Shown here: positions 1 through 57,192 of the stretch, in pieces
Position numbering within the stretch: position 1 is the first letter of the stretch
Layout of the letters: the number at the start of each line of letters is the position of its first letter
Origin: an uncultured Clostridia bacterium
Lineage (GTDB): Bacteria > Bacillota > Clostridia > Oscillospirales > Ruminococcaceae
Length of the DNA stretch: 57,192 nucleotides
Reading direction: 5' to 3'
NCBI GenBank assembly: GCA_947630845.1
Contig: CANRJB010000017.1
Span: 1 to 57,192, forward strand
Made by a program: the position numbers and the translations under genes
The notes under the pieces: model-generated
What the model saw: only the letters and a program-made list of their open reading frames with translations
Database searches by the model: none
What the model was told of the DNA's origin: nothing

Positions 1-17
1 ATTACCTCATACCTTTT

Positions 18-48
18 GAGCCGAGTTTAACCTCGGCTCTATTTTTTT
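18..48 (+). terminator. Rho-independent terminator
   Basis: Stem GAGCCGAG / CTCGGCTC (8 bp, six-base loop) followed by TATTTTTTT. It would end a plus-strand transcript entering from the left of the window; that gene is not visible. Confidence 0.85.
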
Positions 49-82
49 ACCCACGGGATTGGTTGGCGCTTACGAAAGAGTG

Positions 83-115
83 AAAAATTCTCCCGGAAAC
101 GGGAGAATTTTTTTT
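83..115. terminator. Strong, probably bidirectional terminator
   Basis: A 13-bp stem (AAAAATTCTCCCG / CGGGAGAATTTTT) with a GAAA tetraloop and T-runs on both strands. Together with the hairpin at 18-48 it insulates the dockerin gene from whatever lies to the left. Confidence 0.85.
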
Positions 116-127
116 ATTTTGATAACG

Positions 128-164
128 TTTAAGATAACTTTAAGACTGCGCCTGTATAATACAG
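128..164 (+). promoter_or_regulatory. Putative promoter with OmpR/PhoB-type direct repeat
   Basis: Two copies of TTTAAGA (128-134 and 139-145) lie 11 bp apart, one helical turn, in the pattern TTTAAG-N5-TTTAAG. A TATAAT box follows at 155-160, and no good -35 hexamer sits at the usual distance. Direct repeats at this spacing in place of a -35 box are typical of activated OmpR/PhoB-family promoters, for example the PmrA box. The -10 box also lies inside the palindrome CTGTAT-A-ATACAG (152-164). The regulator is not in the window. Activator control is inferred from layout. Confidence 0.5.
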
Positions 165-246
165 ATAATCCGGGAGAGCGGAGCGGAGATTTGCCGCACG
201 AGTCAACGCTCCCTTGACCAGATTTGAACGTATGATCGTAATAGTG

Positions 247-287
247 ATACTGATTCTCTGCGTCGCAGATGCACAGAGAATCAGTAT
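247..287. repeat. Intergenic palindromic repeat unit
   Basis: A perfect 14-bp inverted repeat, ATACTGATTCTCTG and its complement, around a 13-nt loop, 28 bp before the first start codon. The ATACTGATTNNCTG edge recurs in other palindromic units of the window (near 17880, 36121 and 49151). No T-run follows, so it is not a standard terminator. It lies in the 5' untranslated region of the dockerin gene if the promoter at 155 is used. Confidence 0.65.
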
Positions 288-315
288 AAAATCAAAATAG
301 AAATGGGGAATAATT

Positions 316-3300
316 ATGAAGAACCGTAAACGTTTTGCCGCATGGGCTTCCGCTGCTGTGATGTGTGCAAGTATCCCGGCGATCCTGCCCTCTGCTGCTC
401 AGACTCTCATCGGAGATGTCAATCAGGACGGCAGCGTAGGCGTAGCAGATGCAGTCAGTCTGTACCAGTATCTCCACAACCTGACTAAGCTTGATGCCGC
501 TGCACTCTCCAATGCCGATGTCAAGACAGATGGTATTGTGAATGTATTTGACTTTTCCCTGCTGAAAAAGATGATCATTTCTGATGTTGAACCCGTCGCC
601 AATACGGTCTATATCCACCTGAAAGGCAACACAGCAACGGTTGAGGGAGACACCAATAAAGTAGTCTCTGTGGATGGCACGACAGTGAAAATTACTGGCT
701 CTGGCATTTTCTATGTAGACGGAGAACTGACTGACGGACAGCTCTTTGTGGAAACAGGTGCGGAGGATGTTGCTGATGTGGAGCTTGTGCTGACCGATGT
801 CACCATGACCAATAGTACCAAACCTGCCATTTATACTTCCGCCGCCAACGGTTCTGACAAGACCAAGATCACCCTCAAAGGCACAAGCACCATCACCGAC
901 ACATCCGCCGCTGCCTATACAGAAGCAGATACTGCTAAAACGATGGGCGTGATCTTCTCCAATAACAAGCTCACCTTTACCAAGAACAGCACCGGTTCTC
1001 TCACCATAAATTCCTCCATGAACAATGCCATCAGTTGTGAGAAGAAGCTCAACCTCAACGGCGGTATGCTTACCATCAATACCTCCCAGCTGACCACAGA
1101 TGCTGTTACTGAATGTGATGCTGATGCCATCAACTGCGACAAGGATATTGAGATCGAGGGTGCTACCCTTGACATTGATTCCTCCGCAGATGGTATCAAG
1201 ACCGATGGTGCGCTCTATCTCTACTCCGGCAATGTCTCCGTCAAGGCAGGCAATGATGCCGTGCAGGCTGCGACCCTCATTGATGTGCAGGGCGGTAATG
1301 TGATCGCATCCGGCGACAGGGGCTTCCGTCTGGATGCCAACGGTACACTCAACATTGACGGCGGCACAGTCATGGCAACAGCAACCGACTATCAGGTCAA
1401 TGGCAACGAAGTCATCACCATTACTGGCAAACAGGCATCCATGCTCCTTGACATGGCTGCGGAGTGGAAAAAAGATTCTGCCATTACGATCGGAACAAAG
1501 ACTTTCACCCCCAACAAGAAATATGATTATGTGCTTGTCTCCGATCCTTCTGTTACAGCATCGGGTGAATATAAGGTCTACATCGGTGGCGCACAGGCAA
1601 AACATGCCGCAGGTAATACTTTTGCCAACACCTCTGCCGCATCCCATTACACTGCTGTAGAGTTGCTTGAAGGCGGCGAGACATTCACAGGCAGTGGTGA
1701 GGCTGCATCTGTTGTCTTTTCTGCGAGTGGCGTGAAGCTCTACGATGCACAGGGCAATGAAACCACTGCATCCGATGGGGTGAACGTGAACGGCAGCATT
1801 GTCACTGTCACCAAGTCCGGAACATATACGTTCAGCGGCGAAAGCACACAGGGACAGATCATCGTCAATACCGACGATACCGCCGAGCCGGAAGCACTCG
1901 TGACACTGGAGCTTGACGGACTGACGCTTTCCAACGAAACGGCTGCACCCATTTTCATTCAGAATGCCGGAGATGAAGCCGTCATTTCCGTCAAGAATGG
2001 TACGGTGAACACAATTTCTGACGGCAAATCCCATACCGACACCGACACCAGTTCCGAGGGAGAAACTTCTACTGTCAATGGCGCAATTTATGCCAAAGAC
2101 GACCTGAAAATCAAGGGCAAGGGTACGCTCAATGTCAACGGCAATACCGAAGATGGCATTGTCTGCAAGGATGACCTCAAACTCTGGAATGGTACGATTA
2201 ACGTCACCGCCATGGATGACGGTATCCGTGGCAATGATTCCGTCCGCATCGGCGATACGACCGACTCTTCCAACTACGGCACGCTCTCCGTCCATGTCAC
2301 CACCACATCCGGTGACGGCATCAAGTCCACCTCCACAGAGACCGGTAAGGGGTATGTCACCATCAGCGGCGGCAGTGTCACCATTGATTCCTATGCTGAC
2401 GGCATTCAGGCAGAACAGAACTTTACCATGACCGGCGGTACAGTCGATATCACCACCTATGAAGGCAGCAGCTACGGCGGCAGCTCCTCCGGCAGTAACA
2501 CCCAATGGGGTGGCGGCATGAATCAGGATGGCAACTCCAACAAGACCGATATCAGCGCCAAGGGCATCAAGGCAGTCGGACTCTATGATACCACAGGTAC
2601 AACATGGCAGAGCGGCGGCGAACTCACCATCAGCGGAGGCAGTTTAACTGTGGATTCCTCCGACGACAGCCTTCATGCAGGCGGTGATATTGCCATAACC
2701 GGCGGTGAAATGACGCTTTCTTCCGCAGATGATGCCATTCATTCCGATCATACCGTCAATATCGGTGAAGGCAGTGCCAACACCTATGACGACCTGACCA
2801 TTATCATTCCGACCGCTTACGAGGGAGTTGAAGGCATGACCATCAACCAAAACAGCGGTACTGTCATTGTCAATACGACCGATGATGGCTACAATGCCGC
2901 AGGCGGTGCTGACAGCTCCGGCAACATGGGCGGAGGTCCCGGCGGCGGTTGGGGACAGGGCAGCTTCGGGCAGTCCTCCGGCAGCTATGCATTGAATCTC
3001 AAAGGCGGCTTTGTCCGTGTAAATGCAAGCGACGGCGACCATGACGGCTTTGATTCCAACGGCACACTCACTATCTCCGGCGGCATCACCATTTCCAACG
3101 GTTCGGACGCTTTTGATGCTGAAAGCAGCTTGTCCTATACCGGCGGCGTATTCGTTGAGGATACCGGCAGAGGCGGTATGGGCGGCGGCATGATGGGAGG
3201 AGGCATGATGGGAGGAGGATCGCTCTCGACCGATGTCTCCGCATCTGCCAATATCAGTGCAGACGAACGCATCACCCTGACGGACAGCAGCGGAAATGTG

Positions 3301-3477
3301 ATCGTTTCCTTCATTGCTGACAAGAGTGTTTCCTCCATCAGCGCAGGGACCGGACTTTCCGGTGTGAGCATCTACACAGGCGGTACACTGAATGGCTCGA
3401 CCTACTTCCAGCAGCTTGATGAAACACAACTTGCGGCATATGGCGGCACACTGTCAGGGGGCACAAAACTGAATTAA
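316..3477 (+). CDS. Secreted dockerin protein with two carbohydrate-binding (DUF4353-like) regions
   Basis: A 1053-residue secreted protein. Residues 1-29 form a Sec signal peptide. Residues 33-88 form a type I dockerin: the first calcium loop is canonical (D34, N36, D38, S40, D45), while the second has Lys70 where Asn is usual. Dockerins bind cohesins, so the protein may be docked on a scaffoldin or cell-surface complex. The rest is Gly/Thr/Asn/Asp-rich beta-helix-like sequence with two related DUF4353-type regions (about 95-390 and 460-930) and a Gly/Met run near 950, as in proteins annotated carbohydrate-binding domain-containing. No catalytic motif is visible. Such proteins often sit near VTC polyphosphate polymerase, CotH and two-component genes in Clostridia (recalled knowledge); those would lie outside the window. 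Start ATG 316 follows GGGGAA. Confidence 0.85.
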   Translation: MKNRKRFAAWASAAVMCASIPAILPSAAQTLIGDVNQDGSVGVADAVSLYQYLHNLTKLDAAALSNADVKTDGIVNVFDFSLLKKMIISDVEPVANTVYIHLKGNTATVEGDTNKVVSVDGTTVKITGSGIFYVDGELTDGQLFVETGAEDVADVELVLTDVTMTNSTKPAIYTSAANGSDKTKITLKGTSTITDTSAAAYTEADTAKTMGVIFSNNKLTFTKNSTGSLTINSSMNNAISCEKKLNLNGGMLTINTSQLTTDAVTECDADAINCDKDIEIEGATLDIDSSADGIKTDGALYLYSGNVSVKAGNDAVQAATLIDVQGGNVIASGDRGFRLDANGTLNIDGGTVMATATDYQVNGNEVITITGKQASMLLDMAAEWKKDSAITIGTKTFTPNKKYDYVLVSDPSVTASGEYKVYIGGAQAKHAAGNTFANTSAASHYTAVELLEGGETFTGSGEAASVVFSASGVKLYDAQGNETTASDGVNVNGSIVTVTKSGTYTFSGESTQGQIIVNTDDTAEPEALVTLELDGLTLSNETAAPIFIQNAGDEAVISVKNGTVNTISDGKSHTDTDTSSEGETSTVNGAIYAKDDLKIKGKGTLNVNGNTEDGIVCKDDLKLWNGTINVTAMDDGIRGNDSVRIGDTTDSSNYGTLSVHVTTTSGDGIKSTSTETGKGYVTISGGSVTIDSYADGIQAEQNFTMTGGTVDITTYEGSSYGGSSSGSNTQWGGGMNQDGNSNKTDISAKGIKAVGLYDTTGTTWQSGGELTISGGSLTVDSSDDSLHAGGDIAITGGEMTLSSADDAIHSDHTVNIGEGSANTYDDLTIIIPTAYEGVEGMTINQNSGTVIVNTTDDGYNAAGGADSSGNMGGGPGGGWGQGSFGQSSGSYALNLKGGFVRVNASDGDHDGFDSNGTLTISGGITISNGSDAFDAESSLSYTGGVFVEDTGRGGMGGGMMGGGMMGGGSLSTDVSASANISADERITLTDSSGNVIVSFIADKSVSSISAGTGLSGVSIYTGGTLNGSTYFQQLDETQLAAYGGTLSGGTKLN

Positions 3478-3510
3478 GCAATAGAAACACCGGCACTATT
3501 TGGGTATACA

Positions 3511-3560
3511 GATACAAATCCCTGACAATCTGATGACATCAGATTGTCAGGGAACATCTG
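3511..3560. repeat. Intergenic palindromic repeat, TCCCTGACAATCTGATG type
   Basis: A 17-bp inverted repeat (3519-3535 and 3537-3553) with one central base, flanked by GATACAAA on the left and by AACATCTGCTGCGCAG on the right. The flanks and stem recur at 18055-18091 and 19718-19753. It lies just after the dockerin gene stop and has no T-run. Confidence 0.7.
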
Positions 3561-3595
3561 CTGCGCAGAGGGCACAGATAATTACATGAGACAGC

Positions 3596-3635
3596 AATAT
3601 CCCATCCTCCTATTTTTATAGAAGGATGGGATATT
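3596..3635 (-). terminator. Hairpin after prs, possible terminator
   Basis: AATATCCCATCCT pairs with AGGATGGGATATT (13-bp stem) five bases beyond the prs stop codon. There is no long T-run, so termination is plausible but not certain. The stem core CCCATCCT resembles the CCATCATCC class of dispersed palindromes. Confidence 0.55.
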
Positions 3636-3639
3636 CGCA

Positions 3640-4779
3640 TCAATTATACTTGTCCAACAACTGTGCGATCTTCTCATGCGGATCAATGACGGTACTGATG
3701 GAAACATCATGATTGATGGAGGCGATGAAGTATGCCACATATTTGGACACATCCACCTCATGGAACCATTCACGGGACAGCAGCTCCGGAGAACGGTAAG
3801 TGAGGTTCGTACCAAATACACCGCTGATAAATCCGTCCTTGTACGCCTTGTCGAACTTTTCCAGACCATTGGTGAAGATGGAGTATGTTGCATAGGCAAA
3901 AATACGCTTTGCATTGCGCTTTTTCAACTCATAAGCAATGTCGAGGACAGATTCACCCGAAGAAATGATGTCGTCTGCAATGAACACATCCCTGCCCTCT
4001 ACAGAATTGCCCAGATACTCATGTGCAATAATGGGGTTCCTGCCATTGACGATCTTTGAGTAGTCCCTGCGCTTGTAGAACATGCCAAGATCTACACCCA
4101 GCTCGGAAGCATAGAACATGTTGCGGTTGAGTGCCCCCTCATCGGGGCTGACGACCATGAATTTCTCCTTTGTGGTGTGGAAATCCTTGATGCTCTTGAA
4201 CATGCTCTTAAGTACCTGATAGGAAGGGATGACGTTATCAAAGCCCATGAGCGGAACGGCATTGCTGACACGGGGATCATGCGCATCGAAGGTCACAATA
4301 TTGGACACACCCATTGCCTGCAACTCCTGTAATGCCACAGCACAGTCGAGGGATTCCCGGTAATTCCTGCGATGCTGTCTGCCGCCGTAGAGAATGGGCA
4401 TAATGATATTGATGCGGTGTGCCTTTCCGGAGGCAGCCTGAATGATACGCTTCAGATCCTGAAAGTGGTCATCCGGACTCATGGCATTGGTGTGACCAAA
4501 GTAGTTATAAGTGACGTTGTAATTGCCAACATCGGTGATAATAAAGAGATCCTTGCCACGGATGGTGGACTTGATAAGACCCTTACCGTCGCCGGAGGAA
4601 AAACGGGGGCATTCGCTTTCAATGAGGAAGGAATTGGCGTCGAAACCGCCTTTCTTTGCCCATTTGACGAGATAGCTGTCGATGAGTTTTCCCTGTTCCT
4701 GCGCACCGTTCATAGCAATAAGTCCAAGGGGTGCAACATTGGACTTGTGGTCGAACAGGACTTCATTTCTTGTCTGCAT
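3640..4779 (-). CDS. prs: Ribose-phosphate pyrophosphokinase (long form)
   Basis: Makes PRPP from ribose 5-phosphate and ATP, feeding purine, pyrimidine, histidine and tryptophan synthesis in the cytoplasm. At 379 residues it is longer than the classical enzyme of about 315 residues and matches the long variant common in Clostridia. The PRPP-binding loop is FIADDIISSGES at 266-277, where DD-I-I-S-S-G replaces the textbook DDMIDTGGT. TFDAHDPR (163-170) is another conserved segment. It starts 14 bp after ppa in the same direction, so the two are almost surely co-transcribed from the ppa promoter. Confidence 0.88.
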   Translation of the reverse strand: MQTRNEVLFDHKSNVAPLGLIAMNGAQEQGKLIDSYLVKWAKKGGFDANSFLIESECPRFSSGDGKGLIKSTIRGKDLFIITDVGNYNVTYNYFGHTNAMSPDDHFQDLKRIIQAASGKAHRINIIMPILYGGRQHRRNYRESLDCAVALQELQAMGVSNIVTFDAHDPRVSNAVPLMGFDNVIPSYQVLKSMFKSIKDFHTTKEKFMVVSPDEGALNRNMFYASELGVDLGMFYKRRDYSKIVNGRNPIIAHEYLGNSVEGRDVFIADDIISSGESVLDIAYELKKRNAKRIFAYATYSIFTNGLEKFDKAYKDGFISGVFGTNLTYRSPELLSREWFHEVDVSKYVAYFIASINHDVSISTVIDPHEKIAQLLDKYN

Positions 4780-4793
4780 GGCTTTATCCTCCG

Positions 4794-5324
4794 TTATTTA
4801 CAGAATTTCTCTATGTACCGCTCAATATCCTCGCTGATGATCTGCTTTGCAGTCTCAAGATCCTCAACCTCATTGACGGCGGTCGTCTTATTTTCCAGCT
4901 CTTTGTACACACGGAAGAAGTGCGTCATTTCGGCAAAGACATGTGCCGGCAGTTCGTCAATGGCATGATAGCTGTTGTAATTCGGGTCATCAAAGGGAAT
5001 GGCGATGATCTTATCATCATGCCGTCCGTTGTCGATCATGCGGATGACACCGACCGGATAGCAGCGCACAAGCGTCATGGGATTCAGTGCCTCTGAGCAA
5101 AGCACAAGCACATCGAGTGGATCTTCATCGTCAGCATAGGTACGGGGGATAAGACCGTAATTTGCCGGATAGTGGGTAGAGGTATGCAGGATGCGGTCAA
5201 GCTTCATACAGCCTGTCTCCTTGTCCAACTCATACTTGATCTTGCTGCCCTTCGGGATCTCGATGACTGCCACAAAATCTTCGGCACTGATGCGCTTCGG
5301 GCTGATATTGTGCCAGATATTCAT
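4794..5324 (-). CDS. ppa: Inorganic pyrophosphatase, family I
   Basis: Hydrolyses pyrophosphate to two phosphates in the cytoplasm and so pulls PPi-releasing reactions forward. The 176-residue length fits soluble family I bacterial enzymes. Recognisable pieces are EIPKGSKIKYELDKETG near residue 22, NYGLIPRTYADDEDPLDVLVL with the acidic metal-binding cluster (about 54-74), and VIRMIDNGRHDDKIIAIP further on. It is the first gene of a ppa-prs operon; PRPP consumption yields PPi, so the pairing is sensible. ATG 5324 follows GAGGTGAT. The promoter lies at 5401-5429. Confidence 0.93.
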   Translation of the reverse strand: MNIWHNISPKRISAEDFVAVIEIPKGSKIKYELDKETGCMKLDRILHTSTHYPANYGLIPRTYADDEDPLDVLVLCSEALNPMTLVRCYPVGVIRMIDNGRHDDKIIAIPFDDPNYNSYHAIDELPAHVFAEMTHFFRVYKELENKTTAVNEVEDLETAKQIISEDIERYIEKFCK

Positions 5325-5400
5325 ACTTATATCACCTCATCATAAAAACAGGATCATCAGAAAAAGCTGCACATTTTCTGCCATGATTCCTTCTAATTTA

Positions 5401-5429
5401 AGTATAACGTCATTTCCGGGATTTGTCAA
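5401..5429 (-). promoter_or_regulatory. Sigma-A promoter of ppa-prs
   Basis: On the minus strand TTGACA (5429-5424), a 17-bp spacer and TATACT (5406-5401), about 75 bp before the ppa ATG. The 180-bp direct repeat starts inside this -10 box: the second copy at 5853 keeps TTGACA but has TATACC. Confidence 0.85.
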
Positions 5430-5581
5430 TGCTTACCGAAAAAGAAATCGAATTTCAGCAACCGTGATAATTTTGTGTAAAATTCAGAACAATTTATAGG
5501 CAAAACAGAAGAATTGCCTTTCTCCACACTGCCGGACGGCATGCAGAATGGGAGTTGATTTTTGTGCAATATGCCGAATGT
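5402..5581. repeat. 180-bp direct repeat, copy 1
   Basis: By direct reading, identical over 180 bases to 5853-6032 (offset 451). It contains the -35, spacer and most of the -10 of the ppa promoter. In copy 1 it is followed by the MITE-like element; in copy 2 by the promoter of the aldolase-family gene. Both copies are non-coding in any convincing way. Complete identity implies a recent duplication, ongoing gene conversion, or an assembly effect. Confidence 0.95.
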
Positions 5582-5852
5582 CCCGACTTTGCCACTTAGT
5601 TAATAAAAAAATTGCTAAAATCTCCCGAAAAATAGCGAAAAAACGGCTTCCGATTTTTTGATATTTATGCTCTACGTTTTTTTATCAAATTATCGTGGCT
5701 TTTCGCCTATATTCCTTTGTTTTCCTTATATGCCCACATTTTTTGAATTTCTCAACGTAGTGCTATAATGTAGTCATATAAAATTTTCCCTATAAATAGG
5801 CATTTTCAAAAGCTAAAATATTTAAAAATCTAAAACAAGTGGCAAACTTGGG
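5582..5852. mobile_element. MITE-like element with imperfect terminal inverted repeats
   Basis: A 271-bp AT-rich segment between the two 180-bp repeats. The left end reads CCCGACTTTGCCACTT and the complement of the right end reads CCCCAAGTTTGCCACTT, sharing an uninterrupted TTTGCCACTT. No reading frame of useful length is present, so any transposase would act in trans. A TATAAT box at about 5764 could start transcription towards the right. The long flanking duplication is not the short target duplication expected from ordinary transposition. Element type is inferred from termini and size only. Confidence 0.6.
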
Positions 5853-6032
5853 GTATAACGTCATTTCCGGGATTTGTCAATGCTTACCGAAAAAGAAATC
5901 GAATTTCAGCAACCGTGATAATTTTGTGTAAAATTCAGAACAATTTATAGGCAAAACAGAAGAATTGCCTTTCTCCACACTGCCGGACGGCATGCAGAAT
6001 GGGAGTTGATTTTTGTGCAATATGCCGAATGT
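5853..6032. repeat. 180-bp direct repeat, copy 2
   Basis: Second identical copy of 5402-5581, ending 12 bp before the -35 box of the aldolase-family gene. It carries a duplicate ppa -35 box pointing left, with the -10 changed to TATACC where it meets the MITE-like end. Recombination between the copies would delete the element and one repeat (451 bp). Confidence 0.95.
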
Positions 6033-6044
6033 TGGGAACAAGGG

Positions 6045-6073
6045 TTGCTTTTTCTGTAGAAAAGTGGTATGAT
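6045..6073 (+). promoter_or_regulatory. Sigma-A promoter of the aldolase-family gene
   Basis: TTGCTT (6045-6050), a 17-bp spacer and TATGAT (6068-6073), about 70 bp before the start codon at 6145 and just outside repeat copy 2. Confidence 0.75.
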
Positions 6074-6144
6074 GAAAAAGCAATGATTTTGTAATGCGTA
6101 AAAGCTTTAAACCGATAAAGTGATAAAAACCGGGAGGAATACTT

Positions 6145-7119
6145 ATGGAACGCAAAGGTAATCTGATGACCTACAGACCGGATATCAAGGTTCTGGATGC
6201 TACTGTCCGTGACGGCGGACTGGTAAACAATTTCCGCTTTACGGATGAATTCGTGAAGTCGCTGTATCTCACCAATATCCGTGCAGGTGTGGACTATATG
6301 GAAATGGGCTATCTCGCCGATACCGATATCTTCAAACCGGAAGACTTCGGCGACTGGAAATTCTGCAAGGAGGAATCCATCCGCCGCATCGTTGGCAACA
6401 ATGATACGGATATGAAACTCTCCGTCATGGCAGATGTCGGCAGAGCCAATCTCCAGCGTGACCTGCATCCCAAAGAGGAGAGCGTCCTCGATATGGTGCG
6501 TGTAGCAACGTATATCAATACCATGCCGGCTGCCATTGAAATGATTGAATATGCACACAACCTCGGCTATGAGACAACATGTAACATCATGGCGATCTCC
6601 AAGGCAGATACCAACGACATTGAAGAAGCACTATCTCTTCTGGTAAATTCCAGTGTCAATGCTGTCTATATCGTGGACAGCTACGGCGCACTCTTCCCGG
6701 AACAGATCCAGAAACTTTCCCAGATGTATGTCGGAGCAATGGAACAAGCCGGAAAGCTCGTCGGCATCCATGCCCATAACAATCAGCAGATGGCATTTGC
6801 CAACACCGTTGAAGCATGCTCCATGGGGGCAAGCTATCTCGACGCCACCATCGGCAGTATGGGCAGAGGCGCAGGCAACTGTGCTATGGAACTGCTGCTC
6901 GGTTTTCTGAAGAATCCCAAATATAACCTTGCTCCCGTCCTGAAATTCTACGAGGAGCATATCCTGAAACTGAAGGAAGATGGTCTGAAGTGGGGCTATG
7001 ATGTGCAGTATCTGCTGACCGGCAAGATGAATCTGCACCCCTCTTCTGCAATTGCCTTCACAGCAGAAAACAGGACTGATTATTCCGATTTCTATCATCA
7101 GTTGTTCGATCTGGAATAA
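6145..7119 (+). CDS. DRE-TIM metallolyase (HMGL-like aldolase) family protein
   Basis: A 324-residue cytoplasmic protein of the HMG-CoA lyase-like / 4-hydroxy-2-oxovalerate aldolase superfamily. The start of the TIM barrel carries DATVRDGG (18-25), the family metal- and base-binding signature, and GIHAHNN near residue 210 supplies the two metal-binding histidines. The substrate cannot be read from sequence: members include HMG-CoA lyase, 2-isopropylmalate synthase and oxovalerate aldolase. At this length it lacks the regulatory C-terminal domain of isopropylmalate synthases. ATG 6145 follows GGGAGG at good spacing. It is monocistronic, with its own promoter and a terminator at 7204-7232. Confidence 0.8.
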   Translation: MERKGNLMTYRPDIKVLDATVRDGGLVNNFRFTDEFVKSLYLTNIRAGVDYMEMGYLADTDIFKPEDFGDWKFCKEESIRRIVGNNDTDMKLSVMADVGRANLQRDLHPKEESVLDMVRVATYINTMPAAIEMIEYAHNLGYETTCNIMAISKADTNDIEEALSLLVNSSVNAVYIVDSYGALFPEQIQKLSQMYVGAMEQAGKLVGIHAHNNQQMAFANTVEACSMGASYLDATIGSMGRGAGNCAMELLLGFLKNPKYNLAPVLKFYEEHILKLKEDGLKWGYDVQYLLTGKMNLHPSSAIAFTAENRTDYSDFYHQLFDLE

Positions 7120-7142
7120 TTGTTCCCTGCTGCGCAGGTATC

Positions 7143-7174
7143 TTCCATCATCCTGTTCCAATCGGATGATGGAA
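7143..7174. repeat. Intergenic palindromic repeat, CCATCATCC type
   Basis: TTCCATCATCC and GGATGATGGAA form an 11-bp perfect stem around a 10-nt loop. The flanks CTGCTGCGCAGG (left) and CCGTATCAC (right) match, in reverse, the flanks of the units near 3519 and 19718. Confidence 0.7.
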
Positions 7175-7203
7175 AATCCGTATCACAATAAAACAGTCTC
7201 CGG

Positions 7204-7232
7204 AAAGCAGTCTGCTACAGGCTGCTTTTTCT
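7204..7232 (+). terminator. Terminator after the aldolase-family gene
   Basis: AAAGCAGTCTG and CAGGCTGCTTT pair (one G-U) around a CTA loop, followed by TTCTTCTT. Confidence 0.75.
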
Positions 7233-7323
7233 TCTTATGTCACACCTCTCTCCTTGTAACAGCGTATACAGAAATCTGTTTTCCATATGTCAGTAATTTT
7301 CATGAAAAAATCATGTAAAATCA

Positions 7324-7352
7324 TTGACAAATGATTACAGATGTGTTACAAT
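7324..7352 (+). promoter_or_regulatory. Sigma-A promoter of the PH-domain / FkbM genes
   Basis: TTGACA (7324-7329), a 17-bp spacer and TACAAT (7347-7352), about 95 bp before the ATG at 7447. Confidence 0.82.
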
Positions 7353-7446
7353 AGTAATATCAGAAGTCTTCCGTGACCCCGGCTGTGTCAAAGAGAGAAA
7401 TGCCATGCCGGACGTAACAGCTCACGGATAGAAAAGGAGAACAGCT

Positions 7447-7857
7447 ATGGCGAAAGATTCTTATGAAAGCATCTGGTCGGATAAAAAGCGCACCCTCTTC
7501 GGGCTGCCGCTCTCGTTCACGACCTACTACTTGACAGAGACAAAATTCATCCGCCGGAAGGGATTATTCAACATCGTAGAAGATGAGATCGATCTCTACA
7601 AAATCACGGACAAGAAACTCCTTCTCCCCCTCGGTCAGCGGATGTTCGGCTGTGGTACGATCCACATTTGCAGCAAAGATACCGACACTCCGGAAACAGA
7701 TATCCAGAGCATCAAGCAGCCCCGTGAGGTGTTGCAGCTTCTTGATAAGTACATCACGGAACAACGTGACCGCTACAGCATCAGAGGCAGGGATATGATG
7801 GGCTTTTCCGGACATCCGGATGATGGCTTCAATGATGACTATCACGACGATATCTGA
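7447..7857 (+). CDS. Small PH-domain protein
   Basis: A 136-residue soluble protein resembling bacterial PH (bPH) domain proteins: beta-rich sequence from about 18 to 80 with YYLTETKFIRRKGLFN and EIDLYKITDKK, then a helix ending near 110 and an acidic tail (D/H-rich, 120-136). No membrane segments are seen, unlike YdbS/YdbT proteins that carry this fold. Function is unknown. The start is clear (AAAGGAG eight bases before ATG). The FkbM methyltransferase follows after 18 bp in the same transcript. Confidence 0.65.
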   Translation: MAKDSYESIWSDKKRTLFGLPLSFTTYYLTETKFIRRKGLFNIVEDEIDLYKITDKKLLLPLGQRMFGCGTIHICSKDTDTPETDIQSIKQPREVLQLLDKYITEQRDRYSIRGRDMMGFSGHPDDGFNDDYHDDI

Positions 7858-7875
7858 TCCACAGGAGGCTGACTC

Positions 7876-8985
7876 ATGAGCATCACAGCATATCCCCCGA
7901 AAGGTGCAGGGCTGGAAAGCCTGATTACAGAAAGGCGTTCCTGCTGGGAACGGCTAAAAGCAGAAAGGCGTCCCATTTTTATCTACGGCATGGGCGATGG
8001 TGCTGCTAAGATCATGTCTGTCTTTTCGGAATTTGGCATTCCGGTCGCAGGCATCTTTGCAAGCGATGATTTTGTACGGGGGCATTCCTTTGCAGGTTAT
8101 CGGGTACATAAACTGTCTGAAATTGAAGAAGAGGTGGATGATTTCGTCATTGTCCTCGCATTTGCGGCAGGGTATCCGCAGTTGGTCGAATACATCCGTA
8201 TGCTTGCCAAAAAGCATACGCTCTATGCACCGGATGTTCCCGTCATTGGCGGCGGTTTATTTGACTACAACTACTGCATGGAGCATATCCGGGAGCTGAA
8301 TACCGTGTACCGCAGTCTTGCGGATGACGAATCCCGGCGTGTGTATCTGAACATCATTCACTTCCGTATCAGCGGCAACATCCGTTATCTCGATGCCGTC
8401 ACAGCAGAGACGGATGAGATCTACAAGCACATCCTGCGTCCTTCCCGGAATGAGAATTATGTGGATCTGGGTGCTTATAACGGCGACACCATCCGGGAAT
8501 TACTGCACTACACCAACCAGAAATACAACACCATCCATGCTATCGAGCCGGACAAGCGTAACTTCAAAAAGTTAGTTACTTATATCGAAGAGAATGAGAT
8601 GATGCAGGTCAGCCTGTTCCAGTGTGCTGCATGGTGCATGGATACAGAGCTGCCGTTCAGCGCAAAGTCGGGCAGACAGTCCTCTCTTTCTACAGGCGGC
8701 GAAACCATCCCGTCCCGGAGCGTGGATGTCCTCCTCAAAGGCGCACCTGTGACACTCCTTAAAATGGATGTGGAAGGGTATGAGCGTGAGGCACTCTGGG
8801 GTGCAGCAAAGACCATCCGGCACTACTCACCGAAACTTTCGGTCGCACTCTATCACAGAAATGAGGACATCTTTGAGCTGCCGCTTCTGGTGAAACTGCT
8901 CCACCCCGGCTATCAGCTCTATATCCGGCACAGACTCTACATTCCGGCGTGGGAGACAAATCTTTATGCGATTCCGGAGGACTGA
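7876..8985 (+). CDS. FkbM-family SAM-dependent methyltransferase with N-terminal nucleotide-binding-like domain
   Basis: 369 residues. The N-terminal part (about 30-140) has a Rossmann-like beginning, FIYGMGDGAAKIM, of the kind seen in nucleotide-sugar-linked enzymes. The C-terminal half is an FkbM-type methyltransferase: SAM motif I YVDLGAYNGDT near residue 193, IHAIEPDKRNF near 218, and LLKMDVEGYE near 294. FkbM enzymes methylate hydroxyl groups on small molecules or glycans; the target here is unknown. AGGAGG precedes the ATG by seven bases. It shares the promoter at 7324 with the PH-domain gene. Confidence 0.85.
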   Translation: MSITAYPPKGAGLESLITERRSCWERLKAERRPIFIYGMGDGAAKIMSVFSEFGIPVAGIFASDDFVRGHSFAGYRVHKLSEIEEEVDDFVIVLAFAAGYPQLVEYIRMLAKKHTLYAPDVPVIGGGLFDYNYCMEHIRELNTVYRSLADDESRRVYLNIIHFRISGNIRYLDAVTAETDEIYKHILRPSRNENYVDLGAYNGDTIRELLHYTNQKYNTIHAIEPDKRNFKKLVTYIEENEMMQVSLFQCAAWCMDTELPFSAKSGRQSSLSTGGETIPSRSVDVLLKGAPVTLLKMDVEGYEREALWGAAKTIRHYSPKLSVALYHRNEDIFELPLLVKLLHPGYQLYIRHRLYIPAWETNLYAIPED

Positions 8986-8996
8986 TACCCATTTCC

Positions 8997-9022
8997 TATC
9001 ATCCTGCCCTGATCGGATGATA
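8997..9022. repeat. Intergenic palindromic repeat, CCATCATCC type
   Basis: TATCATCC and GGATGATA form an 8-bp stem, preceded by CTGATACCCATTTCC as in other units. It lies in the 73-bp gap between the FkbM and peptidase genes. No T-run. Confidence 0.65.
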
Positions 9023-9058
9023 GAGAAGTAGATCGACAAAAAATAGGAGGCGATACCA

Positions 9059-10750
9059 ATGGCACATTATTACAGTCTATCCGTGGCTGCTTTGGCAGCC
9101 GCTCTGACGCTCTGCGCAGGCAGCTTACAGGTATCTGCGGCTGATGCACAGAATCCGGAAACGGTTGAAGAAACACAGAGCGAAACCGAGGCAGTCACGG
9201 TATCAGACACAACCGAACCTTCCCAAACGACCGCAGCAGAGGAAACAGAGAATGCTAGCGGCTGGATGTCGGAAAATGGCAGATTTTATTACATTCTTCC
9301 CGATGGCACAAAGGCTGTCGGAGAAATGGAGATTGACGGTGTACCCTATCTGTTCGGATTCAGCGGTGCATTGAAGATCGACTGGCAGACCGTAAACAAC
9401 AACCGTTATTTCTACGACCCGACAACCGGCAAGGCATTGTTCGGATGGGTCAGCTATTTTAATAACACTTATTATGTCACTCCGGAATGTGGAAAGCTCA
9501 CAGGCTTTCAGGAGATCGACGGCGTGCAGTATGCCTTCTCCGAGGACGGTGCGCTGCGCAGCGGTGCATTCTATGCGGACGAGATCCTGTACTGTGCAGC
9601 AGACGACGGTGTGTTGGAAGAGGGACTGATCCAGACAGAGACAGATGCGTTCCTGACAGATGAAAACGGTGCTGTTGTTACAGGATGGTATGTTTCTGAG
9701 GACGGCAAGACGTATTACGGCGATCCGTCCACCTACCATGCAGCACTGGGACTGACGGTCATTGACGGCAGTTGGTACTACATCACCCCCGAAGAAGGGC
9801 TGCTCAAGGGGACACAGATAATTGACGGACAGTATTATCCGTTGGACGATGAAACGGGTGCGCTCCGGACAGGATGGTTCACTTTGGACGATGTGCAGCA
9901 TTACTTCGACCCGGAAAGCATGACCATGCTGAAGGATACGCTCTGTGAGATCGATGGCAGGATGTATTATTTCGATGCTGTCGGTGATCTGGCGACAGGC
10001 TGGCAGTCCGTGAACGGTGAGAACTACTGGTTCAATGTAGACGGCTCGATGTATACCTCCGGTGTACTGGAACTGGAGGACGGGACATATCTCTTTGATG
10101 ATGACGGAAAGCTCTGCTATGGCTGGCAGGAAATTGCCGGACAGCAGTTTTATTTCACTGAGAATGGCACAATGGCTGTCTCCGATACACTGGAGATCGG
10201 TGATTATGCTTATACATTTGATGAATTTGGTGTTGTGATCGACAGTGAGCGTATCAATTATGTACTGGATGTCGTCAGCTACAAGCAGACCGATGAGGAA
10301 TGGGGAAGTGTCCGCCTTGGCACGACAGCATCTTCCTCCATCGCCAAATCTGGTTGCCTTGTCACTTCAATGGCAATGCTGGAATCCTACAGGAACGGTA
10401 CAGAATGTAAGCCGACCGACATGAAGGATATGCTGAAATTCACAAGTGACGGCTCACTGACAAACTGGAATCTGATTTCTGATTTAGGTTACACGGTAGA
10501 GACTTATAACTGCTCTGTGACAGAGGACATTCTGATGCAGATTTACGTACGGATTCAGGCAGGATGTCCTGTGGTACTTGGCAGTAAGGGTTCTTCAGGA
10601 CAGCACTATGTACTCGTGACCGGTTATATCGGTGATGGGACAAGCTTTACCGCATCAAACTTCACCATCAACGACCCGGGCTACTCTGATCGGTTCTATC
10701 TTTCCGACCATCTGGCAAGATTCAGCAGACTCTACAAACTTATCTATTAA
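9059..10750 (+). CDS. Secreted C39-like cysteine peptidase with cell-wall-binding repeats
   Basis: 563 residues, secreted and probably retained on the wall. A signal peptide (about 1-28) is followed by a Glu/Thr-rich linker (to about 65) and roughly ten aromatic and glycine-rich cell-wall-binding repeats (about 67-395, pattern GW..V.G..YYFD..G...G). The C-terminal domain (399-563) is C39/papain-like: Cys433 in AKSGCLVTSM, His516 in GQHYVLVTGY and Asp539 in INDPG form the expected catalytic set. Similar domains cut peptides or peptidoglycan cross-bridges; the substrate is not known. GGAGG precedes the ATG. No separate promoter is obvious, so readthrough from 7324 is possible. The amidase at 36126 has the same linker and repeat style. 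Confidence 0.83.
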   Translation: MAHYYSLSVAALAAALTLCAGSLQVSAADAQNPETVEETQSETEAVTVSDTTEPSQTTAAEETENASGWMSENGRFYYILPDGTKAVGEMEIDGVPYLFGFSGALKIDWQTVNNNRYFYDPTTGKALFGWVSYFNNTYYVTPECGKLTGFQEIDGVQYAFSEDGALRSGAFYADEILYCAADDGVLEEGLIQTETDAFLTDENGAVVTGWYVSEDGKTYYGDPSTYHAALGLTVIDGSWYYITPEEGLLKGTQIIDGQYYPLDDETGALRTGWFTLDDVQHYFDPESMTMLKDTLCEIDGRMYYFDAVGDLATGWQSVNGENYWFNVDGSMYTSGVLELEDGTYLFDDDGKLCYGWQEIAGQQFYFTENGTMAVSDTLEIGDYAYTFDEFGVVIDSERINYVLDVVSYKQTDEEWGSVRLGTTASSSIAKSGCLVTSMAMLESYRNGTECKPTDMKDMLKFTSDGSLTNWNLISDLGYTVETYNCSVTEDILMQIYVRIQAGCPVVLGSKGSSGQHYVLVTGYIGDGTSFTASNFTINDPGYSDRFYLSDHLARFSRLYKLIY

Positions 10751-10757
10751 CAGCAAT

Positions 10758-10781
10758 GCCCCTCTTCTGCAGAAGAGGGGC
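10758..10781. terminator. Palindromic hairpin after the peptidase gene
   Basis: A 24-bp perfect palindrome with half-site GCCCCTCTTCTG directly after the stop codon, followed by ACATTTTAT. The stem is very strong and the T-tract weak. It lies between convergent genes. Confidence 0.7.
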
Positions 10782-10800
10782 ACATTTTATACCGTTCCTT

Positions 10801-10833
10801 TGCATTCTGATAGACTTTGCCTATCGGAATGCA
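10801..10833. repeat. Intergenic palindromic repeat, CATTCCGATAG type
   Basis: TGCATTCTGATAG pairs with CTATCGGAATGCA (13 bp, one G-U). Related stems occur at 17952-17978 and 18759-18786. A second weaker palindromic stretch (CCATCCTATCAG...) follows up to about 10870. Confidence 0.65.
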
Positions 10834-10873
10834 GACTTTTTCCTGCCATCCTATCAGATTATCAGGGGACATA

Positions 10874-12208
10874 TCAGTATGATATCTGCTTGTGATGCAC
10901 TGTAATGAGCATTTTCCGCACTTTCCGGACAAGCTGCTGCATCATAGCAAGCTCCTGTTCTGTCGGGGGGATGCCGCCGTAACGTACCCGGTAATACAGC
11001 TCCGTCACCTGTGCTGTCAGCTCCGGGTCAGGAATGCCTGAGGACAGCTCCACAAGCTTTGCGGGGACAGCATTTGGCGGTACATCCGTATGCCAGTGCC
11101 GAAGTGCATGCATCCAGAAAGCATAGCCGCAGCGGAACTTCTGCACAGGATCTTTCGCCTGACGATATGCTTTGTAGTACTTCCGCCATGTCATACGTTT
11201 CTGATGATGGACGTGAACGGCAGCAGTATCGAGCAGCTCAACAGAATCTGTATAATCCGGATGACTCTCCTGCTCTTGCGGCAATGCTTTCGCATGGATG
11301 AGTTTCCGGAAAGAGCGCAGCAGCTCCGATGCGACCTGCCGCAGAAGATCCCATAACTCCGACCGGAAACGGATTATTAGAAATATCAGCAGCCCGACAG
11401 CTGCCATTGTAATGAGCATTTCGAGCCATGTCAGATCCTGTCGGTACTTCATCTCCGGCATCATGGCATCATCCGGGGAAAGGGTATCTTTCCGGTAGAC
11501 CAGTGCTGACAGCATCCGGAAGAAATTTTTCAGAAACGTCCAGATCAGATGAAGTACATATCCGGCAGCTTCCGCCACAGGTTTATGCACTGCAAACAGT
11601 GCCGCACCTGGCAGCAGAAACAATGCCATCATCCCAAGATCATGCCGCCAGAAACCCTGCGGCATGTTTCTCCCTGCAAGCGTCTCTGTCACCATCAGAC
11701 GATTACGCAGAATACCGAACAGACACATATTTACCCCGAATACTGCATAGCAGATGTCCCCGAATTCCACTTTCTGCAACATGCTCAACAGCAAGCCCAT
11801 AAAAAATGCCACACAAATCAGGATAAAGGCATGAACGGAAAGCAGCTTGTCAGTCGGCAAACGGAAAATAGCCCAGTCCGTCAGATAGACCAGAAATACC
11901 ATCACCCCTGCCACTATCGCTGCTGTCTGCGTCAAATACTGTACCACAAGAAAATAACTTCCTACCCCAAGCAACACTGCAAGCAACCTTGCCAGCACCC
12001 CGGCAAGCAACAGGCTTTTGCTCTCCAGCACAAAGCCGTAACGCCTGTGCAGAAAGCAGAGTGCTGTCAGCATCAGACTGCCCCCTGTAAAGACAAATGC
12101 ATACCCTCTCTGCGGCACTGCCCATGTACAGTACCAGTACCAAAGCGGAAATGCCCCTGACATCAGACAAAGCCCTGCCAAAAGCTGCATACTGTTATTT
12201 CTCTGCAT
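10874..12208 (-). CDS. Polytopic membrane protein with DUF4129-like C-terminus
   Basis: 444 residues from the chosen start. The N-terminal 270 residues hold about eight hydrophobic segments. A further segment (AAVGLLIFLIIRF) is followed by a cytoplasmic tail, and the last 120 residues (KYYKAYRQAKDPVQKFRCGYAFW, then a Leu/Glu-rich helix) resemble the DUF4129 tail of transglutaminase-like membrane proteins; the transglutaminase catalytic triad is not seen. The gene follows MoxR and DUF58 genes, the usual partners. ATG 12208 is chosen because AGGAGG lies nine bases upstream; it overlaps the DUF58 end. Inferred role: membrane partner of a MoxR/DUF58 assembly or maturation system. Confidence 0.68.
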   Translation of the reverse strand: MQRNNSMQLLAGLCLMSGAFPLWYWYCTWAVPQRGYAFVFTGGSLMLTALCFLHRRYGFVLESKSLLLAGVLARLLAVLLGVGSYFLVVQYLTQTAAIVAGVMVFLVYLTDWAIFRLPTDKLLSVHAFILICVAFFMGLLLSMLQKVEFGDICYAVFGVNMCLFGILRNRLMVTETLAGRNMPQGFWRHDLGMMALFLLPGAALFAVHKPVAEAAGYVLHLIWTFLKNFFRMLSALVYRKDTLSPDDAMMPEMKYRQDLTWLEMLITMAAVGLLIFLIIRFRSELWDLLRQVASELLRSFRKLIHAKALPQEQESHPDYTDSVELLDTAAVHVHHQKRMTWRKYYKAYRQAKDPVQKFRCGYAFWMHALRHWHTDVPPNAVPAKLVELSSGIPDPELTAQVTELYYRVRYGGIPPTEQELAMMQQLVRKVRKMLITVHHKQISY

Positions 12209-13265
12209 CCGCATCTGCCTCCTCATAGACCGGGATAAAATCCATCGTTTCCCCCTCCGGAACAGGTGAGGTCAGGATGATCACTGCCCCCGGGTGCAGC
12301 GTTTTCAAACGCCGGATATCTTCGGACAGGTAGGGTGCAAGCAGCACCAGTCTTGTATCTGACGGTATGTCCGCCACATCTTTTAACGATTGCTCCGGCG
12401 TCAGACTCAGTGCCGCCAGCTCACGCAGCAACAGGTGATATCCTCCTTCAGAACAATCTGTTCCCCTCCGTATTGGTTCACCGTGTGCAGTACAGTTGCT
12501 CTGTACAGAGAACCACTCTCCCCGTTCTGTCAGCTCCCGGAACAGTGCTGCTGCCACCCGGATGGTATGCTCGGCAGTATCCTCATTGACATAACGCCGT
12601 CCGTATTCACTCATCTGCGCTGTAAAGCAGACACAAAGTCTCCGCTCCTGCACAGGTTCTTCCGTCCGCACCATCAGCTCTCCCACACGGGCACTCGCCT
12701 TCCAGTCTATGCGGCGGAACGGCTCGTTGCCAGTATAACGTCTGCTGCCATTGACGGTAATGGGGTCAGTGAGCAGGCTGTGGCGGACAGGGACTTCTCC
12801 TGCGGCATAGCTGCGGGGAAAAGGCAGACTGTTGCTATGCGCATAGCAACGGGGCAGAACAGTCAGCATACCACCAAGATCCTCCGCAGGGATCGCTGTG
12901 CGCACTGAACCAAGCAGATCGGATGTCACCAACCGCACGCTCTCCACGGTATACTCTCCCCTGCGCAGTACCCGGATATGCCAGCGGCGTTCAATGCGGC
13001 TGCATGCCCGGAGATAGAAGATGCTTGAAATATAGCGTGTCTTGTCCGTCACAACAGAATGTGTACCGGAGAAGGCAATGAACTTCGATACCGCATACTC
13101 CGACCGCAGCCATGCCAGCGGAAACAGCCCTGTATTTTCAATTTCTTCGATCAGATCAAGGCTGTCTCCCTCTGTGACCTCCTCCTGCGAAAAGTAGCAG
13201 CGATAATGGATATGCCGTATCCCGTACCGGGTACAGAGCATTGCCTGTGCCGCATACAGCCCCAT
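12195..13265 (-). CDS. DUF58 domain protein
   Basis: About 356 residues. The family signature is YTGNEPFRRIDWKASARVGELMVRTEE, preceded by a beta-rich region (RRWHIRVLRRGEY) and followed by a von Willebrand-like half. DUF58 proteins regularly follow MoxR ATPases and are thought to work with them in folding or activating complexes. The ATG at 13265 leaves only part of a membrane helix. In frame directly upstream lie codons for LLAFVFLLLLC, overlapping the moxR end, so the real start may be a non-AUG codon near 13298. Transcribed with MoxR upstream and the DUF4129-like gene downstream. Confidence 0.82.
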   Translation of the reverse strand: MGLYAAQAMLCTRYGIRHIHYRCYFSQEEVTEGDSLDLIEEIENTGLFPLAWLRSEYAVSKFIAFSGTHSVVTDKTRYISSIFYLRACSRIERRWHIRVLRRGEYTVESVRLVTSDLLGSVRTAIPAEDLGGMLTVLPRCYAHSNSLPFPRSYAAGEVPVRHSLLTDPITVNGSRRYTGNEPFRRIDWKASARVGELMVRTEEPVQERRLCVCFTAQMSEYGRRYVNEDTAEHTIRVAAALFRELTERGEWFSVQSNCTAHGEPIRRGTDCSEGGYHLLLRELAALSLTPEQSLKDVADIPSDTRLVLLAPYLSEDIRRLKTLHPGAVIILTSPVPEGETMDFIPVYEEADADAEK

Positions 13266-13291
13266 GCACAGCAGAAGAAGAAAGACGAACG

Positions 13292-14230
13292 CTAACAGTT
13301 TTCTGTCGGCACGGGAGTCTCCTCGACCATCCGCATTGCCGCCTCACGTTTGAAATCAATGCGCTGAAGCGATGCACTGCCCTTCATGATAAGGCGGTGC
13401 GCTATCACATCCGCAGCGATCTCCTGTACATCTTCGGGAATGACATAGTCCCTGCCCTGTATGCCTGCCCAAGCTCTTGCACAGCACTGCATCGCCTGCA
13501 AGCCACGTGTGGAAAGTCCGACCTGAACCGTCCTGTCCTGCCGGGTCTTTTCCGCAATGGCAAGCAGATATTCCAGTATCGCATCCGACACTCGTATGTT
13601 CTCACATGCCTGCTGTGCTTCAGCTAATGCATCCGGCGTGCAGACCGGATGCTCCACTTCAAGGCTCGCTCCGAGAAGAATGCGCTTTTCTGCCTCATGA
13701 TCCGGATAACCCATGTGCAGACACATCAGGAAACGGTCAAGCTGTGCTTCCGGCAGAGGGTACGTCCCCTGTGCTTCAATGGGGTTCTGTGTGGCGATCA
13801 CAAAGAACGGCGGTGCAAGCTGACGAGTCTCTCCGTCCACGCTGACCTGCTGTTCCTCCATACATTCCAGAAGTGCAGCCTGTGTACGTGGGGTGGTGCG
13901 GTTGATCTCATCCGCAAGCAGTACATTCGTAAAGACTGCCCCCTCCCGAAACACAAACTCACCTGTTTTCTGGTTGTAGTAATGGATGCCGGTGATGTCG
14001 GACGGGAGCAGATCAGGCGTAAACTGGATGCGCTTCATCCGGCAGTCAAGGCTCTTGGCAAGTGCCCGTGCCAATGTTGTTTTGCCTGTGCCGGGCAGGT
14101 CGTCAAGCAGTATATGACCACCACAGAGAAGTGCGGTTATGACCCGGTCAATGACATCGCCCTTTCCGACGATGGAAGTCTCGATCTGCTGCCGTATCTG
14201 TGCAGCAAAGGATCTGATGATATCCTGCAT
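13292..14230 (-). CDS. MoxR-family AAA+ ATPase
   Basis: 312 residues, cytoplasmic. Walker A is LPGTGKTT at 45-52, Walker B is VLLADEINRTTPRTQ (about 103-117), and ATQNPIEAQGTYPLPEAQLDRF is a hallmark sensor region of MoxR proteins. These ATPases act as chaperone-like activators of partner proteins, usually with DUF58/VWA proteins encoded next door, as here. It starts 15 bp after the ABC exporter gene, so it belongs to the five-gene minus-strand unit from 17704 to 10874. Confidence 0.9.
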   Translation of the reverse strand: MQDIIRSFAAQIRQQIETSIVGKGDVIDRVITALLCGGHILLDDLPGTGKTTLARALAKSLDCRMKRIQFTPDLLPSDITGIHYYNQKTGEFVFREGAVFTNVLLADEINRTTPRTQAALLECMEEQQVSVDGETRQLAPPFFVIATQNPIEAQGTYPLPEAQLDRFLMCLHMGYPDHEAEKRILLGASLEVEHPVCTPDALAEAQQACENIRVSDAILEYLLAIAEKTRQDRTVQVGLSTRGLQAMQCCARAWAGIQGRDYVIPEDVQEIAADVIAHRLIMKGSASLQRIDFKREAAMRMVEETPVPTENC

Positions 14231-14245
14231 GGTAGTTCATCCTTT

Positions 14246-15985
14246 CTACTGTGCAAACTGGCTCTGGTAAAGGCTGGCATAGAAGCCGCCGTTTGCCATG
14301 AGCTGGTCATGATCTCCTTGTTCAATGATGCTGCCGTCCCGCATAACAAGAATGTGATCAGCAGAACGGATGGTGGACAGACGGTGGGCAATAATGAAAC
14401 TTGTCTTGCCCTGCATGAGCTTCTCAAAGGCACGCTGGATCAGGTGTTCCGTGCGCAGATCAATGGAGCTGGTCGCTTCATCAAGAATAAGCATGGGTGG
14501 GTCGGTAAGCATGATACGTGCGATGCAGAGAAGCTGTTTCTGCCCCTGTGAAAGTCCGGAGCTGTCGGAGATGACAGTGTCGTAGCCGTCGGGCAGACGT
14601 TTGATAAAACCGTGTGCATGGGCTGCACGGGCAGTGGCTTCGATCTCTTCCCGGGTAGCATCGGGCTTGCCGTAAGCAATGTTGTCGGCAACTGTGCCGG
14701 TGAAGAGCCATGTTTCCTGCAAGACCATGCCAAACTGCCGCCGCAGTCCGTCACGGGTCATGGTTTTGGTGCTGATGCCGTCCAACAGAATTTCTCCGCC
14801 CTGTATTTCATAGAACCGCAGGAGCAGATTGATGATGGTGGACTTGCCGCAGCCGGTGGGTCCCACGATGGCAATCCGCTGACCCGGTTTTGCTTCCATA
14901 GAAAATTGTGAAATGAGGGGTTTTTCCGGTGAATAGGAGAAGCTCACATTCCGAAGGACAAGATTCCCCTCACAGCTCTGCGGCGTAAGGCATTGGCTGT
15001 CATCCGGTTCGGCAGGGGCATCAAGTACCTCAAAGACACGCTGCGCACAGGAGATGGCGTTCTGTAATTCCGCAACCACACCTGAGATCTCGTTGAAAGG
15101 TTTGGTGTACTGGTTGGAGAACAGGAGAAAAGAGGATAGCTTGCCTACACTCATTGTCCCGACCCACGGGAGAATACCCATTGCGGCAAATGCACCAACT
15201 GTTCCCACGGCAGCATAGATCAATCCATTGATGAAACGTGTTGTAGGGTTGCTGAGAGAGGCAAAGAATGTGGAAAACTGCCCGGCTTTGCCCAGCTCTG
15301 CATTGATGGCGGCGAAGCGTTCCTCTGCACGTTCCTCATAGGTGAACGCCTTGACGACTTTTTGACTGCCGACCAGTTCTTCGGTCAGTGCGCCGATGTC
15401 GCCCCGGAGCTTAGACTGCCGGACAAAGGCATTATGGGAAAGTGCGGTGATTTTGGCAGCGGCAATGAGGGAGAGCGGTGTCATGAGAACGACAATGACT
15501 GTGATCTTTACATTGATGGTCAGCATGAAGATCAGCGTTCCCAAAATGGTCACGATGCCCGAAAAAAGTTGTGCAAAGCCCTGCAACAAGCCGTCAGACA
15601 GGATCTCAATATCCGGAACGACCCTTGCAATGATATCGCCCCTTGCGTTGCCGTCGATGTAGGAGACAGGCATTTGTTCCAGTTTTGCCGTCAATGCCCG
15701 GCGCAGATCTTTTACCGTCCCGAATGCCAGACGATTTACACAAAGCCCTGAGATCCACTGAAATATCCCCGAAACAAGCACCATCCCTCCCAGAAGCAGT
15801 GCTGTCCGTCCCAGCCCGGCAAAGTCCACATCCCCCTCGCCGACAGCATGATCCACTGCCTCGCCTACCATGACTGGCACGATCAAAGAAAGCGATACCC
15901 CCACAAGCGTGCTGACGATGGTCAGGAAAAGATAGCCGGCATAGGGTCTGGTATAGGTCAGTATACGCTGAATGGTATTTTTCAT
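14246..15985 (-). CDS. ABC exporter half-transporter, consensus Walker B
   Basis: 579 residues: six membrane helices (about 1-310) fused to an ATPase domain. Walker A is GPTGCGKST, Walker B is MLILDEATSS with the catalytic Glu present, and the H-loop is IIAHRLS. The signature is altered to SGLSQGQKQ. Its partner at 15995 has a normal LSGGQ but Asp in place of the catalytic Glu, so the two should form a heterodimer with one competent and one degenerate ATP site, as in TM287/288- or BmrCD-like exporters. Substrate unknown. The gap to the partner is 9 bp. Confidence 0.9.
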   Translation of the reverse strand: MKNTIQRILTYTRPYAGYLFLTIVSTLVGVSLSLIVPVMVGEAVDHAVGEGDVDFAGLGRTALLLGGMVLVSGIFQWISGLCVNRLAFGTVKDLRRALTAKLEQMPVSYIDGNARGDIIARVVPDIEILSDGLLQGFAQLFSGIVTILGTLIFMLTINVKITVIVVLMTPLSLIAAAKITALSHNAFVRQSKLRGDIGALTEELVGSQKVVKAFTYEERAEERFAAINAELGKAGQFSTFFASLSNPTTRFINGLIYAAVGTVGAFAAMGILPWVGTMSVGKLSSFLLFSNQYTKPFNEISGVVAELQNAISCAQRVFEVLDAPAEPDDSQCLTPQSCEGNLVLRNVSFSYSPEKPLISQFSMEAKPGQRIAIVGPTGCGKSTIINLLLRFYEIQGGEILLDGISTKTMTRDGLRRQFGMVLQETWLFTGTVADNIAYGKPDATREEIEATARAAHAHGFIKRLPDGYDTVISDSSGLSQGQKQLLCIARIMLTDPPMLILDEATSSIDLRTEHLIQRAFEKLMQGKTSFIIAHRLSTIRSADHILVMRDGSIIEQGDHDQLMANGGFYASLYQSQFAQ

Positions 15986-15994
15986 GACTTCCTC

Positions 15995-17704
15995 CTACTG
16001 CATCTGTGATGCATAGATCTCCTGATAGACTTCACAGCTTTCCAGAAGCTGTTCATGTGTCCCCTGCCCGACACAACAGCCATCCTCTAATACCAGAATG
16101 AGGTCGGCATGCATCAGTGAAGTTGCACGCTGCGAGATAACGACTGTCGTTATGCCCTTGCACCGTTCTGCAAGAGCCTTGCGCAGTGCAGCATCCGTCG
16201 CATAGTCAAGCGCACTCATGCTATCATCCAGAATGAGCATGGCAGGCTTGCCAGTCAGTGCCCTTGCAATGGTAAGACGCTGCTTCTGACCGCCGGAAAG
16301 ATTGCGTCCTCCCTGCACAAGGTGCGTTTCCAAACCGTGTTGCAGTTTCTCAACAAATTCCGCTGCCTGTGCAATGGCAAGAGCATCATGCATGGTTTCC
16401 GGAGTGGCATCTGCATCTGCCCAGCGCAGATTTTCAGCAATCGTTCCTGTAAACAGCACCGCCTTCTGCGGCACGACCCCGATGCAGCGACGCAGGGCTT
16501 TCAGCCGGTAAGTGCTGACATTCTGCCCGAATACACGCACCTCTCCCGACACGGCATCATAGTCCCGTGTGAGAAGGGATGCAAGGGTGGATTTGCCTGA
16601 ACCGGTGCTGCCGATGATACCAAGAGTCTGTCCTTTTTGGAGCGTAAAGCTGATATGCGACAATGCCGCATCGCCTGCCCCCTCATAAGCAAAGCTCACA
16701 TCCTCAAAACAGATCGCTTCCTGTGAAGAAAGATCCGGTTCGGCAGTGCCGTCCTGCATGGAAGGCTTCGTCTCCAGTACCTGTGCCACACGCAGAGAGG
16801 CTGCCTGTGCTTTAGTGAGGATCTGGAAGAGATTGGCAAACTGGATCATTGCCAACAGAATGGTTGTCAGGTAACTGGTAAATGCCGTCAGGTCCCCCTG
16901 CGACATACGACCGGTGTCAATGTGAATGCCGCCAAACCAGAGTACCACAGCAATGCCGATGTTCATGACGATGAAGGTCACAGGATTGAGGATGGCAGAG
17001 ATACGTCCGGCAGCGATCATGCTCTGTTCGAGGTCGGTGCATTCGTCGGCAAAGGCATCTGTCTCCTGCTTCTGTCGGGCAAAGGCACGGATGACACGTG
17101 TACCGTCGAGTGTCTCTCCCGTATGTCGGGCAATGTCATCGAGCTTCTTCTGATTGCGTGTGTAGAGGGGGATGGTCTTGGTCATGACGGCATAGAGTAC
17201 GTAGCCCACAATGGGTGCGATCACCAGAAATACAAGTGATAGCTGCCAGTCACGGATGCATGCCATCACAAATGCCCCTCCTATCAGAAACGGCGCTCTG
17301 GAGGCAAGGCGGATGAACATGTTCACACCTGCCTGCGAGGCGGTCACATCGTTGGTGATGCGGTTGATGAGGGTGGATGTACCGAGCCGGTCAAGTTCGG
17401 TGTGGGAGAGAGAGTTGATATGTCTGTATAATGCAAGCCGCAGGTCTGCGCCGTAATGGAAGGCACACTTTGCTGCCAGATACTGACAGGTCAGCGCAAA
17501 GCACAATCCGCATACACCAAGCAGCACGATCAGTACACACTTCCTGCCGATGTATGCTGTGTCGTTCCGGGCAATGCCATAGTTGATGATATCTGCCATG
17601 ACTGCCGGTACGATCAGTTCAAAGATGGCTTCGAGCAGTTTGAAGAATGGTCCGATGATGATCTCCATTTTGTAGGGCTTTAAAAATCTGAAAAGCTTTT
17701 GCAT
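15995..17704 (-). CDS. ABC exporter half-transporter, degenerate Walker B
   Basis: 569 residues from ATG 17704, which has AAGGA at good spacing (an in-frame start further upstream has no ribosome site). Six membrane helices are followed by an ATPase domain: Walker A GSTGSGKST, signature NLSGGQKQ, Walker B MLILDDSMSA, where Asp replaces the catalytic Glu, and SQRATS where the H-loop His should be (Gln). These losses mark the degenerate subunit of a heterodimeric exporter. It is the first gene after the promoter at 17739-17767 and partners the protein at 14246. Confidence 0.9.
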   Translation of the reverse strand: MQKLFRFLKPYKMEIIIGPFFKLLEAIFELIVPAVMADIINYGIARNDTAYIGRKCVLIVLLGVCGLCFALTCQYLAAKCAFHYGADLRLALYRHINSLSHTELDRLGTSTLINRITNDVTASQAGVNMFIRLASRAPFLIGGAFVMACIRDWQLSLVFLVIAPIVGYVLYAVMTKTIPLYTRNQKKLDDIARHTGETLDGTRVIRAFARQKQETDAFADECTDLEQSMIAAGRISAILNPVTFIVMNIGIAVVLWFGGIHIDTGRMSQGDLTAFTSYLTTILLAMIQFANLFQILTKAQAASLRVAQVLETKPSMQDGTAEPDLSSQEAICFEDVSFAYEGAGDAALSHISFTLQKGQTLGIIGSTGSGKSTLASLLTRDYDAVSGEVRVFGQNVSTYRLKALRRCIGVVPQKAVLFTGTIAENLRWADADATPETMHDALAIAQAAEFVEKLQHGLETHLVQGGRNLSGGQKQRLTIARALTGKPAMLILDDSMSALDYATDAALRKALAERCKGITTVVISQRATSLMHADLILVLEDGCCVGQGTHEQLLESCEVYQEIYASQMQ

Positions 17705-17738
17705 TGTTCCAATCCTTTCCTCTGATATCACTACTCCT

Positions 17739-17767
17739 ATTATACACTATTTTTTCATCGCTTGCAA
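17739..17767 (-). promoter_or_regulatory. Sigma-A promoter of the ABC-MoxR-DUF58 operon
   Basis: On the minus strand TTGCAA (17767-17762), a 17-bp spacer and TATAAT (17744-17739), about 35 bp before the first start codon at 17704. Confidence 0.85.
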
Positions 17768-17843
17768 CTGTTTTACAAAAAATATATTCGTGACAGTTGT
17801 TTTTGTGAACGAATTTTGGATAAAAAAATTGTGCAGAAGGTCT

Positions 17844-17873
17844 ATGACATTTTTTCTGGAATTATGGTATACT
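17844..17873 (+). promoter_or_regulatory. Probable promoter of the CarD-like gene
   Basis: ATGACA (17844-17849), an 18-bp spacer and TATACT (17868-17873). The leader to the ATG at 18125 would be about 245 nt and consists almost entirely of palindromic repeat units. Confidence 0.55.
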
Positions 17874-17879
17874 ATAATT

Positions 17880-18091
17880 AGTACTGATTTTCTGCCATCC
17901 CATCACAAACAGATGAAATGACAGAGAGACAGTATCATACCGATCCTTTTCATTCCGATAGACAAAATCTATCGGAATTTAGTTGCTGAAAGCAGCGTTA
18001 AGGTTGGTAGAAGATGGCGATTGACGAAGTCAATTGCAGCCTGCACAGCAGGCGTTCCCTGACAATCTGATGTCGAGCAGATCGTCAAGGA
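17880..18091. repeat. Cluster of three palindromic repeat units
   Basis: Three units lie in series: AGTACTGATTTTCTGCCATCC (17879-17899) with a loose partner near 17915-17925; ATTCCGATAGA / TCTATCGGAAT (17952-17978, 11-bp stem); and TCCCTGACAATCTG with CAGATCGTCAAGGA (18055-18091, two mismatches). Between the last two lies GCCTGCACAGCAGGC and a small hairpin ATTGACGAAGTCAAT, modules that also follow the unit at 46148 in related form. The block forms the 5' leader of the CarD-like gene. Confidence 0.65.
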
Positions 18092-18124
18092 TTGGTATCA
18101 GTATTTATGCAAGGAGGGAGTCGA

Positions 18125-18637
18125 ATGGAAATGCAGATCAATGATTATGTCATGTACCGAAGTACAGGTGTCTGCCGTTTTTTAGGCGAGAAATCACAAA
18201 GTCCGGACGGTGAGACGGAGATCCTGTACTATAAGCTGAAACCCATGAATGACCAGAATTCTACATACTATATCCCTGTCAGGAATGCTGACAGCAAGTT
18301 GCGTCCCCTGATGACACGTGATGAAGTGTTGGCACTGATCGACACCATCCCGAAAACAGAAGAGGACAATATCTGGACAGACAACCGGCGTGAGCGCAGA
18401 GAATTATATTCCAAGATTCTGCGCAGTGATGACCAGTTCGCCATGATGCGTATGATCTCCTCTCTCTATTTCCGGAAGCTGTCCTCTGAAGAGACTGGCA
18501 AGCGTTTTTCATCCATGGACGAAACTGCCATGAAAAATGCGGAAAACCTGATGTTGCAGGAGATAGGGATCGTGCTGGGACTGGAACCGGAGGATGTCCG
18601 GAAATTCATTGACGAACGTGTCCAGCAGAGGGGATGA
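18125..18637 (+). CDS. CarD/CdnL-family transcription regulator
   Basis: 170 residues from ATG 18125, chosen because AAGGAGGGA lies directly upstream. The N-terminal 60 residues match the CarD/CdnL/TRCF RNA-polymerase-interacting domain (INDYVMYRSTGVCRFLGE, then YYKLKPMNDQNSTYYIPV). The remainder is helical, as in CdnL proteins. The family binds the RNA polymerase beta subunit and stabilises promoter complexes; many Firmicutes carry several paralogues with unclear roles. The gene stands alone, flanked on both sides by palindromic repeats. Confidence 0.82.
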   Translation: MEMQINDYVMYRSTGVCRFLGEKSQSPDGETEILYYKLKPMNDQNSTYYIPVRNADSKLRPLMTRDEVLALIDTIPKTEEDNIWTDNRRERRELYSKILRSDDQFAMMRMISSLYFRKLSSEETGKRFSSMDETAMKNAENLMLQEIGIVLGLEPEDVRKFIDERVQQRG

Positions 18638-18648
18638 GGTGCAACAAT

Positions 18649-18786
18649 TCCCATCTTCCATTCTTCAATTGAAATCTGATGATGGGACAATATCTGCCGT
18701 GTTCCTCTGCGATCGGCTGTGCTGTCTCACATCATCCTGAATGCCGCTTACAGCAACTCATTCCGATAGACTTGTCTATTGGAATG
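18649..18786. repeat. Palindromic repeat units after the CarD-like gene
   Basis: One unit pairs TCCCATC (18649-18655) with GATGGGA (18681-18687) around a TTCAATTGAA palindrome. A second pairs CATTCCGATAGAC (18759-18771) with GTCTATTGGAATG (18774-18786), a 13-bp stem with one G-U pair. The sequence round the second, read on the minus strand (ATGATACCG... GAGTTGCTG), parallels the unit at 17952. Confidence 0.65.
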
Positions 18787-18810
18787 AAAAAACGGTATCA
18801 TGAAAGCAAA

Positions 18811-18838
18811 TTCCCCCTGATGCATCCATCAGGGGGAA
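18811..18838 (-). terminator. Terminator of the M23 peptidase gene
   Basis: TTCCCCCTGATG and CATCAGGGGGAA form a 12-bp stem with a 4-nt loop, just beyond the M23 stop codon on the minus strand. A short T-rich tract follows. Confidence 0.75.
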
Positions 18839-18842
18839 AGCT

Positions 18843-19607
18843 TTATTGGACAAGATAGCCGGCAGGGTCAACATAGGCATCTCCCTGCATGACCTCAAAA
18901 TGCAGATGAGATTCCATAGCACTCTCCACATCTGCCGTGCCGCCAACTACACCAATGACATCAGTGATAATGACCTCATCACCCTCCATGACATTCAGTC
19001 CGGCATTCAGACCACAGTACCGGGACGTATAGCCGTTATCGTGGTCGATGGTGACACAGATACCCCAGAGCGCATCCTCCTCTATCTTCGACACAACACC
19101 TGCCTCCATGGGATAGACGTTTTCTCCGATGGCTGCGGCAATGTCCATACCGTTGTGGGTCTGCCAGACACCGGTGGTAGATGACTTCACCAGTTCACCG
19201 GCGGAAAAAGGCTGAAGAACATTGCCCTCAATCGGAAAATGCTTTGCCGTTCTGGCAAGGGCAATAGTCTCAACAACAGTCTCTGCCTCCGTCGGCGCAG
19301 GAGTGGACGGTGCATAGATAACTGCTGCCTGACGAGTCTCGGGATACGTTTCCTCGGCTGACATGTTCTGGGACGGCTTGGATTCCTTTGGTCTTACAGC
19401 TTGTGTCTCCTTGGGCAGGTCGGTCTCCGGCATGACTGCCGGGAGCTGTTCATCCAGTACGGAGCTGAGGTCAAGTGTAATGTCCTTGGCTGTCTGTGTA
19501 TAGGCAAACCAACAGGATGCACCGATCATTGCCGCACACAGCAGCATGACTAACATCAGACTCAGCCGTCCGGTTTTTTTCTTGGTTCCACTGTAGAATT
19601 CTTTCAC
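18843..19607 (-). CDS. Membrane-anchored M23 metallopeptidase
   Basis: 254 residues from GTG 19607, chosen because GGAGGTG lies seven bases upstream (a further GTG overlaps that site). One membrane anchor (about 18-40) is followed by a Pro/Glu/Thr-rich stem (to about 125) and an M23 (LytM/peptidase M23) domain to the end. The zinc ligands are present: His and Asp in HNGMDIA and His in HLHFEV. Such enzymes cut peptidoglycan peptides outside the membrane. The short anchored form recalls SpoIIQ-like proteins of sporulating Clostridia, but that link is weak. Confidence 0.85.
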   Translation of the reverse strand: MKEFYSGTKKKTGRLSLMLVMLLCAAMIGASCWFAYTQTAKDITLDLSSVLDEQLPAVMPETDLPKETQAVRPKESKPSQNMSAEETYPETRQAAVIYAPSTPAPTEAETVVETIALARTAKHFPIEGNVLQPFSAGELVKSSTTGVWQTHNGMDIAAAIGENVYPMEAGVVSKIEEDALWGICVTIDHDNGYTSRYCGLNAGLNVMEGDEVIITDVIGVVGGTADVESAMESHLHFEVMQGDAYVDPAGYLVQ

Positions 19608-19717
19608 AGATAACACCTCCGGTGATAGGATTGTCCGTTATCTGCGGAATATTCATGCAGATACAACAAAATTATCAAAAAAGCTGCCCTCCGTTTCTTC
19701 CGGAGCGCAGCAGGCAT

Positions 19718-19753
19718 TCCCTGACAATCTGATGTCTGTCAGATTGTCAGGGA
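19718..19753. repeat. Intergenic palindromic repeat, TCCCTGACAATCTGA type
   Basis: A perfect 15-bp inverted repeat around TGTCTG, flanked by GCGCAGCAGGCAT on the left and TTTGTATCAG on the right. It matches the unit at 3511 in reverse orientation. It lies between the binding-lipoprotein stop codon and the M23 gene. Confidence 0.75.
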
Positions 19754-19759
19754 TTTGTA

Positions 19760-21022
19760 TCAGAAGCCCGTTATTCCCTGTTGGACAGCCTCTTCAATGC
19801 GGTAATTGTCCATCATCTCCACACAGCCTGTCACGTCCGTATTGCCCCGGAACATGCTGTCAAAGGCAAGTACCACATCATCTCCGCTGTAACCGATGAT
19901 CCTTGAAGATGCAGTGGACACACGCTGATTGGCTTTGATCGAGCTTTCGGCATCCGTCACCATCTGTGACTGGATGTTGGTTGTCTGTCCGACGAAACAG
20001 TTGACTGTGGCAATGCCATCAAATGCGATGTTGTAATGCTCCGGCTCTGCACAGAATGCCAGAAATTCCAGTGCCGCATCTTTATTGCTGCTCTTTTTGT
20101 TCACCATCATCATGTTGAGGTTGCCGCCCTCATAGGTGCCGCCGTCGACGGTATTCATGAAAACGGGCATCAGCGCAAAATCATCCACTGTATAGGTTCC
20201 GTTCTCTGGCAGATCGGTGTAGAACCATGTATCCCAGATAAATGTCATCACTGCATCGCCCGATGCCATCTTCGTTCCAATCTCATTCCACCCGACGTTC
20301 AGAAAATCCGAACCGAACCAGCCTTTCTCTGCCGCATCGGAAATCCATTGCACCATGTTGTGGATCTCCGGAATATCAGCATAGGTGATCTCATTTCTGT
20401 TGATTTTTTCCAATACGGACGGATCATCCGCAAAAATCGGATCCATGCCGAACTGCGGCATCCATGCACATCCGTTTGCCGGCCAGCAGATCGGTGTATA
20501 GCCCGTGTCTGCAAGCACCTGACAGATCGTGTCAAATTCTGCCTGTGTCGTTGCTGGTTTCATCCCCAACCCGTCCATGATCGTCTTGTTATAATAGCAT
20601 CCGGACACTGAATTCTCCCAGAAGGGCAGTCCGAGCAAATTTCCGTCCGCATCCAGACAATATGCCTTCGCCCCCTCCGACAACTCGCTCACCCAGCTCT
20701 GGTCATTGAGATAGCAGAAATTTTCATCTACATTGAACCGGTTCAGATCGGCATTGTTGAAGTGCAGGAACACATCCGGCACATCACCTGCCTCAAATTT
20801 CGCACTCGCTATGCTCTCGTATTCTGTGTCCTCATAGGCAATGATCCGGAGCTTGTTGCCGGTCTCCTCCTCATATTGCTGAAAAATACTCGTCATATAG
20901 CTTTTGTTCAGGTCGCTCTGTTTGCCCATAATAGAAAGTGTGATGTCGTTTCTGTCACTGTTGCTGCATCCGGTCAGGCACAGGATCGCCGTCAGCGGCA
21001 GGAGTATTGCTCTTTTTCTCAT
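19760..21022 (-). CDS. Extracellular solute-binding lipoprotein (sugar type)
   Basis: 420 residues. Lipoprotein signal with lipobox LTGC (Cys19), then a family 1 solute-binding fold like carbohydrate ABC transporter receptors (ITLSIMGKQSDLNKSYM near 27; WPANGCAWMPQFGMDP and WDTWFYTDLPENGTY typical of sugar-binding members). No permease or ATPase gene is nearby. Instead its ATG overlaps the stop of a hybrid histidine kinase by 4 bp (ATGA), so the two are translationally coupled. The natural reading is a membrane-tethered ligand receptor that serves the kinase, though it could also feed an unlinked transporter. Confidence 0.85.
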   Translation of the reverse strand: MRKRAILLPLTAILCLTGCSNSDRNDITLSIMGKQSDLNKSYMTSIFQQYEEETGNKLRIIAYEDTEYESIASAKFEAGDVPDVFLHFNNADLNRFNVDENFCYLNDQSWVSELSEGAKAYCLDADGNLLGLPFWENSVSGCYYNKTIMDGLGMKPATTQAEFDTICQVLADTGYTPICWPANGCAWMPQFGMDPIFADDPSVLEKINRNEITYADIPEIHNMVQWISDAAEKGWFGSDFLNVGWNEIGTKMASGDAVMTFIWDTWFYTDLPENGTYTVDDFALMPVFMNTVDGGTYEGGNLNMMMVNKKSSNKDAALEFLAFCAEPEHYNIAFDGIATVNCFVGQTTNIQSQMVTDAESSIKANQRVSTASSRIIGYSGDDVVLAFDSMFRGNTDVTGCVEMMDNYRIEEAVQQGITGF

Positions 21023-23946
21023 GTGTGATCACCCTTTCCTTCCGTATACAGCAGCCTGCTCACCAGCTCACGTACTGCTGTCATATTGATCGGTTTTGCA
21101 AGATGTCCGTTCATACCGGCATCTATTGCATTCCGTACATCCTCTGCAAAGGTATTGGCAGTCATCGCAGCGATCGGTATGGTCTTTGCCTCCGGATGGG
21201 CAGAAGAACGTATTTGTCTGGTCGCTTCATAGCCGTTCATGACCGGCATCTGCACATCCATCAGGATCATGTCAAAATGTCCCGGCTGTGAATGCAGGAA
21301 CAGCTCTGCGGCATCCTGTCCATTGACAGCGACCTCACACTTTGCGCCCTCCATATGCAGCATCTCCGTCAGGATCTCAGCATTCAGCTCATTGTCCTCT
21401 GCCACAAGGAACAGTTTCCCCTTCATGACTCCCTCCGGTACAAACGCAGTCTCCTGCTGCTGTGTCTGATCACTGAACAGCGGGCGTATCGTCTGCCAGA
21501 AGGTGGACACAAAGAAGGGCTTCGCAAGGAACGCATTGATGCCCGAAGCCTTTGCCTCTTCCTCAATTTCGCTCCAGTCGTAAGAAGTCAGCACAAGGAT
21601 GGGGACATCTGCTTTGACCTGTTCCCGAATCCTTCGTGCGGTTTCCATGCCGTTCATCCCCGGCATTTTCCAGTCAAGCAGAATGACATGAAAGTCCTCA
21701 TGCTGCTCATGCGCTCTGACAGCCTTTTCCACTGCCGCTGCACCGGATGTCACACAGGTGACCTCCACACCGGAATCACGCATCAGCTCCTGTATATCAT
21801 GGCAGATCTCCTCCTCATCATCTGCCACAAGCAATCTGGACACCTTGTGGAGATACCATTTCTCCTTCTGCTCTGGTTCAGGCAGTGTAAAGGACAACTC
21901 AACAGTAAATGTACTCCCCACACCAGTCTCGCTCTCCACATGGATAATGCCGCCCATCAGTTCTACCAGATTCTTAGTGATTGCCATTCCAAGACCTGTG
22001 CCCTGTATCTTGTTGGTGATGGAGCTGTTCTCACGGCTGAACGGAGCAAAGATATGCTGCTGAAATTCCTCACTCATACCCATGCCGTTGTCCTGCACAA
22101 CAAAACGCAGCTTTACAAACTGCTTTGCAGGGTTCGGCAGCTCGCTTATAGTGAATGTGATCTTGCCGCCGACCTGCGTATACTTGATGGCATTGGACAG
22201 CAGATTGATCAGAATCTGGTTCAGGCGCAGCTTGTCGCCAATGAGTTCCTCATGCAGCGTACCCTGCACATAGATGCGGAAGGTCTGCTCCTTTGCCTTT
22301 GCCTGCGGATCAAGGATGATGTGCAGCTCCTCAAACAGCTCCGGCAGGCTGAATTTGTCCACATTGAGAGAGGTCTTTCCGCTCTCGATCTTGCTCATAT
22401 CAAGCACATCATTGATAAGACTGAGCAGATGATTGCTGGAAGCTGTGATTTTGCGTGTATACTCCCGGACTTTCTCCGGCTTATCGGCATCTTTCTCCAA
22501 CAACACGGAAAAGCCGACAATCGCATTCATCGGTGTGCGGATATCATGGGACATATTGGAGAGGAAGCTGCTCTTTGCTTCATTGGCACTGCGTGCGATC
22601 GCAAGTGCCTCTTGCAGATCCTGATTCATCTTCTGGTCCCGTGTACGATCAGACAGGACGATGATATACTTTGCCACGTCCTGAATGTCCATGTGATAGG
22701 CAGTGATCCTATACCAACGGCGTTCGCCGGTATTCTGGTTCATGTATTCATGTTCCCGGAACACACTGCCCTGAACAGGAATCTTCTCCAGCTCCGCCTT
22801 CAAGATAATGACTTCGTCGCCCACGACACATTCTTCCATGATACGAATATTCTTCTTTGCTGACTCGGCTGATATTCCGAGCAGGCGTTCGATATTGGGG
22901 CTGACATAGTCCACATGAAAGCAATCATGGTCAAGCATGATAAAAATGTCATCGACTGTATTTGACAGCACATCAAACATGCGCTCCCGGTATTGCAGTT
23001 CGAGCCTGCTGCGGCGATTCTGACTGCGGCCACGGATGATGACAACAACGAACAGGGACACCCCGACCAGCAGAAAGAGCAAAAGCAATATATTGGCTGT
23101 CATTTTCTGCACTGAGAGAAAGCCTGCGCTCATCGTATCCTCCGGCACAACGCTCAACAGTACATAATTCTGATAGCCGACCGGCATGTAGAGAATGCAT
23201 TGGCTGACATCACCGATGTTGCATTGCAGCAGTCCGGATGTTTCGTTTTCCCAGTCGTTCCGGACATCTTCAAGTTCCTCATCCGTCAGATCGGTTGCGG
23301 CATTCAGATATACCAGATAATTTTCAAACACATTGCCGCCCGTCTGCGTGGAGAGCAGCACGCTGCCGTCCTCATGCATGACAAAACATTTTGCCTTGCC
23401 GGAAAAAGCGTCCACATTGAGCGAATCCGCCAGATCGGCATTGGTGTAAGTAATGGCAATGGCATCGTAATCAAAGCCACGATATGTTCCATGTATTGCC
23501 GGTACTGCAAATACGATGAGTTCATTCCGGTCAATGGAGATACCGTCCATGACAGGCTGGCGTTTCTGCATCAGCTCATCCCACAAGGTAAGCTCCGCAG
23601 TAATCACAGAACCGTCCGGTGCCATGCATGTCCTGTCCGCACCGATAAAATAAAATTCCGAAAAGCCCCACTTTTCCTTCTTTTCCTCCATAAATTCCGG
23701 AACGCTGTCCTCGTTGTCAACAAGCACAAGGTAGTCGCTCCAGTTCTCAAGCAGTCCCCAGTTGCGCTCTATAAAGATGCCGAACGAGCGGTTCACCTGA
23801 CCGTAGATCTCCTTCAGATGACTCGTGCTGTCCTCATATATCCTGTCTGCAATAAACCGAAAATAGAGACATCCCGTCACTACTGCGATCACGCCGACAA
23901 TGCACATCCAGAAGGGCAGGAATATCTTGCCGAACCATTTTTTCAT
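21019..23946 (-). CDS. Hybrid sensor histidine kinase with two receiver domains
   Basis: 975 residues. Membrane helices near 8-29 and 284-306 enclose a roughly 250-residue extracellular sensor region. A PAS domain follows (about 320-440), then the H-box with His467 (MSHDIRTP), the ATPase region with N-box NLLSNAIKY and G-boxes DNGMGM and GTGLGM (about 575-665), and two receivers with Asp758 (ILLDWKMP) and Asp897 (ILMDVQMP). There is no HPt domain and no DNA-binding partner nearby, so output must run through an unlinked protein. Co-translated with the binding lipoprotein at 19760. Promoter at 24032-24060. Confidence 0.92.
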   Translation of the reverse strand: MKKWFGKIFLPFWMCIVGVIAVVTGCLYFRFIADRIYEDSTSHLKEIYGQVNRSFGIFIERNWGLLENWSDYLVLVDNEDSVPEFMEEKKEKWGFSEFYFIGADRTCMAPDGSVITAELTLWDELMQKRQPVMDGISIDRNELIVFAVPAIHGTYRGFDYDAIAITYTNADLADSLNVDAFSGKAKCFVMHEDGSVLLSTQTGGNVFENYLVYLNAATDLTDEELEDVRNDWENETSGLLQCNIGDVSQCILYMPVGYQNYVLLSVVPEDTMSAGFLSVQKMTANILLLLFLLVGVSLFVVVIIRGRSQNRRSRLELQYRERMFDVLSNTVDDIFIMLDHDCFHVDYVSPNIERLLGISAESAKKNIRIMEECVVGDEVIILKAELEKIPVQGSVFREHEYMNQNTGERRWYRITAYHMDIQDVAKYIIVLSDRTRDQKMNQDLQEALAIARSANEAKSSFLSNMSHDIRTPMNAIVGFSVLLEKDADKPEKVREYTRKITASSNHLLSLINDVLDMSKIESGKTSLNVDKFSLPELFEELHIILDPQAKAKEQTFRIYVQGTLHEELIGDKLRLNQILINLLSNAIKYTQVGGKITFTISELPNPAKQFVKLRFVVQDNGMGMSEEFQQHIFAPFSRENSSITNKIQGTGLGMAITKNLVELMGGIIHVESETGVGSTFTVELSFTLPEPEQKEKWYLHKVSRLLVADDEEEICHDIQELMRDSGVEVTCVTSGAAAVEKAVRAHEQHEDFHVILLDWKMPGMNGMETARRIREQVKADVPILVLTSYDWSEIEEEAKASGINAFLAKPFFVSTFWQTIRPLFSDQTQQQETAFVPEGVMKGKLFLVAEDNELNAEILTEMLHMEGAKCEVAVNGQDAAELFLHSQPGHFDMILMDVQMPVMNGYEATRQIRSSAHPEAKTIPIAAMTANTFAEDVRNAIDAGMNGHLAKPINMTAVRELVSRLLYTEGKGDHT

Positions 23947-24031
23947 CTGTCTGCCAAACTCCTATCAAAAGCCTGCTGCATACATTTCCGGATCGTATGC
24001 AGGGGCATAAGAATATACTACTAATATCTTT

Positions 24032-24060
24032 ATTATACCATAAGATCTTGCTTTTGTCTA
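24032..24060 (-). promoter_or_regulatory. Sigma-A promoter of the hybrid kinase operon
   Basis: On the minus strand TAGACA (24060-24055), a 17-bp spacer and TATAAT (24037-24032), about 85 bp before the kinase start. Confidence 0.8.
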
Positions 24061-24122
24061 CCATATTCTATGAATTTTTCCAGAGATTTTTCTGCCGTTC
24101 ATACGAATTCACTCTCGGTCTA

Positions 24123-24151
24123 TTGACTTTTTCAGCAGAATATGGTATACT
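24123..24151 (+). promoter_or_regulatory. Sigma-A promoter of tyrS
   Basis: TTGACT (24123-24128), a 17-bp spacer and TATACT (24146-24151), 37 bp before the tyrS ATG. The leader is too short for a T-box. Confidence 0.85.
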
Positions 24152-24188
24152 GTTCATACAATGAAAATTAGGATAAGGAGCTATAAAA

Positions 24189-25406
24189 ATGACCGTTTTT
24201 GAGGAATTGCAGAGACGTGGGCTGATCGCACAACTTACCGATGAAGAGGAGATCAAGGAGCTTATCAACTCCGGCAAGGCAATTTTTTACATTGGCTTTG
24301 ACCCGACGGCAGACAGCCTGCATGTCGGACATTTTATGGCACTGTGCCTGATGAAACGTCTCCAGATGGCAGGAAACAAGCCCATTGTCTTGTTGGGCGG
24401 CGGTACAGGCATGATCGGCGACCCGTCTGGCAAGAGCGATATGCGCAAGATGCTCACACCGGAAACCATCCAGCATAACGTTGACTGTTTCAAGAAACAG
24501 ATGAGCCGGTTCATTGATTTTTCGGATGGCAAGGCTATTGCTGTCAACAATGCCGACTGGCTGCTTGATCTGAATTATGTTGACCTGCTGCGTGAGGTAG
24601 GAGTCCATTTTTCTGTCAACCGCATGTTGTCCCATGAGTGCTACAAGCAGAGATGGGAAAAGGGGCTGACATTTTTTGAGCTGAATTACATGATCATGCA
24701 GAGCTATGACTTCTATCGTTTGTTTCAGGATTATGGCTGCAACATGCAGTTCGGCGGCGATGACCAGTGGGCAAACATGCTCGGCGGAACGGAATTGATA
24801 CGCCGCAAACTCGGCAAGGATGCCTATGCCATGACCATTACCCTCCTGCTCAATTCGGAGGGCAAAAAGATGGGCAAGACAGAAAGAGGTGCTGTATGGC
24901 TTGACCCCGAAAAGACCAGTCCCTATGACTTCTTCCAGTACTGGCGCAATGTTGCAGATGCGGATGTCATCAAATGTCTGAAGATGCTGACCTTTGTTCC
25001 CATTGAACAGATCGAAGAAATGGAACAGCACATGGAAGGTGCAGAATTCAACAAGGCAAAGGAGCTGCTTGCCTACGAGCTGACAGCACTGGTACACGGC
25101 GAAGAGGAAGCAAAGAAAGCACTCGATGCCGCAAAGGCAGTATTCGGCGGCAGCGGTTCTTCTGAAAATATGCCTTCCACGGAAATTTTAGCAGAAAAGT
25201 TGACGGACGGTGCGATCGATATTCTGTCTCTGCTGACAGAATGTGCCCTTGCCCCGACCAAATCCGAAGCAAGACGGCTTGTCCAGCAGGGCGGCATCAG
25301 CATTGACGGAAAAAAAGTCACTGACCCCAAGGCAATGATCGCCATAGACGGTGAATTGATTCTCAAAAAGGGCAAAAAAGTTTTCCACAAGGTCACAAAA
25401 GCCTAA
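24189..25406 (+). CDS. tyrS: Tyrosyl-tRNA synthetase
   Basis: 405 residues, a class I enzyme charging tRNA-Tyr. The HIGH motif appears as HVGH (45-48), the KMSKS motif as KMGKT (227-231), and FGGDDQW (188-194) is the family's active-site segment. An S4 RNA-binding domain closes the protein (about 345-405: ARRLVQQGGISIDGKKV). ATG 24189 follows AAGGAG. Single-gene unit with its own promoter and terminator, and no T-box. Confidence 0.95.
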   Translation: MTVFEELQRRGLIAQLTDEEEIKELINSGKAIFYIGFDPTADSLHVGHFMALCLMKRLQMAGNKPIVLLGGGTGMIGDPSGKSDMRKMLTPETIQHNVDCFKKQMSRFIDFSDGKAIAVNNADWLLDLNYVDLLREVGVHFSVNRMLSHECYKQRWEKGLTFFELNYMIMQSYDFYRLFQDYGCNMQFGGDDQWANMLGGTELIRRKLGKDAYAMTITLLLNSEGKKMGKTERGAVWLDPEKTSPYDFFQYWRNVADADVIKCLKMLTFVPIEQIEEMEQHMEGAEFNKAKELLAYELTALVHGEEEAKKALDAAKAVFGGSGSSENMPSTEILAEKLTDGAIDILSLLTECALAPTKSEARRLVQQGGISIDGKKVTDPKAMIAIDGELILKKGKKVFHKVTKA

Positions 25407-25412
25407 AATCAG

Positions 25413-25444
25413 CGGCATCCGGAAATTCCGGATGCCGTTTTTTA
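25413..25444. terminator. Terminator of tyrS
   Basis: CGGCATCCGGAA and TTCCGGATGCCG form a 12-bp stem with a one-base centre, followed by TTTTTTT. It lies between converging tyrS and the last gene of the lar unit and may serve both. Confidence 0.9.
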
Positions 25445-25446
25445 GA

Positions 25447-26166
25447 TCATGTACAGTTCTCTGCCATATATTTTTCAGCAACTTCTGACATCGCTTCGAC
25501 CTTGATCCGTATGCCGTCCAGATCTGCGGCGGTAGCATCATATTCCGTGCTTGTCAGTGCATACATATACTCGGAAAAGTAGGAATTGAGTTTTGACAAT
25601 TCGATCAGGATAGCAGTGATCTTATCCCGTTTCTCTATACAATAGGCTTCGGTGTTGAAATTGTCAAATCTGCAAAAGAATAATTCATTATGCAGCATTT
25701 TCAGCTTTGCACAGAATATGGCTTCTATATCCTGAAATAGTGTATCAGTTTGAAACGACAAATGCAGTTGTTTCTGTTTTGCGCAGTTGTCATAATAACG
25801 ATTCAGTTCTCTGACTATTGCCTTTCGATATTCACATATCAGCTCCGTCAGCGGTTTTCCGTTTAAGTATTCGGCTGTGTTCTTCAGAATGCCCAGAATC
25901 ATTGCAGCAGGCGGTTTGAAATTATTACCCGGGAAGGCTAAATGCTGTGCTATTGGAATTCTGTATTGTTTTAATGAAATACTCTCTCCGCTATCTGTTC
26001 TATAGGTTTCATAATACGATGGCTGCAATTTCTCCTTATAAGTCTGAACATTACGGCTGCTTGGAAAATGTTTCAATTCCCATTGTTTCAGCTGTTCCAC
26101 TACTTTTTCGATTTCATTTTGTTTCTTTGGTTCCGAATGTCTGAAAAATGCAGAAAATAATCCCAT
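25447..26166 (-). CDS. Hypothetical soluble protein
   Basis: 239 residues from ATG 26166, which has AGGAGGT seven bases upstream; a long in-frame extension would overlap larC and lacks a ribosome site. No recognised domain. Sequence is charged and helical, with no signal peptide or membrane helix (MGLFSAFFRHSEPKKQN at the start, a Lys/Glu-rich helix to about 45, then Gln/Tyr-rich helices). It begins 16 bp after larC in the same direction, so it probably rides on the lar transcript, but nothing in the protein points to nickel or lactate. Confidence 0.7.
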   Translation of the reverse strand: MGLFSAFFRHSEPKKQNEIEKVVEQLKQWELKHFPSSRNVQTYKEKLQPSYYETYRTDSGESISLKQYRIPIAQHLAFPGNNFKPPAAMILGILKNTAEYLNGKPLTELICEYRKAIVRELNRYYDNCAKQKQLHLSFQTDTLFQDIEAIFCAKLKMLHNELFFCRFDNFNTEAYCIEKRDKITAILIELSKLNSYFSEYMYALTSTEYDATAADLDGIRIKVEAMSEVAEKYMAENCT

Positions 26167-26182
26167 AGCTGACCTCCTGATC

Positions 26183-27367
26183 TTAACATAACAGATCCAA
26201 GACCGATCTTCCCTGTTCTTCTGCCAGTCTTGCCAGATCGTCAAATTCCGGCTTTTCCCGATTGACTCCATAGCCCTCTGCCATTTTGAAACGGACATTG
26301 CCGCAGGTTGTCTGCCGTTCTGTCTCCCTGCGCTGCAATACATGACGCTGACAGACAGTTTCCCGAACGCCAAGTGTCGTGGTATGCCGGAACATCTCAC
26401 GCACCAGTGCGTCATGCGTCTCATGGCTGCAAAGCACCGTCAGCAGCACGCCCGGACGATTCTTTTTCATGCCGACAGGCGTGGTGAATACGTCCAGAGC
26501 CCCTGCCGCAAAGAGCCTGTCACATGCATAACCGATCTGTTCACCGGTCATATCGTCAAGATTGCATTTCAGCTCAATAACTTCTTCCACCTGTTCTGCG
26601 GTTTCCCCAAGAAAGGCACGCACACAGTTGGCAGCAGCAAATTCTTTTTTTCCCATGCCATAACCGATGGCTGTCGTCTGCATGACGGGCATATTCCCGA
26701 AACTGTCCGCAAAATGCCGCAGCAGTGCCGCACCTGTCGGTGTACACAGCTCTCCCTCCACTTCGCCGCCATAAATCGGCACATCACGCAGCAGATACGC
26801 TGTCGCCGGTGCAGGCACAGGCAGAATCCCATGCGCACAATGCACCTGTCCCGAACCAACATGCACCGGAGACACTATGATACGTTCCGGCTTGATACGG
26901 GCAAGCAGCAGACAGACCCCCACAATATCCACCACAGCATCCATCGTACCGACCTCGTGGAAATGGATCTGCTCCACCGGACGTCCGTGAACATGTCCCT
27001 CAGCCTCTGCAAGAAGGCGGTAGACAGCAAGGGCATCCGATTTGACTGTCTCAGAAACGGGCAGAGAATTGATGATATCCGTCACATCTGCCATGCTGGT
27101 ATGATGGTGTTCATGGTGTGCATGGTGATGTTCACAGTGATGCTCATGATGATGTACATCATGACTTTCTTCCTCTTCCCCGTGAACAGTGACCGTGATA
27201 TGCGTGCCGTTGATGCCGCAGCGTGTGACAGTCTGCCTTGTGAGCTGCACGCCGGGAAGCGTGTTCAACAGTGACATAACTTCATCATCCGGCACAAGCT
27301 CCGAAAGTGCCCCCATGAGCATGTCACCTGCACAGCCCATTTTGCATTCCAGATAGAGTAGTTTCAT
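26183..27367 (-). CDS. larC: LarC, nickel insertion protein for the nickel-pincer cofactor
   Basis: 394 residues. LarC inserts nickel into the sulfurised pyridinium precursor in a CTP-dependent step, the last stage of making the cofactor of lactate racemase and related LarA enzymes. Family pieces are MKLLYLECKMGCAGDMLMGAL at the start (short form YLECKMGCAGDM), QIHFHEVGTMDAVVDIVG and ELCTPTGAALL. A His-rich stretch at about 69-88 suits metal handling. In Lactobacillus plantarum this gene is split and read through by frameshift; here it is one continuous frame. It follows larB by 81 bp, a gap filled by a palindromic repeat. Confidence 0.92.
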   Translation of the reverse strand: MKLLYLECKMGCAGDMLMGALSELVPDDEVMSLLNTLPGVQLTRQTVTRCGINGTHITVTVHGEEEESHDVHHHEHHCEHHHAHHEHHHTSMADVTDIINSLPVSETVKSDALAVYRLLAEAEGHVHGRPVEQIHFHEVGTMDAVVDIVGVCLLLARIKPERIIVSPVHVGSGQVHCAHGILPVPAPATAYLLRDVPIYGGEVEGELCTPTGAALLRHFADSFGNMPVMQTTAIGYGMGKKEFAAANCVRAFLGETAEQVEEVIELKCNLDDMTGEQIGYACDRLFAAGALDVFTTPVGMKKNRPGVLLTVLCSHETHDALVREMFRHTTTLGVRETVCQRHVLQRRETERQTTCGNVRFKMAEGYGVNREKPEFDDLARLAEEQGRSVLDLLC

Positions 27368-27430
27368 AGCGTCTCCCTTTTCATATCGTTATACAGTTCA
27401 TTACCATTCATAGGATAAACGAAACAGCAA

Positions 27431-27469
27431 GCATTTCCATCATCCATCTCAATAGGATGATGGAAATGC
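27431..27469. repeat. Intergenic palindromic repeat, CCATCATCC type
   Basis: GCATTTCCATCATCC and GGATGATGGAAATGC form a perfect 15-bp stem with a 9-nt loop between larB and larC. Inside a co-transcribed unit it would be an RNA hairpin that could protect or separate the two messages. Confidence 0.75.
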
Positions 27470-28204
27470 AGCATTGATCATACTTGCCTGATAAGCCGCA
27501 CCAAAGCCGTTGTCGATGTTGACCACGCTTACACCGCTTGCACAGGAATTGAGCATGGACAACAGTGCCGACAGTCCTCCGAACGATGCCCCATAGCCGA
27601 CACTCGTCGGTACGGCTATGACCGGACAGTCTGCAAGCCCTGCCACAACGCTCGCAAGCGCACCCTCCATCCCGGCAATGGCAATAATGACCCTTGCCGA
27701 CATGATCTCGTCAAGATGGGACAGTAATCTGTGAAGCCCGGCAACGCCCACATCATACAGCGTTGTGACACGATTGCCGAGAGCCTTTGCTGTAAATGCA
27801 GCTTCTTCTGCCACCGGGATATCGCTTGTGCCGCCTGTGCAGATGACGATGTTGCCCTTCGGTGCAGGGAATGTCCCGACGAGGGCAATATGCCCCTCTG
27901 CATTATAAGTAATGGGAAAATGTGCCTGTAGTGCAGCCGCCTTTTCCTCCGACAGACGGGTGATGAGTACAGAACCATCCTTTTGCAGCACTTCTGTGAT
28001 GGAGATGATTTGTGCAGCCGTCTTGCCCTCCCCGAAGATGACCTCCGGCACGCCCTGCCGGAGTCTGCGGTGGGTGTCGATCTGCGCACAGTCCAATTTC
28101 TCAAACGGAGCTTTTTTCAGCACAAGTGCCGCTTCCTCCACAGAGACTTGCTGTGCAGCGACCTGTTGGAGGAGGCGGTATAATTCACTTTGTTTCATGA
28201 CCAT
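27449..28204 (-). CDS. larB: LarB, nicotinate adenine dinucleotide carboxylase/hydrolase
   Basis: 251 residues. LarB carboxylates the pyridinium ring of NaAD and releases the mononucleotide, the first step of nickel-pincer cofactor synthesis. The C-terminal half has a PurE-like fold: [38 protein letters not shown] and [17 protein letters not shown] are typical. Older annotation calls it an AIR carboxylase. ATG 28204 or 28198 can serve; both overlap the end of the 106-residue membrane protein gene, implying coupled translation. Confidence 0.92.
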
Positions 28205-28505
28205 GCAGCAGTCCGGCGATCAGGTGCTTCGGATCACGGATAAGCAGCCACACCGTCCAGATGACCATGCCCAACACCACGACCGAGCCTCCCAGAAAGG
28301 CATCATTCATCATATCCTGCAATGTCGGCGTGAAGTAGGCAGACCGCACTTCCATGTACTCTGCGGCAGCATCCACCAGCCACATCAGCGATGCCCCCCA
28401 ATACATGAGGGAGAGTGTACTGATGCCGAGACTGCGTGCCGACTTGTTTGTGTACCAGATGAGCGTTGTCACCACAGCGGCGGTCAGAGCAATGAGCAGT
28501 GTCAT
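28185..28505 (-). CDS. Small membrane protein in the lar operon (106 aa)
   Basis: 106 residues with three likely membrane segments (about 2-18, 36-55, 72-95) and a conserved-looking middle stretch [17 protein letters not shown]. Not recognised. It overlaps larB at its end and the 119-residue membrane protein at its start (4 bp), so the three are translated together. The shared gene order suggests the two small proteins act as a pair in the membrane, perhaps in nickel or lactate handling; that is inference from context. Confidence 0.75.
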
Positions 28506-28861
28506 GTCTGTGCCTCAGCATCCGGAAGAGATCGTGCCTTTTTTTCGAGATGATGTGACACCGCTGCCATCACGCCCCAGACACCCGTGACAAGCACAGC
28601 CATCCCTACGCCGGAAGTTGCCATTTCGCTGAACATTTCCGCCAGATCAACCGGATTTGCTGCATTTGTCAGGAATGGGAATACCGGAATCAGCTCCCCA
28701 TGCCATACATGCTCAAATGCAAGCAGTGCTGATCCGCCCCAGAGCATGCGGTTCAGCCAACCGAGCTTGTGGGTCATGCTCTCTGAAATTTTTCCTTTTG
28801 TCAGTTTGGCAGCCGCAGTAGTGACCACTGCTTCTGCTGCCGGAACGATAAAACATGCCAT
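28502..28861 (-). CDS. Small membrane protein in the lar operon (119 aa)
   Basis: 119 residues from ATG 28861 (AAAGGAG upstream). Hydrophobic segments at about 2-20, 38-58 and 82-104. Histidines sit in FEHVWHGE and SHHLEKK, at membrane edges, where they could bind metal. Not recognised. The stop overlaps the start of the 106-residue protein. It differs from the CbiMNQO-like nickel importer known beside lar genes in lactobacilli. Candidate new partner of the Lar pathway, by context only. Confidence 0.75.
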   Translation of the reverse strand: MACFIVPAAEAVVTTAAAKLTKGKISESMTHKLGWLNRMLWGGSALLAFEHVWHGELIPVFPFLTNAANPVDLAEMFSEMATSGVGMAVLVTGVWGVMAAVSHHLEKKARSLPDAEAQT

Positions 28862-28877
28862 ATGAATTCTCCTTTTG

Positions 28878-29675
28878 TCATTTATTTTGCAGGATCTCAT
28901 TCATGCTGCCGGTACGGTAGCCTTGCAGATCCATGCTGATGTAAGTAAAACCAAGTGCCTTGTATGCCGGGATGATCTGTTCCCGCAGTCCGATGAGTTT
29001 CAGAAACTGTTCCTGCGGCACTTCAATGCGTGCAGTTTTGTCCTGCATTCTGACACGCATCTGCCGGAAACCGAGATCAAAGAGCATCTGTTCTGCCCTT
29101 TCGATCATACCAAGCTTTTCCCCTGTGATCACTTCGCCGTAAGGCAGCCGGGATGCAAGACAGGCATAGGATGGCTTGTCCCATGTTGGCAGTCCGAATT
29201 CTCTCGAATACGCTCGTATATCCGCCTTTGTCATCCCTGCTTCACGCAGCGGACTGCGGATACCGAGTTCCCTGACCGCCATCAGCCCCGGACGATAATC
29301 CCCCATATCGTCAAGATTTGAACCCTCAGCAACTTCGGCAAATCCGTTTTCCGCTGCGATCCTGCGTACATCTGTAAAAAGCTGTGTTTTGCAGTAATAG
29401 CAGCGGTTGTGTGGATTTTTCCGGTATGCCTCAACATTCATCTCACCGGAGGTAAAGACAAACTGCCTTATGCCTCTCTGTTTGCAGAATTCAGCCGCTT
29501 CCCTGCGCTCCCGTTCCGGGAAAGAACAGGAAAGTGCCGTCACCGCAGCAGCCTTTTCGCCAAGCACCTCATGTGCCATGTATAGCAGAAAGGTGGAGTC
29601 CACCCCTCCTGAAAACGCCACAGCGACACTGCCATATCCTTTCAGGATATGGCGAAGTTTCTGTAATTGCACCAT
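28878..29675 (-). CDS. larE: LarE, sulfur transferase for the nickel-pincer cofactor
   Basis: 265 residues from ATG 29675, which begins 2 bp after the preceding stop with GGGAGAAG upstream. PP-loop ATPase: SGGVDS at 22-27 binds ATP to adenylate the substrate carboxylate. Cys172 in SYACLASRLPYG matches the Cys that single-turnover LarE enzymes sacrifice as sulfur donor; NRCYYCK (90-96) is another family segment. It converts the dicarboxylated pyridinium mononucleotide to the dithio form before LarC adds nickel. No larA racemase gene is in the window. Confidence 0.92.
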   Translation of the reverse strand: MVQLQKLRHILKGYGSVAVAFSGGVDSTFLLYMAHEVLGEKAAAVTALSCSFPERERREAAEFCKQRGIRQFVFTSGEMNVEAYRKNPHNRCYYCKTQLFTDVRRIAAENGFAEVAEGSNLDDMGDYRPGLMAVRELGIRSPLREAGMTKADIRAYSREFGLPTWDKPSYACLASRLPYGEVITGEKLGMIERAEQMLFDLGFRQMRVRMQDKTARIEVPQEQFLKLIGLREQIIPAYKALGFTYISMDLQGYRTGSMNEILQNK

Positions 29676-29677
29676 AG

Positions 29678-30001
29678 TCAATCTGTCTTCTCCCTGCATT
29701 CTCCCACGAGCTTTTTTGTGGCATGCTGTGTACAGAAGCACAGAACATTGTTCAGTGCTATCCAGAGAACGGCAACACGATGCTTTTGCAGGTCGTCATC
29801 ATCAAGGCTGTCATGCATCATCATTGCTCCGGAGGCGAGTGCAAATGGCAAAGTCAGGATCCTTGCAGCATCGTCAATGATCGCTGCTGCCTTTTTCCCG
29901 GCTTTGAACAGCCCTGTTATGCAGGATGCCACAATCAGAACGTTCGGGATCATGGTCAGCACAAGCGCAAGGAGCAGTCGGTTTTTTTTGTTCATAATCA
30001 T
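29678..30001 (-). CDS. Small membrane protein at the head of the lar operon (107 aa)
   Basis: 107 residues, first gene after the promoter at 30040-30068. Hydrophobic segments at about 6-30, 46-62 and 78-94; Met- and His-containing stretch SGAMMMHDSLDDDD in the middle and a Cys-containing C-terminus (NNVLCFCTQHATKK). Not recognised. It ends 2 bp before larE. The first start is MIMNKK with AAAGGAG upstream. Its place suggests a link to cofactor synthesis or nickel supply, without direct evidence. Confidence 0.7.
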   Translation of the reverse strand: MIMNKKNRLLLALVLTMIPNVLIVASCITGLFKAGKKAAAIIDDAARILTLPFALASGAMMMHDSLDDDDLQKHRVAVLWIALNNVLCFCTQHATKKLVGECREKTD

Positions 30002-30039
30002 TCTCCTTTCGGGTTTCTCTCACAAATGCTTACATCTTT

Positions 30040-30068
30040 ATTATAACACAACGATCCGGAATTTGCAA
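30040..30068 (-). promoter_or_regulatory. Sigma-A promoter of the lar operon
   Basis: On the minus strand TTGCAA (30068-30063), a 17-bp spacer and TATAAT (30045-30040), about 35 bp before the first gene. No nickel-regulator operator is apparent. Confidence 0.82.
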
Positions 30069-30109
30069 GAGGTTTTCGACATATTCAGGAAAACTGCCAA
30101 CGCCGTGCA

Positions 30110-32494
30110 TCAGCGCAGTGTGACGATGGTCACGCCGTCCTCACCTTCGCCGTAGACACCGCTGCGGTATTCCTTGACACATTTCATCGATTTCAGTCGC
30201 TGCTGTACTGCCTTTCGGAGCAAACCTGTTCCTTTGCCATGAATAATCGTGACCGTTCCGATATTTGCCATCAACGCATTGTCGATAAACTGCTCCATCT
30301 CATGCACACCGTCCACACAGTCATACCCCCGGATATCCAGCTCCATAGACCCCCTGCGCTCTGCCTTGACGGAGACTTGATGTTTTTTCTGTTTGCGTTT
30401 TGGCTGTTCTGTCTGCCGGGTCTTGTCCAGAAGACGCAGCCGGGAGAGCTGTATCTTCATTTTCATAATGCCCAGCTGTACCAGTACATTTTCCGATGCA
30501 TCCGGAAGTGATGCGACCACTGCTTCCTGCTGCAAATCGGCAATGTAGACATGATCACCCTTTTGCAGCGGACGGGGCAGGATGTATGTACCGTTTTCAT
30601 CGACTGAACCGATGACGGGATTTGCGGTTTTGTACATATCCCGGAGCTGCTGCACGGCATCTCCCTTGACAGCAGAGACACGGCTCGCAAAATCAGCTTT
30701 TTCCTTTTCACGCCGCAGATGTTCCAGCTCATCAAGCAGTGCATTGGACTGCGCCTTTGTGGATTCCACGATGCGGCTTGCCTGCGCAGCAGCACGTTCA
30801 AGCAGCGTCTTTTCCTCTCTGGCAGCAGCATCCCGTTTTGCCTGCCATTCAGCACGCAGGCTTTCTGCTTCACGGCGACTCTGTTCCGCTTCAGCACGCT
30901 CCTGTTCAAGCGCTTTGCGTGCTTCCTCATAACGGGTAATGACATGCTCAAAAAGCCTGTTTTCCTCTGAGATCAGTGATTGTGCATGGTCGAGAATGAT
31001 CTTTGGCATGCCGAGCTGACCGGAGATGGCAAAGGCGTTGGACTTGCCGGGAGAGCCGTAGAGCAGCCGGTAGGTCGGAGTCAGATTTTCTGTGTTAAAT
31101 TCGCAGGAAGCGTTGATAACATCGGGCGTGTCGGCGGCATATAGCTTCAGTTCCTGATAATGGGTCGTGACCATAAGCCTTGCGCCGAGCTGCTTGAGAT
31201 AGTCGATGACGGCGATCGCAAGTGCTGCACCTTCCACGGGGTCTGTTCCCGACCCAAGCTCATCGAGCAGCACGAGTGTGGAATCATCTGCTGTCTGCAA
31301 AATCTCCACAACATGCAGTGTGTGGGAAGAGAAGGTGGAAAGATTCTGTTCAATGCTCTGACTGTCACCGATATCCACAAGAATATGCCGGAACACCGAC
31401 ACTCTGCTGCCGTCTGCAACGGGAATGAGCAGTCCGCACATCACCATTGCTGTGAGCAGACCGGCAGTCTTGAGGGCAACGGTCTTGCCGCCTGTGTTCG
31501 GTCCGGTCACGATGAGGGCATGATGTTCTTCGCCGAGTTTCAGGTCAATGGGCACTGCCTTATGCTGGTCAAGCAAAGGATGCCTTGCCTTCTTCAGCTC
31601 CAGCACACCGTCATCACTGATAAGAGGACGGATGGCTTTCAGGGATGCTCCATAATTTGCCTTAGCAAAATAATAGTTCAGCTCCGCACACGTCTGATGC
31701 AGCTGCCGCAGTGCAGATGCTCTTGCACCCACTGCTGCACAGAGCTGCTGCATGATGCGGTCAATCTCCTCTGTCTCCTGACTTTCAAGCAGGCGAATGT
31801 CGTTGTTTGCCTCCACGATCTGCATCGGTTCAATGAAAATCGTCTGTCCGGAAGAAGAGGTGTCATGGATGAGACCTGCAACCTGACTGCGGTATTCTGC
31901 CCTGACCGGCAGAACGAATCGTCCGTCACGGATGGTGACAGTATTTTCCTGTAAATACTTCTGCATGGTTTTGTTCTTGATCATCTGATCAAGGGTATCA
32001 CGCAGATGTGATCTTGCACGCAGCAGCTTACGGCGAATCTCCGCAAGTGCAGGGCTTGCTGCATCGGAGATCTCATCCTCCGACACGATGGAACGTTCCA
32101 GTGTGGTGAGCAGCGCATCCTCCGGAACGATCAGAGAAAATAAGTAGTCCAGCGATGTTGCCGTATCGCTGCAATGCGCATACCATCCGGACAATGACTG
32201 CACCTGCCGCAGCAGATCTTCCACATCCATCAGATCACGCAGGGAAAGTCTTGCCCCGGCAGCAGCTCTTGCTGCCAGATTGCAGATATCCCTGAATTCC
32301 GAAAACGGAGGTGTGCCAAACTGGATGGCAAGCCGCAGGGCATCATCTGTTTTATCGATCTCCTTCTGCACCTCTGCCAGATCGGAGATGGGGCGTGTCT
32401 CCAGCAGCATCCTGCGGCTGGTCTCGTTAGAAGCAAATCCGGCAGCCTGACCGAGTACCTTATCAAGCTCCAGAACCTTTTCAAATGGCAGCAT
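30110..32494 (-). CDS. mutS2: MutS2 family protein (Smr endonuclease domain)
   Basis: 794 residues. MutS core and ATPase with Walker A GPNTGGKTVALKT (about 335) and Walker B VLLDELGSGTDP, then a long Glu/Arg-rich coiled coil (about 510-620) and a C-terminal Smr domain (ELDIRGYDCVDGVHEM; IIHGKGTGLLR). In Bacillus subtilis MutS2 rescues collided ribosomes by splitting them; in other bacteria it suppresses recombination. It is the last gene of the phoH-to-mutS2 run on this strand, 54 bp after recO. Confidence 0.94.
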   Translation of the reverse strand: MLPFEKVLELDKVLGQAAGFASNETSRRMLLETRPISDLAEVQKEIDKTDDALRLAIQFGTPPFSEFRDICNLAARAAAGARLSLRDLMDVEDLLRQVQSLSGWYAHCSDTATSLDYLFSLIVPEDALLTTLERSIVSEDEISDAASPALAEIRRKLLRARSHLRDTLDQMIKNKTMQKYLQENTVTIRDGRFVLPVRAEYRSQVAGLIHDTSSSGQTIFIEPMQIVEANNDIRLLESQETEEIDRIMQQLCAAVGARASALRQLHQTCAELNYYFAKANYGASLKAIRPLISDDGVLELKKARHPLLDQHKAVPIDLKLGEEHHALIVTGPNTGGKTVALKTAGLLTAMVMCGLLIPVADGSRVSVFRHILVDIGDSQSIEQNLSTFSSHTLHVVEILQTADDSTLVLLDELGSGTDPVEGAALAIAVIDYLKQLGARLMVTTHYQELKLYAADTPDVINASCEFNTENLTPTYRLLYGSPGKSNAFAISGQLGMPKIILDHAQSLISEENRLFEHVITRYEEARKALEQERAEAEQSRREAESLRAEWQAKRDAAAREEKTLLERAAAQASRIVESTKAQSNALLDELEHLRREKEKADFASRVSAVKGDAVQQLRDMYKTANPVIGSVDENGTYILPRPLQKGDHVYIADLQQEAVVASLPDASENVLVQLGIMKMKIQLSRLRLLDKTRQTEQPKRKQKKHQVSVKAERRGSMELDIRGYDCVDGVHEMEQFIDNALMANIGTVTIIHGKGTGLLRKAVQQRLKSMKCVKEYRSGVYGEGEDGVTIVTLR

Positions 32495-32524
32495 AATAAC
32501 TCCTTTTATGATACGAAAAGCAAA

Positions 32525-32545
32525 GGGTGCAGCAAAGCAGCACCC
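32525..32545 (-). terminator. Hairpin between recO and mutS2
   Basis: GGGTGC-GC and GC-GCACCC arms (one internal mismatch, 3-nt loop) followed on the minus strand by TTTGCTTTTC. The tract is imperfect, so it may give partial termination within the operon. Confidence 0.5.
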
Positions 32546-32548
32546 GTA

Positions 32549-33325
32549 TCAGCATTCTATTGGTATGTTCTGATCTGTGAGTGTCTTATAGTAGTCCAGT
32601 GCCGGAAATCGACGGTCAATGTGGTATTGTAAAAACATCTCCGCAAATTGATACAACAATACCTTCTCTTCCTCGCCAAGCCGGAAAAAAAAGATACGTT
32701 CCAAGTCCGACAGTACGATAAAACGGATGGCACTGAGCGTTCCTATCGGCATATCGATCCATGTCTGCATCTCCGGCGTACTTTCCGGACGGCATTCTTT
32801 GCAGTAGAAGCATCCATTCTCCACGCAGAAAGAAAGCTCTTCCGGCAAATACGTATAGCATCTTTTACACATCAATACATTCGGCATGAACCCGATCAGT
32901 GATGCCAGCCGCAGCTCAAAAATGGCTTTGAGATGTGCCTGCTCCATTTTCTCTTCTGAAAGAAAATAGAGACAGTTGAGCATCAGCCGCAGGATCTCCG
33001 GTACATCTGACCGTGGCATCACTGCATATTGCAGGCACTGTGAAAAATAAGAAGCAAGTGCCACTGCTGAAACCGAACGGCGCAGCCCGTAAAATACCGA
33101 AATCGGAGTTACGCTGTTCAGAATGCGTACCCCTTTTTTTCTGTCGCCAAGGCAGAATTCCGAATAGGCGAACAGCTGTGTGGCACTGCCTGTTTTGGAA
33201 TTGAGTTTGTCAGCACCCTTGACAAGTACCTCAAGCATACCGCATTCTGCGGTGAGGATATCAATGAACCTGTCCTGTTCTCCGCACGGTCTCTGCATCA
33301 GTACGACGCCTTTCACTGTCAGCAT
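32549..33325 (-). CDS. recO: RecO, recombination mediator
   Basis: 258 residues. N-terminal OB fold (MLTVKGVVLMQRPCGEQDRFIDILTAE, short form KGVVLMQRPCGEQD), then a helical region and a zinc site CKRC...CFYCKEC near 153-178. RecO works with RecF and RecR to load RecA onto SSB-coated DNA. Its ribosome site AAGGAG and ATG lie inside the yqzL coding sequence (65-bp overlap), so translation is probably coupled. Confidence 0.92.
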   Translation of the reverse strand: MLTVKGVVLMQRPCGEQDRFIDILTAECGMLEVLVKGADKLNSKTGSATQLFAYSEFCLGDRKKGVRILNSVTPISVFYGLRRSVSAVALASYFSQCLQYAVMPRSDVPEILRLMLNCLYFLSEEKMEQAHLKAIFELRLASLIGFMPNVLMCKRCYTYLPEELSFCVENGCFYCKECRPESTPEMQTWIDMPIGTLSAIRFIVLSDLERIFFFRLGEEEKVLLYQFAEMFLQYHIDRRFPALDYYKTLTDQNIPIEC

Positions 33326-33413
33326 GTTCCAACTCCTTTATTGCCGCAAATGCCAGATAATCTCCGACACTGCCGCTTTCATCAAATCGTTTCCAAAGTG
33401 TATCCTTCAACAT
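33261..33413 (-). CDS. yqzL: YqzL-like small protein
   Basis: A 50-residue frame that begins MLKDTLWKRFDESGSVGDYL, closely resembling YqzL, the tiny protein encoded between era and recO in many Firmicutes. GGAGGG lies eight bases upstream of ATG 33413; an ATG at 33416 is also possible. The C-terminal half overlaps the recO start by 65 bp and extends beyond the usual YqzL length. The function is unknown. Identification rests on the sequence start and on its fixed place in this gene order. Confidence 0.8.
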   Translation of the reverse strand: MLKDTLWKRFDESGSVGDYLAFAAIKELEHADSERRRTDAETVRRTGQVH

Positions 33414-33468
33414 CATCACATCCCTCCGCTGTTAGTGTTCACAGCAGAGGATGCAATATGACTGGTAA

Positions 33469-34359
33469 TTATTCCGACAGCCCGAAGCTGCGGATGAGAT
33501 TTTCCTTGTTTCGCCAGTCCTCCCTGACCTTGACAAAGCACTGGAGATTGACCTGTATCTGAAAAAAATGTTCAAGTTCCTGACGGGCAGAGGTAGAGAT
33601 CTTTTTGAGCATGCTGCCGCCCTTGCCGATGATGATGCCCTTATGGGATTCCCGTTCGCAGTAGATGACGGCAGAGATGTCGAGCAGATCCTTGTCCTCC
33701 CGTTCTTCAAGCTTTTCAATGGTCACAGCGATCCCATGCGGTACTTCGTCATTGAGGAAACGCAGCAGTTTTTCCCGTATCATCTCTGCCGCAAGCACAC
33801 GCTCCGGCTGGTCAGTGAATGCATCGTCCGGAAAGAAATGAACAGAAGGCTTTGCAAGCTCCTCTGCCGTTCCGAGCAGTTCCTGTATACCGTCCTGTTC
33901 CGATGCACTCACCGGAATGATGGCATACGGATGCCATAGCTCCTCGATTTTCAGCATCAGCGGCATCATGGCGGACTTATCCGGCAGCATGTCTATTTTA
34001 TTGACCGCAACGATCAAAGTGATATGCCGCTGTGCAATGCCAGTAAGCATCTGCATATCCTGCTCATGCAGTTTTTTCGTACAGTCCACCACATACAGCA
34101 CCACATCCGCATCGGCAGCGGAATCCTCTGCCGTTTTCATCATCCGCATATTGAGCCTTGTCTTTCCCTTATGCAGACCGGGGGTATCCGTAAATACAAA
34201 CTGCGTTTCATCTTTTGTGAGAATACCGGTGATGCGTGTGCGTGTTGTCTGTGGCTTACTGCTGACAGAAGCAATCTTCTCGCCGACGAGGGCATTAAGC
34301 AGTGTGGATTTGCCGGCATTTGTCCTGCCGGAGATCGTAAGGAAAATTGACTTTGTCAT
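33469..34359 (-). CDS. era: Era GTPase
   Basis: 296 residues. G1 GRTNAGKST (10-18), G3 DTPGLHKG (58-65), G4 NKID and a C-terminal KH domain with IIGKGGSMLKKI. Era binds the 3' end of 16S rRNA and assists 30S subunit maturation. It starts one base after the ybeY stop, so the two ribosome-assembly genes are coupled. Confidence 0.96.
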   Translation of the reverse strand: MTKSIFLTISGRTNAGKSTLLNALVGEKIASVSSKPQTTRTRITGILTKDETQFVFTDTPGLHKGKTRLNMRMMKTAEDSAADADVVLYVVDCTKKLHEQDMQMLTGIAQRHITLIVAVNKIDMLPDKSAMMPLMLKIEELWHPYAIIPVSASEQDGIQELLGTAEELAKPSVHFFPDDAFTDQPERVLAAEMIREKLLRFLNDEVPHGIAVTIEKLEEREDKDLLDISAVIYCERESHKGIIIGKGGSMLKKISTSARQELEHFFQIQVNLQCFVKVREDWRNKENLIRSFGLSE

Positions 34360-34360
34360 A

Positions 34361-34879
34361 TCATTCCTCCGGCTGATCCGTAAAGGTCAGCTCTCTCGAA
34401 ATCCCAAGCTTGTCAAGTACGGATTCCTCCTTCTCACGCATGATCCGTTCATCGAGCGGACTTTTCTCGTGGTCATACCCAAGCAGGTGCAGCATAGAAT
34501 GTACTGTCAGGAAACCGATCTCCCGGGTAAGGGAATGACCGTAGATCTCTGCCTGCCGGAGTGCAGTCTCGATGGAGATCACGATGTCACCGAGCTGGAC
34601 ATAACCGGTCTCCGTGTTGATCTCCCGTGTACCGTCCTCATCCGTCAGGGGAAAGGAGAGGACATCCGTTACGCTGTCCTTGCTGCGGTAGCTCTTGTTC
34701 AGGCTGCGGATCTCTTCATTGGAAACAAAGGATACGCTGACCTCTGCGTCCTGTGTAAAACCCTCTGAGATCAGCACCGCATGGCAGCAGCGCCGGATGA
34801 GGAGACGAATGCCAGAGGGGATCTTGATCTGACTCTGGTTATTCTTGATGCTGACTTTCAGCTTACCTGCCTGTTCCAT
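34361..34879 (-). CDS. ybeY: YbeY, rRNA maturation endoribonuclease
   Basis: 172 residues from ATG 34879, which has AAGGGAG upstream; an upstream in-frame extension overlaps phoH and is not needed. The zinc site is HSMLHLLGYDH near 130, and SFVSNEEIRSLNKSYR and SFPL are further family segments. It processes the 3' end of 16S rRNA. One base separates it from phoH. Confidence 0.94.
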   Translation of the reverse strand: MEQAGKLKVSIKNNQSQIKIPSGIRLLIRRCCHAVLISEGFTQDAEVSVSFVSNEEIRSLNKSYRSKDSVTDVLSFPLTDEDGTREINTETGYVQLGDIVISIETALRQAEIYGHSLTREIGFLTVHSMLHLLGYDHEKSPLDERIMREKEESVLDKLGISRELTFTDQPEE

Positions 34880-34880
34880 A

Positions 34881-35843
34881 TTATTTTCTCCCTTCTTTGT
34901 AATAATTCTCATATGCCCTGATGATATCCTGCACCAGCTTGTGGCGTACCACATCCTTTTCTGTAAAGCGGATGGCAGCGATATCGTCAATATGCTTCAA
35001 TACTTTCAGAGCCTCCACCAGACCGGACTTGCGCTTTTCGGGAAGGTCGATCTGGGTAATATCACCTGTGATGACCATTTTGCTGCCCTCACCGAGACGG
35101 GTGAGAAACATTTTGATCTGTTCAGAGGTGGTGTTCTGTGCCTCATCAAGGATGATGAAGGCATTGTCAAGCGTCCTGCCTCTCATATAGGCAAGAGGGG
35201 CAACTTCTATGATGCCCTTCTCCATATGCCGTGCAAAAGTCTCTGCGCCGAACATATCGAACAGCGCATCATACAGCGGCCGCAGATAGGGGTCTACCTT
35301 GTTTTGCAGATCGCCCGGAAGAAAGCCGAGTTTTTCACCTGCTTCCACAGCAGGACGGGTCAGGATGATCTTCTGCACCTCATGTGCCCTGAATGCACGT
35401 ACAGCAAGTGCAACGGCAAGATAAGTCTTTCCCGTACCGGCAGGACCGACACCGAGCGTGATGGTATGCTGTTTTATGGCGCAGACATAATTTTTTTGTC
35501 CAACGGTTTTCGGACGGACGACCTTGCCGCCCGTTGTGATGCAGATTCCGTCGCCGTCAAGCGAACGCACAGACTCCGCCTCACCATCCTCTACCATAGA
35601 AATAACATAGCGCACTGTCTGCCCGGTAAGCTGCTGTCCCTTATGTGCAAGTTCTTCAAGCAGCCGCAGGGCAGCAGCAGCCTTTTCACATTGCTCTGGT
35701 TCTCCGGCGATGCGCACATCTGTGCCCCGGCAGAACAGTACGACATTATATTCACGCTGTATCGTATTGAGATTTTCATCGCAGCTCCCGAAGATAACAG
35801 GCAAGTCGGATGGTTGTTCAAAGCTGATTATTTTTTCTGACAT
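34881..35843 (-). CDS. phoH: PhoH-family ATPase
   Basis: 320 residues from ATG 35843; a TTG nine codons earlier (35870) is an alternative, and neither has ideal ribosome-site spacing (AAGGAG lies 14 bases before the ATG). An N-terminal KH-like region is followed by the ATPase: Walker A GPAGTGKTYLAVALA near 132 and Walker B AFIILDEAQNTT near 227. PhoH proteins are predicted RNA helicases, regularly encoded with ybeY. First gene of the phoH-ybeY-era-yqzL-recO-mutS2 run. Confidence 0.92.
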   Translation of the reverse strand: MSEKIISFEQPSDLPVIFGSCDENLNTIQREYNVVLFCRGTDVRIAGEPEQCEKAAAALRLLEELAHKGQQLTGQTVRYVISMVEDGEAESVRSLDGDGICITTGGKVVRPKTVGQKNYVCAIKQHTITLGVGPAGTGKTYLAVALAVRAFRAHEVQKIILTRPAVEAGEKLGFLPGDLQNKVDPYLRPLYDALFDMFGAETFARHMEKGIIEVAPLAYMRGRTLDNAFIILDEAQNTTSEQIKMFLTRLGEGSKMVITGDITQIDLPEKRKSGLVEALKVLKHIDDIAAIRFTEKDVVRHKLVQDIIRAYENYYKEGRK

Positions 35844-35885
35844 TGCAGTTCTGGATACTCCTTGGATCAATCATAAGATACCATT

Positions 35886-35914
35886 ATTATACACCATTTC
35901 CCATGCCTTGTCAA
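35886..35914 (-). promoter_or_regulatory. Sigma-A promoter of the phoH operon
   Basis: On the minus strand TTGACA (35914-35909), a 17-bp spacer and TATAAT (35891-35886), both consensus, about 45 bp before the phoH start. Confidence 0.9.
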
Positions 35915-35987
35915 CCTTGGAATTGGCAGTTTTTCCGCATGTAATCAAACTGTAATCAAAGCATAAGATTCGGGGAAGGGAGCATTC

Positions 35988-36053
35988 CATAAAAAAATCC
36001 GTAAATTCCCAAAGTAATTTTCCCTGTGGAATTGACTTTGGAAATTTACGGAT
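35988..36053 (-). terminator. Long terminator after the amidase gene
   Basis: ATCCGTAAATTTCCAAAGT and its partner form a 19-bp stem (one mismatch) around a 19-nt loop, followed on the minus strand by TTTTTTTA. It separates the amidase gene from phoH. Confidence 0.85.
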
Positions 36054-36082
36054 GACGGACAAGTATATCAGCCGCCACGTGC

Positions 36083-36121
36083 GATTTTCTGTCATCCTAT
36101 CAAAACAGATGACAGAAAATC
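36083..36121. repeat. Intergenic palindromic repeat, TGTCATC type
   Basis: GATTTTCTGTCATC and GATGACAGAAAATC form a perfect 14-bp stem with an 11-nt loop, then CAGTATTAG. On the minus strand it carries the ATACTGATTTTCTG edge seen at 17880 and 49151. Confidence 0.75.
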
Positions 36122-36125
36122 AGTA

Positions 36126-38180
36126 TTAGTCAGCCATGTCAAAGTATTCCGCCAACAGCTCAGCTTCCGCTTCTGCCATACGCTTGACATTGTCATCATT
36201 GAGCAGCCATTCTGTTGCACGGCGGTTTGTGTGGTAGCTGTGTTCCAGCAGAATACCCGGTGTGCCTACCTTTGCTGCACCCCACAGTACGCTGTACCAG
36301 TCTCCGTCCTTACCCTGACGTTTCCAGATCTTACCACCCTGATTGGTTTCCATGACTTCTGCCACTTTATCTGCAAGCATCTGCCCCAGTTCATCTGTAA
36401 CGCCGCTGACCTGACAGCAGGCAAGGGGGGCATCGATCGATTCTACACCGCAGGCATTGCTGTGCAGACTCAGAAACAGATCACAGCCTTCTGATGTATA
36501 ACCACGTGCTGACAGTCCGAGGTCGGTGTCCTTGTCCTCTCTGGTCGTGATGACCTCAATGCCGTAGCTTTCAAGAGCTTCTTTCAGATAGAGATGGATC
36601 TTCCATGTGAAATCAGACTCCCAGTAAGCATCATTGACCGGGCTGTGGTTATACTTTGCATAGTGCCCTGCATCCAGACAGATCTTGACCGGATCATAGA
36701 CACCGTCAGCGTTGAAGTGGTAGATCGTTCCGTCCATCGTGACCTTGCCGGTCAGCATGTAGCCGTCTTCATCGAAATAATATTGCTCACTGTTGATATC
36801 CTGCCAGCCGAAGAGCTGCTTGCCGTCCTCATTGAAATAGCAGGTACCGCTGCTCATCGGCACAAAGCCGACAGCCATCTTGCCGCTGATCTCATCAAGA
36901 TAGATCTCGCCATTTCCGAAATCCTGCCAGCCAAAAAGCTGCTTGCCGTCCTCAGTGAAGTAGTAGATACCGCCATCGATCTCCGTCCTGCCGGTTGCCA
37001 TCAGACCACTCTCATCGAAGTAGAGTCTCTCTCCCTCTACATTCTGCCATGAAGTCAGCAGCACGCCGTTTTCATCTGCATACCGTGTCCCGTCAGGGCA
37101 ATTCAGGATGCCGCCTGTCTGGAGCGAACCATTTTCATTAAAATAATACACATCACCGTTAATCGTGGTCACACCGAACGCCTGCTTACCGGTCTGTTCA
37201 TCAAAATGATATATCCCGTCGCCGACATCGAGCCAGCCTGTCACCATTGCACCGTCAGGAGCAAAGAAATAGGTATCATCCTCAAATTCAACATAGCCTG
37301 TCTGAAGCTCGCCCTCATCGTTAAAATAATATGTATCACCATCCAGATCTTCCCAGCCCTTGACGAGGGTATAATCATTGTCTGCATAGTAGGTCGCAGT
37401 TTCCGTTCTGATCCAGTCTGTCTGGAGGTTACCGCTGGCATCGGCATAATACTGACCACAGCCAAGAGGATATAAATCATCACCTGCACCGAGTCTGGAA
37501 ATATAAACCAGCATCTCCGCAGCATCGGAGGTATTGATTGCGCCATTATTGTCAATGTCGCTGATCTGATCTGCCTCATAGCCGGTCGTGATGATCTCGG
37601 AATTTTGCTGAAGGATCACATCCTCCGGGGTACTTCCGGTTGCACCAGCCTGTGCAGTTGCTACAAGGATGAGGGCAGCATCTTCAGAGCTGACAGTACC
37701 GTCACCATTGAGATCACCTTTGATGTAATCCGTTTCGACAGAAAAGCGACCTGTCATTTTTTCGCCTTCGACCAGATAGGACATTGTGCCGTCTGCTGCC
37801 TTGACAAAACCGTTTGGTGTTTCAGAAGGCGTTGCAGAAAGTGAAAGTGTGATCTTGCGGACATCCAGTGATGCACCGACAAGGTCATTGGGTGCGGATT
37901 GTAAATTATCAGGAGTTGTCTCAGAGGGTTCTTCTGCATCTGTCTGTACAGTTTCTGTGGTCTGTGTAGTTTCCGTCATGGCAGTTGTTTCTTCCGCAGC
38001 CGTTGTTTCTGTTTCAGCGGCTGCTTCCGTCACGTCTGTAGTCTCGGTTTCGAGCGCAGTCGTTTCGGTCTGTACCGCCTCTGTGGCAGGCTGTACCTCT
38101 TCTGCCGATGTGCTGAGTACTGTTCCGCTGCAAAAAACAAGGCAGCTCAGGAGAATACCCATCAGTTTCGGTTGTTTCAA
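36126..38180 (-). CDS. Secreted N-acetylmuramoyl-L-alanine amidase with dockerin and wall-binding repeats
   Basis: 684 residues from TTG 38180, chosen because GAGGTG lies six bases upstream and a signal peptide (KQPKLMGILLSCLVFCSG) follows at once; a longer TTG start (38216) is less likely. Next come a Thr/Glu-rich linker (to about 105), a dockerin-like pair of calcium loops (DLNGDGTVSSEDA; DIDNNGAINTSDA), about twelve wall-binding repeats (YYFNEDGKQLFGW type) and an Amidase_3 domain (last 180 residues) with zinc and catalytic residues in CLDAGH, SLHSNA and LLEHSYHTN. It cleaves peptide stems from glycan strands. A dockerin on an amidase is uncommon and suggests docking on a cohesin surface protein. 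Confidence 0.87.
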   Translation of the reverse strand: MKQPKLMGILLSCLVFCSGTVLSTSAEEVQPATEAVQTETTALETETTDVTEAAAETETTAAEETTAMTETTQTTETVQTDAEEPSETTPDNLQSAPNDLVGASLDVRKITLSLSATPSETPNGFVKAADGTMSYLVEGEKMTGRFSVETDYIKGDLNGDGTVSSEDAALILVATAQAGATGSTPEDVILQQNSEIITTGYEADQISDIDNNGAINTSDAAEMLVYISRLGAGDDLYPLGCGQYYADASGNLQTDWIRTETATYYADNDYTLVKGWEDLDGDTYYFNDEGELQTGYVEFEDDTYFFAPDGAMVTGWLDVGDGIYHFDEQTGKQAFGVTTINGDVYYFNENGSLQTGGILNCPDGTRYADENGVLLTSWQNVEGERLYFDESGLMATGRTEIDGGIYYFTEDGKQLFGWQDFGNGEIYLDEISGKMAVGFVPMSSGTCYFNEDGKQLFGWQDINSEQYYFDEDGYMLTGKVTMDGTIYHFNADGVYDPVKICLDAGHYAKYNHSPVNDAYWESDFTWKIHLYLKEALESYGIEVITTREDKDTDLGLSARGYTSEGCDLFLSLHSNACGVESIDAPLACCQVSGVTDELGQMLADKVAEVMETNQGGKIWKRQGKDGDWYSVLWGAAKVGTPGILLEHSYHTNRRATEWLLNDDNVKRMAEAEAELLAEYFDMAD

Positions 38181-38281
38181 ACTATTCACCTCATTTAAAA
38201 ATTCATGTTGGAGCAATGACTGCCGGAAAATATGGATAATGCATTCATTTTCTCCAAGTTTTACAAATTGGTTACAAATCT

Positions 38282-38310
38282 ATGATACCATAATTATTGA
38301 TATCTGTCAA
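38282..38310 (-). promoter_or_regulatory. Sigma-A promoter of the amidase gene
   Basis: On the minus strand TTGACA (38310-38305), a 17-bp spacer and TATCAT (38287-38282), about 100 bp before the start codon. Confidence 0.75.
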
Positions 38311-38394
38311 GAGTTTTCCGGAAATTTGTACATTTTGCACAATGTCATGAAGAACAACAAACATACACCCCATCGTTTTTCGTGTTCTCATTCT

Positions 38395-38434
38395 CATTTT
38401 CTGTCATCCTGCCCTGACAGGATGACGGGAAAAT
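38395..38434. repeat. Intergenic palindromic repeat, GTCATCCTG type
   Basis: CATTTTCTGTCATCCTG and CAGGATGACGGGAAAATG pair (short asymmetric bulge), followed by CCTGCGGCGGCGG where other units have GCCTGCTGTGCAGGC. It lies between the divergent amidase and greA promoters. Confidence 0.7.
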
Positions 38435-38499
38435 GCCTGCGGCGGCGGTCATCGGTCCGCTGACTTTGCCATCAGATTGAAAGAGATGCGGCAGATACT

Positions 38500-38528
38500 T
38501 GACATTTGCTGAAAAATATACTATAATA
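38500..38528 (+). promoter_or_regulatory. Sigma-A promoter of greA-lysS
   Basis: TTGACA (38500-38505), a 17-bp spacer and TATAAT (38523-38528): both boxes at consensus. Confidence 0.92.
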
Positions 38529-38534
38529 GTAAAG

Positions 38535-38762
38535 AACTGCCTTGCAGAAGAGTCCGGAACAGAGTTTCCGGCTCTTGATATTGTTTCCTGACACAGCGGC
38601 AGATAACGCTGTTCAGGAGCGGATGCCGTTGGTATCCGCTGTTTCGCAGTGCAAAATCCGTCTTATGCGTCCCTCTATGCTGCCGCTGATATCGGCTTTA
38701 TCCGCAGGAAAACAGGAGAGGACAGCATAAAATCGTCTGATCTGGTAAAGGAGTCATCATTT
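38535..38762 (+). other. Long structured 5' leader of greA
   Basis: About 228 nt of leader. It holds a hairpin pairing AAGAGTCCGGAAC with GTTTCCGGCTCTT (with a bulge, 38548-38576), a small CAGCG/CGCTG hairpin, and AGCGGAT/ATCCGCT (38617-38640). It does not match a T-box (no TGGNACC element) or a riboswitch I recognise. AAGGAG before ATG 38763 is the greA ribosome site. Confidence 0.45.
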
Positions 38763-39242
38763 ATGGAAAAGAAGAAGATGTCCCGGGAAGGCTTTGAAAG
38801 TCTGAAAGCACAGCTAAGTAATCTTATCACCGTACAGCGTCCTGAGATCGCCGCAAAACTGAAAGAAGCACGTTCCTATGGCGACCTCTCCGAGAATGCA
38901 GAGTATGATGAAGCAAAACGTGAGCAGCGTGATCTGGAGACAATGATCGCTGAGCTGCAATATACCATTGACAATGCAGAAGTCGTGGAAGATGACAGCA
39001 TTTCTCTGGATGAGATCGGCATCGGCGTAGTCATGAAGATCCGTAAGGTCGGCAGCGAGAAAATCGAACAGCTCAAGATCGTCGGCACGAATGAAGTCAA
39101 TTTTCTGGAGCATAAGATCTCCGATGAGTCCCCTATCGGCAAAGCTGCCATGCACAAGAAAATCGGCGATATCTTTATCGTAGAAGCACCTGCCGGCGAG
39201 ATTCGCTATGAGGTGCTGGGAATTGCAAGAGAAATGGAGTAA
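38763..39242 (+). CDS. greA: Transcription elongation factor GreA
   Basis: 159 residues from ATG 38763, preceded by AAGGAG. The N-terminal coiled coil reads GFESLKAQLSNL and RSYGDLSENAEYDEAKREQ, with the acidic tip D-L-S-E-N-A-E-Y-D that enters the RNA polymerase secondary channel; the C-terminal FKBP-like domain ends with GEIRYEVLGI. GreA restarts backtracked polymerase by stimulating transcript cleavage. Eight bases separate it from lysS, a frequent pairing in Firmicutes. Confidence 0.95.
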   Translation: MEKKKMSREGFESLKAQLSNLITVQRPEIAAKLKEARSYGDLSENAEYDEAKREQRDLETMIAELQYTIDNAEVVEDDSISLDEIGIGVVMKIRKVGSEKIEQLKIVGTNEVNFLEHKISDESPIGKAAMHKKIGDIFIVEAPAGEIRYEVLGIAREME

Positions 39243-39250
39243 GTGAGAGT

Positions 39251-40843
39251 ATGCAGGAAGAACAGAACACACAGGAAACAATAGATTCTACCAATTACCG
39301 GCAGATCCGCCTTGACAAGCTCAATGCCATGAAGGCGGAAGGCTGCGACCCCTTCACACGCACAAGCTATCCGGTCAATTTCAAGAATGCACAGCTTCGT
39401 GTCTTTTATGAGCAGGAGGAGTGTAAGGTGATGGAAGCTGCCGGTGAGGATGAGGAACAGAAGAAGGCAGGACTTGACAGGATCGCAGAAACCACTGTCC
39501 GCATTGCCGGACGTATTATGAGCTGGCGGAAAATGGGCAAGGCACATTTTATTGACGTGCGTGACGATTCGGACAGAATGCAGGTCTATGTGCGGATGAA
39601 CGACATCGGCAAAGAGGAATTTGAGGCATTCAGGAAGTGGGACATCGGCGACATCATCGGCGTGGAGGGCTATGTGTTCCGGACGATGAAGGGAGAGATC
39701 TCGGTACATGCAAGAAGCGTGACCCTGCTCTCCAAGTCGCTTCTGCCCCTGCCGGAGAAGTGGCATGGACTCAAAGATCAGGATATGCGCTACCGGCAGC
39801 GTTACCTCGACCTCATCTGCAATCCGCAGGTCAAGGATACCTTTATCAAGCGCAGCCAGATCATGCGTGAAATACGCAGCTATCTGGACGGCGCAGGCTA
39901 TGTGGAGGTAGACACACCCGTGCTGCTCCCGATTGAGATCGGTGCGGCAGCAAAGCCGTTTGTCACCCATCATAATACGCTCCATATGGATATGTATCTG
40001 CGTATTGAGACTGAGCTGAACCTGAAGCGTCTGATCGTGGGAGGTTTTGACAAGGTGTATGAAGTCGGCAGAATTTTCCGCAACGAGGGCATGGATCCCT
40101 CCCACAACCCGGAATTTACAACCGTTGAGATGTATCAGGCATATACTGATTACAAGGGCATGATGGATCTGATCGAAAATATGTACCGGACGATCACCCT
40201 GAATGTCTGCGGCACAGATACTGTGACCTATCAGGGGACAGAAATTGCCATTGGCAAGCCATGGAAGCGCATGACGATGGCAGAGGCTGTAAAGGAATAT
40301 GCAGGTGTAGACTACAATAACTGGGTGACCGATGAGGATGCACGTGCATGTGCAAAGGAAAAGGGCGTTACAGTGGAGGAAGGCAAGAATGCCACAAAGG
40401 GACATGTACTGATTGCCTTCTTTGATGCATTTGTGGAGGAAAAGCTCATCCAGCCGACCATCATTTATGATTATCCGGTGGAAAATTCTCCGCTTGCTAA
40501 GAGAAAGCCTGATGATCCGGCATTTACGGAACGATTTGAATATTTCATGTACGCCCGTGAGATGGGTAATGCCTTTTCTGAGCTGAACGACCCGATCGAC
40601 CAGAAGGAACGCTTTGAACGGCAGGTGGCTGCTAAGCGTGCGCAGGGCAACACGAATTGTGAAGTAGATGAGGACTATGTGACCGCACTGGAATACGGTC
40701 TGCCTCCGACGGGTGGTCTGGGATTTGGTGTGGACAGACTTGTGATGCTGCTGACGGACAGCCCGTCCATCCGGGATGTGCTGCTGTTCCCCACAATGAA
40801 GCCTGTCAGACAGGGACAACAGGAAACTGAAAATGAGACATAA
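39251..40843 (+). CDS. lysS: Lysyl-tRNA synthetase, class II
   Basis: 530 residues. An N-terminal OB-fold anticodon-binding domain (RIAGRIMSWRKMGKAHFIDVRD, short form GRIMSWRKMGKAHF) is followed by the class II core: motif 2 VGRIFRNEGMDPSHNPEF and motif 3 GLPPTGGLGFGVDRLVMLL. It charges tRNA-Lys. The start GTG/ATG choice is settled by AGTGAGAG and a normal N-terminus at ATG 39251. Co-transcribed with greA and the following membrane protein. Confidence 0.95.
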   Translation: MQEEQNTQETIDSTNYRQIRLDKLNAMKAEGCDPFTRTSYPVNFKNAQLRVFYEQEECKVMEAAGEDEEQKKAGLDRIAETTVRIAGRIMSWRKMGKAHFIDVRDDSDRMQVYVRMNDIGKEEFEAFRKWDIGDIIGVEGYVFRTMKGEISVHARSVTLLSKSLLPLPEKWHGLKDQDMRYRQRYLDLICNPQVKDTFIKRSQIMREIRSYLDGAGYVEVDTPVLLPIEIGAAAKPFVTHHNTLHMDMYLRIETELNLKRLIVGGFDKVYEVGRIFRNEGMDPSHNPEFTTVEMYQAYTDYKGMMDLIENMYRTITLNVCGTDTVTYQGTEIAIGKPWKRMTMAEAVKEYAGVDYNNWVTDEDARACAKEKGVTVEEGKNATKGHVLIAFFDAFVEEKLIQPTIIYDYPVENSPLAKRKPDDPAFTERFEYFMYAREMGNAFSELNDPIDQKERFERQVAAKRAQGNTNCEVDEDYVTALEYGLPPTGGLGFGVDRLVMLLTDSPSIRDVLLFPTMKPVRQGQQETENET

Positions 40844-40863
40844 GCTCGCACAGGAGGGCTGAC

Positions 40864-41724
40864 ATGTCAAAAGAAAAAAAGAATACGATCCATGCCGAAA
40901 ACATGGCAGAAAAGCAGCGTAAGCAAAAAGAAGAACAGGCAGTTCTTGCCCGGAAACAGGAAGAAGAAGCCCGCAAAGCCTATGAAGAACAGCTTCGGCA
41001 GGAAAAGCTGGAGCTGATTCGCCTGAAACAGGGTGTCATTGAAGAGAGCACAACCATACACGAGGAAACGCCGGAATTGCAGAAGCATTCCATCTGGCAG
41101 AGGATCGGAAATTTTTTCTATCACAATAAATGGTGGCTATGGCTTGCCTGTTTCTTTGTATTTCTGGTGGGGTATCTGGTGTGGCAGATTGTCACAACAG
41201 TGCATCCGGATCTGATCGTGCTGTTGGTAGTAGACGATGATACGCTCAATTATGGATACAATGCGTCGATGTGTGAGTTGTTCAGGCAATACACGGAGGA
41301 TGTCAACGGTGACGGCAAGGTCGTTGCAGAGGTCTACTACATGCCGGCATCGGAGCGGATTTCTGAAAATGACGGCTACACAGGCGATATGACAAAGCTG
41401 TTTGCTGAATTTCAGATTTCGGAGGCAGTGATCGTGATCTCAGATGCGGATGCGGACAAATATATTGTGCCGGACAGCACGCTGTATGATCTGGAGGCAG
41501 ATTTCGGGCAGTATGCACAGACGGACAAAATGCGGTTCTATCTGTCTGATACAGACTTTGCAAATGACATCGGCTGGACGGAAGGAAAATTAGATGAGGA
41601 TATTTACATCGGTATCCGTTCTGTACGCAAGACAATGGATTCTGAAGAGGAGATGCAGGAGGTCTTTGACAACTGCTATCCGGTGCTGAAACAATTCATT
41701 ACCCATTATGGAACACAGAAATGA
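40864..41724 (+). CDS. Single-pass membrane protein with charged N-terminal coiled coil
   Basis: 286 residues, not recognised. Residues 1-58 are Lys/Glu/Gln-rich and predicted as a cytoplasmic coiled coil, residues 89-111 form one membrane helix, and the rest (112-286) is acidic and extracytoplasmic, with DVNGDGKVVAEVYY resembling a short calcium-binding loop. No signal peptidase site is seen. It follows lysS by 20 bp with GGAGGG before its ATG and ends at a strong terminator, so it closes the greA-lysS unit. Function unknown. Confidence 0.72.
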   Translation: MSKEKKNTIHAENMAEKQRKQKEEQAVLARKQEEEARKAYEEQLRQEKLELIRLKQGVIEESTTIHEETPELQKHSIWQRIGNFFYHNKWWLWLACFFVFLVGYLVWQIVTTVHPDLIVLLVVDDDTLNYGYNASMCELFRQYTEDVNGDGKVVAEVYYMPASERISENDGYTGDMTKLFAEFQISEAVIVISDADADKYIVPDSTLYDLEADFGQYAQTDKMRFYLSDTDFANDIGWTEGKLDEDIYIGIRSVRKTMDSEEEMQEVFDNCYPVLKQFITHYGTQK

Positions 41725-41727
41725 AAA

Positions 41728-41755
41728 CATCCCTCACCGATTCCGGTGAGGGATG
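41728..41755. terminator. Shared terminator between convergent units
   Basis: CATCCCTCACCG and CGGTGAGGGATG form a 12-bp stem with a 4-nt loop, followed by CCTTTATG. It can end both the greA-lysS unit and, read the other way (TTTTCAT), the polyamine operon. Confidence 0.82.
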
Positions 41756-41758
41756 CCT

Positions 41759-42637
41759 TTATGTTTCAGAGAGGACAGTGTAACATTCCGGTCGTCTGTC
41801 CCGGAACAGTCCCCATTCAAGCCGTGCCTGTGCAATGGCATCGAGGTCATAGACTGCCGTCAGAACAGCATCCTGATCTCGCTCTGCCTGCGTCAGGACT
41901 GCACCTGTTTCATCCGTCAGAAAGGAGGAACCGTAGAATTGCAGCCCGGAGCTTTGGTTTCCATTTTCAGGACAGGGATATACCTCTTCGAGTCCATAGC
42001 GGTTTGCAGCAATGACCGGGACAATATTGGCTGCGGCATGTCCCTGCATCGTCCTGCGCCAATGCGGCATACTGTCCACATCCAGTATGGGTTCCGAACC
42101 GATGGCAGTCGGGTAAAACAGCAGCTCTGCACCATGCAGTACCATTGCCCTTGCCGTCTCCGGAAACCACTGATCCCAACAGATGCCAACTCCGATTCTG
42201 CCAAAAGCCGTATCCCACACCCTGAATCCGGTGTTTCCGGGGGTGAAATAGAATTTTTCCTGATAATAATGGTCATCCGGGATATGTGTTTTCCGGTATA
42301 CACCGAGAATCTGCCCGTCAGCATCAATCACGGCAACGGAATTGAACAGCGTGCAGCCGTCCTTTTCATAGAAGCTCACCGGAATGACAACATGCAGCGC
42401 AGCCGCTGCCTTCTGAAAATGCCGCACGGCATCATTTTCCTCTGTCGATCTGGCATAGGCATAATACGCATACTGCCGCTCCTGACAGAAATACTGCCGC
42501 TCAAACAACTCCGGCAGCAGGATGATATTTGCTCCTTTTTCCGCAGCTTTCCGGACAAGGGCATCGGCACGGCTGATATTCTCCTGTACATCACGGCTGC
42601 ACTGCATCTGGACAGCAGCGATCGTTACATTTCGCAT
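41759..42637 (-). CDS. aguB: N-carbamoylputrescine amidase
   Basis: 292 residues from ATG 42637 (AAGGAGTG upstream). Nitrilase-superfamily enzyme with catalytic Glu43 (LLPELFE), Lys116 (YRKTHIP) and Cys153 (GICWDQWFPE). It converts N-carbamoylputrescine to putrescine, CO2 and ammonia, the third step from arginine. It is the last gene of the operon and overlaps aguA by 13 bp. Confidence 0.95.
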   Translation of the reverse strand: MRNVTIAAVQMQCSRDVQENISRADALVRKAAEKGANIILLPELFERQYFCQERQYAYYAYARSTEENDAVRHFQKAAAALHVVIPVSFYEKDGCTLFNSVAVIDADGQILGVYRKTHIPDDHYYQEKFYFTPGNTGFRVWDTAFGRIGVGICWDQWFPETARAMVLHGAELLFYPTAIGSEPILDVDSMPHWRRTMQGHAAANIVPVIAANRYGLEEVYPCPENGNQSSGLQFYGSSFLTDETGAVLTQAERDQDAVLTAVYDLDAIAQARLEWGLFRDRRPECYTVLSET

Positions 42638-43752
42638 AGATTCACTCCTTCCGGGATCTGTTGGGTAAGACAGTGGATGTTGCCGCCGCCAAGCAATAGC
42701 TCCCTTGCCGGTATCGGCACGATGCGGCGGTCTGTCCATTGCTGCATCAGAGAGACAGCTAAAGCATCGCTCTCTGCATTTGTTCCACCAAACTGGGGGA
42801 GTAACACGGAGCGATTCGTAAAATAAAAATTAACATAGGATGCCGCCAATCGTTCACCGATCTCCCTGACATCCTCCCCCTCCGCAAACTCAAATCCCTG
42901 TAGATCCGCTTCCGTGATGCAGACAGGGTGTTCAGGGATGGGCAGCTTGTGGACAATAACATGCCGACCTTTTGCATCAGTCTGTGAAACAAGTGCTTCG
43001 TAGGATGCATGGGACAGGGCATACTGAGGATCTTCTTCATCCTCCGTCCATGCAAGCACCACTTCCCCCGGACACAGAAAGACACACATATTATCCACAT
43101 GTTCGTTTGTCTCGTCGTTGTAAATACCACGTGGCAGCCAGATCACCTTCTCACCGCCAAGATAATCGCAGAGCATCTGTGAAATGCATGTCCGGTTCAG
43201 GTGGGGATTACGCCCCTTGCTGAGCAGACAGCTTGCAGTTGTCAGGATCGTACCCTGTCCATCGGAATGGATCGAGCCGCCCTCCAGTACAAAATGCTGT
43301 GCATCATAACAGGGAATGCCGATTTCCTGACATAGTGCAGATGCCAATGCATTGTCCTGTGCATAGTCTGCATACAGTCCATCAACAGCACCACCCCATG
43401 CGTTGAATTTCCAGTCAATACCACGCACCTCACCGCTTGCATTCCGGACAAAAGTCGGGGCAGTATCCCTTGCCCATGCATCATCATTCGGAATGGTAAG
43501 AATGCGGACATTGGGAATGTTTTTCAGCAGAGAAACTGCCCTGTCGTGCATCCGCCTGCTGACGAGCAGATACAGTGTCTCCTCGGCAGCAATGGTTCTG
43601 TAGATCCTGAGGAATGCCGGCAGTGCCGGTCCTGCATTGTGATGCCATGAGCCGGGACGTTCAGGAAAGATCATAATTGTACCATGATGTGGTTCAAATT
43701 CTCCCGGCATACGAAACCCGTCATTTTTGGGCAGAGTACATAATTTTGTCAT
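42625..43752 (-). CDS. aguA: Agmatine deiminase
   Basis: 375 residues. Guanidine-modifying enzyme with the hallmark LLGGGNIHCLTQQ, catalytic Cys361, and DDAWARDTAPTFV and LEGGSIHSDGQGT further upstream. It converts agmatine to N-carbamoylputrescine and ammonia. The start overlaps nspC by 4 bp (ATGA), the end overlaps aguB. This gives the agmatine branch to putrescine, avoiding ornithine decarboxylase. Confidence 0.96.
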   Translation of the reverse strand: MTKLCTLPKNDGFRMPGEFEPHHGTIMIFPERPGSWHHNAGPALPAFLRIYRTIAAEETLYLLVSRRMHDRAVSLLKNIPNVRILTIPNDDAWARDTAPTFVRNASGEVRGIDWKFNAWGGAVDGLYADYAQDNALASALCQEIGIPCYDAQHFVLEGGSIHSDGQGTILTTASCLLSKGRNPHLNRTCISQMLCDYLGGEKVIWLPRGIYNDETNEHVDNMCVFLCPGEVVLAWTEDEEDPQYALSHASYEALVSQTDAKGRHVIVHKLPIPEHPVCITEADLQGFEFAEGEDVREIGERLAASYVNFYFTNRSVLLPQFGGTNAESDALAVSLMQQWTDRRIVPIPARELLLGGGNIHCLTQQIPEGVNLCEM

Positions 43753-44873
43753 GAAAGTCTCCCCTTAAAATCCTCATAGCCGAATGTTTTCACGACCTCA
43801 TAGTGTCCGTCCGTATGCAGGATGCCAATATCCGGCAGGGGCATGCCGTTAAACGTGTTATTCTTCACCATCGAATAGATTGCCATGTCCTCAAAGCAAA
43901 GCTTGTCTCCGATATGCAGGGGGGTGTCAAAGCTATAGTCACCGATGATATCACCGGCAAGGCAGGTACGTGCAGAAAGTCGGTAATCATACGCTTTTTT
44001 GCCGGGCAGATCACTGCCATAGAGGGGAGGACGATAGGGCATTTCGAGAACATCCGGCATGTGACAGGCAGCAGAAGTGTCCAGAATGGCAATGTATGTT
44101 CCGTTGTGTACAATATCCAGTACCTGCGTGACAAGATATCCTGCATGCAGCGCAACTGCCTCACCCGGTTCCAAATACACCTGTACACCGTACCTCTGCG
44201 AAAACTCCCTGATAAGACGTTCAAGTAAGGAAATATCATAATCCTGTCTTGTGATATGATGCCCGCCGCCGAAATTCACCCACTTGCATCGGTGCAGATA
44301 ATCACCAAAATTCTTTTCAACAGCTGTAAGGGTCTGTTGCAGGGCATCGGCATTCTGTTCACAGAGGGTATGGAAATGCAGCCCGTCCACATCCGGAAAT
44401 TCCGGCAGTTCCTCCCGGCGCACCCCCAATCGTGAACATGGGGCACAGGGGTCATAAATCGCTGTATCCTGTGTGGAACATTCCGGATTGATGCGCAGTC
44501 CGATGCTCTTGCCTGCGCATCGTTCCCGGAATGATGTCAGCTGCCGCAGGGAATTGAACACAATGTGGTCAGCATACTGCAAAATTTCACCAATTTCTGT
44601 ATCCGTATATGCAGGTGAGTAAACATGTACTTCCCCCGGAAAATGCTGATGTCCGAGCCGGGCTTCATACAGTCCGCTTGCCGTTGTTCCGGCAAGATAC
44701 TTTGAGATCAGCGGATAGACGGAGAACATGGAAAATGCTTTCTGTGCAAGCAGGATTTTTGCGCCCGTGCGCTCCTGCACACCTTTCAGAATGTCAAGGT
44801 TCTGCAAAAGTTTCGCTTCATCCAGTACATAGGCAGGCGTTCTGATCTGTTCCAATACCGGAAATTTTACCAT
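43749..44873 (-). CDS. nspC: Carboxynorspermidine/carboxyspermidine decarboxylase
   Basis: 374 residues from ATG 44873, one base after the stop of the dehydrogenase gene; an upstream in-frame extension lies wholly inside that gene. Fold-type III PLP enzyme: Lys45 in LLAQKAFSMF is the PLP lysine, with FHTLCEQ and NFGGGHHITRQDYD as family segments. It decarboxylates carboxyspermidine to spermidine, the last step of the aspartate-semialdehyde route. Confidence 0.95.
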   Translation of the reverse strand: MVKFPVLEQIRTPAYVLDEAKLLQNLDILKGVQERTGAKILLAQKAFSMFSVYPLISKYLAGTTASGLYEARLGHQHFPGEVHVYSPAYTDTEIGEILQYADHIVFNSLRQLTSFRERCAGKSIGLRINPECSTQDTAIYDPCAPCSRLGVRREELPEFPDVDGLHFHTLCEQNADALQQTLTAVEKNFGDYLHRCKWVNFGGGHHITRQDYDISLLERLIREFSQRYGVQVYLEPGEAVALHAGYLVTQVLDIVHNGTYIAILDTSAACHMPDVLEMPYRPPLYGSDLPGKKAYDYRLSARTCLAGDIIGDYSFDTPLHIGDKLCFEDMAIYSMVKNNTFNGMPLPDIGILHTDGHYEVVKTFGYEDFKGRLS

Positions 44874-44874
44874 T

Positions 44875-46128
44875 TCAATCCACCAATACCGGATGCTCGT
44901 CCACGATCCACGGCAGACCGTATGCATTCAGCATCTCCATGTAAGGGTCAGGATCAAACTCCTCCACATTGAACACTCCTGCACCGCTCCATTTTCCGCT
45001 TGCAACAAGTGCTGTTCCGATCATTGCCGGAACTCCGGTCGTGTAGGAGACAGCCTGTGTCCCTGTCTCTCTGTAGCATTCCTGATGGTCGCAGATATTA
45101 TAAATGTAGATACTGCGTTCTTTTCCATCTTTGATACCGGTAAAGATGCAGCCGATGTTGGTCTTGCCGACGGTACGGGAACCGAGAGATGCAGGGTCGG
45201 GGAGCAGTGCTTTCAGAAATTTGATCGGAACGATCTCATGCCCCTCAAATTCAACAGGTGTTGTTCCCAGCATACCGACGTTTTGCAGACAGTTCATGTG
45301 CATCAGATAGCTCTGCCCGAAGGTCATGAAAAAGCGGATGCGCTTGACATGGGGAATGTTTTTGGCAAGTGATTCAATTTCTTCATGGTGCAGCAGATAC
45401 ATATCCTTCTTGCCGACACCGGCGAAATCATATTCACGTTTGATTGCCATGGGCTTTGTCTCCACCCAATGTCCATTTTCCCAATAGGAACCATTTGCGG
45501 AGACTTCACGCAGATTGATCTCGGGGTTGAAATTTGTGGCGAACGGATAACCGTGGTCGCCGCCGTTGCAGTCAAGAATGTCGATATTGTGGATCTCATC
45601 AAAATAATGTTTCAATGCATATGCCGTAAAGACCGAGGTCACACCGGGGTCAAAGCCCGTACCGAGCAAAGCAGTCAGTCCGGCTGCCTTGAATTTCTCC
45701 TGATATGCCCATTGCCATGAGTAGTCAAAGTAAGCTGTAAATCCCTTTTCTTTGCATCTTTTCTCATAGACTGCACGCCATGCCGGATCATCTGTGTCTT
45801 CTGCTTCATAGTTGGCAGTATCCACATAATTTGCGCCGCAGGCAAGGCAGGCATCCATGATGGTCAGATCCTGATAGGGCAGTGCCACATTCAGGACGGT
45901 ATGCGGTTGGAATGCCTTCATGAGGGCGGTCAGGGATTCAAGGCTGTCCGCATCGACAGTTGCCGTTGTGAGTCTGGCAGATGTTGTCGGCGCAAGTTTC
46001 GCTGCAAGGGCATCGCATTTGGAAACTGTCCGGCTTGCGATACAGATCTCTGTAAAGATGGGATTCTGACAGCATTTGTGGATGGCAACGGTTGCAACGC
46101 CGCCGCATCCGATGATCAGTAATTTCAT
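44875..46128 (-). CDS. Carboxyspermidine dehydrogenase (saccharopine dehydrogenase family)
   Basis: 417 residues. The NAD(P)-binding Rossmann start is LLIIGCGGVATVAIHKC, and the C-terminal domain is the saccharopine-reductase type (GTGFDPGVTSVFTAYALKHYFDE; DCNGGDHGYPFATNFNPEINL, in part). With nspC next door it is best read as CASDH, which joins putrescine to aspartate semialdehyde by reductive condensation. The common annotation Lys1 (saccharopine dehydrogenase) is less likely in this context. It lies 139 bp after speE, a gap holding a palindromic repeat. Confidence 0.9.
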   Translation of the reverse strand: MKLLIIGCGGVATVAIHKCCQNPIFTEICIASRTVSKCDALAAKLAPTTSARLTTATVDADSLESLTALMKAFQPHTVLNVALPYQDLTIMDACLACGANYVDTANYEAEDTDDPAWRAVYEKRCKEKGFTAYFDYSWQWAYQEKFKAAGLTALLGTGFDPGVTSVFTAYALKHYFDEIHNIDILDCNGGDHGYPFATNFNPEINLREVSANGSYWENGHWVETKPMAIKREYDFAGVGKKDMYLLHHEEIESLAKNIPHVKRIRFFMTFGQSYLMHMNCLQNVGMLGTTPVEFEGHEIVPIKFLKALLPDPASLGSRTVGKTNIGCIFTGIKDGKERSIYIYNICDHQECYRETGTQAVSYTTGVPAMIGTALVASGKWSGAGVFNVEEFDPDPYMEMLNAYGLPWIVDEHPVLVD

Positions 46129-46147
46129 AACAGACTCCTTTCATACT

Positions 46148-46199
46148 GTTTTCCTGTCCATCCTGTTAGGATGAACAGGAAAACGCCTGCTGTGCAGGC
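46148..46199. repeat. Intergenic palindromic repeat inside the polyamine operon
   Basis: GTTTTCCTGT-CATCCT pairs with AGGATG-ACAGGAAAAC (16 bp, one mismatch, 3-nt loop), directly followed by a second hairpin GCCTGC-TGT-GCAGGC (46185-46199). The two-hairpin order is the same as in the 18001-18091 block read on the other strand. Confidence 0.75.
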
Positions 46200-46267
46200 T
46201 AAGATCGACTGTGTCAATCAGTCCATGCGATTTTCTTCACCGACTGCGGCAGCACAGAAAATCAGCA

Positions 46268-47128
46268 TCAGCTCCTGCGTTCTTCCTCTTCGAGCAAGTC
46301 CTCAACATATTTGGGCAGCATAAATGCGCCCATATGCAGATTGGTGGTATAGTACCATGTCTGCAAACCTCTTGCCTTCCAGCGCATGGCATCGAGGTCG
46401 TGGAGAGGATGGTATTTTTTGGAGGCAAACCCGAAAAGCCAGTAACCGGACGGACAGGTAGGGATGTGCGCCTGATAGACCCGGCTGATGGGAAAGCTCC
46501 GGAACGCCTTGCGGTGCATGGCTCTGCACGCTTCTTCGTCCTCATCAAAGAATGGACTGCCATGCTGATAGACCATGATACCGTCGGAATGGAGGGCGTT
46601 ATAGCAACTCCCATAAAACTCCTTTGTAAAAAGCCCGGCGGTATGTCCGAGAGGGTCGGTGCTGTCGTTGATGATGAGGTCATACTCATCTTGCCGTCTG
46701 CGCAGAAAACGCAGCCCATCCCGGTAATAGACACGCACCCGTGGGTCATCCAGTCCCCTTGCATTGTCGGGAAAAAATTCCTGACAAACCCGTACAAATA
46801 GCTCATCCGGTTCTACAACATCAATTTCTTCGATCTCATCATAATAGGAAAGCTCACGGGCAACACCGCCGTCGCCGCCGCCGATGACCAACACCTTCCG
46901 GACATGTGGATGCACAGCCATCGGGACATGGACGATCATTTCGTCATAGGTAAACTCGTCCTTTTCGGAAAAAATCACAGAACCATCCGATGTGACGAAC
47001 CGACCAAATTCCTCGGACTCGAATACATCAATACGCTGAAAATCGCTCTCACCGGAGAATAGCTGTTTTTCCACCCGGATGGACATTTTCACACCATTGG
47101 TATGATATTCAGAAAACCAGAAATCCAT
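46268..47128 (-). CDS. speE: Spermidine synthase-like aminopropyltransferase
   Basis: 286 residues. The SAM-type Rossmann motif is VIGGGDGGVARE (81-92), with QRIDVFES, DEFTYDEMIVHVPM and IINDSTDPLG, the last carrying the catalytic Asp, as in SpeE enzymes. The classical enzyme uses decarboxylated SAM, yet no speD is present in the window and the operon already encodes a different route to spermidine. It may use an unlinked SpeD product or another aminopropyl acceptor. ATG 47128 (GGAAAGG eleven bases upstream) lies inside the first copy of the 104-bp leader repeat. Confidence 0.9.
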   Translation of the reverse strand: MDFWFSEYHTNGVKMSIRVEKQLFSGESDFQRIDVFESEEFGRFVTSDGSVIFSEKDEFTYDEMIVHVPMAVHPHVRKVLVIGGGDGGVARELSYYDEIEEIDVVEPDELFVRVCQEFFPDNARGLDDPRVRVYYRDGLRFLRRRQDEYDLIINDSTDPLGHTAGLFTKEFYGSCYNALHSDGIMVYQHGSPFFDEDEEACRAMHRKAFRSFPISRVYQAHIPTCPSGYWLFGFASKKYHPLHDLDAMRWKARGLQTWYYTTNLHMGAFMLPKYVEDLLEEEERRS

Positions 47129-47370
47129 ATTGTATATTACCTTTCCAACAATATCTGCGACTTTTGTGCCGAAGGCACATTAGGAGCAGACTCGGCTTGC
47201 GCCGCCCGGCGCTCAGAAAACCTGAAATCCAAATTGCATATTACCTTTCCAACATCACCTGCGACTTTTGTGCCGAAGGCACATTAGGAGCAGACTCGGC
47301 TTGCGCCGCCCGGCGCTCAGAAAACCTGAAATCCGATTGTATATTACCTTTCCAACATCACCTGCGACTT
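47110..47370 (-). repeat. 104-bp tandem repeat covering the speE start (2.5 copies)
   Basis: Period 104: equivalent sites at 47110, 47214 and 47318, the third copy stopping near 47370. Copies 1 and 2 are nearly identical from 47153 on. Each copy carries on the minus strand GGAAAGG, an 11-nt spacer, a start-like codon and GGATTTC-GGTTTTCTGA. Copy 1 has ATG (speE), copy 2 TTG, and copy 3 has lost the codon by a one-base deletion. Two small hairpins, GCGCC-GGGC-GGCGC and TGTGCC-TTC-GGCACA, occur in the full copies. It fills most of the speA-speE gap. Confidence 0.92.
47137..47232 (-). CDS. Upstream reading frame made by the leader repeat
   Basis: A 31-codon frame starting with TTG (47232) at the exact place of the speE ATG in the neighbouring copy, with the same GGAAAGG site. 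It begins (M)DFRFSE, against MDFWFSE in speE, and ends at TAA (47139-47137), eight bases before the speE ATG. It is out of frame with speE. If translated, its termination could feed re-initiation at speE. Translation is not shown; it may be a by-product of the duplication. Confidence 0.4.
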   Translation of the reverse strand: MDFRFSERRAAQAESAPNVPSAQKSQILLER

Positions 47371-47412
47371 ATGCACCGCCCGACACTGGGACAAGGTTCG
47401 CATTCATCCTGA

Positions 47413-48870
47413 CTACTTCAGCACATTCAGACGTTCCAGTGCCGTATCCTCAAACCCCTGCATGGAGCATCCCTTTTCCTTTGCATAGAGAATGTAGTCC
47501 ACAATCTCATCCGTTACCATTTCACCCGGCGCAAGAATTGGAATTCCCGGCGGATAACACATCACAAATTCTGCGCAAATACGACCAGAAGTCTGGCGGA
47601 TGGGGATCAGCTCCTTTTCCGCATAAAATGCTTTCTGGGGCGTTGCAGCAACAATGGGCGTGATGTATTCCGCATTGTGCAAACGGGATGTCTCACGGGA
47701 ATACAGCCGCTTGATGTCCTCAAGCGCACCTACAAGCCGTTCAATGTCCTGTATCCGGTCACCGATGGAAATATAGGCAAGAATATTGCCGATATCTCCG
47801 AATTCGATCTGGATGTCATATTCATCCCGCAGAAGATCATAGACTTCGATGCCGGTCAGCCCCGTATCCCGTGTGTAGACCGACAGCTTTGTCACATCAT
47901 AATCATAGATGCTCCGTCCGTTGATGATGTCCTTTCCATAGGCATAATATCCCCCGATGGAGTTGATCTCCTCACGGGCATACTCTGCCATTGCACTCAC
48001 CTTCGCAAAACTCTCATGCCCTCGCAGTGCCAGATTACGCCGGGATATGTCAAGACTCGACAACAGCAGATAAGATGCACTTGTGGTCTGCGTGAGATTG
48101 ATGATTTGTTCTACATAGCGTGTGTTGACAGTGGAATTGAGCAGCAGGAGAGAACTTTGTGTCAGACTGCCTCCGGATTTATGCATCGAAATTGCTGACA
48201 TGTCTGCGCCTGCCTCCATCGCCGAGACAGGCAGCTCCTCATGAAACGACAGATGTGTTCCATGCGCCTCGTCCACAAGCACTATCATCCCATGCGCATG
48301 GGCAATCTCCACAATTCCCCGTAAATCAGAGCAGATGCCGTAATATGTCGGATTATTGACAAAAACTGCCGTTGCATCCGGATGTGCAAGGATCGCCTTC
48401 TCTACATCCGACAGCTCCATCCCAAGTGCAATACCGATATGCGCATCCACGTCCGGATTGACATAAACCGGCTCTGCACCGCAGAGTACAAGCGCATTGA
48501 TCGCACTCCGGTGGACATTCCGGGGCATGATGAGTTTGTCTCCGGCTTTGCATGCCGTAAGCACCATCGTCTGGACGGATGAGGTTGTCCCCCCCACCAT
48601 AAAAAATGCATGTGCTGCACCAAATGCATCCGCCGCAAGCTCTTCTGCCTCTGCAATGACCGAAACCGGATGACAGAGATTGTCCAATGGTTTCATAGAG
48701 TTGACATCAAGGCTGACACACTGTTCCCCAAGAAGCTTGACCAGCTCCGGATTGCCCCTGCCACGCTTATGTCCGGGCACATCAAAGGGAACGACCCTTT
48801 GCCGCCGGAAGTGTTGCAGAGCTTCATAAAGCGGTGCAGATTTCTGTTTTTCGAGATTCATGCCCATCAT
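47413..48870 (-). CDS. speA: Arginine decarboxylase (Orn/Lys/Arg decarboxylase, short form)
   Basis: 485 residues, fold-type I PLP enzyme of the lysine/ornithine/arginine decarboxylase group lacking the N-terminal wing domain, as in Bacillus SpeA. PLP lysine Lys231 lies in ISMHKSGGS, and VDEAHGTHL (199-207) holds the cofactor Asp. Arginine is favoured over lysine or ornithine because agmatine-using genes follow in the operon; sequence alone would not decide. First gene of the polyamine operon. ATG 48870 or 48867 can serve; the ribosome site (AGGAACGG) is weak. Confidence 0.9.
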   Translation of the reverse strand: MMGMNLEKQKSAPLYEALQHFRRQRVVPFDVPGHKRGRGNPELVKLLGEQCVSLDVNSMKPLDNLCHPVSVIAEAEELAADAFGAAHAFFMVGGTTSSVQTMVLTACKAGDKLIMPRNVHRSAINALVLCGAEPVYVNPDVDAHIGIALGMELSDVEKAILAHPDATAVFVNNPTYYGICSDLRGIVEIAHAHGMIVLVDEAHGTHLSFHEELPVSAMEAGADMSAISMHKSGGSLTQSSLLLLNSTVNTRYVEQIINLTQTTSASYLLLSSLDISRRNLALRGHESFAKVSAMAEYAREEINSIGGYYAYGKDIINGRSIYDYDVTKLSVYTRDTGLTGIEVYDLLRDEYDIQIEFGDIGNILAYISIGDRIQDIERLVGALEDIKRLYSRETSRLHNAEYITPIVAATPQKAFYAEKELIPIRQTSGRICAEFVMCYPPGIPILAPGEMVTDEIVDYILYAKEKGCSMQGFEDTALERLNVLK

Positions 48871-48946
48871 CCGTTCCTGAAAAATAAGCAGACAAGACCA
48901 TCCATACGGTCCTGTCTGTCATACTGCTATTCCGTACACGAAACAT
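48824..48946 (-). CDS. Candidate Arg-containing leader ORF overlapping speA
   Basis: A 40-codon frame whose ATG (48946) lies only four bases after the -10 box, so its message would be nearly leaderless. It begins MFRVRNSSMTDR, with Arg at codons 3, 5 and 12, and ends inside speA in another frame. It runs through the hairpin at 48889-48918. A role in arginine-sensitive attenuation is possible but rests only on position and codon content. Confidence 0.35.
   Translation of the reverse strand: MFRVRNSSMTDRTVWMVLSAYFSGTDDGHESRKTEICTAL
48880..48918 (-). promoter_or_regulatory. Terminator-like hairpin in the speA leader
   Basis: On the minus strand CAGACAGGACC and GGTCTTGTCTG pair (11 bp with G-U) around an 8-nt loop and are followed by CTTATTTTT, ten bases before speA. 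A terminator shape between promoter and gene points to attenuation. Confidence 0.5.
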
Positions 48947-48950
48947 GTAT

Positions 48951-48979
48951 ATTATAGCATAGTTTTGGCGATTTGTCAA
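48951..48979 (-). promoter_or_regulatory. Sigma-A promoter of the polyamine operon
   Basis: On the minus strand TTGACA (48979-48974), a 17-bp spacer with TGC before the -10, and TATAAT (48956-48951): both boxes at consensus. Divergent from the rubrerythrin promoter. Confidence 0.92.
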
Positions 48980-49027
48980 GTACTTCAAAAAAGAAAAGCC
49001 CTGATTTTACCGCAAGCAAATTGAGCC

Positions 49028-49056
49028 TTTACAAAACGCTGAAAATGTGATATAAT
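49028..49056 (+). promoter_or_regulatory. Sigma-A promoter of rubrerythrin
   Basis: TTTACA (49028-49033), a 17-bp spacer and TATAAT (49051-49056). The leader to the rubrerythrin start is about 240 nt and includes a palindromic repeat and a short ORF. No PerR box is evident. Confidence 0.85.
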
Positions 49057-49148
49057 GAAACAGGAGATCGGCAACAACATACCCGCCAACAGCAGACCGC
49101 ATCTGCTATGAATGAAAATTGAATGGATCATAGTACAATGCGACATAC

Positions 49149-49188
49149 TAATACTGATTTTCTGCCATCTCAATAGGATAACAGGATC
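49149..49188. repeat. Intergenic palindromic repeat, degenerate copy
   Basis: AATACTGATTTTCTGCCATC carries the common left edge of the family, followed by TCAATAGGATAACAGGATC. The right arm is imperfect (CCATC-TC against AGGATAACAGG). It lies in the rubrerythrin leader. Confidence 0.55.
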
Positions 49189-49249
49189 AAGTTTACGCTG
49201 CTCCCGAACAATTGTCTTAGTCAATACATCAACAGAGGAGCAATATAAT

Positions 49250-49279
49250 ATGGCAAAATGCTGTAACCCAGCTTTTTGA
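49250..49279 (+). CDS. Candidate nine-residue Cys-Cys peptide MAKCCNPAF
   Basis: A nine-codon ORF with a strong ribosome site (AGAGGAG, nine bases before ATG) in the rubrerythrin leader, ending 25 bp before the rubrerythrin ATG. Two adjacent Cys codons suggest either a leader peptide sensing cysteine or redox state, or a small metal-binding peptide. Too short to judge by homology. Confidence 0.5.
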
Positions 49280-49304
49280 TAAATCAGATACGGAGGTCAT
49301 GACA

Positions 49305-49847
49305 ATGGAAAACAAGTACACCGGCACCAAAACCGAACAAAACCTGCTTGCTGCATTTGCAGGCGAATCGCAGGCATCTGTCAAGTATGGCTACTTTGCC
49401 AGCAAGGCAAAGAAGGATGGTTATCAGCAGATCGCAGCCATCTTCGAGGAAACGGCAGGCAATGAGAAGGAACATGCCAAGCTCTGGTTCAAGGAGCTGC
49501 ACAACGGTATGCCCGACACTCCTGCCAATCTGCAAGCTGCTGCCGACGGCGAAAATTACGAATGGACAGATATGTATGAGGGCTTTGCCAAGGATGCGGA
49601 AGCAGAAGGCTTCACAGAACTTGCTGCAAAATTCCGTATGGTCGCTGCCATTGAGAAATGCCATGAGGAACGTTACCGCAAACTGTTGAAGAACATTGAA
49701 GATGCAGTTGTATTCTCCAAGGAAGGCGATGCTGTCTGGATCTGCCGCAACTGCGGTCACGTGGTCGTAGGCAAACAGGCACCGGAGGTATGTCCGGTCT
49801 GCGCACATCCGCAAAGCTATTTTGAGATCAAAGCCGAAAACTATTGA
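49305..49847 (+). CDS. Rubrerythrin
   Basis: 180 residues from ATG 49305 (GGAGGT eight bases upstream; an ATG two codons earlier is too close). A four-helix di-iron domain shows [14 protein letters not shown] and [15 protein letters not shown] with the Glu and His ligands, and a C-terminal rubredoxin-like zinc/iron site shows WICRNCGH and EVCPVCAHP. It reduces hydrogen peroxide to water using electrons from rubredoxin or NADH systems, a main peroxide defence of anaerobes. Own promoter, terminator at 49934-49981. Confidence 0.95.
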
Positions 49848-49862
49848 TGTGATACGATTGCT

Positions 49863-49900
49863 CCACCATCCTATTGAAACGGGATGACAGAGAAGCGCAA
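49863..49900. repeat. Intergenic palindromic repeat, degenerate copy
   Basis: CCACCATCCTATTG and GGGATGACAGAGAAGCG preserve the CATCC/GGATG arms of the family around a short loop; the right flank is altered. It lies between rubrerythrin and its terminator. Confidence 0.5.
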
Positions 49901-49933
49901 CAGACGTTTCTCCGGCACCTGACTCATAAAAAT

Positions 49934-49981
49934 CAGCATACCCTGCCTGACACAGCATGCGCTGTCTGGCAGGGTATGCTG
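49934..49981 (+). terminator. Terminator of rubrerythrin
   Basis: CAGCATACCCTGCC-GACACAGC pairs with GCTGTC-GGCAGGGTATGCTG, a stem of about 22 bp with one mismatch and a 4-nt loop. There is no clear T-run, so stability of the stem is the argument. Confidence 0.65.
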
Positions 49982-50090
49982 TGTCATGAAACAAAAAGCC
50001 TCATAAAATGCACAATTTTTCCCATTTGTTTTATCAATCTTCCACAAATCTTAAACAAATGAAAATCAGGTGAAATCCACAAGAAAACGC

Positions 50091-50119
50091 TTGCAAATCC
50101 GGTTCTGCTATGCTATAAT
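50091..50119 (+). promoter_or_regulatory. Sigma-A promoter of the small alarmone synthetase
   Basis: TTGCAA (50091-50096), a 17-bp spacer ending TGC, and TATAAT (50114-50119), about 30 bp before the ATG at 50149. Confidence 0.87.
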
Positions 50120-50148
50120 AGAAAAAATAATTGAGGGAGGAATTGCAG

Positions 50149-50820
50149 ATGGATGAGCAAAGCTTTATCATTGACACCATTGAAAAGGTCGTACCGAATC
50201 ATCATGAACAGGTGATGTCAGCCTTCTATGAATTTCTGGAGCTGGAACATCTCTATGAATCCGCTGCAGAAACCGTCAAAACGCAGCTCAATATCTATGA
50301 CAACGAATTTTCCATAAAATTCCAGCGTAACCCCATCCATGGCATTGAAAGCCGTATCAAATCGCCGCAGAGCATTATTGAAAAACTCAATCGCAAAGGA
50401 TGCCCTCTGAGTGCCGCATCTGCACGAGAAAACCTGACAGACATTGCCGGCATCCGGGTGGTGTGCTATTATGTGGACGATATCTATGCAATTGCAGAAA
50501 TGCTGTCGCTTCGGGAAGATGTTCACATTGTCAAAGTCAAAGATTACATACGTAACCCCAAGCCATCCGGTTACCGCAGTATGCATCTGATCCTGATGGT
50601 GCCGGTCTATCTGTCCACAAGCCGGAAAGAAGTGCCGGTGGAACTCCAGATCCGTACCATTGGCATGGATTTCTGGGCATCACTGGAGCATCAGCTCCGC
50701 TATAAAACAAATGCCAAAGTACCGGAGGAGATGAGCAGAGAATTACAGGAGCTGTCCCATTCCATTTCGGATATGGACAACAGGATGCAGGAATTCTATG
50801 ACAAGATCAATGGACTGTAA
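50149..50820 (+). CDS. Small alarmone synthetase (RelQ-like GTP pyrophosphokinase)
   Basis: 223 residues from ATG 50149, with GGGAGG nine bases upstream. Single-domain RelA/SpoT synthetase: SRIKSPQSIIEKL, LTDIAGIRVVCYYVDDIYAIAEML, DYIRNPKPSGYRSMHLI and EVPVELQIRT(I)GMDFWASLEHQL are the family landmarks (short forms IAGIRV, GYRSMH, ELQIRT). There is no hydrolase, TGS or ACT domain. It makes (p)ppGpp from ATP and GTP/GDP; RelQ-type enzymes respond mainly to transcription and cell-envelope stress. Confidence 0.92.
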   Translation: MDEQSFIIDTIEKVVPNHHEQVMSAFYEFLELEHLYESAAETVKTQLNIYDNEFSIKFQRNPIHGIESRIKSPQSIIEKLNRKGCPLSAASARENLTDIAGIRVVCYYVDDIYAIAEMLSLREDVHIVKVKDYIRNPKPSGYRSMHLILMVPVYLSTSRKEVPVELQIRTIGMDFWASLEHQLRYKTNAKVPEEMSRELQELSHSISDMDNRMQEFYDKINGL

Positions 50821-50865
50821 TGATACCAATTTCCTGCCAACTTCCCGACAGGATGAGGGAGACTC
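50820..50865. repeat. Intergenic palindromic repeat, degenerate copy
   Basis: TGATACCAATTTCCTGCCAAC carries the left edge of the family (compare CTGATACCCATTTCC at 8982) and CAGGATGAGGGAGACT follows; pairing is poor. It lies between the alarmone synthetase and the decayed kinase. Confidence 0.45.
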
Positions 50866-50908
50866 CTTATGACATATCATAAACAGCCCCATCCGAAGAT
50901 GAGACTGT

Positions 50909-51712
50909 TCAGAAAGCGGACTGATGATAAAAACGAATATCAAATTCTGCCCCGTGCGGCTGGGCACTGCGTACCTGAATGCTGCCGTTCTGTGCGGCAA
51001 TTATTTTCTGTGCAAAGGAAAAACCGATGCCATACCCCTTTTGGAGAAGGTGCTGCTCTGATAAAACCGCTTGAAAATATGCGGCAATTCTTCCGGCGCA
51101 ATGCCCTCCCCGGAATCCATGATGCATATCCATGTATAAAGCCCCGTCTCTCCGGCACGAACAGAGATCTCTCCGTCCGCCGGGGCGTATTCTATACAGT
51201 TTTTCATAATATTGCCAAGTGCTTCGGTGCAAAACTGCCTGTCTCCCATGAATCCGGGATTTCCTTCGGTTTCGATATGCAAAGTGATGCCTTTCAGCTC
51301 CATAGAGATCAGCAGCGGCGTGCGGAGCTGATGCGACATATCCTCCAGAGCTTCCTTCATAAATGCCTTGTCCCGATGCAATGCGGCGTTCTGTTCACGC
51401 AGGCGTACGGTCATTTTCTGGATCTCCGTGGAAAGGATGTTCATTGCCCCTTCTTCAAACTCTCCGAACTGCACCGTTTCCATGCCATGCAGAATGTTGT
51501 CGATCTTGTCACAGAGCCTTGTGAGCTGCCGCATCTGTTTCTGCCTGTGATATGCCTGTATGCCAAGCACCGCCGCCGTCACGGCTGCCATGATGGATGC
51601 TGTATATCGCAACACCTATGATTCCGACTGCCGCTATGCTGATCTGGCAAACCAGCGCATTGCGTTCCTGCGGACTGTAACCAATAGGATATGTGACATG
51701 TAGTACCTCCAC
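50909..51712 (-). pseudogene. Decayed sensor histidine kinase
   Basis: Three minus-strand pieces in different frames add up to one kinase. The first (from 51712) gives a membrane segment ALVCQISIAAVGIIGVA; the second (51615-51001) gives another membrane segment, a dimerisation helix with MSHQLRTPL, an N-box ALGNIMKNCIEYAP and MDSGEGI; the third (down to 50909) gives GYGIGFSFAQKIIAAQNG and GAEFDIRF. A frameshift joins the second and third at KRG/YGIG and another lies near 51610. About 60-70 residues are missing between the H-box and N-box (TPLLISMELKGITLHIE reads straight through). No response regulator gene remains next to it. Confidence 0.85.
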
Positions 51713-51848
51713 GCTGTGAGCCTTTCATTTCATTGATTTTTATTGTATCACAGAACGTGGAAAATGTCAAGCCTGCCGCAATAGTTCCGCATGCGTTGCA
51801 ATGCCGGAACAGCAGATACATCCGGAAAACATACATATCCACATCCAT

Positions 51849-51877
51849 TTGACAAAATACGGATTCTCTGCTATAAT
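51849..51877 (+). promoter_or_regulatory. Sigma-A promoter of the ABC-F gene
   Basis: TTGACA (51849-51854), a 17-bp spacer and TATAAT (51872-51877), about 30 bp before the ATG. Confidence 0.9.
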
Positions 51878-51907
51878 AGAATACAAGAAACATTCTGAGG
51901 TGATGCT

Positions 51908-53806
51908 ATGTTGCTCAAGGCAGTTGATGTGAATAAGGTCTACAATGGTACGCCGCTGCTGCGCCATATTGATTTGCAGATCGAGGACAACGACCGCATC
52001 GGTCTGGTCGGTGCAAACGGCTGCGGCAAATCCACACTCCTGAAAATTCTGCTCGGAGAGCTTCTCCCCGACCATGAGAACGAGGGGGACGGACAGATCA
52101 TCCGTACTGCGAAAACCTCGATCGGCTATCTGGCACAGTCGGCAGCACTCGATTCTGAAAAAACCGTCTGGGAGGAAATGCGCAGTGTCTTTCAGAAACT
52201 TCTTGATGCACAGGAACGCATCCATACGCTTGAAACCATGCTGCATGACGATCCTGCTGCAACAGAGGAATATGTCCGGCTGACAGGCTGGTTTGAAATG
52301 AACGGCGGCTATGAGATCGATGTCAGCATCAGGTATGTGCTATCCGGTATGCGGTTCACAGAAGAAGACTACCACAGAGTCGTTTCCGATTTCAGCGGCG
52401 GCGAAAAAACACGCCTTGCCATCGCCAGACTCCTGCTTGAAAAACCAAATCTTCTGGTATTGGACGAGCCAACCAACCATCTTGATTTTGACACGATCCA
52501 GTGGCTGGAGAATTATCTGAAAAACAGCCGTTGTGCCATGCTGATCGTGTCGCATGACCGTTATTTTCTGGACAGGCTGTGCAGTTCCGTCTGTGAGATC
52601 GAAAACGGGAGGCTGACACGGTATAAGGGTAATTATTCTGCCTATACCGTTCTCAAAGCTGCTGCCGTGGAACGGCAGGAAAAGGAGTATGCCCTGCAAC
52701 AAAAGGAAATTGCCAGACTGGAAGATTATGTTGCCCGGAACATGGCAAGGGCTTCCACCTCGAAAAGCGCAAAAAGCCGCCAGAAACAGCTTGATAAAAT
52801 GGAACGCATCGAAAAGCCCGTCACTCGCCGCAGGATGGCATCGCTGCGTTTTGACTACGAGACTGAACCGCCGCTCGATATTCTGGAAGTACGGAATGCA
52901 GACATTTCCGTCGGGGAAGGGGCAATGCGGAAAACACTGTTCCATGACCTGAGTTTTGCACTGCGGCGTGGAGAACGTCTCGGCATCATCGGTGCAAACG
53001 GCATCGGAAAATCCACGCTTCTGAAAGAAATTCTTGGAATTTTGCCGCATCAGGGGCTGATACGGTTCAACAGGAATGTGCGGCTTGCCTACTTCGATCA
53101 GGAAAGTGCTGACCTGCACCCGGATCACAGAATTATTGACGAGCTGCACGAACGATTTCCGGCGATGCTTGACGGTGAGGTGCGCAGCATCCTCGGACAG
53201 GTGCGTATCACGGGGGAGGATGTGTTCAAGCCCGTTTCGGCACTGAGCGGCGGAGAACGTGCAAGGGTCTGTTTTGCCCTGCTGATGCTGGAGCATGCCA
53301 ATGTAATGCTCCTTGACGAGCCGACTAACCACATTGATGCACCCATGAAAGAAATACTTGAAGAAGCATTGGAACAATACACGGGAACGCTGCTGTTCGT
53401 TTCGCATGACCGGTATTTCCTGAACCGCCTTGCCACACAGTTATTGGAGCTGACACCGGAGGGAGCTGTGCTGCATCCGTATGGATTTGAGAAATATCTG
53501 GAGGAACGGGAAAAAGCTGCCGCTTCCCTTCCGGCTGCATCCCCTGCCAAAAAAACTACCCCCTCCCACAAAAGCAAGGAACAACGCAGTGCTGATGCCG
53601 CAAGGCGCAACCGGATGCGTGAATTGGAAAAGGAAATTGAACAGCTTGACAACACCATCGCTATGATGGAGGAGCAGCTCACTTTGCCGGAAGTCTGTGC
53701 GGATTATCAGAAAATGCAGGAAGTCTGCGCACAATTGGAACAGGCAAGGAATCAGTCGGAAGCTGACTTTGCAGAGCTTTGCGAGCTTGAAGAAATGAAC
53801 GGATAA
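51908..53806 (+). CDS. ABC-F family ATPase
   Basis: 632 residues: two ABC ATPase domains without membrane helices. Walker A motifs are GANGCGKST and GANGIGKST, signatures FSGGEKTRLAIA and LSGGERARVCFA, and Walker B LLVLDEPTNHLDF and VMLLDEPTNHIDA. The linker (about 245-310) is Arg/Lys/Gln-rich, and a C-terminal coiled coil (RELEKEIEQLDNTIAMMEEQL-type, 565-630) is like YdiF/Uup members. ABC-F proteins bind the ribosomal E site; this one could be a general translation factor or a resistance factor, which sequence alone does not settle. Thioredoxin follows after 46 bp. Confidence 0.92.
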   Translation: MLLKAVDVNKVYNGTPLLRHIDLQIEDNDRIGLVGANGCGKSTLLKILLGELLPDHENEGDGQIIRTAKTSIGYLAQSAALDSEKTVWEEMRSVFQKLLDAQERIHTLETMLHDDPAATEEYVRLTGWFEMNGGYEIDVSIRYVLSGMRFTEEDYHRVVSDFSGGEKTRLAIARLLLEKPNLLVLDEPTNHLDFDTIQWLENYLKNSRCAMLIVSHDRYFLDRLCSSVCEIENGRLTRYKGNYSAYTVLKAAAVERQEKEYALQQKEIARLEDYVARNMARASTSKSAKSRQKQLDKMERIEKPVTRRRMASLRFDYETEPPLDILEVRNADISVGEGAMRKTLFHDLSFALRRGERLGIIGANGIGKSTLLKEILGILPHQGLIRFNRNVRLAYFDQESADLHPDHRIIDELHERFPAMLDGEVRSILGQVRITGEDVFKPVSALSGGERARVCFALLMLEHANVMLLDEPTNHIDAPMKEILEEALEQYTGTLLFVSHDRYFLNRLATQLLELTPEGAVLHPYGFEKYLEEREKAAASLPAASPAKKTTPSHKSKEQRSADAARRNRMRELEKEIEQLDNTIAMMEEQLTLPEVCADYQKMQEVCAQLEQARNQSEADFAELCELEEMNG

Positions 53807-53852
53807 AACATCCGCTGTATGATATACTAAAGAAAAATAGGAGGTCATAACT

Positions 53853-54173
53853 ATGATTACCAATCTGACAGCAGACAGCTTTAATGGAGAGATCGGACAA
53901 GATACGCCCATACTCGTGGATTTCTGGGCAACATGGTGCGCACCTTGCATGATGCAGGGAAAAATTCTGCATGCACTCGATGCAGCACATCCGTCCCTGC
54001 GGATCGGAAAGGTCAATGTGGATGAGGAGCAGGCTCTCGCCATGCAGTTCGGTATCGAAGCCATCCCAACCATGCTGGTCTTCAAAAACGGACAGATCTG
54101 CGACAAAATCGTCGGTCTGCGGCAGGAGGATGACCTGCTGGACATCTTCACAAGGAATGGAGCTGTGGTCTGA
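53853..54173 (+). CDS. Thioredoxin
   Basis: 106 residues. The active site is W28-C29-A30-P31-C32, Ala in place of the usual Gly, in a normal thioredoxin fold with the cis-Pro in EAIPTMLVF. It reduces protein disulfides in the cytoplasm. Its stop overlaps the start of the FTR-like gene (TGATG), so the two are coupled, which indicates the FTR-like protein as its direct electron donor. GGAGG precedes the ATG. A TATACT box at about 53829 lacks a clear -35, so it may be read with the ABC-F gene. Confidence 0.92.
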   Translation: MITNLTADSFNGEIGQDTPILVDFWATWCAPCMMQGKILHALDAAHPSLRIGKVNVDEEQALAMQFGIEAIPTMLVFKNGQICDKIVGLRQEDDLLDIFTRNGAVV

Positions 54174-54370
54174 TGGTACGGCTCAATGAGGATGCCGAAA
54201 TTGTTCAGCAGGTACGGGAGGGACTGAAACGCACCGGCGGCTACTGTCCCTGTCGGCTTGAACGCAATGAGGACACTAAGTGTATGTGTACAGAATTCCG
54301 GAAACAAATTGCAGACCCGGAGTTTGAAGGCTACTGTCACTGCCTGCTGTACTACAAGGATAAACAGTAA
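54173..54370 (+). CDS. Ferredoxin-thioredoxin reductase catalytic-subunit-like protein
   Basis: 65 residues with the six-cysteine pattern of the FTR catalytic subunit: C25-P-C27, C37-M-C39 and C55-H-C57. In FTR, four of these bind a [4Fe-4S] cluster and two form the redox disulfide that reduces thioredoxin with electrons from ferredoxin. It is shorter than plant and cyanobacterial FTR-beta (about 110) and spacing between the pairs differs, as in the compact bacterial and archaeal forms. The one-base overlap with thioredoxin supports a ferredoxin-driven, NADPH-independent thioredoxin system. Confidence 0.88.
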   Translation: MVRLNEDAEIVQQVREGLKRTGGYCPCRLERNEDTKCMCTEFRKQIADPEFEGYCHCLLYYKDKQ

Positions 54371-54948
54371 AATATGATAACATTTGAGATATATAGTCCG
54401 TTTACAAAATGTTGATATGTTGAAAAGTGATTGCTTTTTAAATAAAAATAGAGCTAAAAGTCAACAAATAAGTTAAAATACGTTTTTAGAATTTTTTCAT
54501 TTATCTACATTTTGAGAAATGCTATTCACCAATAGTTTTAGAATTAAAAAGCAAATGCTTTTGCCCTGAAAGGAAACAACAACTATAAGCAAAATCGGAA
54601 ATATCCATGTTTCTACGAAACATCAATAGACAGCACAGCAGGAAATTATGTGCGCTTATCAGGTTGACCGCATCTTCTCCGTGAAAAATTCAGGAACAAA
54701 TAAAAAACGACCGCAATTAAAGGCATTCACCAACGATTTTGGTGAATGTGAGATCGCTTTTCCCCAAGACAAAACGGAGAATTCAGACCACAGGTGGTTG
54801 AGAAACGTCAAACAAGGACAGATGAAATTGAACAGAAATTTATGGCAATGTACAGTATGATACTGCTCCCGATTTTCTGATGGTTATCCCCATCAATATG
54901 AACAATTTCGTTTTCTTTTCAGCTCATAAATTCCGTAGAAATTACCCC
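54371..54948. other. AT-rich gene-free stretch
   Basis: About 580 bp, clearly more AT-rich than its surroundings, with no convincing gene. The inverted pair TTGCTTTTTAA (54431-54441) and TTAAAAAGCAA (54544-54554) bounds a 124-bp AT-rich piece that might be a decayed small element. A 70-codon frame at 54648-54860 has no recognisable product and only a weak ribosome site. Possible remnant of transferred DNA. Confidence 0.5.
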
Positions 54949-54977
54949 TTGCAATTTTTTCCGGAATGTGCTATAAT
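54949..54977 (+). promoter_or_regulatory. Sigma-A promoter of the DUF2798-like gene
   Basis: TTGCAA (54949-54954), a 17-bp spacer ending TGTGC, and TATAAT (54972-54977). The leader to the ATG at 55113 is about 130 nt. Confidence 0.87.
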
Positions 54978-55003
54978 CATATAGTCAGAAAATTTTATAT
55001 GGC

Positions 55004-55132
55004 ATGAAAACGACACATGTAGTACGCTGCGTACGTAAATCTGATCACGGTACACGAAGGATTTACCTACTTTTCAGCGTACTGCATTTTTTATGCCAGA
55101 AGGAGGAAAACAATGCCAAGAAATCAATTTGA
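55004..55132 (+). CDS. Candidate 42-residue leader peptide
   Basis: ATG 55004 opens a 42-codon frame beginning MKTTHVVRCVRKSDHG that runs through the leader hairpin and overlaps the DUF2798-like start by 20 bp in another frame. It is rich in Arg, Lys and His at the beginning. There is no clear ribosome site. Together with the terminator it has the layout of leader peptide attenuators before antibiotic-resistance genes. Whether it is translated is unknown. Confidence 0.4.
   Translation: MKTTHVVRCVRKSDHGTRRIYLLFSVLHFLCQKEENNAKKSI
55017..55092 (+). promoter_or_regulatory. Attenuator-like terminator in the leader
   Basis: ATGTAGTACGCTG (55017-55029) pairs with CAGCGTACTGCAT (55075-55087; one G-U), enclosing an inner 7-bp stem GTAAATC/GATTTAC, and TTTTTT follows at once. 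The flanks GGCATGAAAA and TTTTTTATGCC can also pair. The ribosome site GGAGGA begins only nine bases after the T-run. A strong terminator between promoter and gene implies conditional readthrough. Confidence 0.65.
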
Positions 55133-55670
55133 ACGTATGATGTTTGCTCTGATGACAGTGCTCGTGACCGTTCACGCCTATGTATTCTATAGCCTGTACG
55201 TCGTGAACGGTGCGACATTTACCGGAGCGACAGGAGAAGCTCATGTTCTGGATTCCATCCGGGTGATGGGCGGTGTTGCCGTATTCGGAAAACCAATTCC
55301 GATCTGGGCGGTTATACTGATTGAATTTGTACTTGCCTATGGGCTGGAGATTCTGGTCGGCAGTCCCTGCTCTTTCAAACTGGCTTGTAAGATGTTTGAC
55401 ATAAAAAATACAAATCCGGTGATTTTTGAAACCGCCATTATCTGCGCAACAGTCAGCATCATGTGCCCAGCAATGAGTTTTTTGGCTGCCATTCTGTATT
55501 ACCCCTATCAATACATGGATTTTAACATTTTCACGCTGCTCGCAAACTGGCTCAAGCTAATATGCTACAATCTCCCATTTGCTTTCTTTTCTCAGTTGTT
55601 CTTTATTCAACCTCTGATCCGTACTTGCTTCAAGGCTATTTTCAGAAGGAACGTACCGGTGGAAGCATAA
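55113..55670 (+). CDS. DUF2798-like membrane protein
   Basis: 185 residues with four membrane helices (about 8-28, 66-88, 107-130, 141-165) and the repeated-domain look of DUF2798 proteins (MFALMTVLVTVHAYVFYS; ILIEFVLAYGLEILVGSPCSFKLACK, in part). Function of the family is unknown. GGAGGA precedes the ATG. It sits behind an attenuator-like leader, which suggests induction by an inhibitor or metabolite, and converges with a MATE transporter gene. Confidence 0.75.
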   Translation: MPRNQFERMMFALMTVLVTVHAYVFYSLYVVNGATFTGATGEAHVLDSIRVMGGVAVFGKPIPIWAVILIEFVLAYGLEILVGSPCSFKLACKMFDIKNTNPVIFETAIICATVSIMCPAMSFLAAILYYPYQYMDFNIFTLLANWLKLICYNLPFAFFSQLFFIQPLIRTCFKAIFRRNVPVEA

Positions 55671-55684
55671 GCATAATTATTCCA

Positions 55685-55714
55685 CGAAAAGCACCCTTTC
55701 AGGGGTGCTTTTCG
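55685..55714. terminator. Bidirectional terminator
   Basis: CGAAAAGCACCC and GGGTGCTTTTCG form a 12-bp stem with a 6-nt loop, with A/T-rich flanks on both sides. It separates the convergent DUF2798-like and MATE genes. Confidence 0.8.
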
Positions 55715-55721
55715 CATATAT

Positions 55722-57131
55722 TTAGGAGGTTTCAGAAATTACACGACCAGAAGTCATCCGTATATCTCCGCTGACCTTATTGCGATAGAGTCTTTTTAAC
55801 AGAAAAATACCGATCAGCATGGTAAGGCATTCTGCAATCGGGAACGCTGTCCAGACCAACCATGCAGCATCCGGCTGTTTAATTGCAATCTGTGTAAACA
55901 GAAGAACCGGAGGGAATACAAGAATCAACTGCCTGCAAAGCGAGATCGTCAACGATTCCATTCCGCCGTCCAGTGCCTGATAAATCCCCTGAAAAGCGAT
56001 ATTTGCCCCTGCAAAAATAAAGCTGATCGAAATTATTCGCATCGCACTGATAAAGAGCTGTAAGGTATTTCCTTCCACACCAAAAATTCCAGAGAACGGA
56101 ACGGCAAACACCTCGATCAGAACCAGTCCGGCAAACATAATACATTCCGTGAATATAAGACCATATTTGATACCTTCCCGAATACGTTTCATGTTTCCAA
56201 GACCGTAACTGAAAGCCACAATCGGGGTAATCGCATCCCTCAAACCAAAAGCAGCGAACAGAATAAACTGCTGTATTTTATAATACAGACCGTATGCTGT
56301 CTGCATTGATGTGCTGATACGGACAAGGATAACATTCAGTCCATAGGTCATAAGTGACATAAGTGCCTGTGCAATGATCGCCGGAAGCCCGATGGCATAT
56401 ATCTCCTTGATGATAGAAATATCAGGCTTGCAGAAACGCAGTCCTTTTTCAATTTCTCTGTTCTTGCAAAAATGAAATAGCATCGCCAGCACACAGGAAG
56501 CAATCTGTCCGATGACCGTTGCGTATGCCGCACCCTGTACACCCATTTCCGGACAGCCGAGCAGTCCGTATATCATGATAGGATCCAAAATCATATTCGT
56601 CACTGCACCTGTAATCTGAGCAATGGTGGAATACAAGGAACGCCCTGTGGCTTGCAGCAGTTTTTCAGCGATGGAAAAGAATACGATGCCAAATGAAAAT
56701 ACACAACAGATCCTCAGATAATCTACTGCCATACCAACGGAAACAATACCGGTTTCCGTACTCGCCTGAGAGCTGACATAGGTTGTCACACCAAAACAGC
56801 CGAACAGCAGGAATACAAGGTAGATCACACCGGCAAGAAAGAAAGCATTTCCGGCTGTCTTGCTGGCTTTCTCCTTGTGATTTTGTCCCAGACAACGAGC
56901 GATCATAGCATTCATACCAACGCCCGTTCCGATACCAACTGCTACCATCAGCATCTGCATTGGAAAGACAAGTGTCAGTGCATTCATTGCTTCATCTGCA
57001 TTGGTTTTCATGTTGGAGACAAATGCACTGTCCACGATGTTATACACTGCTTGCAGCATCATGGACAGTATCATCGGAGTCCCCATGCCAAGCATCAGCT
57101 TCGGAACAGGAAATGCGTAAGCGCCAATCAT
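55722..57131 (-). CDS. MATE-family multidrug efflux transporter
   Basis: 469 residues with about twelve membrane helices in two six-helix halves. The start [31 protein letters not shown] and the second-half equivalent [18 protein letters not shown] are typical of MATE (short forms [17 protein letters not shown]). MATE proteins export cationic drugs or metabolites in exchange for sodium or protons. ATG 57131 lacks a good ribosome site; an upstream ATG overlaps it (ATGGAATGA) but stops after two codons. The substrate is unknown. Confidence 0.9.
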
Positions 57132-57140
57132 TCCATAACG

Positions 57141-57169
57141 TTGTCAGCGGCAGAAAAATGTGCTAAAAT
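57141..57169 (+). promoter_or_regulatory. Possible promoter reading out of the window
   Basis: TTGTCA (57141-57146), a 17-bp spacer ending TGC, and TAAAAT (57164-57169), divergent from the MATE gene. Confidence 0.45.
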
Positions 57170-57192
57170 AGTTCCGAAGAAAATTTTTCCGA

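Follow-up and report, generated by a model that had tools for sequence, protein, structure and literature searches.

A MITE of an IS1634-family clade with long target duplications that start in promoter -10 boxes

The window (the whole 57,192-nt stretch of DNA analyzed) carries, upstream of the inorganic pyrophosphatase gene ppa, a 271-bp segment that is best explained as a recently active non-autonomous MITE of a clade of the IS1634 family, mobilized in trans by a transposase of that clade that the assembly lacks. The 158- to 184-bp repeats beside its copies read as target-site duplications made at insertion. The flanks of the MITE and its relatives show that the transposase-3' end is joined to a predicted sigma-A-type promoter between the fifth and sixth bases of the -10 box (TATAA^T). 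Taken jointly, the identity of the element, the long duplication, and the targeting of a promoter box form a reading in which we have high confidence.

The window site and the four copies of the MITE

Pairwise comparison within the window gave 180/180 identity between 5402-5581 and 5853-6032, with a start-to-start spacing of 451, confirming the two identical 180-bp copies noted in a preliminary description of this DNA. Chance is far too small an explanation for an exact repeat of 180 nt. At 30.6% GC, the middle segment (5582-5852) is poorer in GC than the repeat (38.9%) and the window (49.5%), and its longest open frame is 49 codons. Its termini are 16-nt inverted repeats, CCCGACTTTGCCACTT and AAGTGGCAAACTTGGG, complementary at 14/16 positions (88%). 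The AT-rich segment thus has inverted ends, as had been described, although the true repeat is somewhat longer than the TTTGCCACTT given at that time. The coordinates of all features are collected in Table 1.

Table 1. Features at and around the insertion in the window
Feature	Position	Strand	Remarks
ppa, inorganic pyrophosphatase, promoter hit by the MITE	4794..5324	-	Pfam PF00719, 204.6 bits
ppa promoter TTGACA-N17-TATACT	5401..5429	-	11/12 consensus matches
Target duplication, ppa-side copy	5402..5581	.	180/180 identity to 5853-6032
271-bp MITE, IS1634-family clade, right end at -10 box	5582..5852	+	four identical genomic copies
Left terminal inverted repeat CCCGACTTTGCCACTT	5582..5597	.	
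Extended -10 motif TGCTATAAT within the MITE, directed at the 6145 HMGL-like gene	5761..5769	+	pattern match only; absent from the promoter-scan list
Right terminal inverted repeat AAGTGGCAAACTTGGG	5837..5852	.	identical to the right end of L188, a same-genus transposase-bearing fragment
Target duplication, second copy	5853..6032	.	begins GTATAACG, complement of CGTTATAC, i.e., promoter cut within the -10 box
HMGL-like gene, opposite side	6145..7119	+	Pfam PF00682, 78.7 bits

Of the ppa promoter, the ppa-side copy of the duplication contains the -35 box and the first five bases of the -10 box, together with the region upstream. On the minus strand, the promoter reads TTGACA (5429-5424), a 17-nt spacer, TATAC (5406-5402), and, after the cut, T (5401); the insertion point at 5402/5401 lies between the fifth and sixth -10 bases. 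The repeat therefore starts inside the ppa -10 box (TATAC^T), exactly as the preliminary description had placed it, although the status of this start as a rule for the MITE and its relatives had been missed. The same description had the repeat end 12 bp before the -35 box of the next gene; manual reading agreed, placing a promoter-like TTGCTT-N17-TATGAT site there, a site that the promoter scan did not list. A promoter scan of the window site alone was not above shuffles (2 sites versus a shuffle mean of 3.1). The TGCTATAAT motif at 5761-5769 is a possible outward promoter of the MITE.

The genome containing the window, G000 (2.03 Mb, 43 contigs, 91.84% complete), gave no match to a transposase of the clade and has four copies of the MITE, on contigs C17 (the window), C27, C19, and C4. 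The copies are identical over 271 bp, which suggests recent insertion events. Long exact duplications abut all four, with sequences unrelated between sites and lengths of 180 bp at C17, 184 bp at C19, and 172 bp at C4; at C27, the left copy is 158 bp and its first 120 nt recur at the right, where the contig ends. Thus, a search for other genomic copies flanked by long duplications, which had been proposed as a check, returned three more copies, all so flanked. With its own long exact duplication at every genomic copy, the element conforms to the earlier suggestion of an unusual route that copies neighboring DNA. The term "MITE-like element" was also apt, since the segment is short (271 bp) and noncoding, with 16-bp terminal inverted repeats and four identical copies. 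The accompanying statement that ordinary transposition duplicates a few bases overlooked the long variable duplications already described, in a review, for IS1634 and IS1549 (PMC2266710).

Matches to the MITE were present in 3 of the 120 relatives searched, own genome included: the four full copies in the latter and stretches of ~28 and ~45 bp in the two others. No empty site was found in 38 same-genus genomes, own included, and the intergenic region is unconserved in the genus.

Besides the ppa promoter in the window, the MITE entered, at C27, the promoter of a gene for a class I aminoacyl-tRNA synthetase (judged by manual reading to be of the valine type), directly upstream of a T-box leader (Rfam RF00230, 113.5 bits, L002:1332-1109, minus strand). 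This leader begins about ten nt after the -10 box, so the transcription start is independently marked there. At C4, the gene downstream encodes a 6-pyruvoyl-tetrahydropterin synthase (queD-like), and next to it comes a radical SAM gene (queE-like). The C4 duplication also spans the 3' end of the upstream dus gene, which is intact. The gene downstream of the C19 copy has no Pfam match, and rtcB lies at the other side. At each site, the gene-side copy joins the promoter to its own sixth -10 base. Since the gene hit keeps a complete promoter, we infer that insertion at the ppa, tRNA-synthetase, and queD-like promoters is tolerated. Recombination between the duplication copies could excise the element precisely.

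IS1634-family relatives and their duplications

Among 394 genomes of the order, own included, four have the terminal-repeat pattern of the MITE. In one of these, G135, it adjoins an IS1634-family transposase, and the ends of that insertion, on contigs C70 and C78, share a 54-bp direct duplication in which one base is mismatched. With the C-terminus of this transposase as the query, 44 loci were found in genome_contigs, 39 of which have a clade-type right end (no more than 2 mismatches in the first 10 bases). Complete clade elements are mostly 2.0 to 2.2 kb long and end in CCCGAGTTTGCCACTT or near variants. Two full-length clade transposases scored 306 and 295 bits against NCBIfam IS1634 (cutoff, 100) and also matched Pfam DDE_Tnp_1. 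The end consensus given for the IS1634 family is C-----YT (PMC2266710), and the CCCGASTTTG and CCCAAGTTTG ends of the clade relatives and the MITE have C1, T7, and T8. The typical family duplication of 5 to 6 bp was not seen in the clade; wherever a clade duplication was seen, it was 38 to 435 bp long. The 10-bp core of the MITE, TTTGCCACTT, is also the core in most clade ends. Beyond the ends, the MITE and these relatives have little in common, with a best stretch of about 29 bp.

A clade transposase fragment occurs in 1 of the 38 same-genus genomes (G012, locus L188), and its right end equals that of the MITE over 16 nt and is followed by TTATAGCGCA. A class-wide search returned only relatives of 33 to 40% identity, in 10 of 391 genomes. 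Plasmids held distant relatives only (76 records, all below 60% identity, and 20.8 to 27.8% among the 40 matches listed), as did phages (3 records, 27.6 to 31.1% identity). Protein search of viral_contigs found no clade relatives. The terminal-repeat 16-mer occurs at six loci in that collection, and the sole complete element among them is L167. Four others (L166, L168, L169, and L170) show one end each, without the target motif described below, and L171 has two right ends, one of them followed by TTATTTCC. No solved structure convincingly resembled the clade transposase (best E value, 0.29).

Duplication lengths were compared in 19 complete elements with at least 90 nt of flank on both sides (18 genome_contigs loci and L167). 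Nine have a duplication, of 38, 60, 93, 117, 132, 135 (one mismatch), 179, 198, and 435 bp; in the 179- and 435-bp cases, the left copy is truncated where the contig stops. No abutting duplication was found in the other 10 (L066, L073, L074, L077, L078, L079, L080, L091, L092, and L096). L079 has a terminator-like 57-bp repeat, which is not directly adjacent to the element on both sides. As a guess, the missing duplications reflect recombination between copies or chimeric assembly. The 38-bp case, which is L167, weakened the idea that the minimum duplication length corresponds to the upstream footprint of the polymerase (about 54 bp).

The MITE duplications (158 to 184 bp) have a far narrower range than those of the full-length relatives (38 to 435 bp). 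A span as small as that of the four MITE lengths, which lie within 26 bp, occurred in 0.9% of random fours drawn from 14 lengths (10 of relatives and 4 of the MITE), a pattern noticed post hoc.

Beyond the clade, 35 IS1634-family loci were analyzed, 30 from one search and 5 from another. Duplications of at least 60 bp were found in eight (L028, L106, L107, L114, L117, L119, L122, and L135) and duplications of 5 to 7 bp with fairly clear ends in five (L031, L121, L123, L130, and L132); the remainder had unclear ends, doubtful ends with few matching bases, or no duplication. The 93-bp duplication of L028 starts in a -10-like box (TGTGGTATAA^T), and so does the 85-bp duplication of L182, a locus from the class-wide search, in the single-contig genome G1165 (TATATAA^T). 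Six of those eight (L106, L107, L114, L117, L119, and L122) have a T-rich left flank, not a -10 box on the right. These six, from genomes of the phylum, have other ends (CCTGASTTTATCAG and CTTGACTTTGTCAG), with duplications of about 70 to 405 bp. Inspection of this T-tract subgroup for terminator hairpins, made without a control set, found no consistent hairpin. Long duplications may be commoner in the IS1634 family than the review's account of it implies (PMC2266710).

In the one-contig genome G1148, 7 of the 11 sites of a more distant element that were readable by hand carry TATA where the rule would put it; this DNA is AT rich and follows no full motif rule, and the count was weighed as weak. 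A related IS1634-type transposase has 25 matches in the same genome, many of them interrupted by stops, as in a decaying burst.

Target motif and -35 box at the transposase-3' end

The consensus extended -10 element of sigma-A promoters is TGnTATAA. Read outward from the transposase-3' end, the flanks of the elements show its complement, TTATAnCA. The match was exact in 20 of 40 right flanks, at least 6/7 in 30, and at least 5/7 in 34, compared with 2, 2, and 3 of 26 left flanks, respectively, two of these left flanks being L079 and L096. The 40 right flanks are those of the four MITE copies and of 36 relatives whose flank is 20 nt or longer, three flanks of 1 to 2 nt having been excluded. The motif had been spotted in part of those 40 flanks before all were counted; L167 and L188, read after the counting, match at 7/7 and 6/7 positions. 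Six of the 40 right flanks lack the motif (four or fewer matches), likewise six of 42 when L167 and L188 are included. L079 seems flipped, and the other motif-less right flanks do not fit the rule. TATAA stands at the transposase-5' side in L079 and L096, with a near match at either side in L096; both elements are possible flipped insertions.

All 11 gene-side junctions that could be read have a T just past the cut, which completes TATAAT or a variant of it. No pair of right flanks from the relatives (MITE sites excluded) exceeds 60% identity over 60 nt. The other (left) end attaches farther upstream, at a distance of tens to hundreds of bases, and no clear motif marks its position. The predicted promoter pattern at the right end is TTGACA-N17-(TGn)TATAA^T.

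Of 37 flanks 200 nt long, the 31 with at least 5/7 motif matches were scored for a TTGACA-like hexamer; the mean was 4.00/6 at the 17-bp spacer and 0.90 to 2.06 at every other spacer length between 12 and 23, although this sliding control is too easy. A fairer control used intergenic background -10 sites from the same 367 kb, with 20,000 matched draws. For perfect TGnTATAA targets, the -35 score was 3.71 (n = 21), compared with 3.65 for intergenic TGnTATAAT sites (n = 31; Fisher p = 0.25). In contrast, the 15 targets with an imperfect -10 (5 to 6/7) had a mean -35 score of 4.27, which was reached by 0 of 20,000 matched draws, the background scores of intergenic sites followed by T being 1.71 (5/7; n = 421) and 2.62 (6/7; n = 78). 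Over all 36 targets with at least 5 matches, the mean -35 score was reached in 9 of 20,000 draws. The insertion sites thus show a -35 and a -10 box 17 bp apart, as a sigma-A promoter does, although at perfect -10 sites the -35 box is not above background. An imperfect -10 box paired with a strong -35 box is the behavior of working promoters; since the -35 box at perfect motifs is no better than background, it is the 15 imperfect sites that carry the argument for whole promoters. These scores suggest that the elements target real promoters and not merely a short motif.

Proposed mechanism, alternatives, and known systems

DDE chemistry would place the junction of the right 3' end in the template strand, between -8 and -7, and that of the left end 38 to 435 nt upstream on the opposite strand. 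The 3' hydroxyl of the right end would attack within the -10 box on the template strand, probably during promoter recognition by RNA polymerase holoenzyme, which would mark the site. The left end would then attack the other strand upstream of the occupied promoter, with the holoenzyme keeping this second attack upstream of itself, and host synthesis would fill the long stagger to give the duplication of 38 to 435 bp. The RNA polymerase step of this scheme is tentative, and we hold it at well below even confidence. So too the broader proposal, that a clade of DDE transposons targets holoenzyme-bound promoters with the first end at the -10 template strand and the second only upstream of the bound polymerase, is offered as a possibility about which we remain rather doubtful. 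If it is true, a long target duplication would be a footprint of promoter occupancy, insertion at essential promoters would be harmless, and the long, one-end-specific duplications seen in other IS1634 subgroups would point to different bound complexes at the target.

Alternatively, the transposase itself might recognize promoter-like DNA (TGnTATAA and perhaps a second contact near -35) with no part played by RNA polymerase, the long duplications arising from uncoupled strand transfer by the two ends. An insertion point fixed to the base would suit such recognition, as would the perfect TGnTATAA targets, where no -35 signal rises above that of background TGnTATAAT sites. The strong -35 boxes at imperfect -10 targets (4.27 versus 1.71 and 2.62; 0/20,000) speak against it, and we consider direct reading by the transposase plausible, at not far short of an even chance. 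Random insertion followed by selection, with only promoter-duplicating insertions surviving, would account for sites that include promoters of probably essential genes (ppa and tRNA synthetase). By reasoning, selection would not fix one end inside the -10 box and leave the other free, and insertions at neutral sites should survive too; this explanation is very unlikely.

The remaining two alternatives deny that the repeats were made by transposition of this kind. The preliminary description had allowed that a tandem duplication of the intergenic region captured the element, which would have been inserted by an ordinary short-duplication event. Such a history would produce the same local layout at 5402-6032, but it does not match four unrelated sites that have differing lengths and repeats abutting on both sides, and several relatives are alike; with four independent sites against it, it was rejected and has next to no probability. 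Short-read metagenome assembly could be suspected as the source of the repeats because G000 is in 43 contigs with one copy at a contig end and most clade records are metagenome assemblies. An artifact would, however, require two different junctions per locus, 158 to 184 bp apart, at four loci, and long duplications also occur at IS1634-family elements in the single-contig genomes G1165 (85 bp, L182), G779, G662, and G799. The four loci and the single-contig genomes led us to reject an artifact as extremely unlikely.

With one end fixed in the -10 box and the other free upstream, the origin of the long duplications is now testable. Such insertion is a route for a transposon into the control region of probably essential genes with their promoters retained, and clade elements could serve for promoter mapping.

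In the literature, IS1634-family duplications are given as 5 to 6 bp and those of IS1549 and IS1634 as 8 to 514 bp, with no mechanistic model proposed in the review's entry on them (PMC2266710). The relevant passages of PMC4549789 and PMC1798306 contain nothing on target choice, and no report of promoter-targeted, long-duplication insertion was present among the literature matches listed; the original IS1634 and IS1549 papers may say more. Like IS1634 of Mycoplasma mycoides and IS1549 of Mycobacterium smegmatis, the clade combines a transposase of this family (by NCBIfam) with long variable duplications; unlike those two as described in the review's entry, where it is unmentioned, the clade shows promoter targeting by one end (PMC2266710). 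ISPfe2 and ISGka5 belong to the same transposase family, and the duplications reported for them are 6 bp, compared with 38 to 435 bp in the clade (PMC3281130, PMC8024623). IS1630 of Mycoplasma fermentans is a different element with longer-than-usual variable duplications of 16 to 26 bp, much shorter than those of the clade, in an account that, in the text concerned, assigns it to no family and does not name IS1634 (PMC3317919).

Like bacterial MITEs mobilized in trans by insertion sequences, the present element is short and noncoding, occurs in several identical copies, and has the terminal repeats of transposase-bearing relatives; unlike them, it is promoter directed, and the sequence in common with the relatives in hand is little beyond the ends. 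The usual target duplications of MITEs are also much shorter than the present ones. Yeast Ty3 and Ty1 are targeted to transcription-initiation sites via the transcription machinery, but they are retrotransposons that act at Pol III genes with short duplications, and their likeness to the clade elements would be an analogy of logic only.
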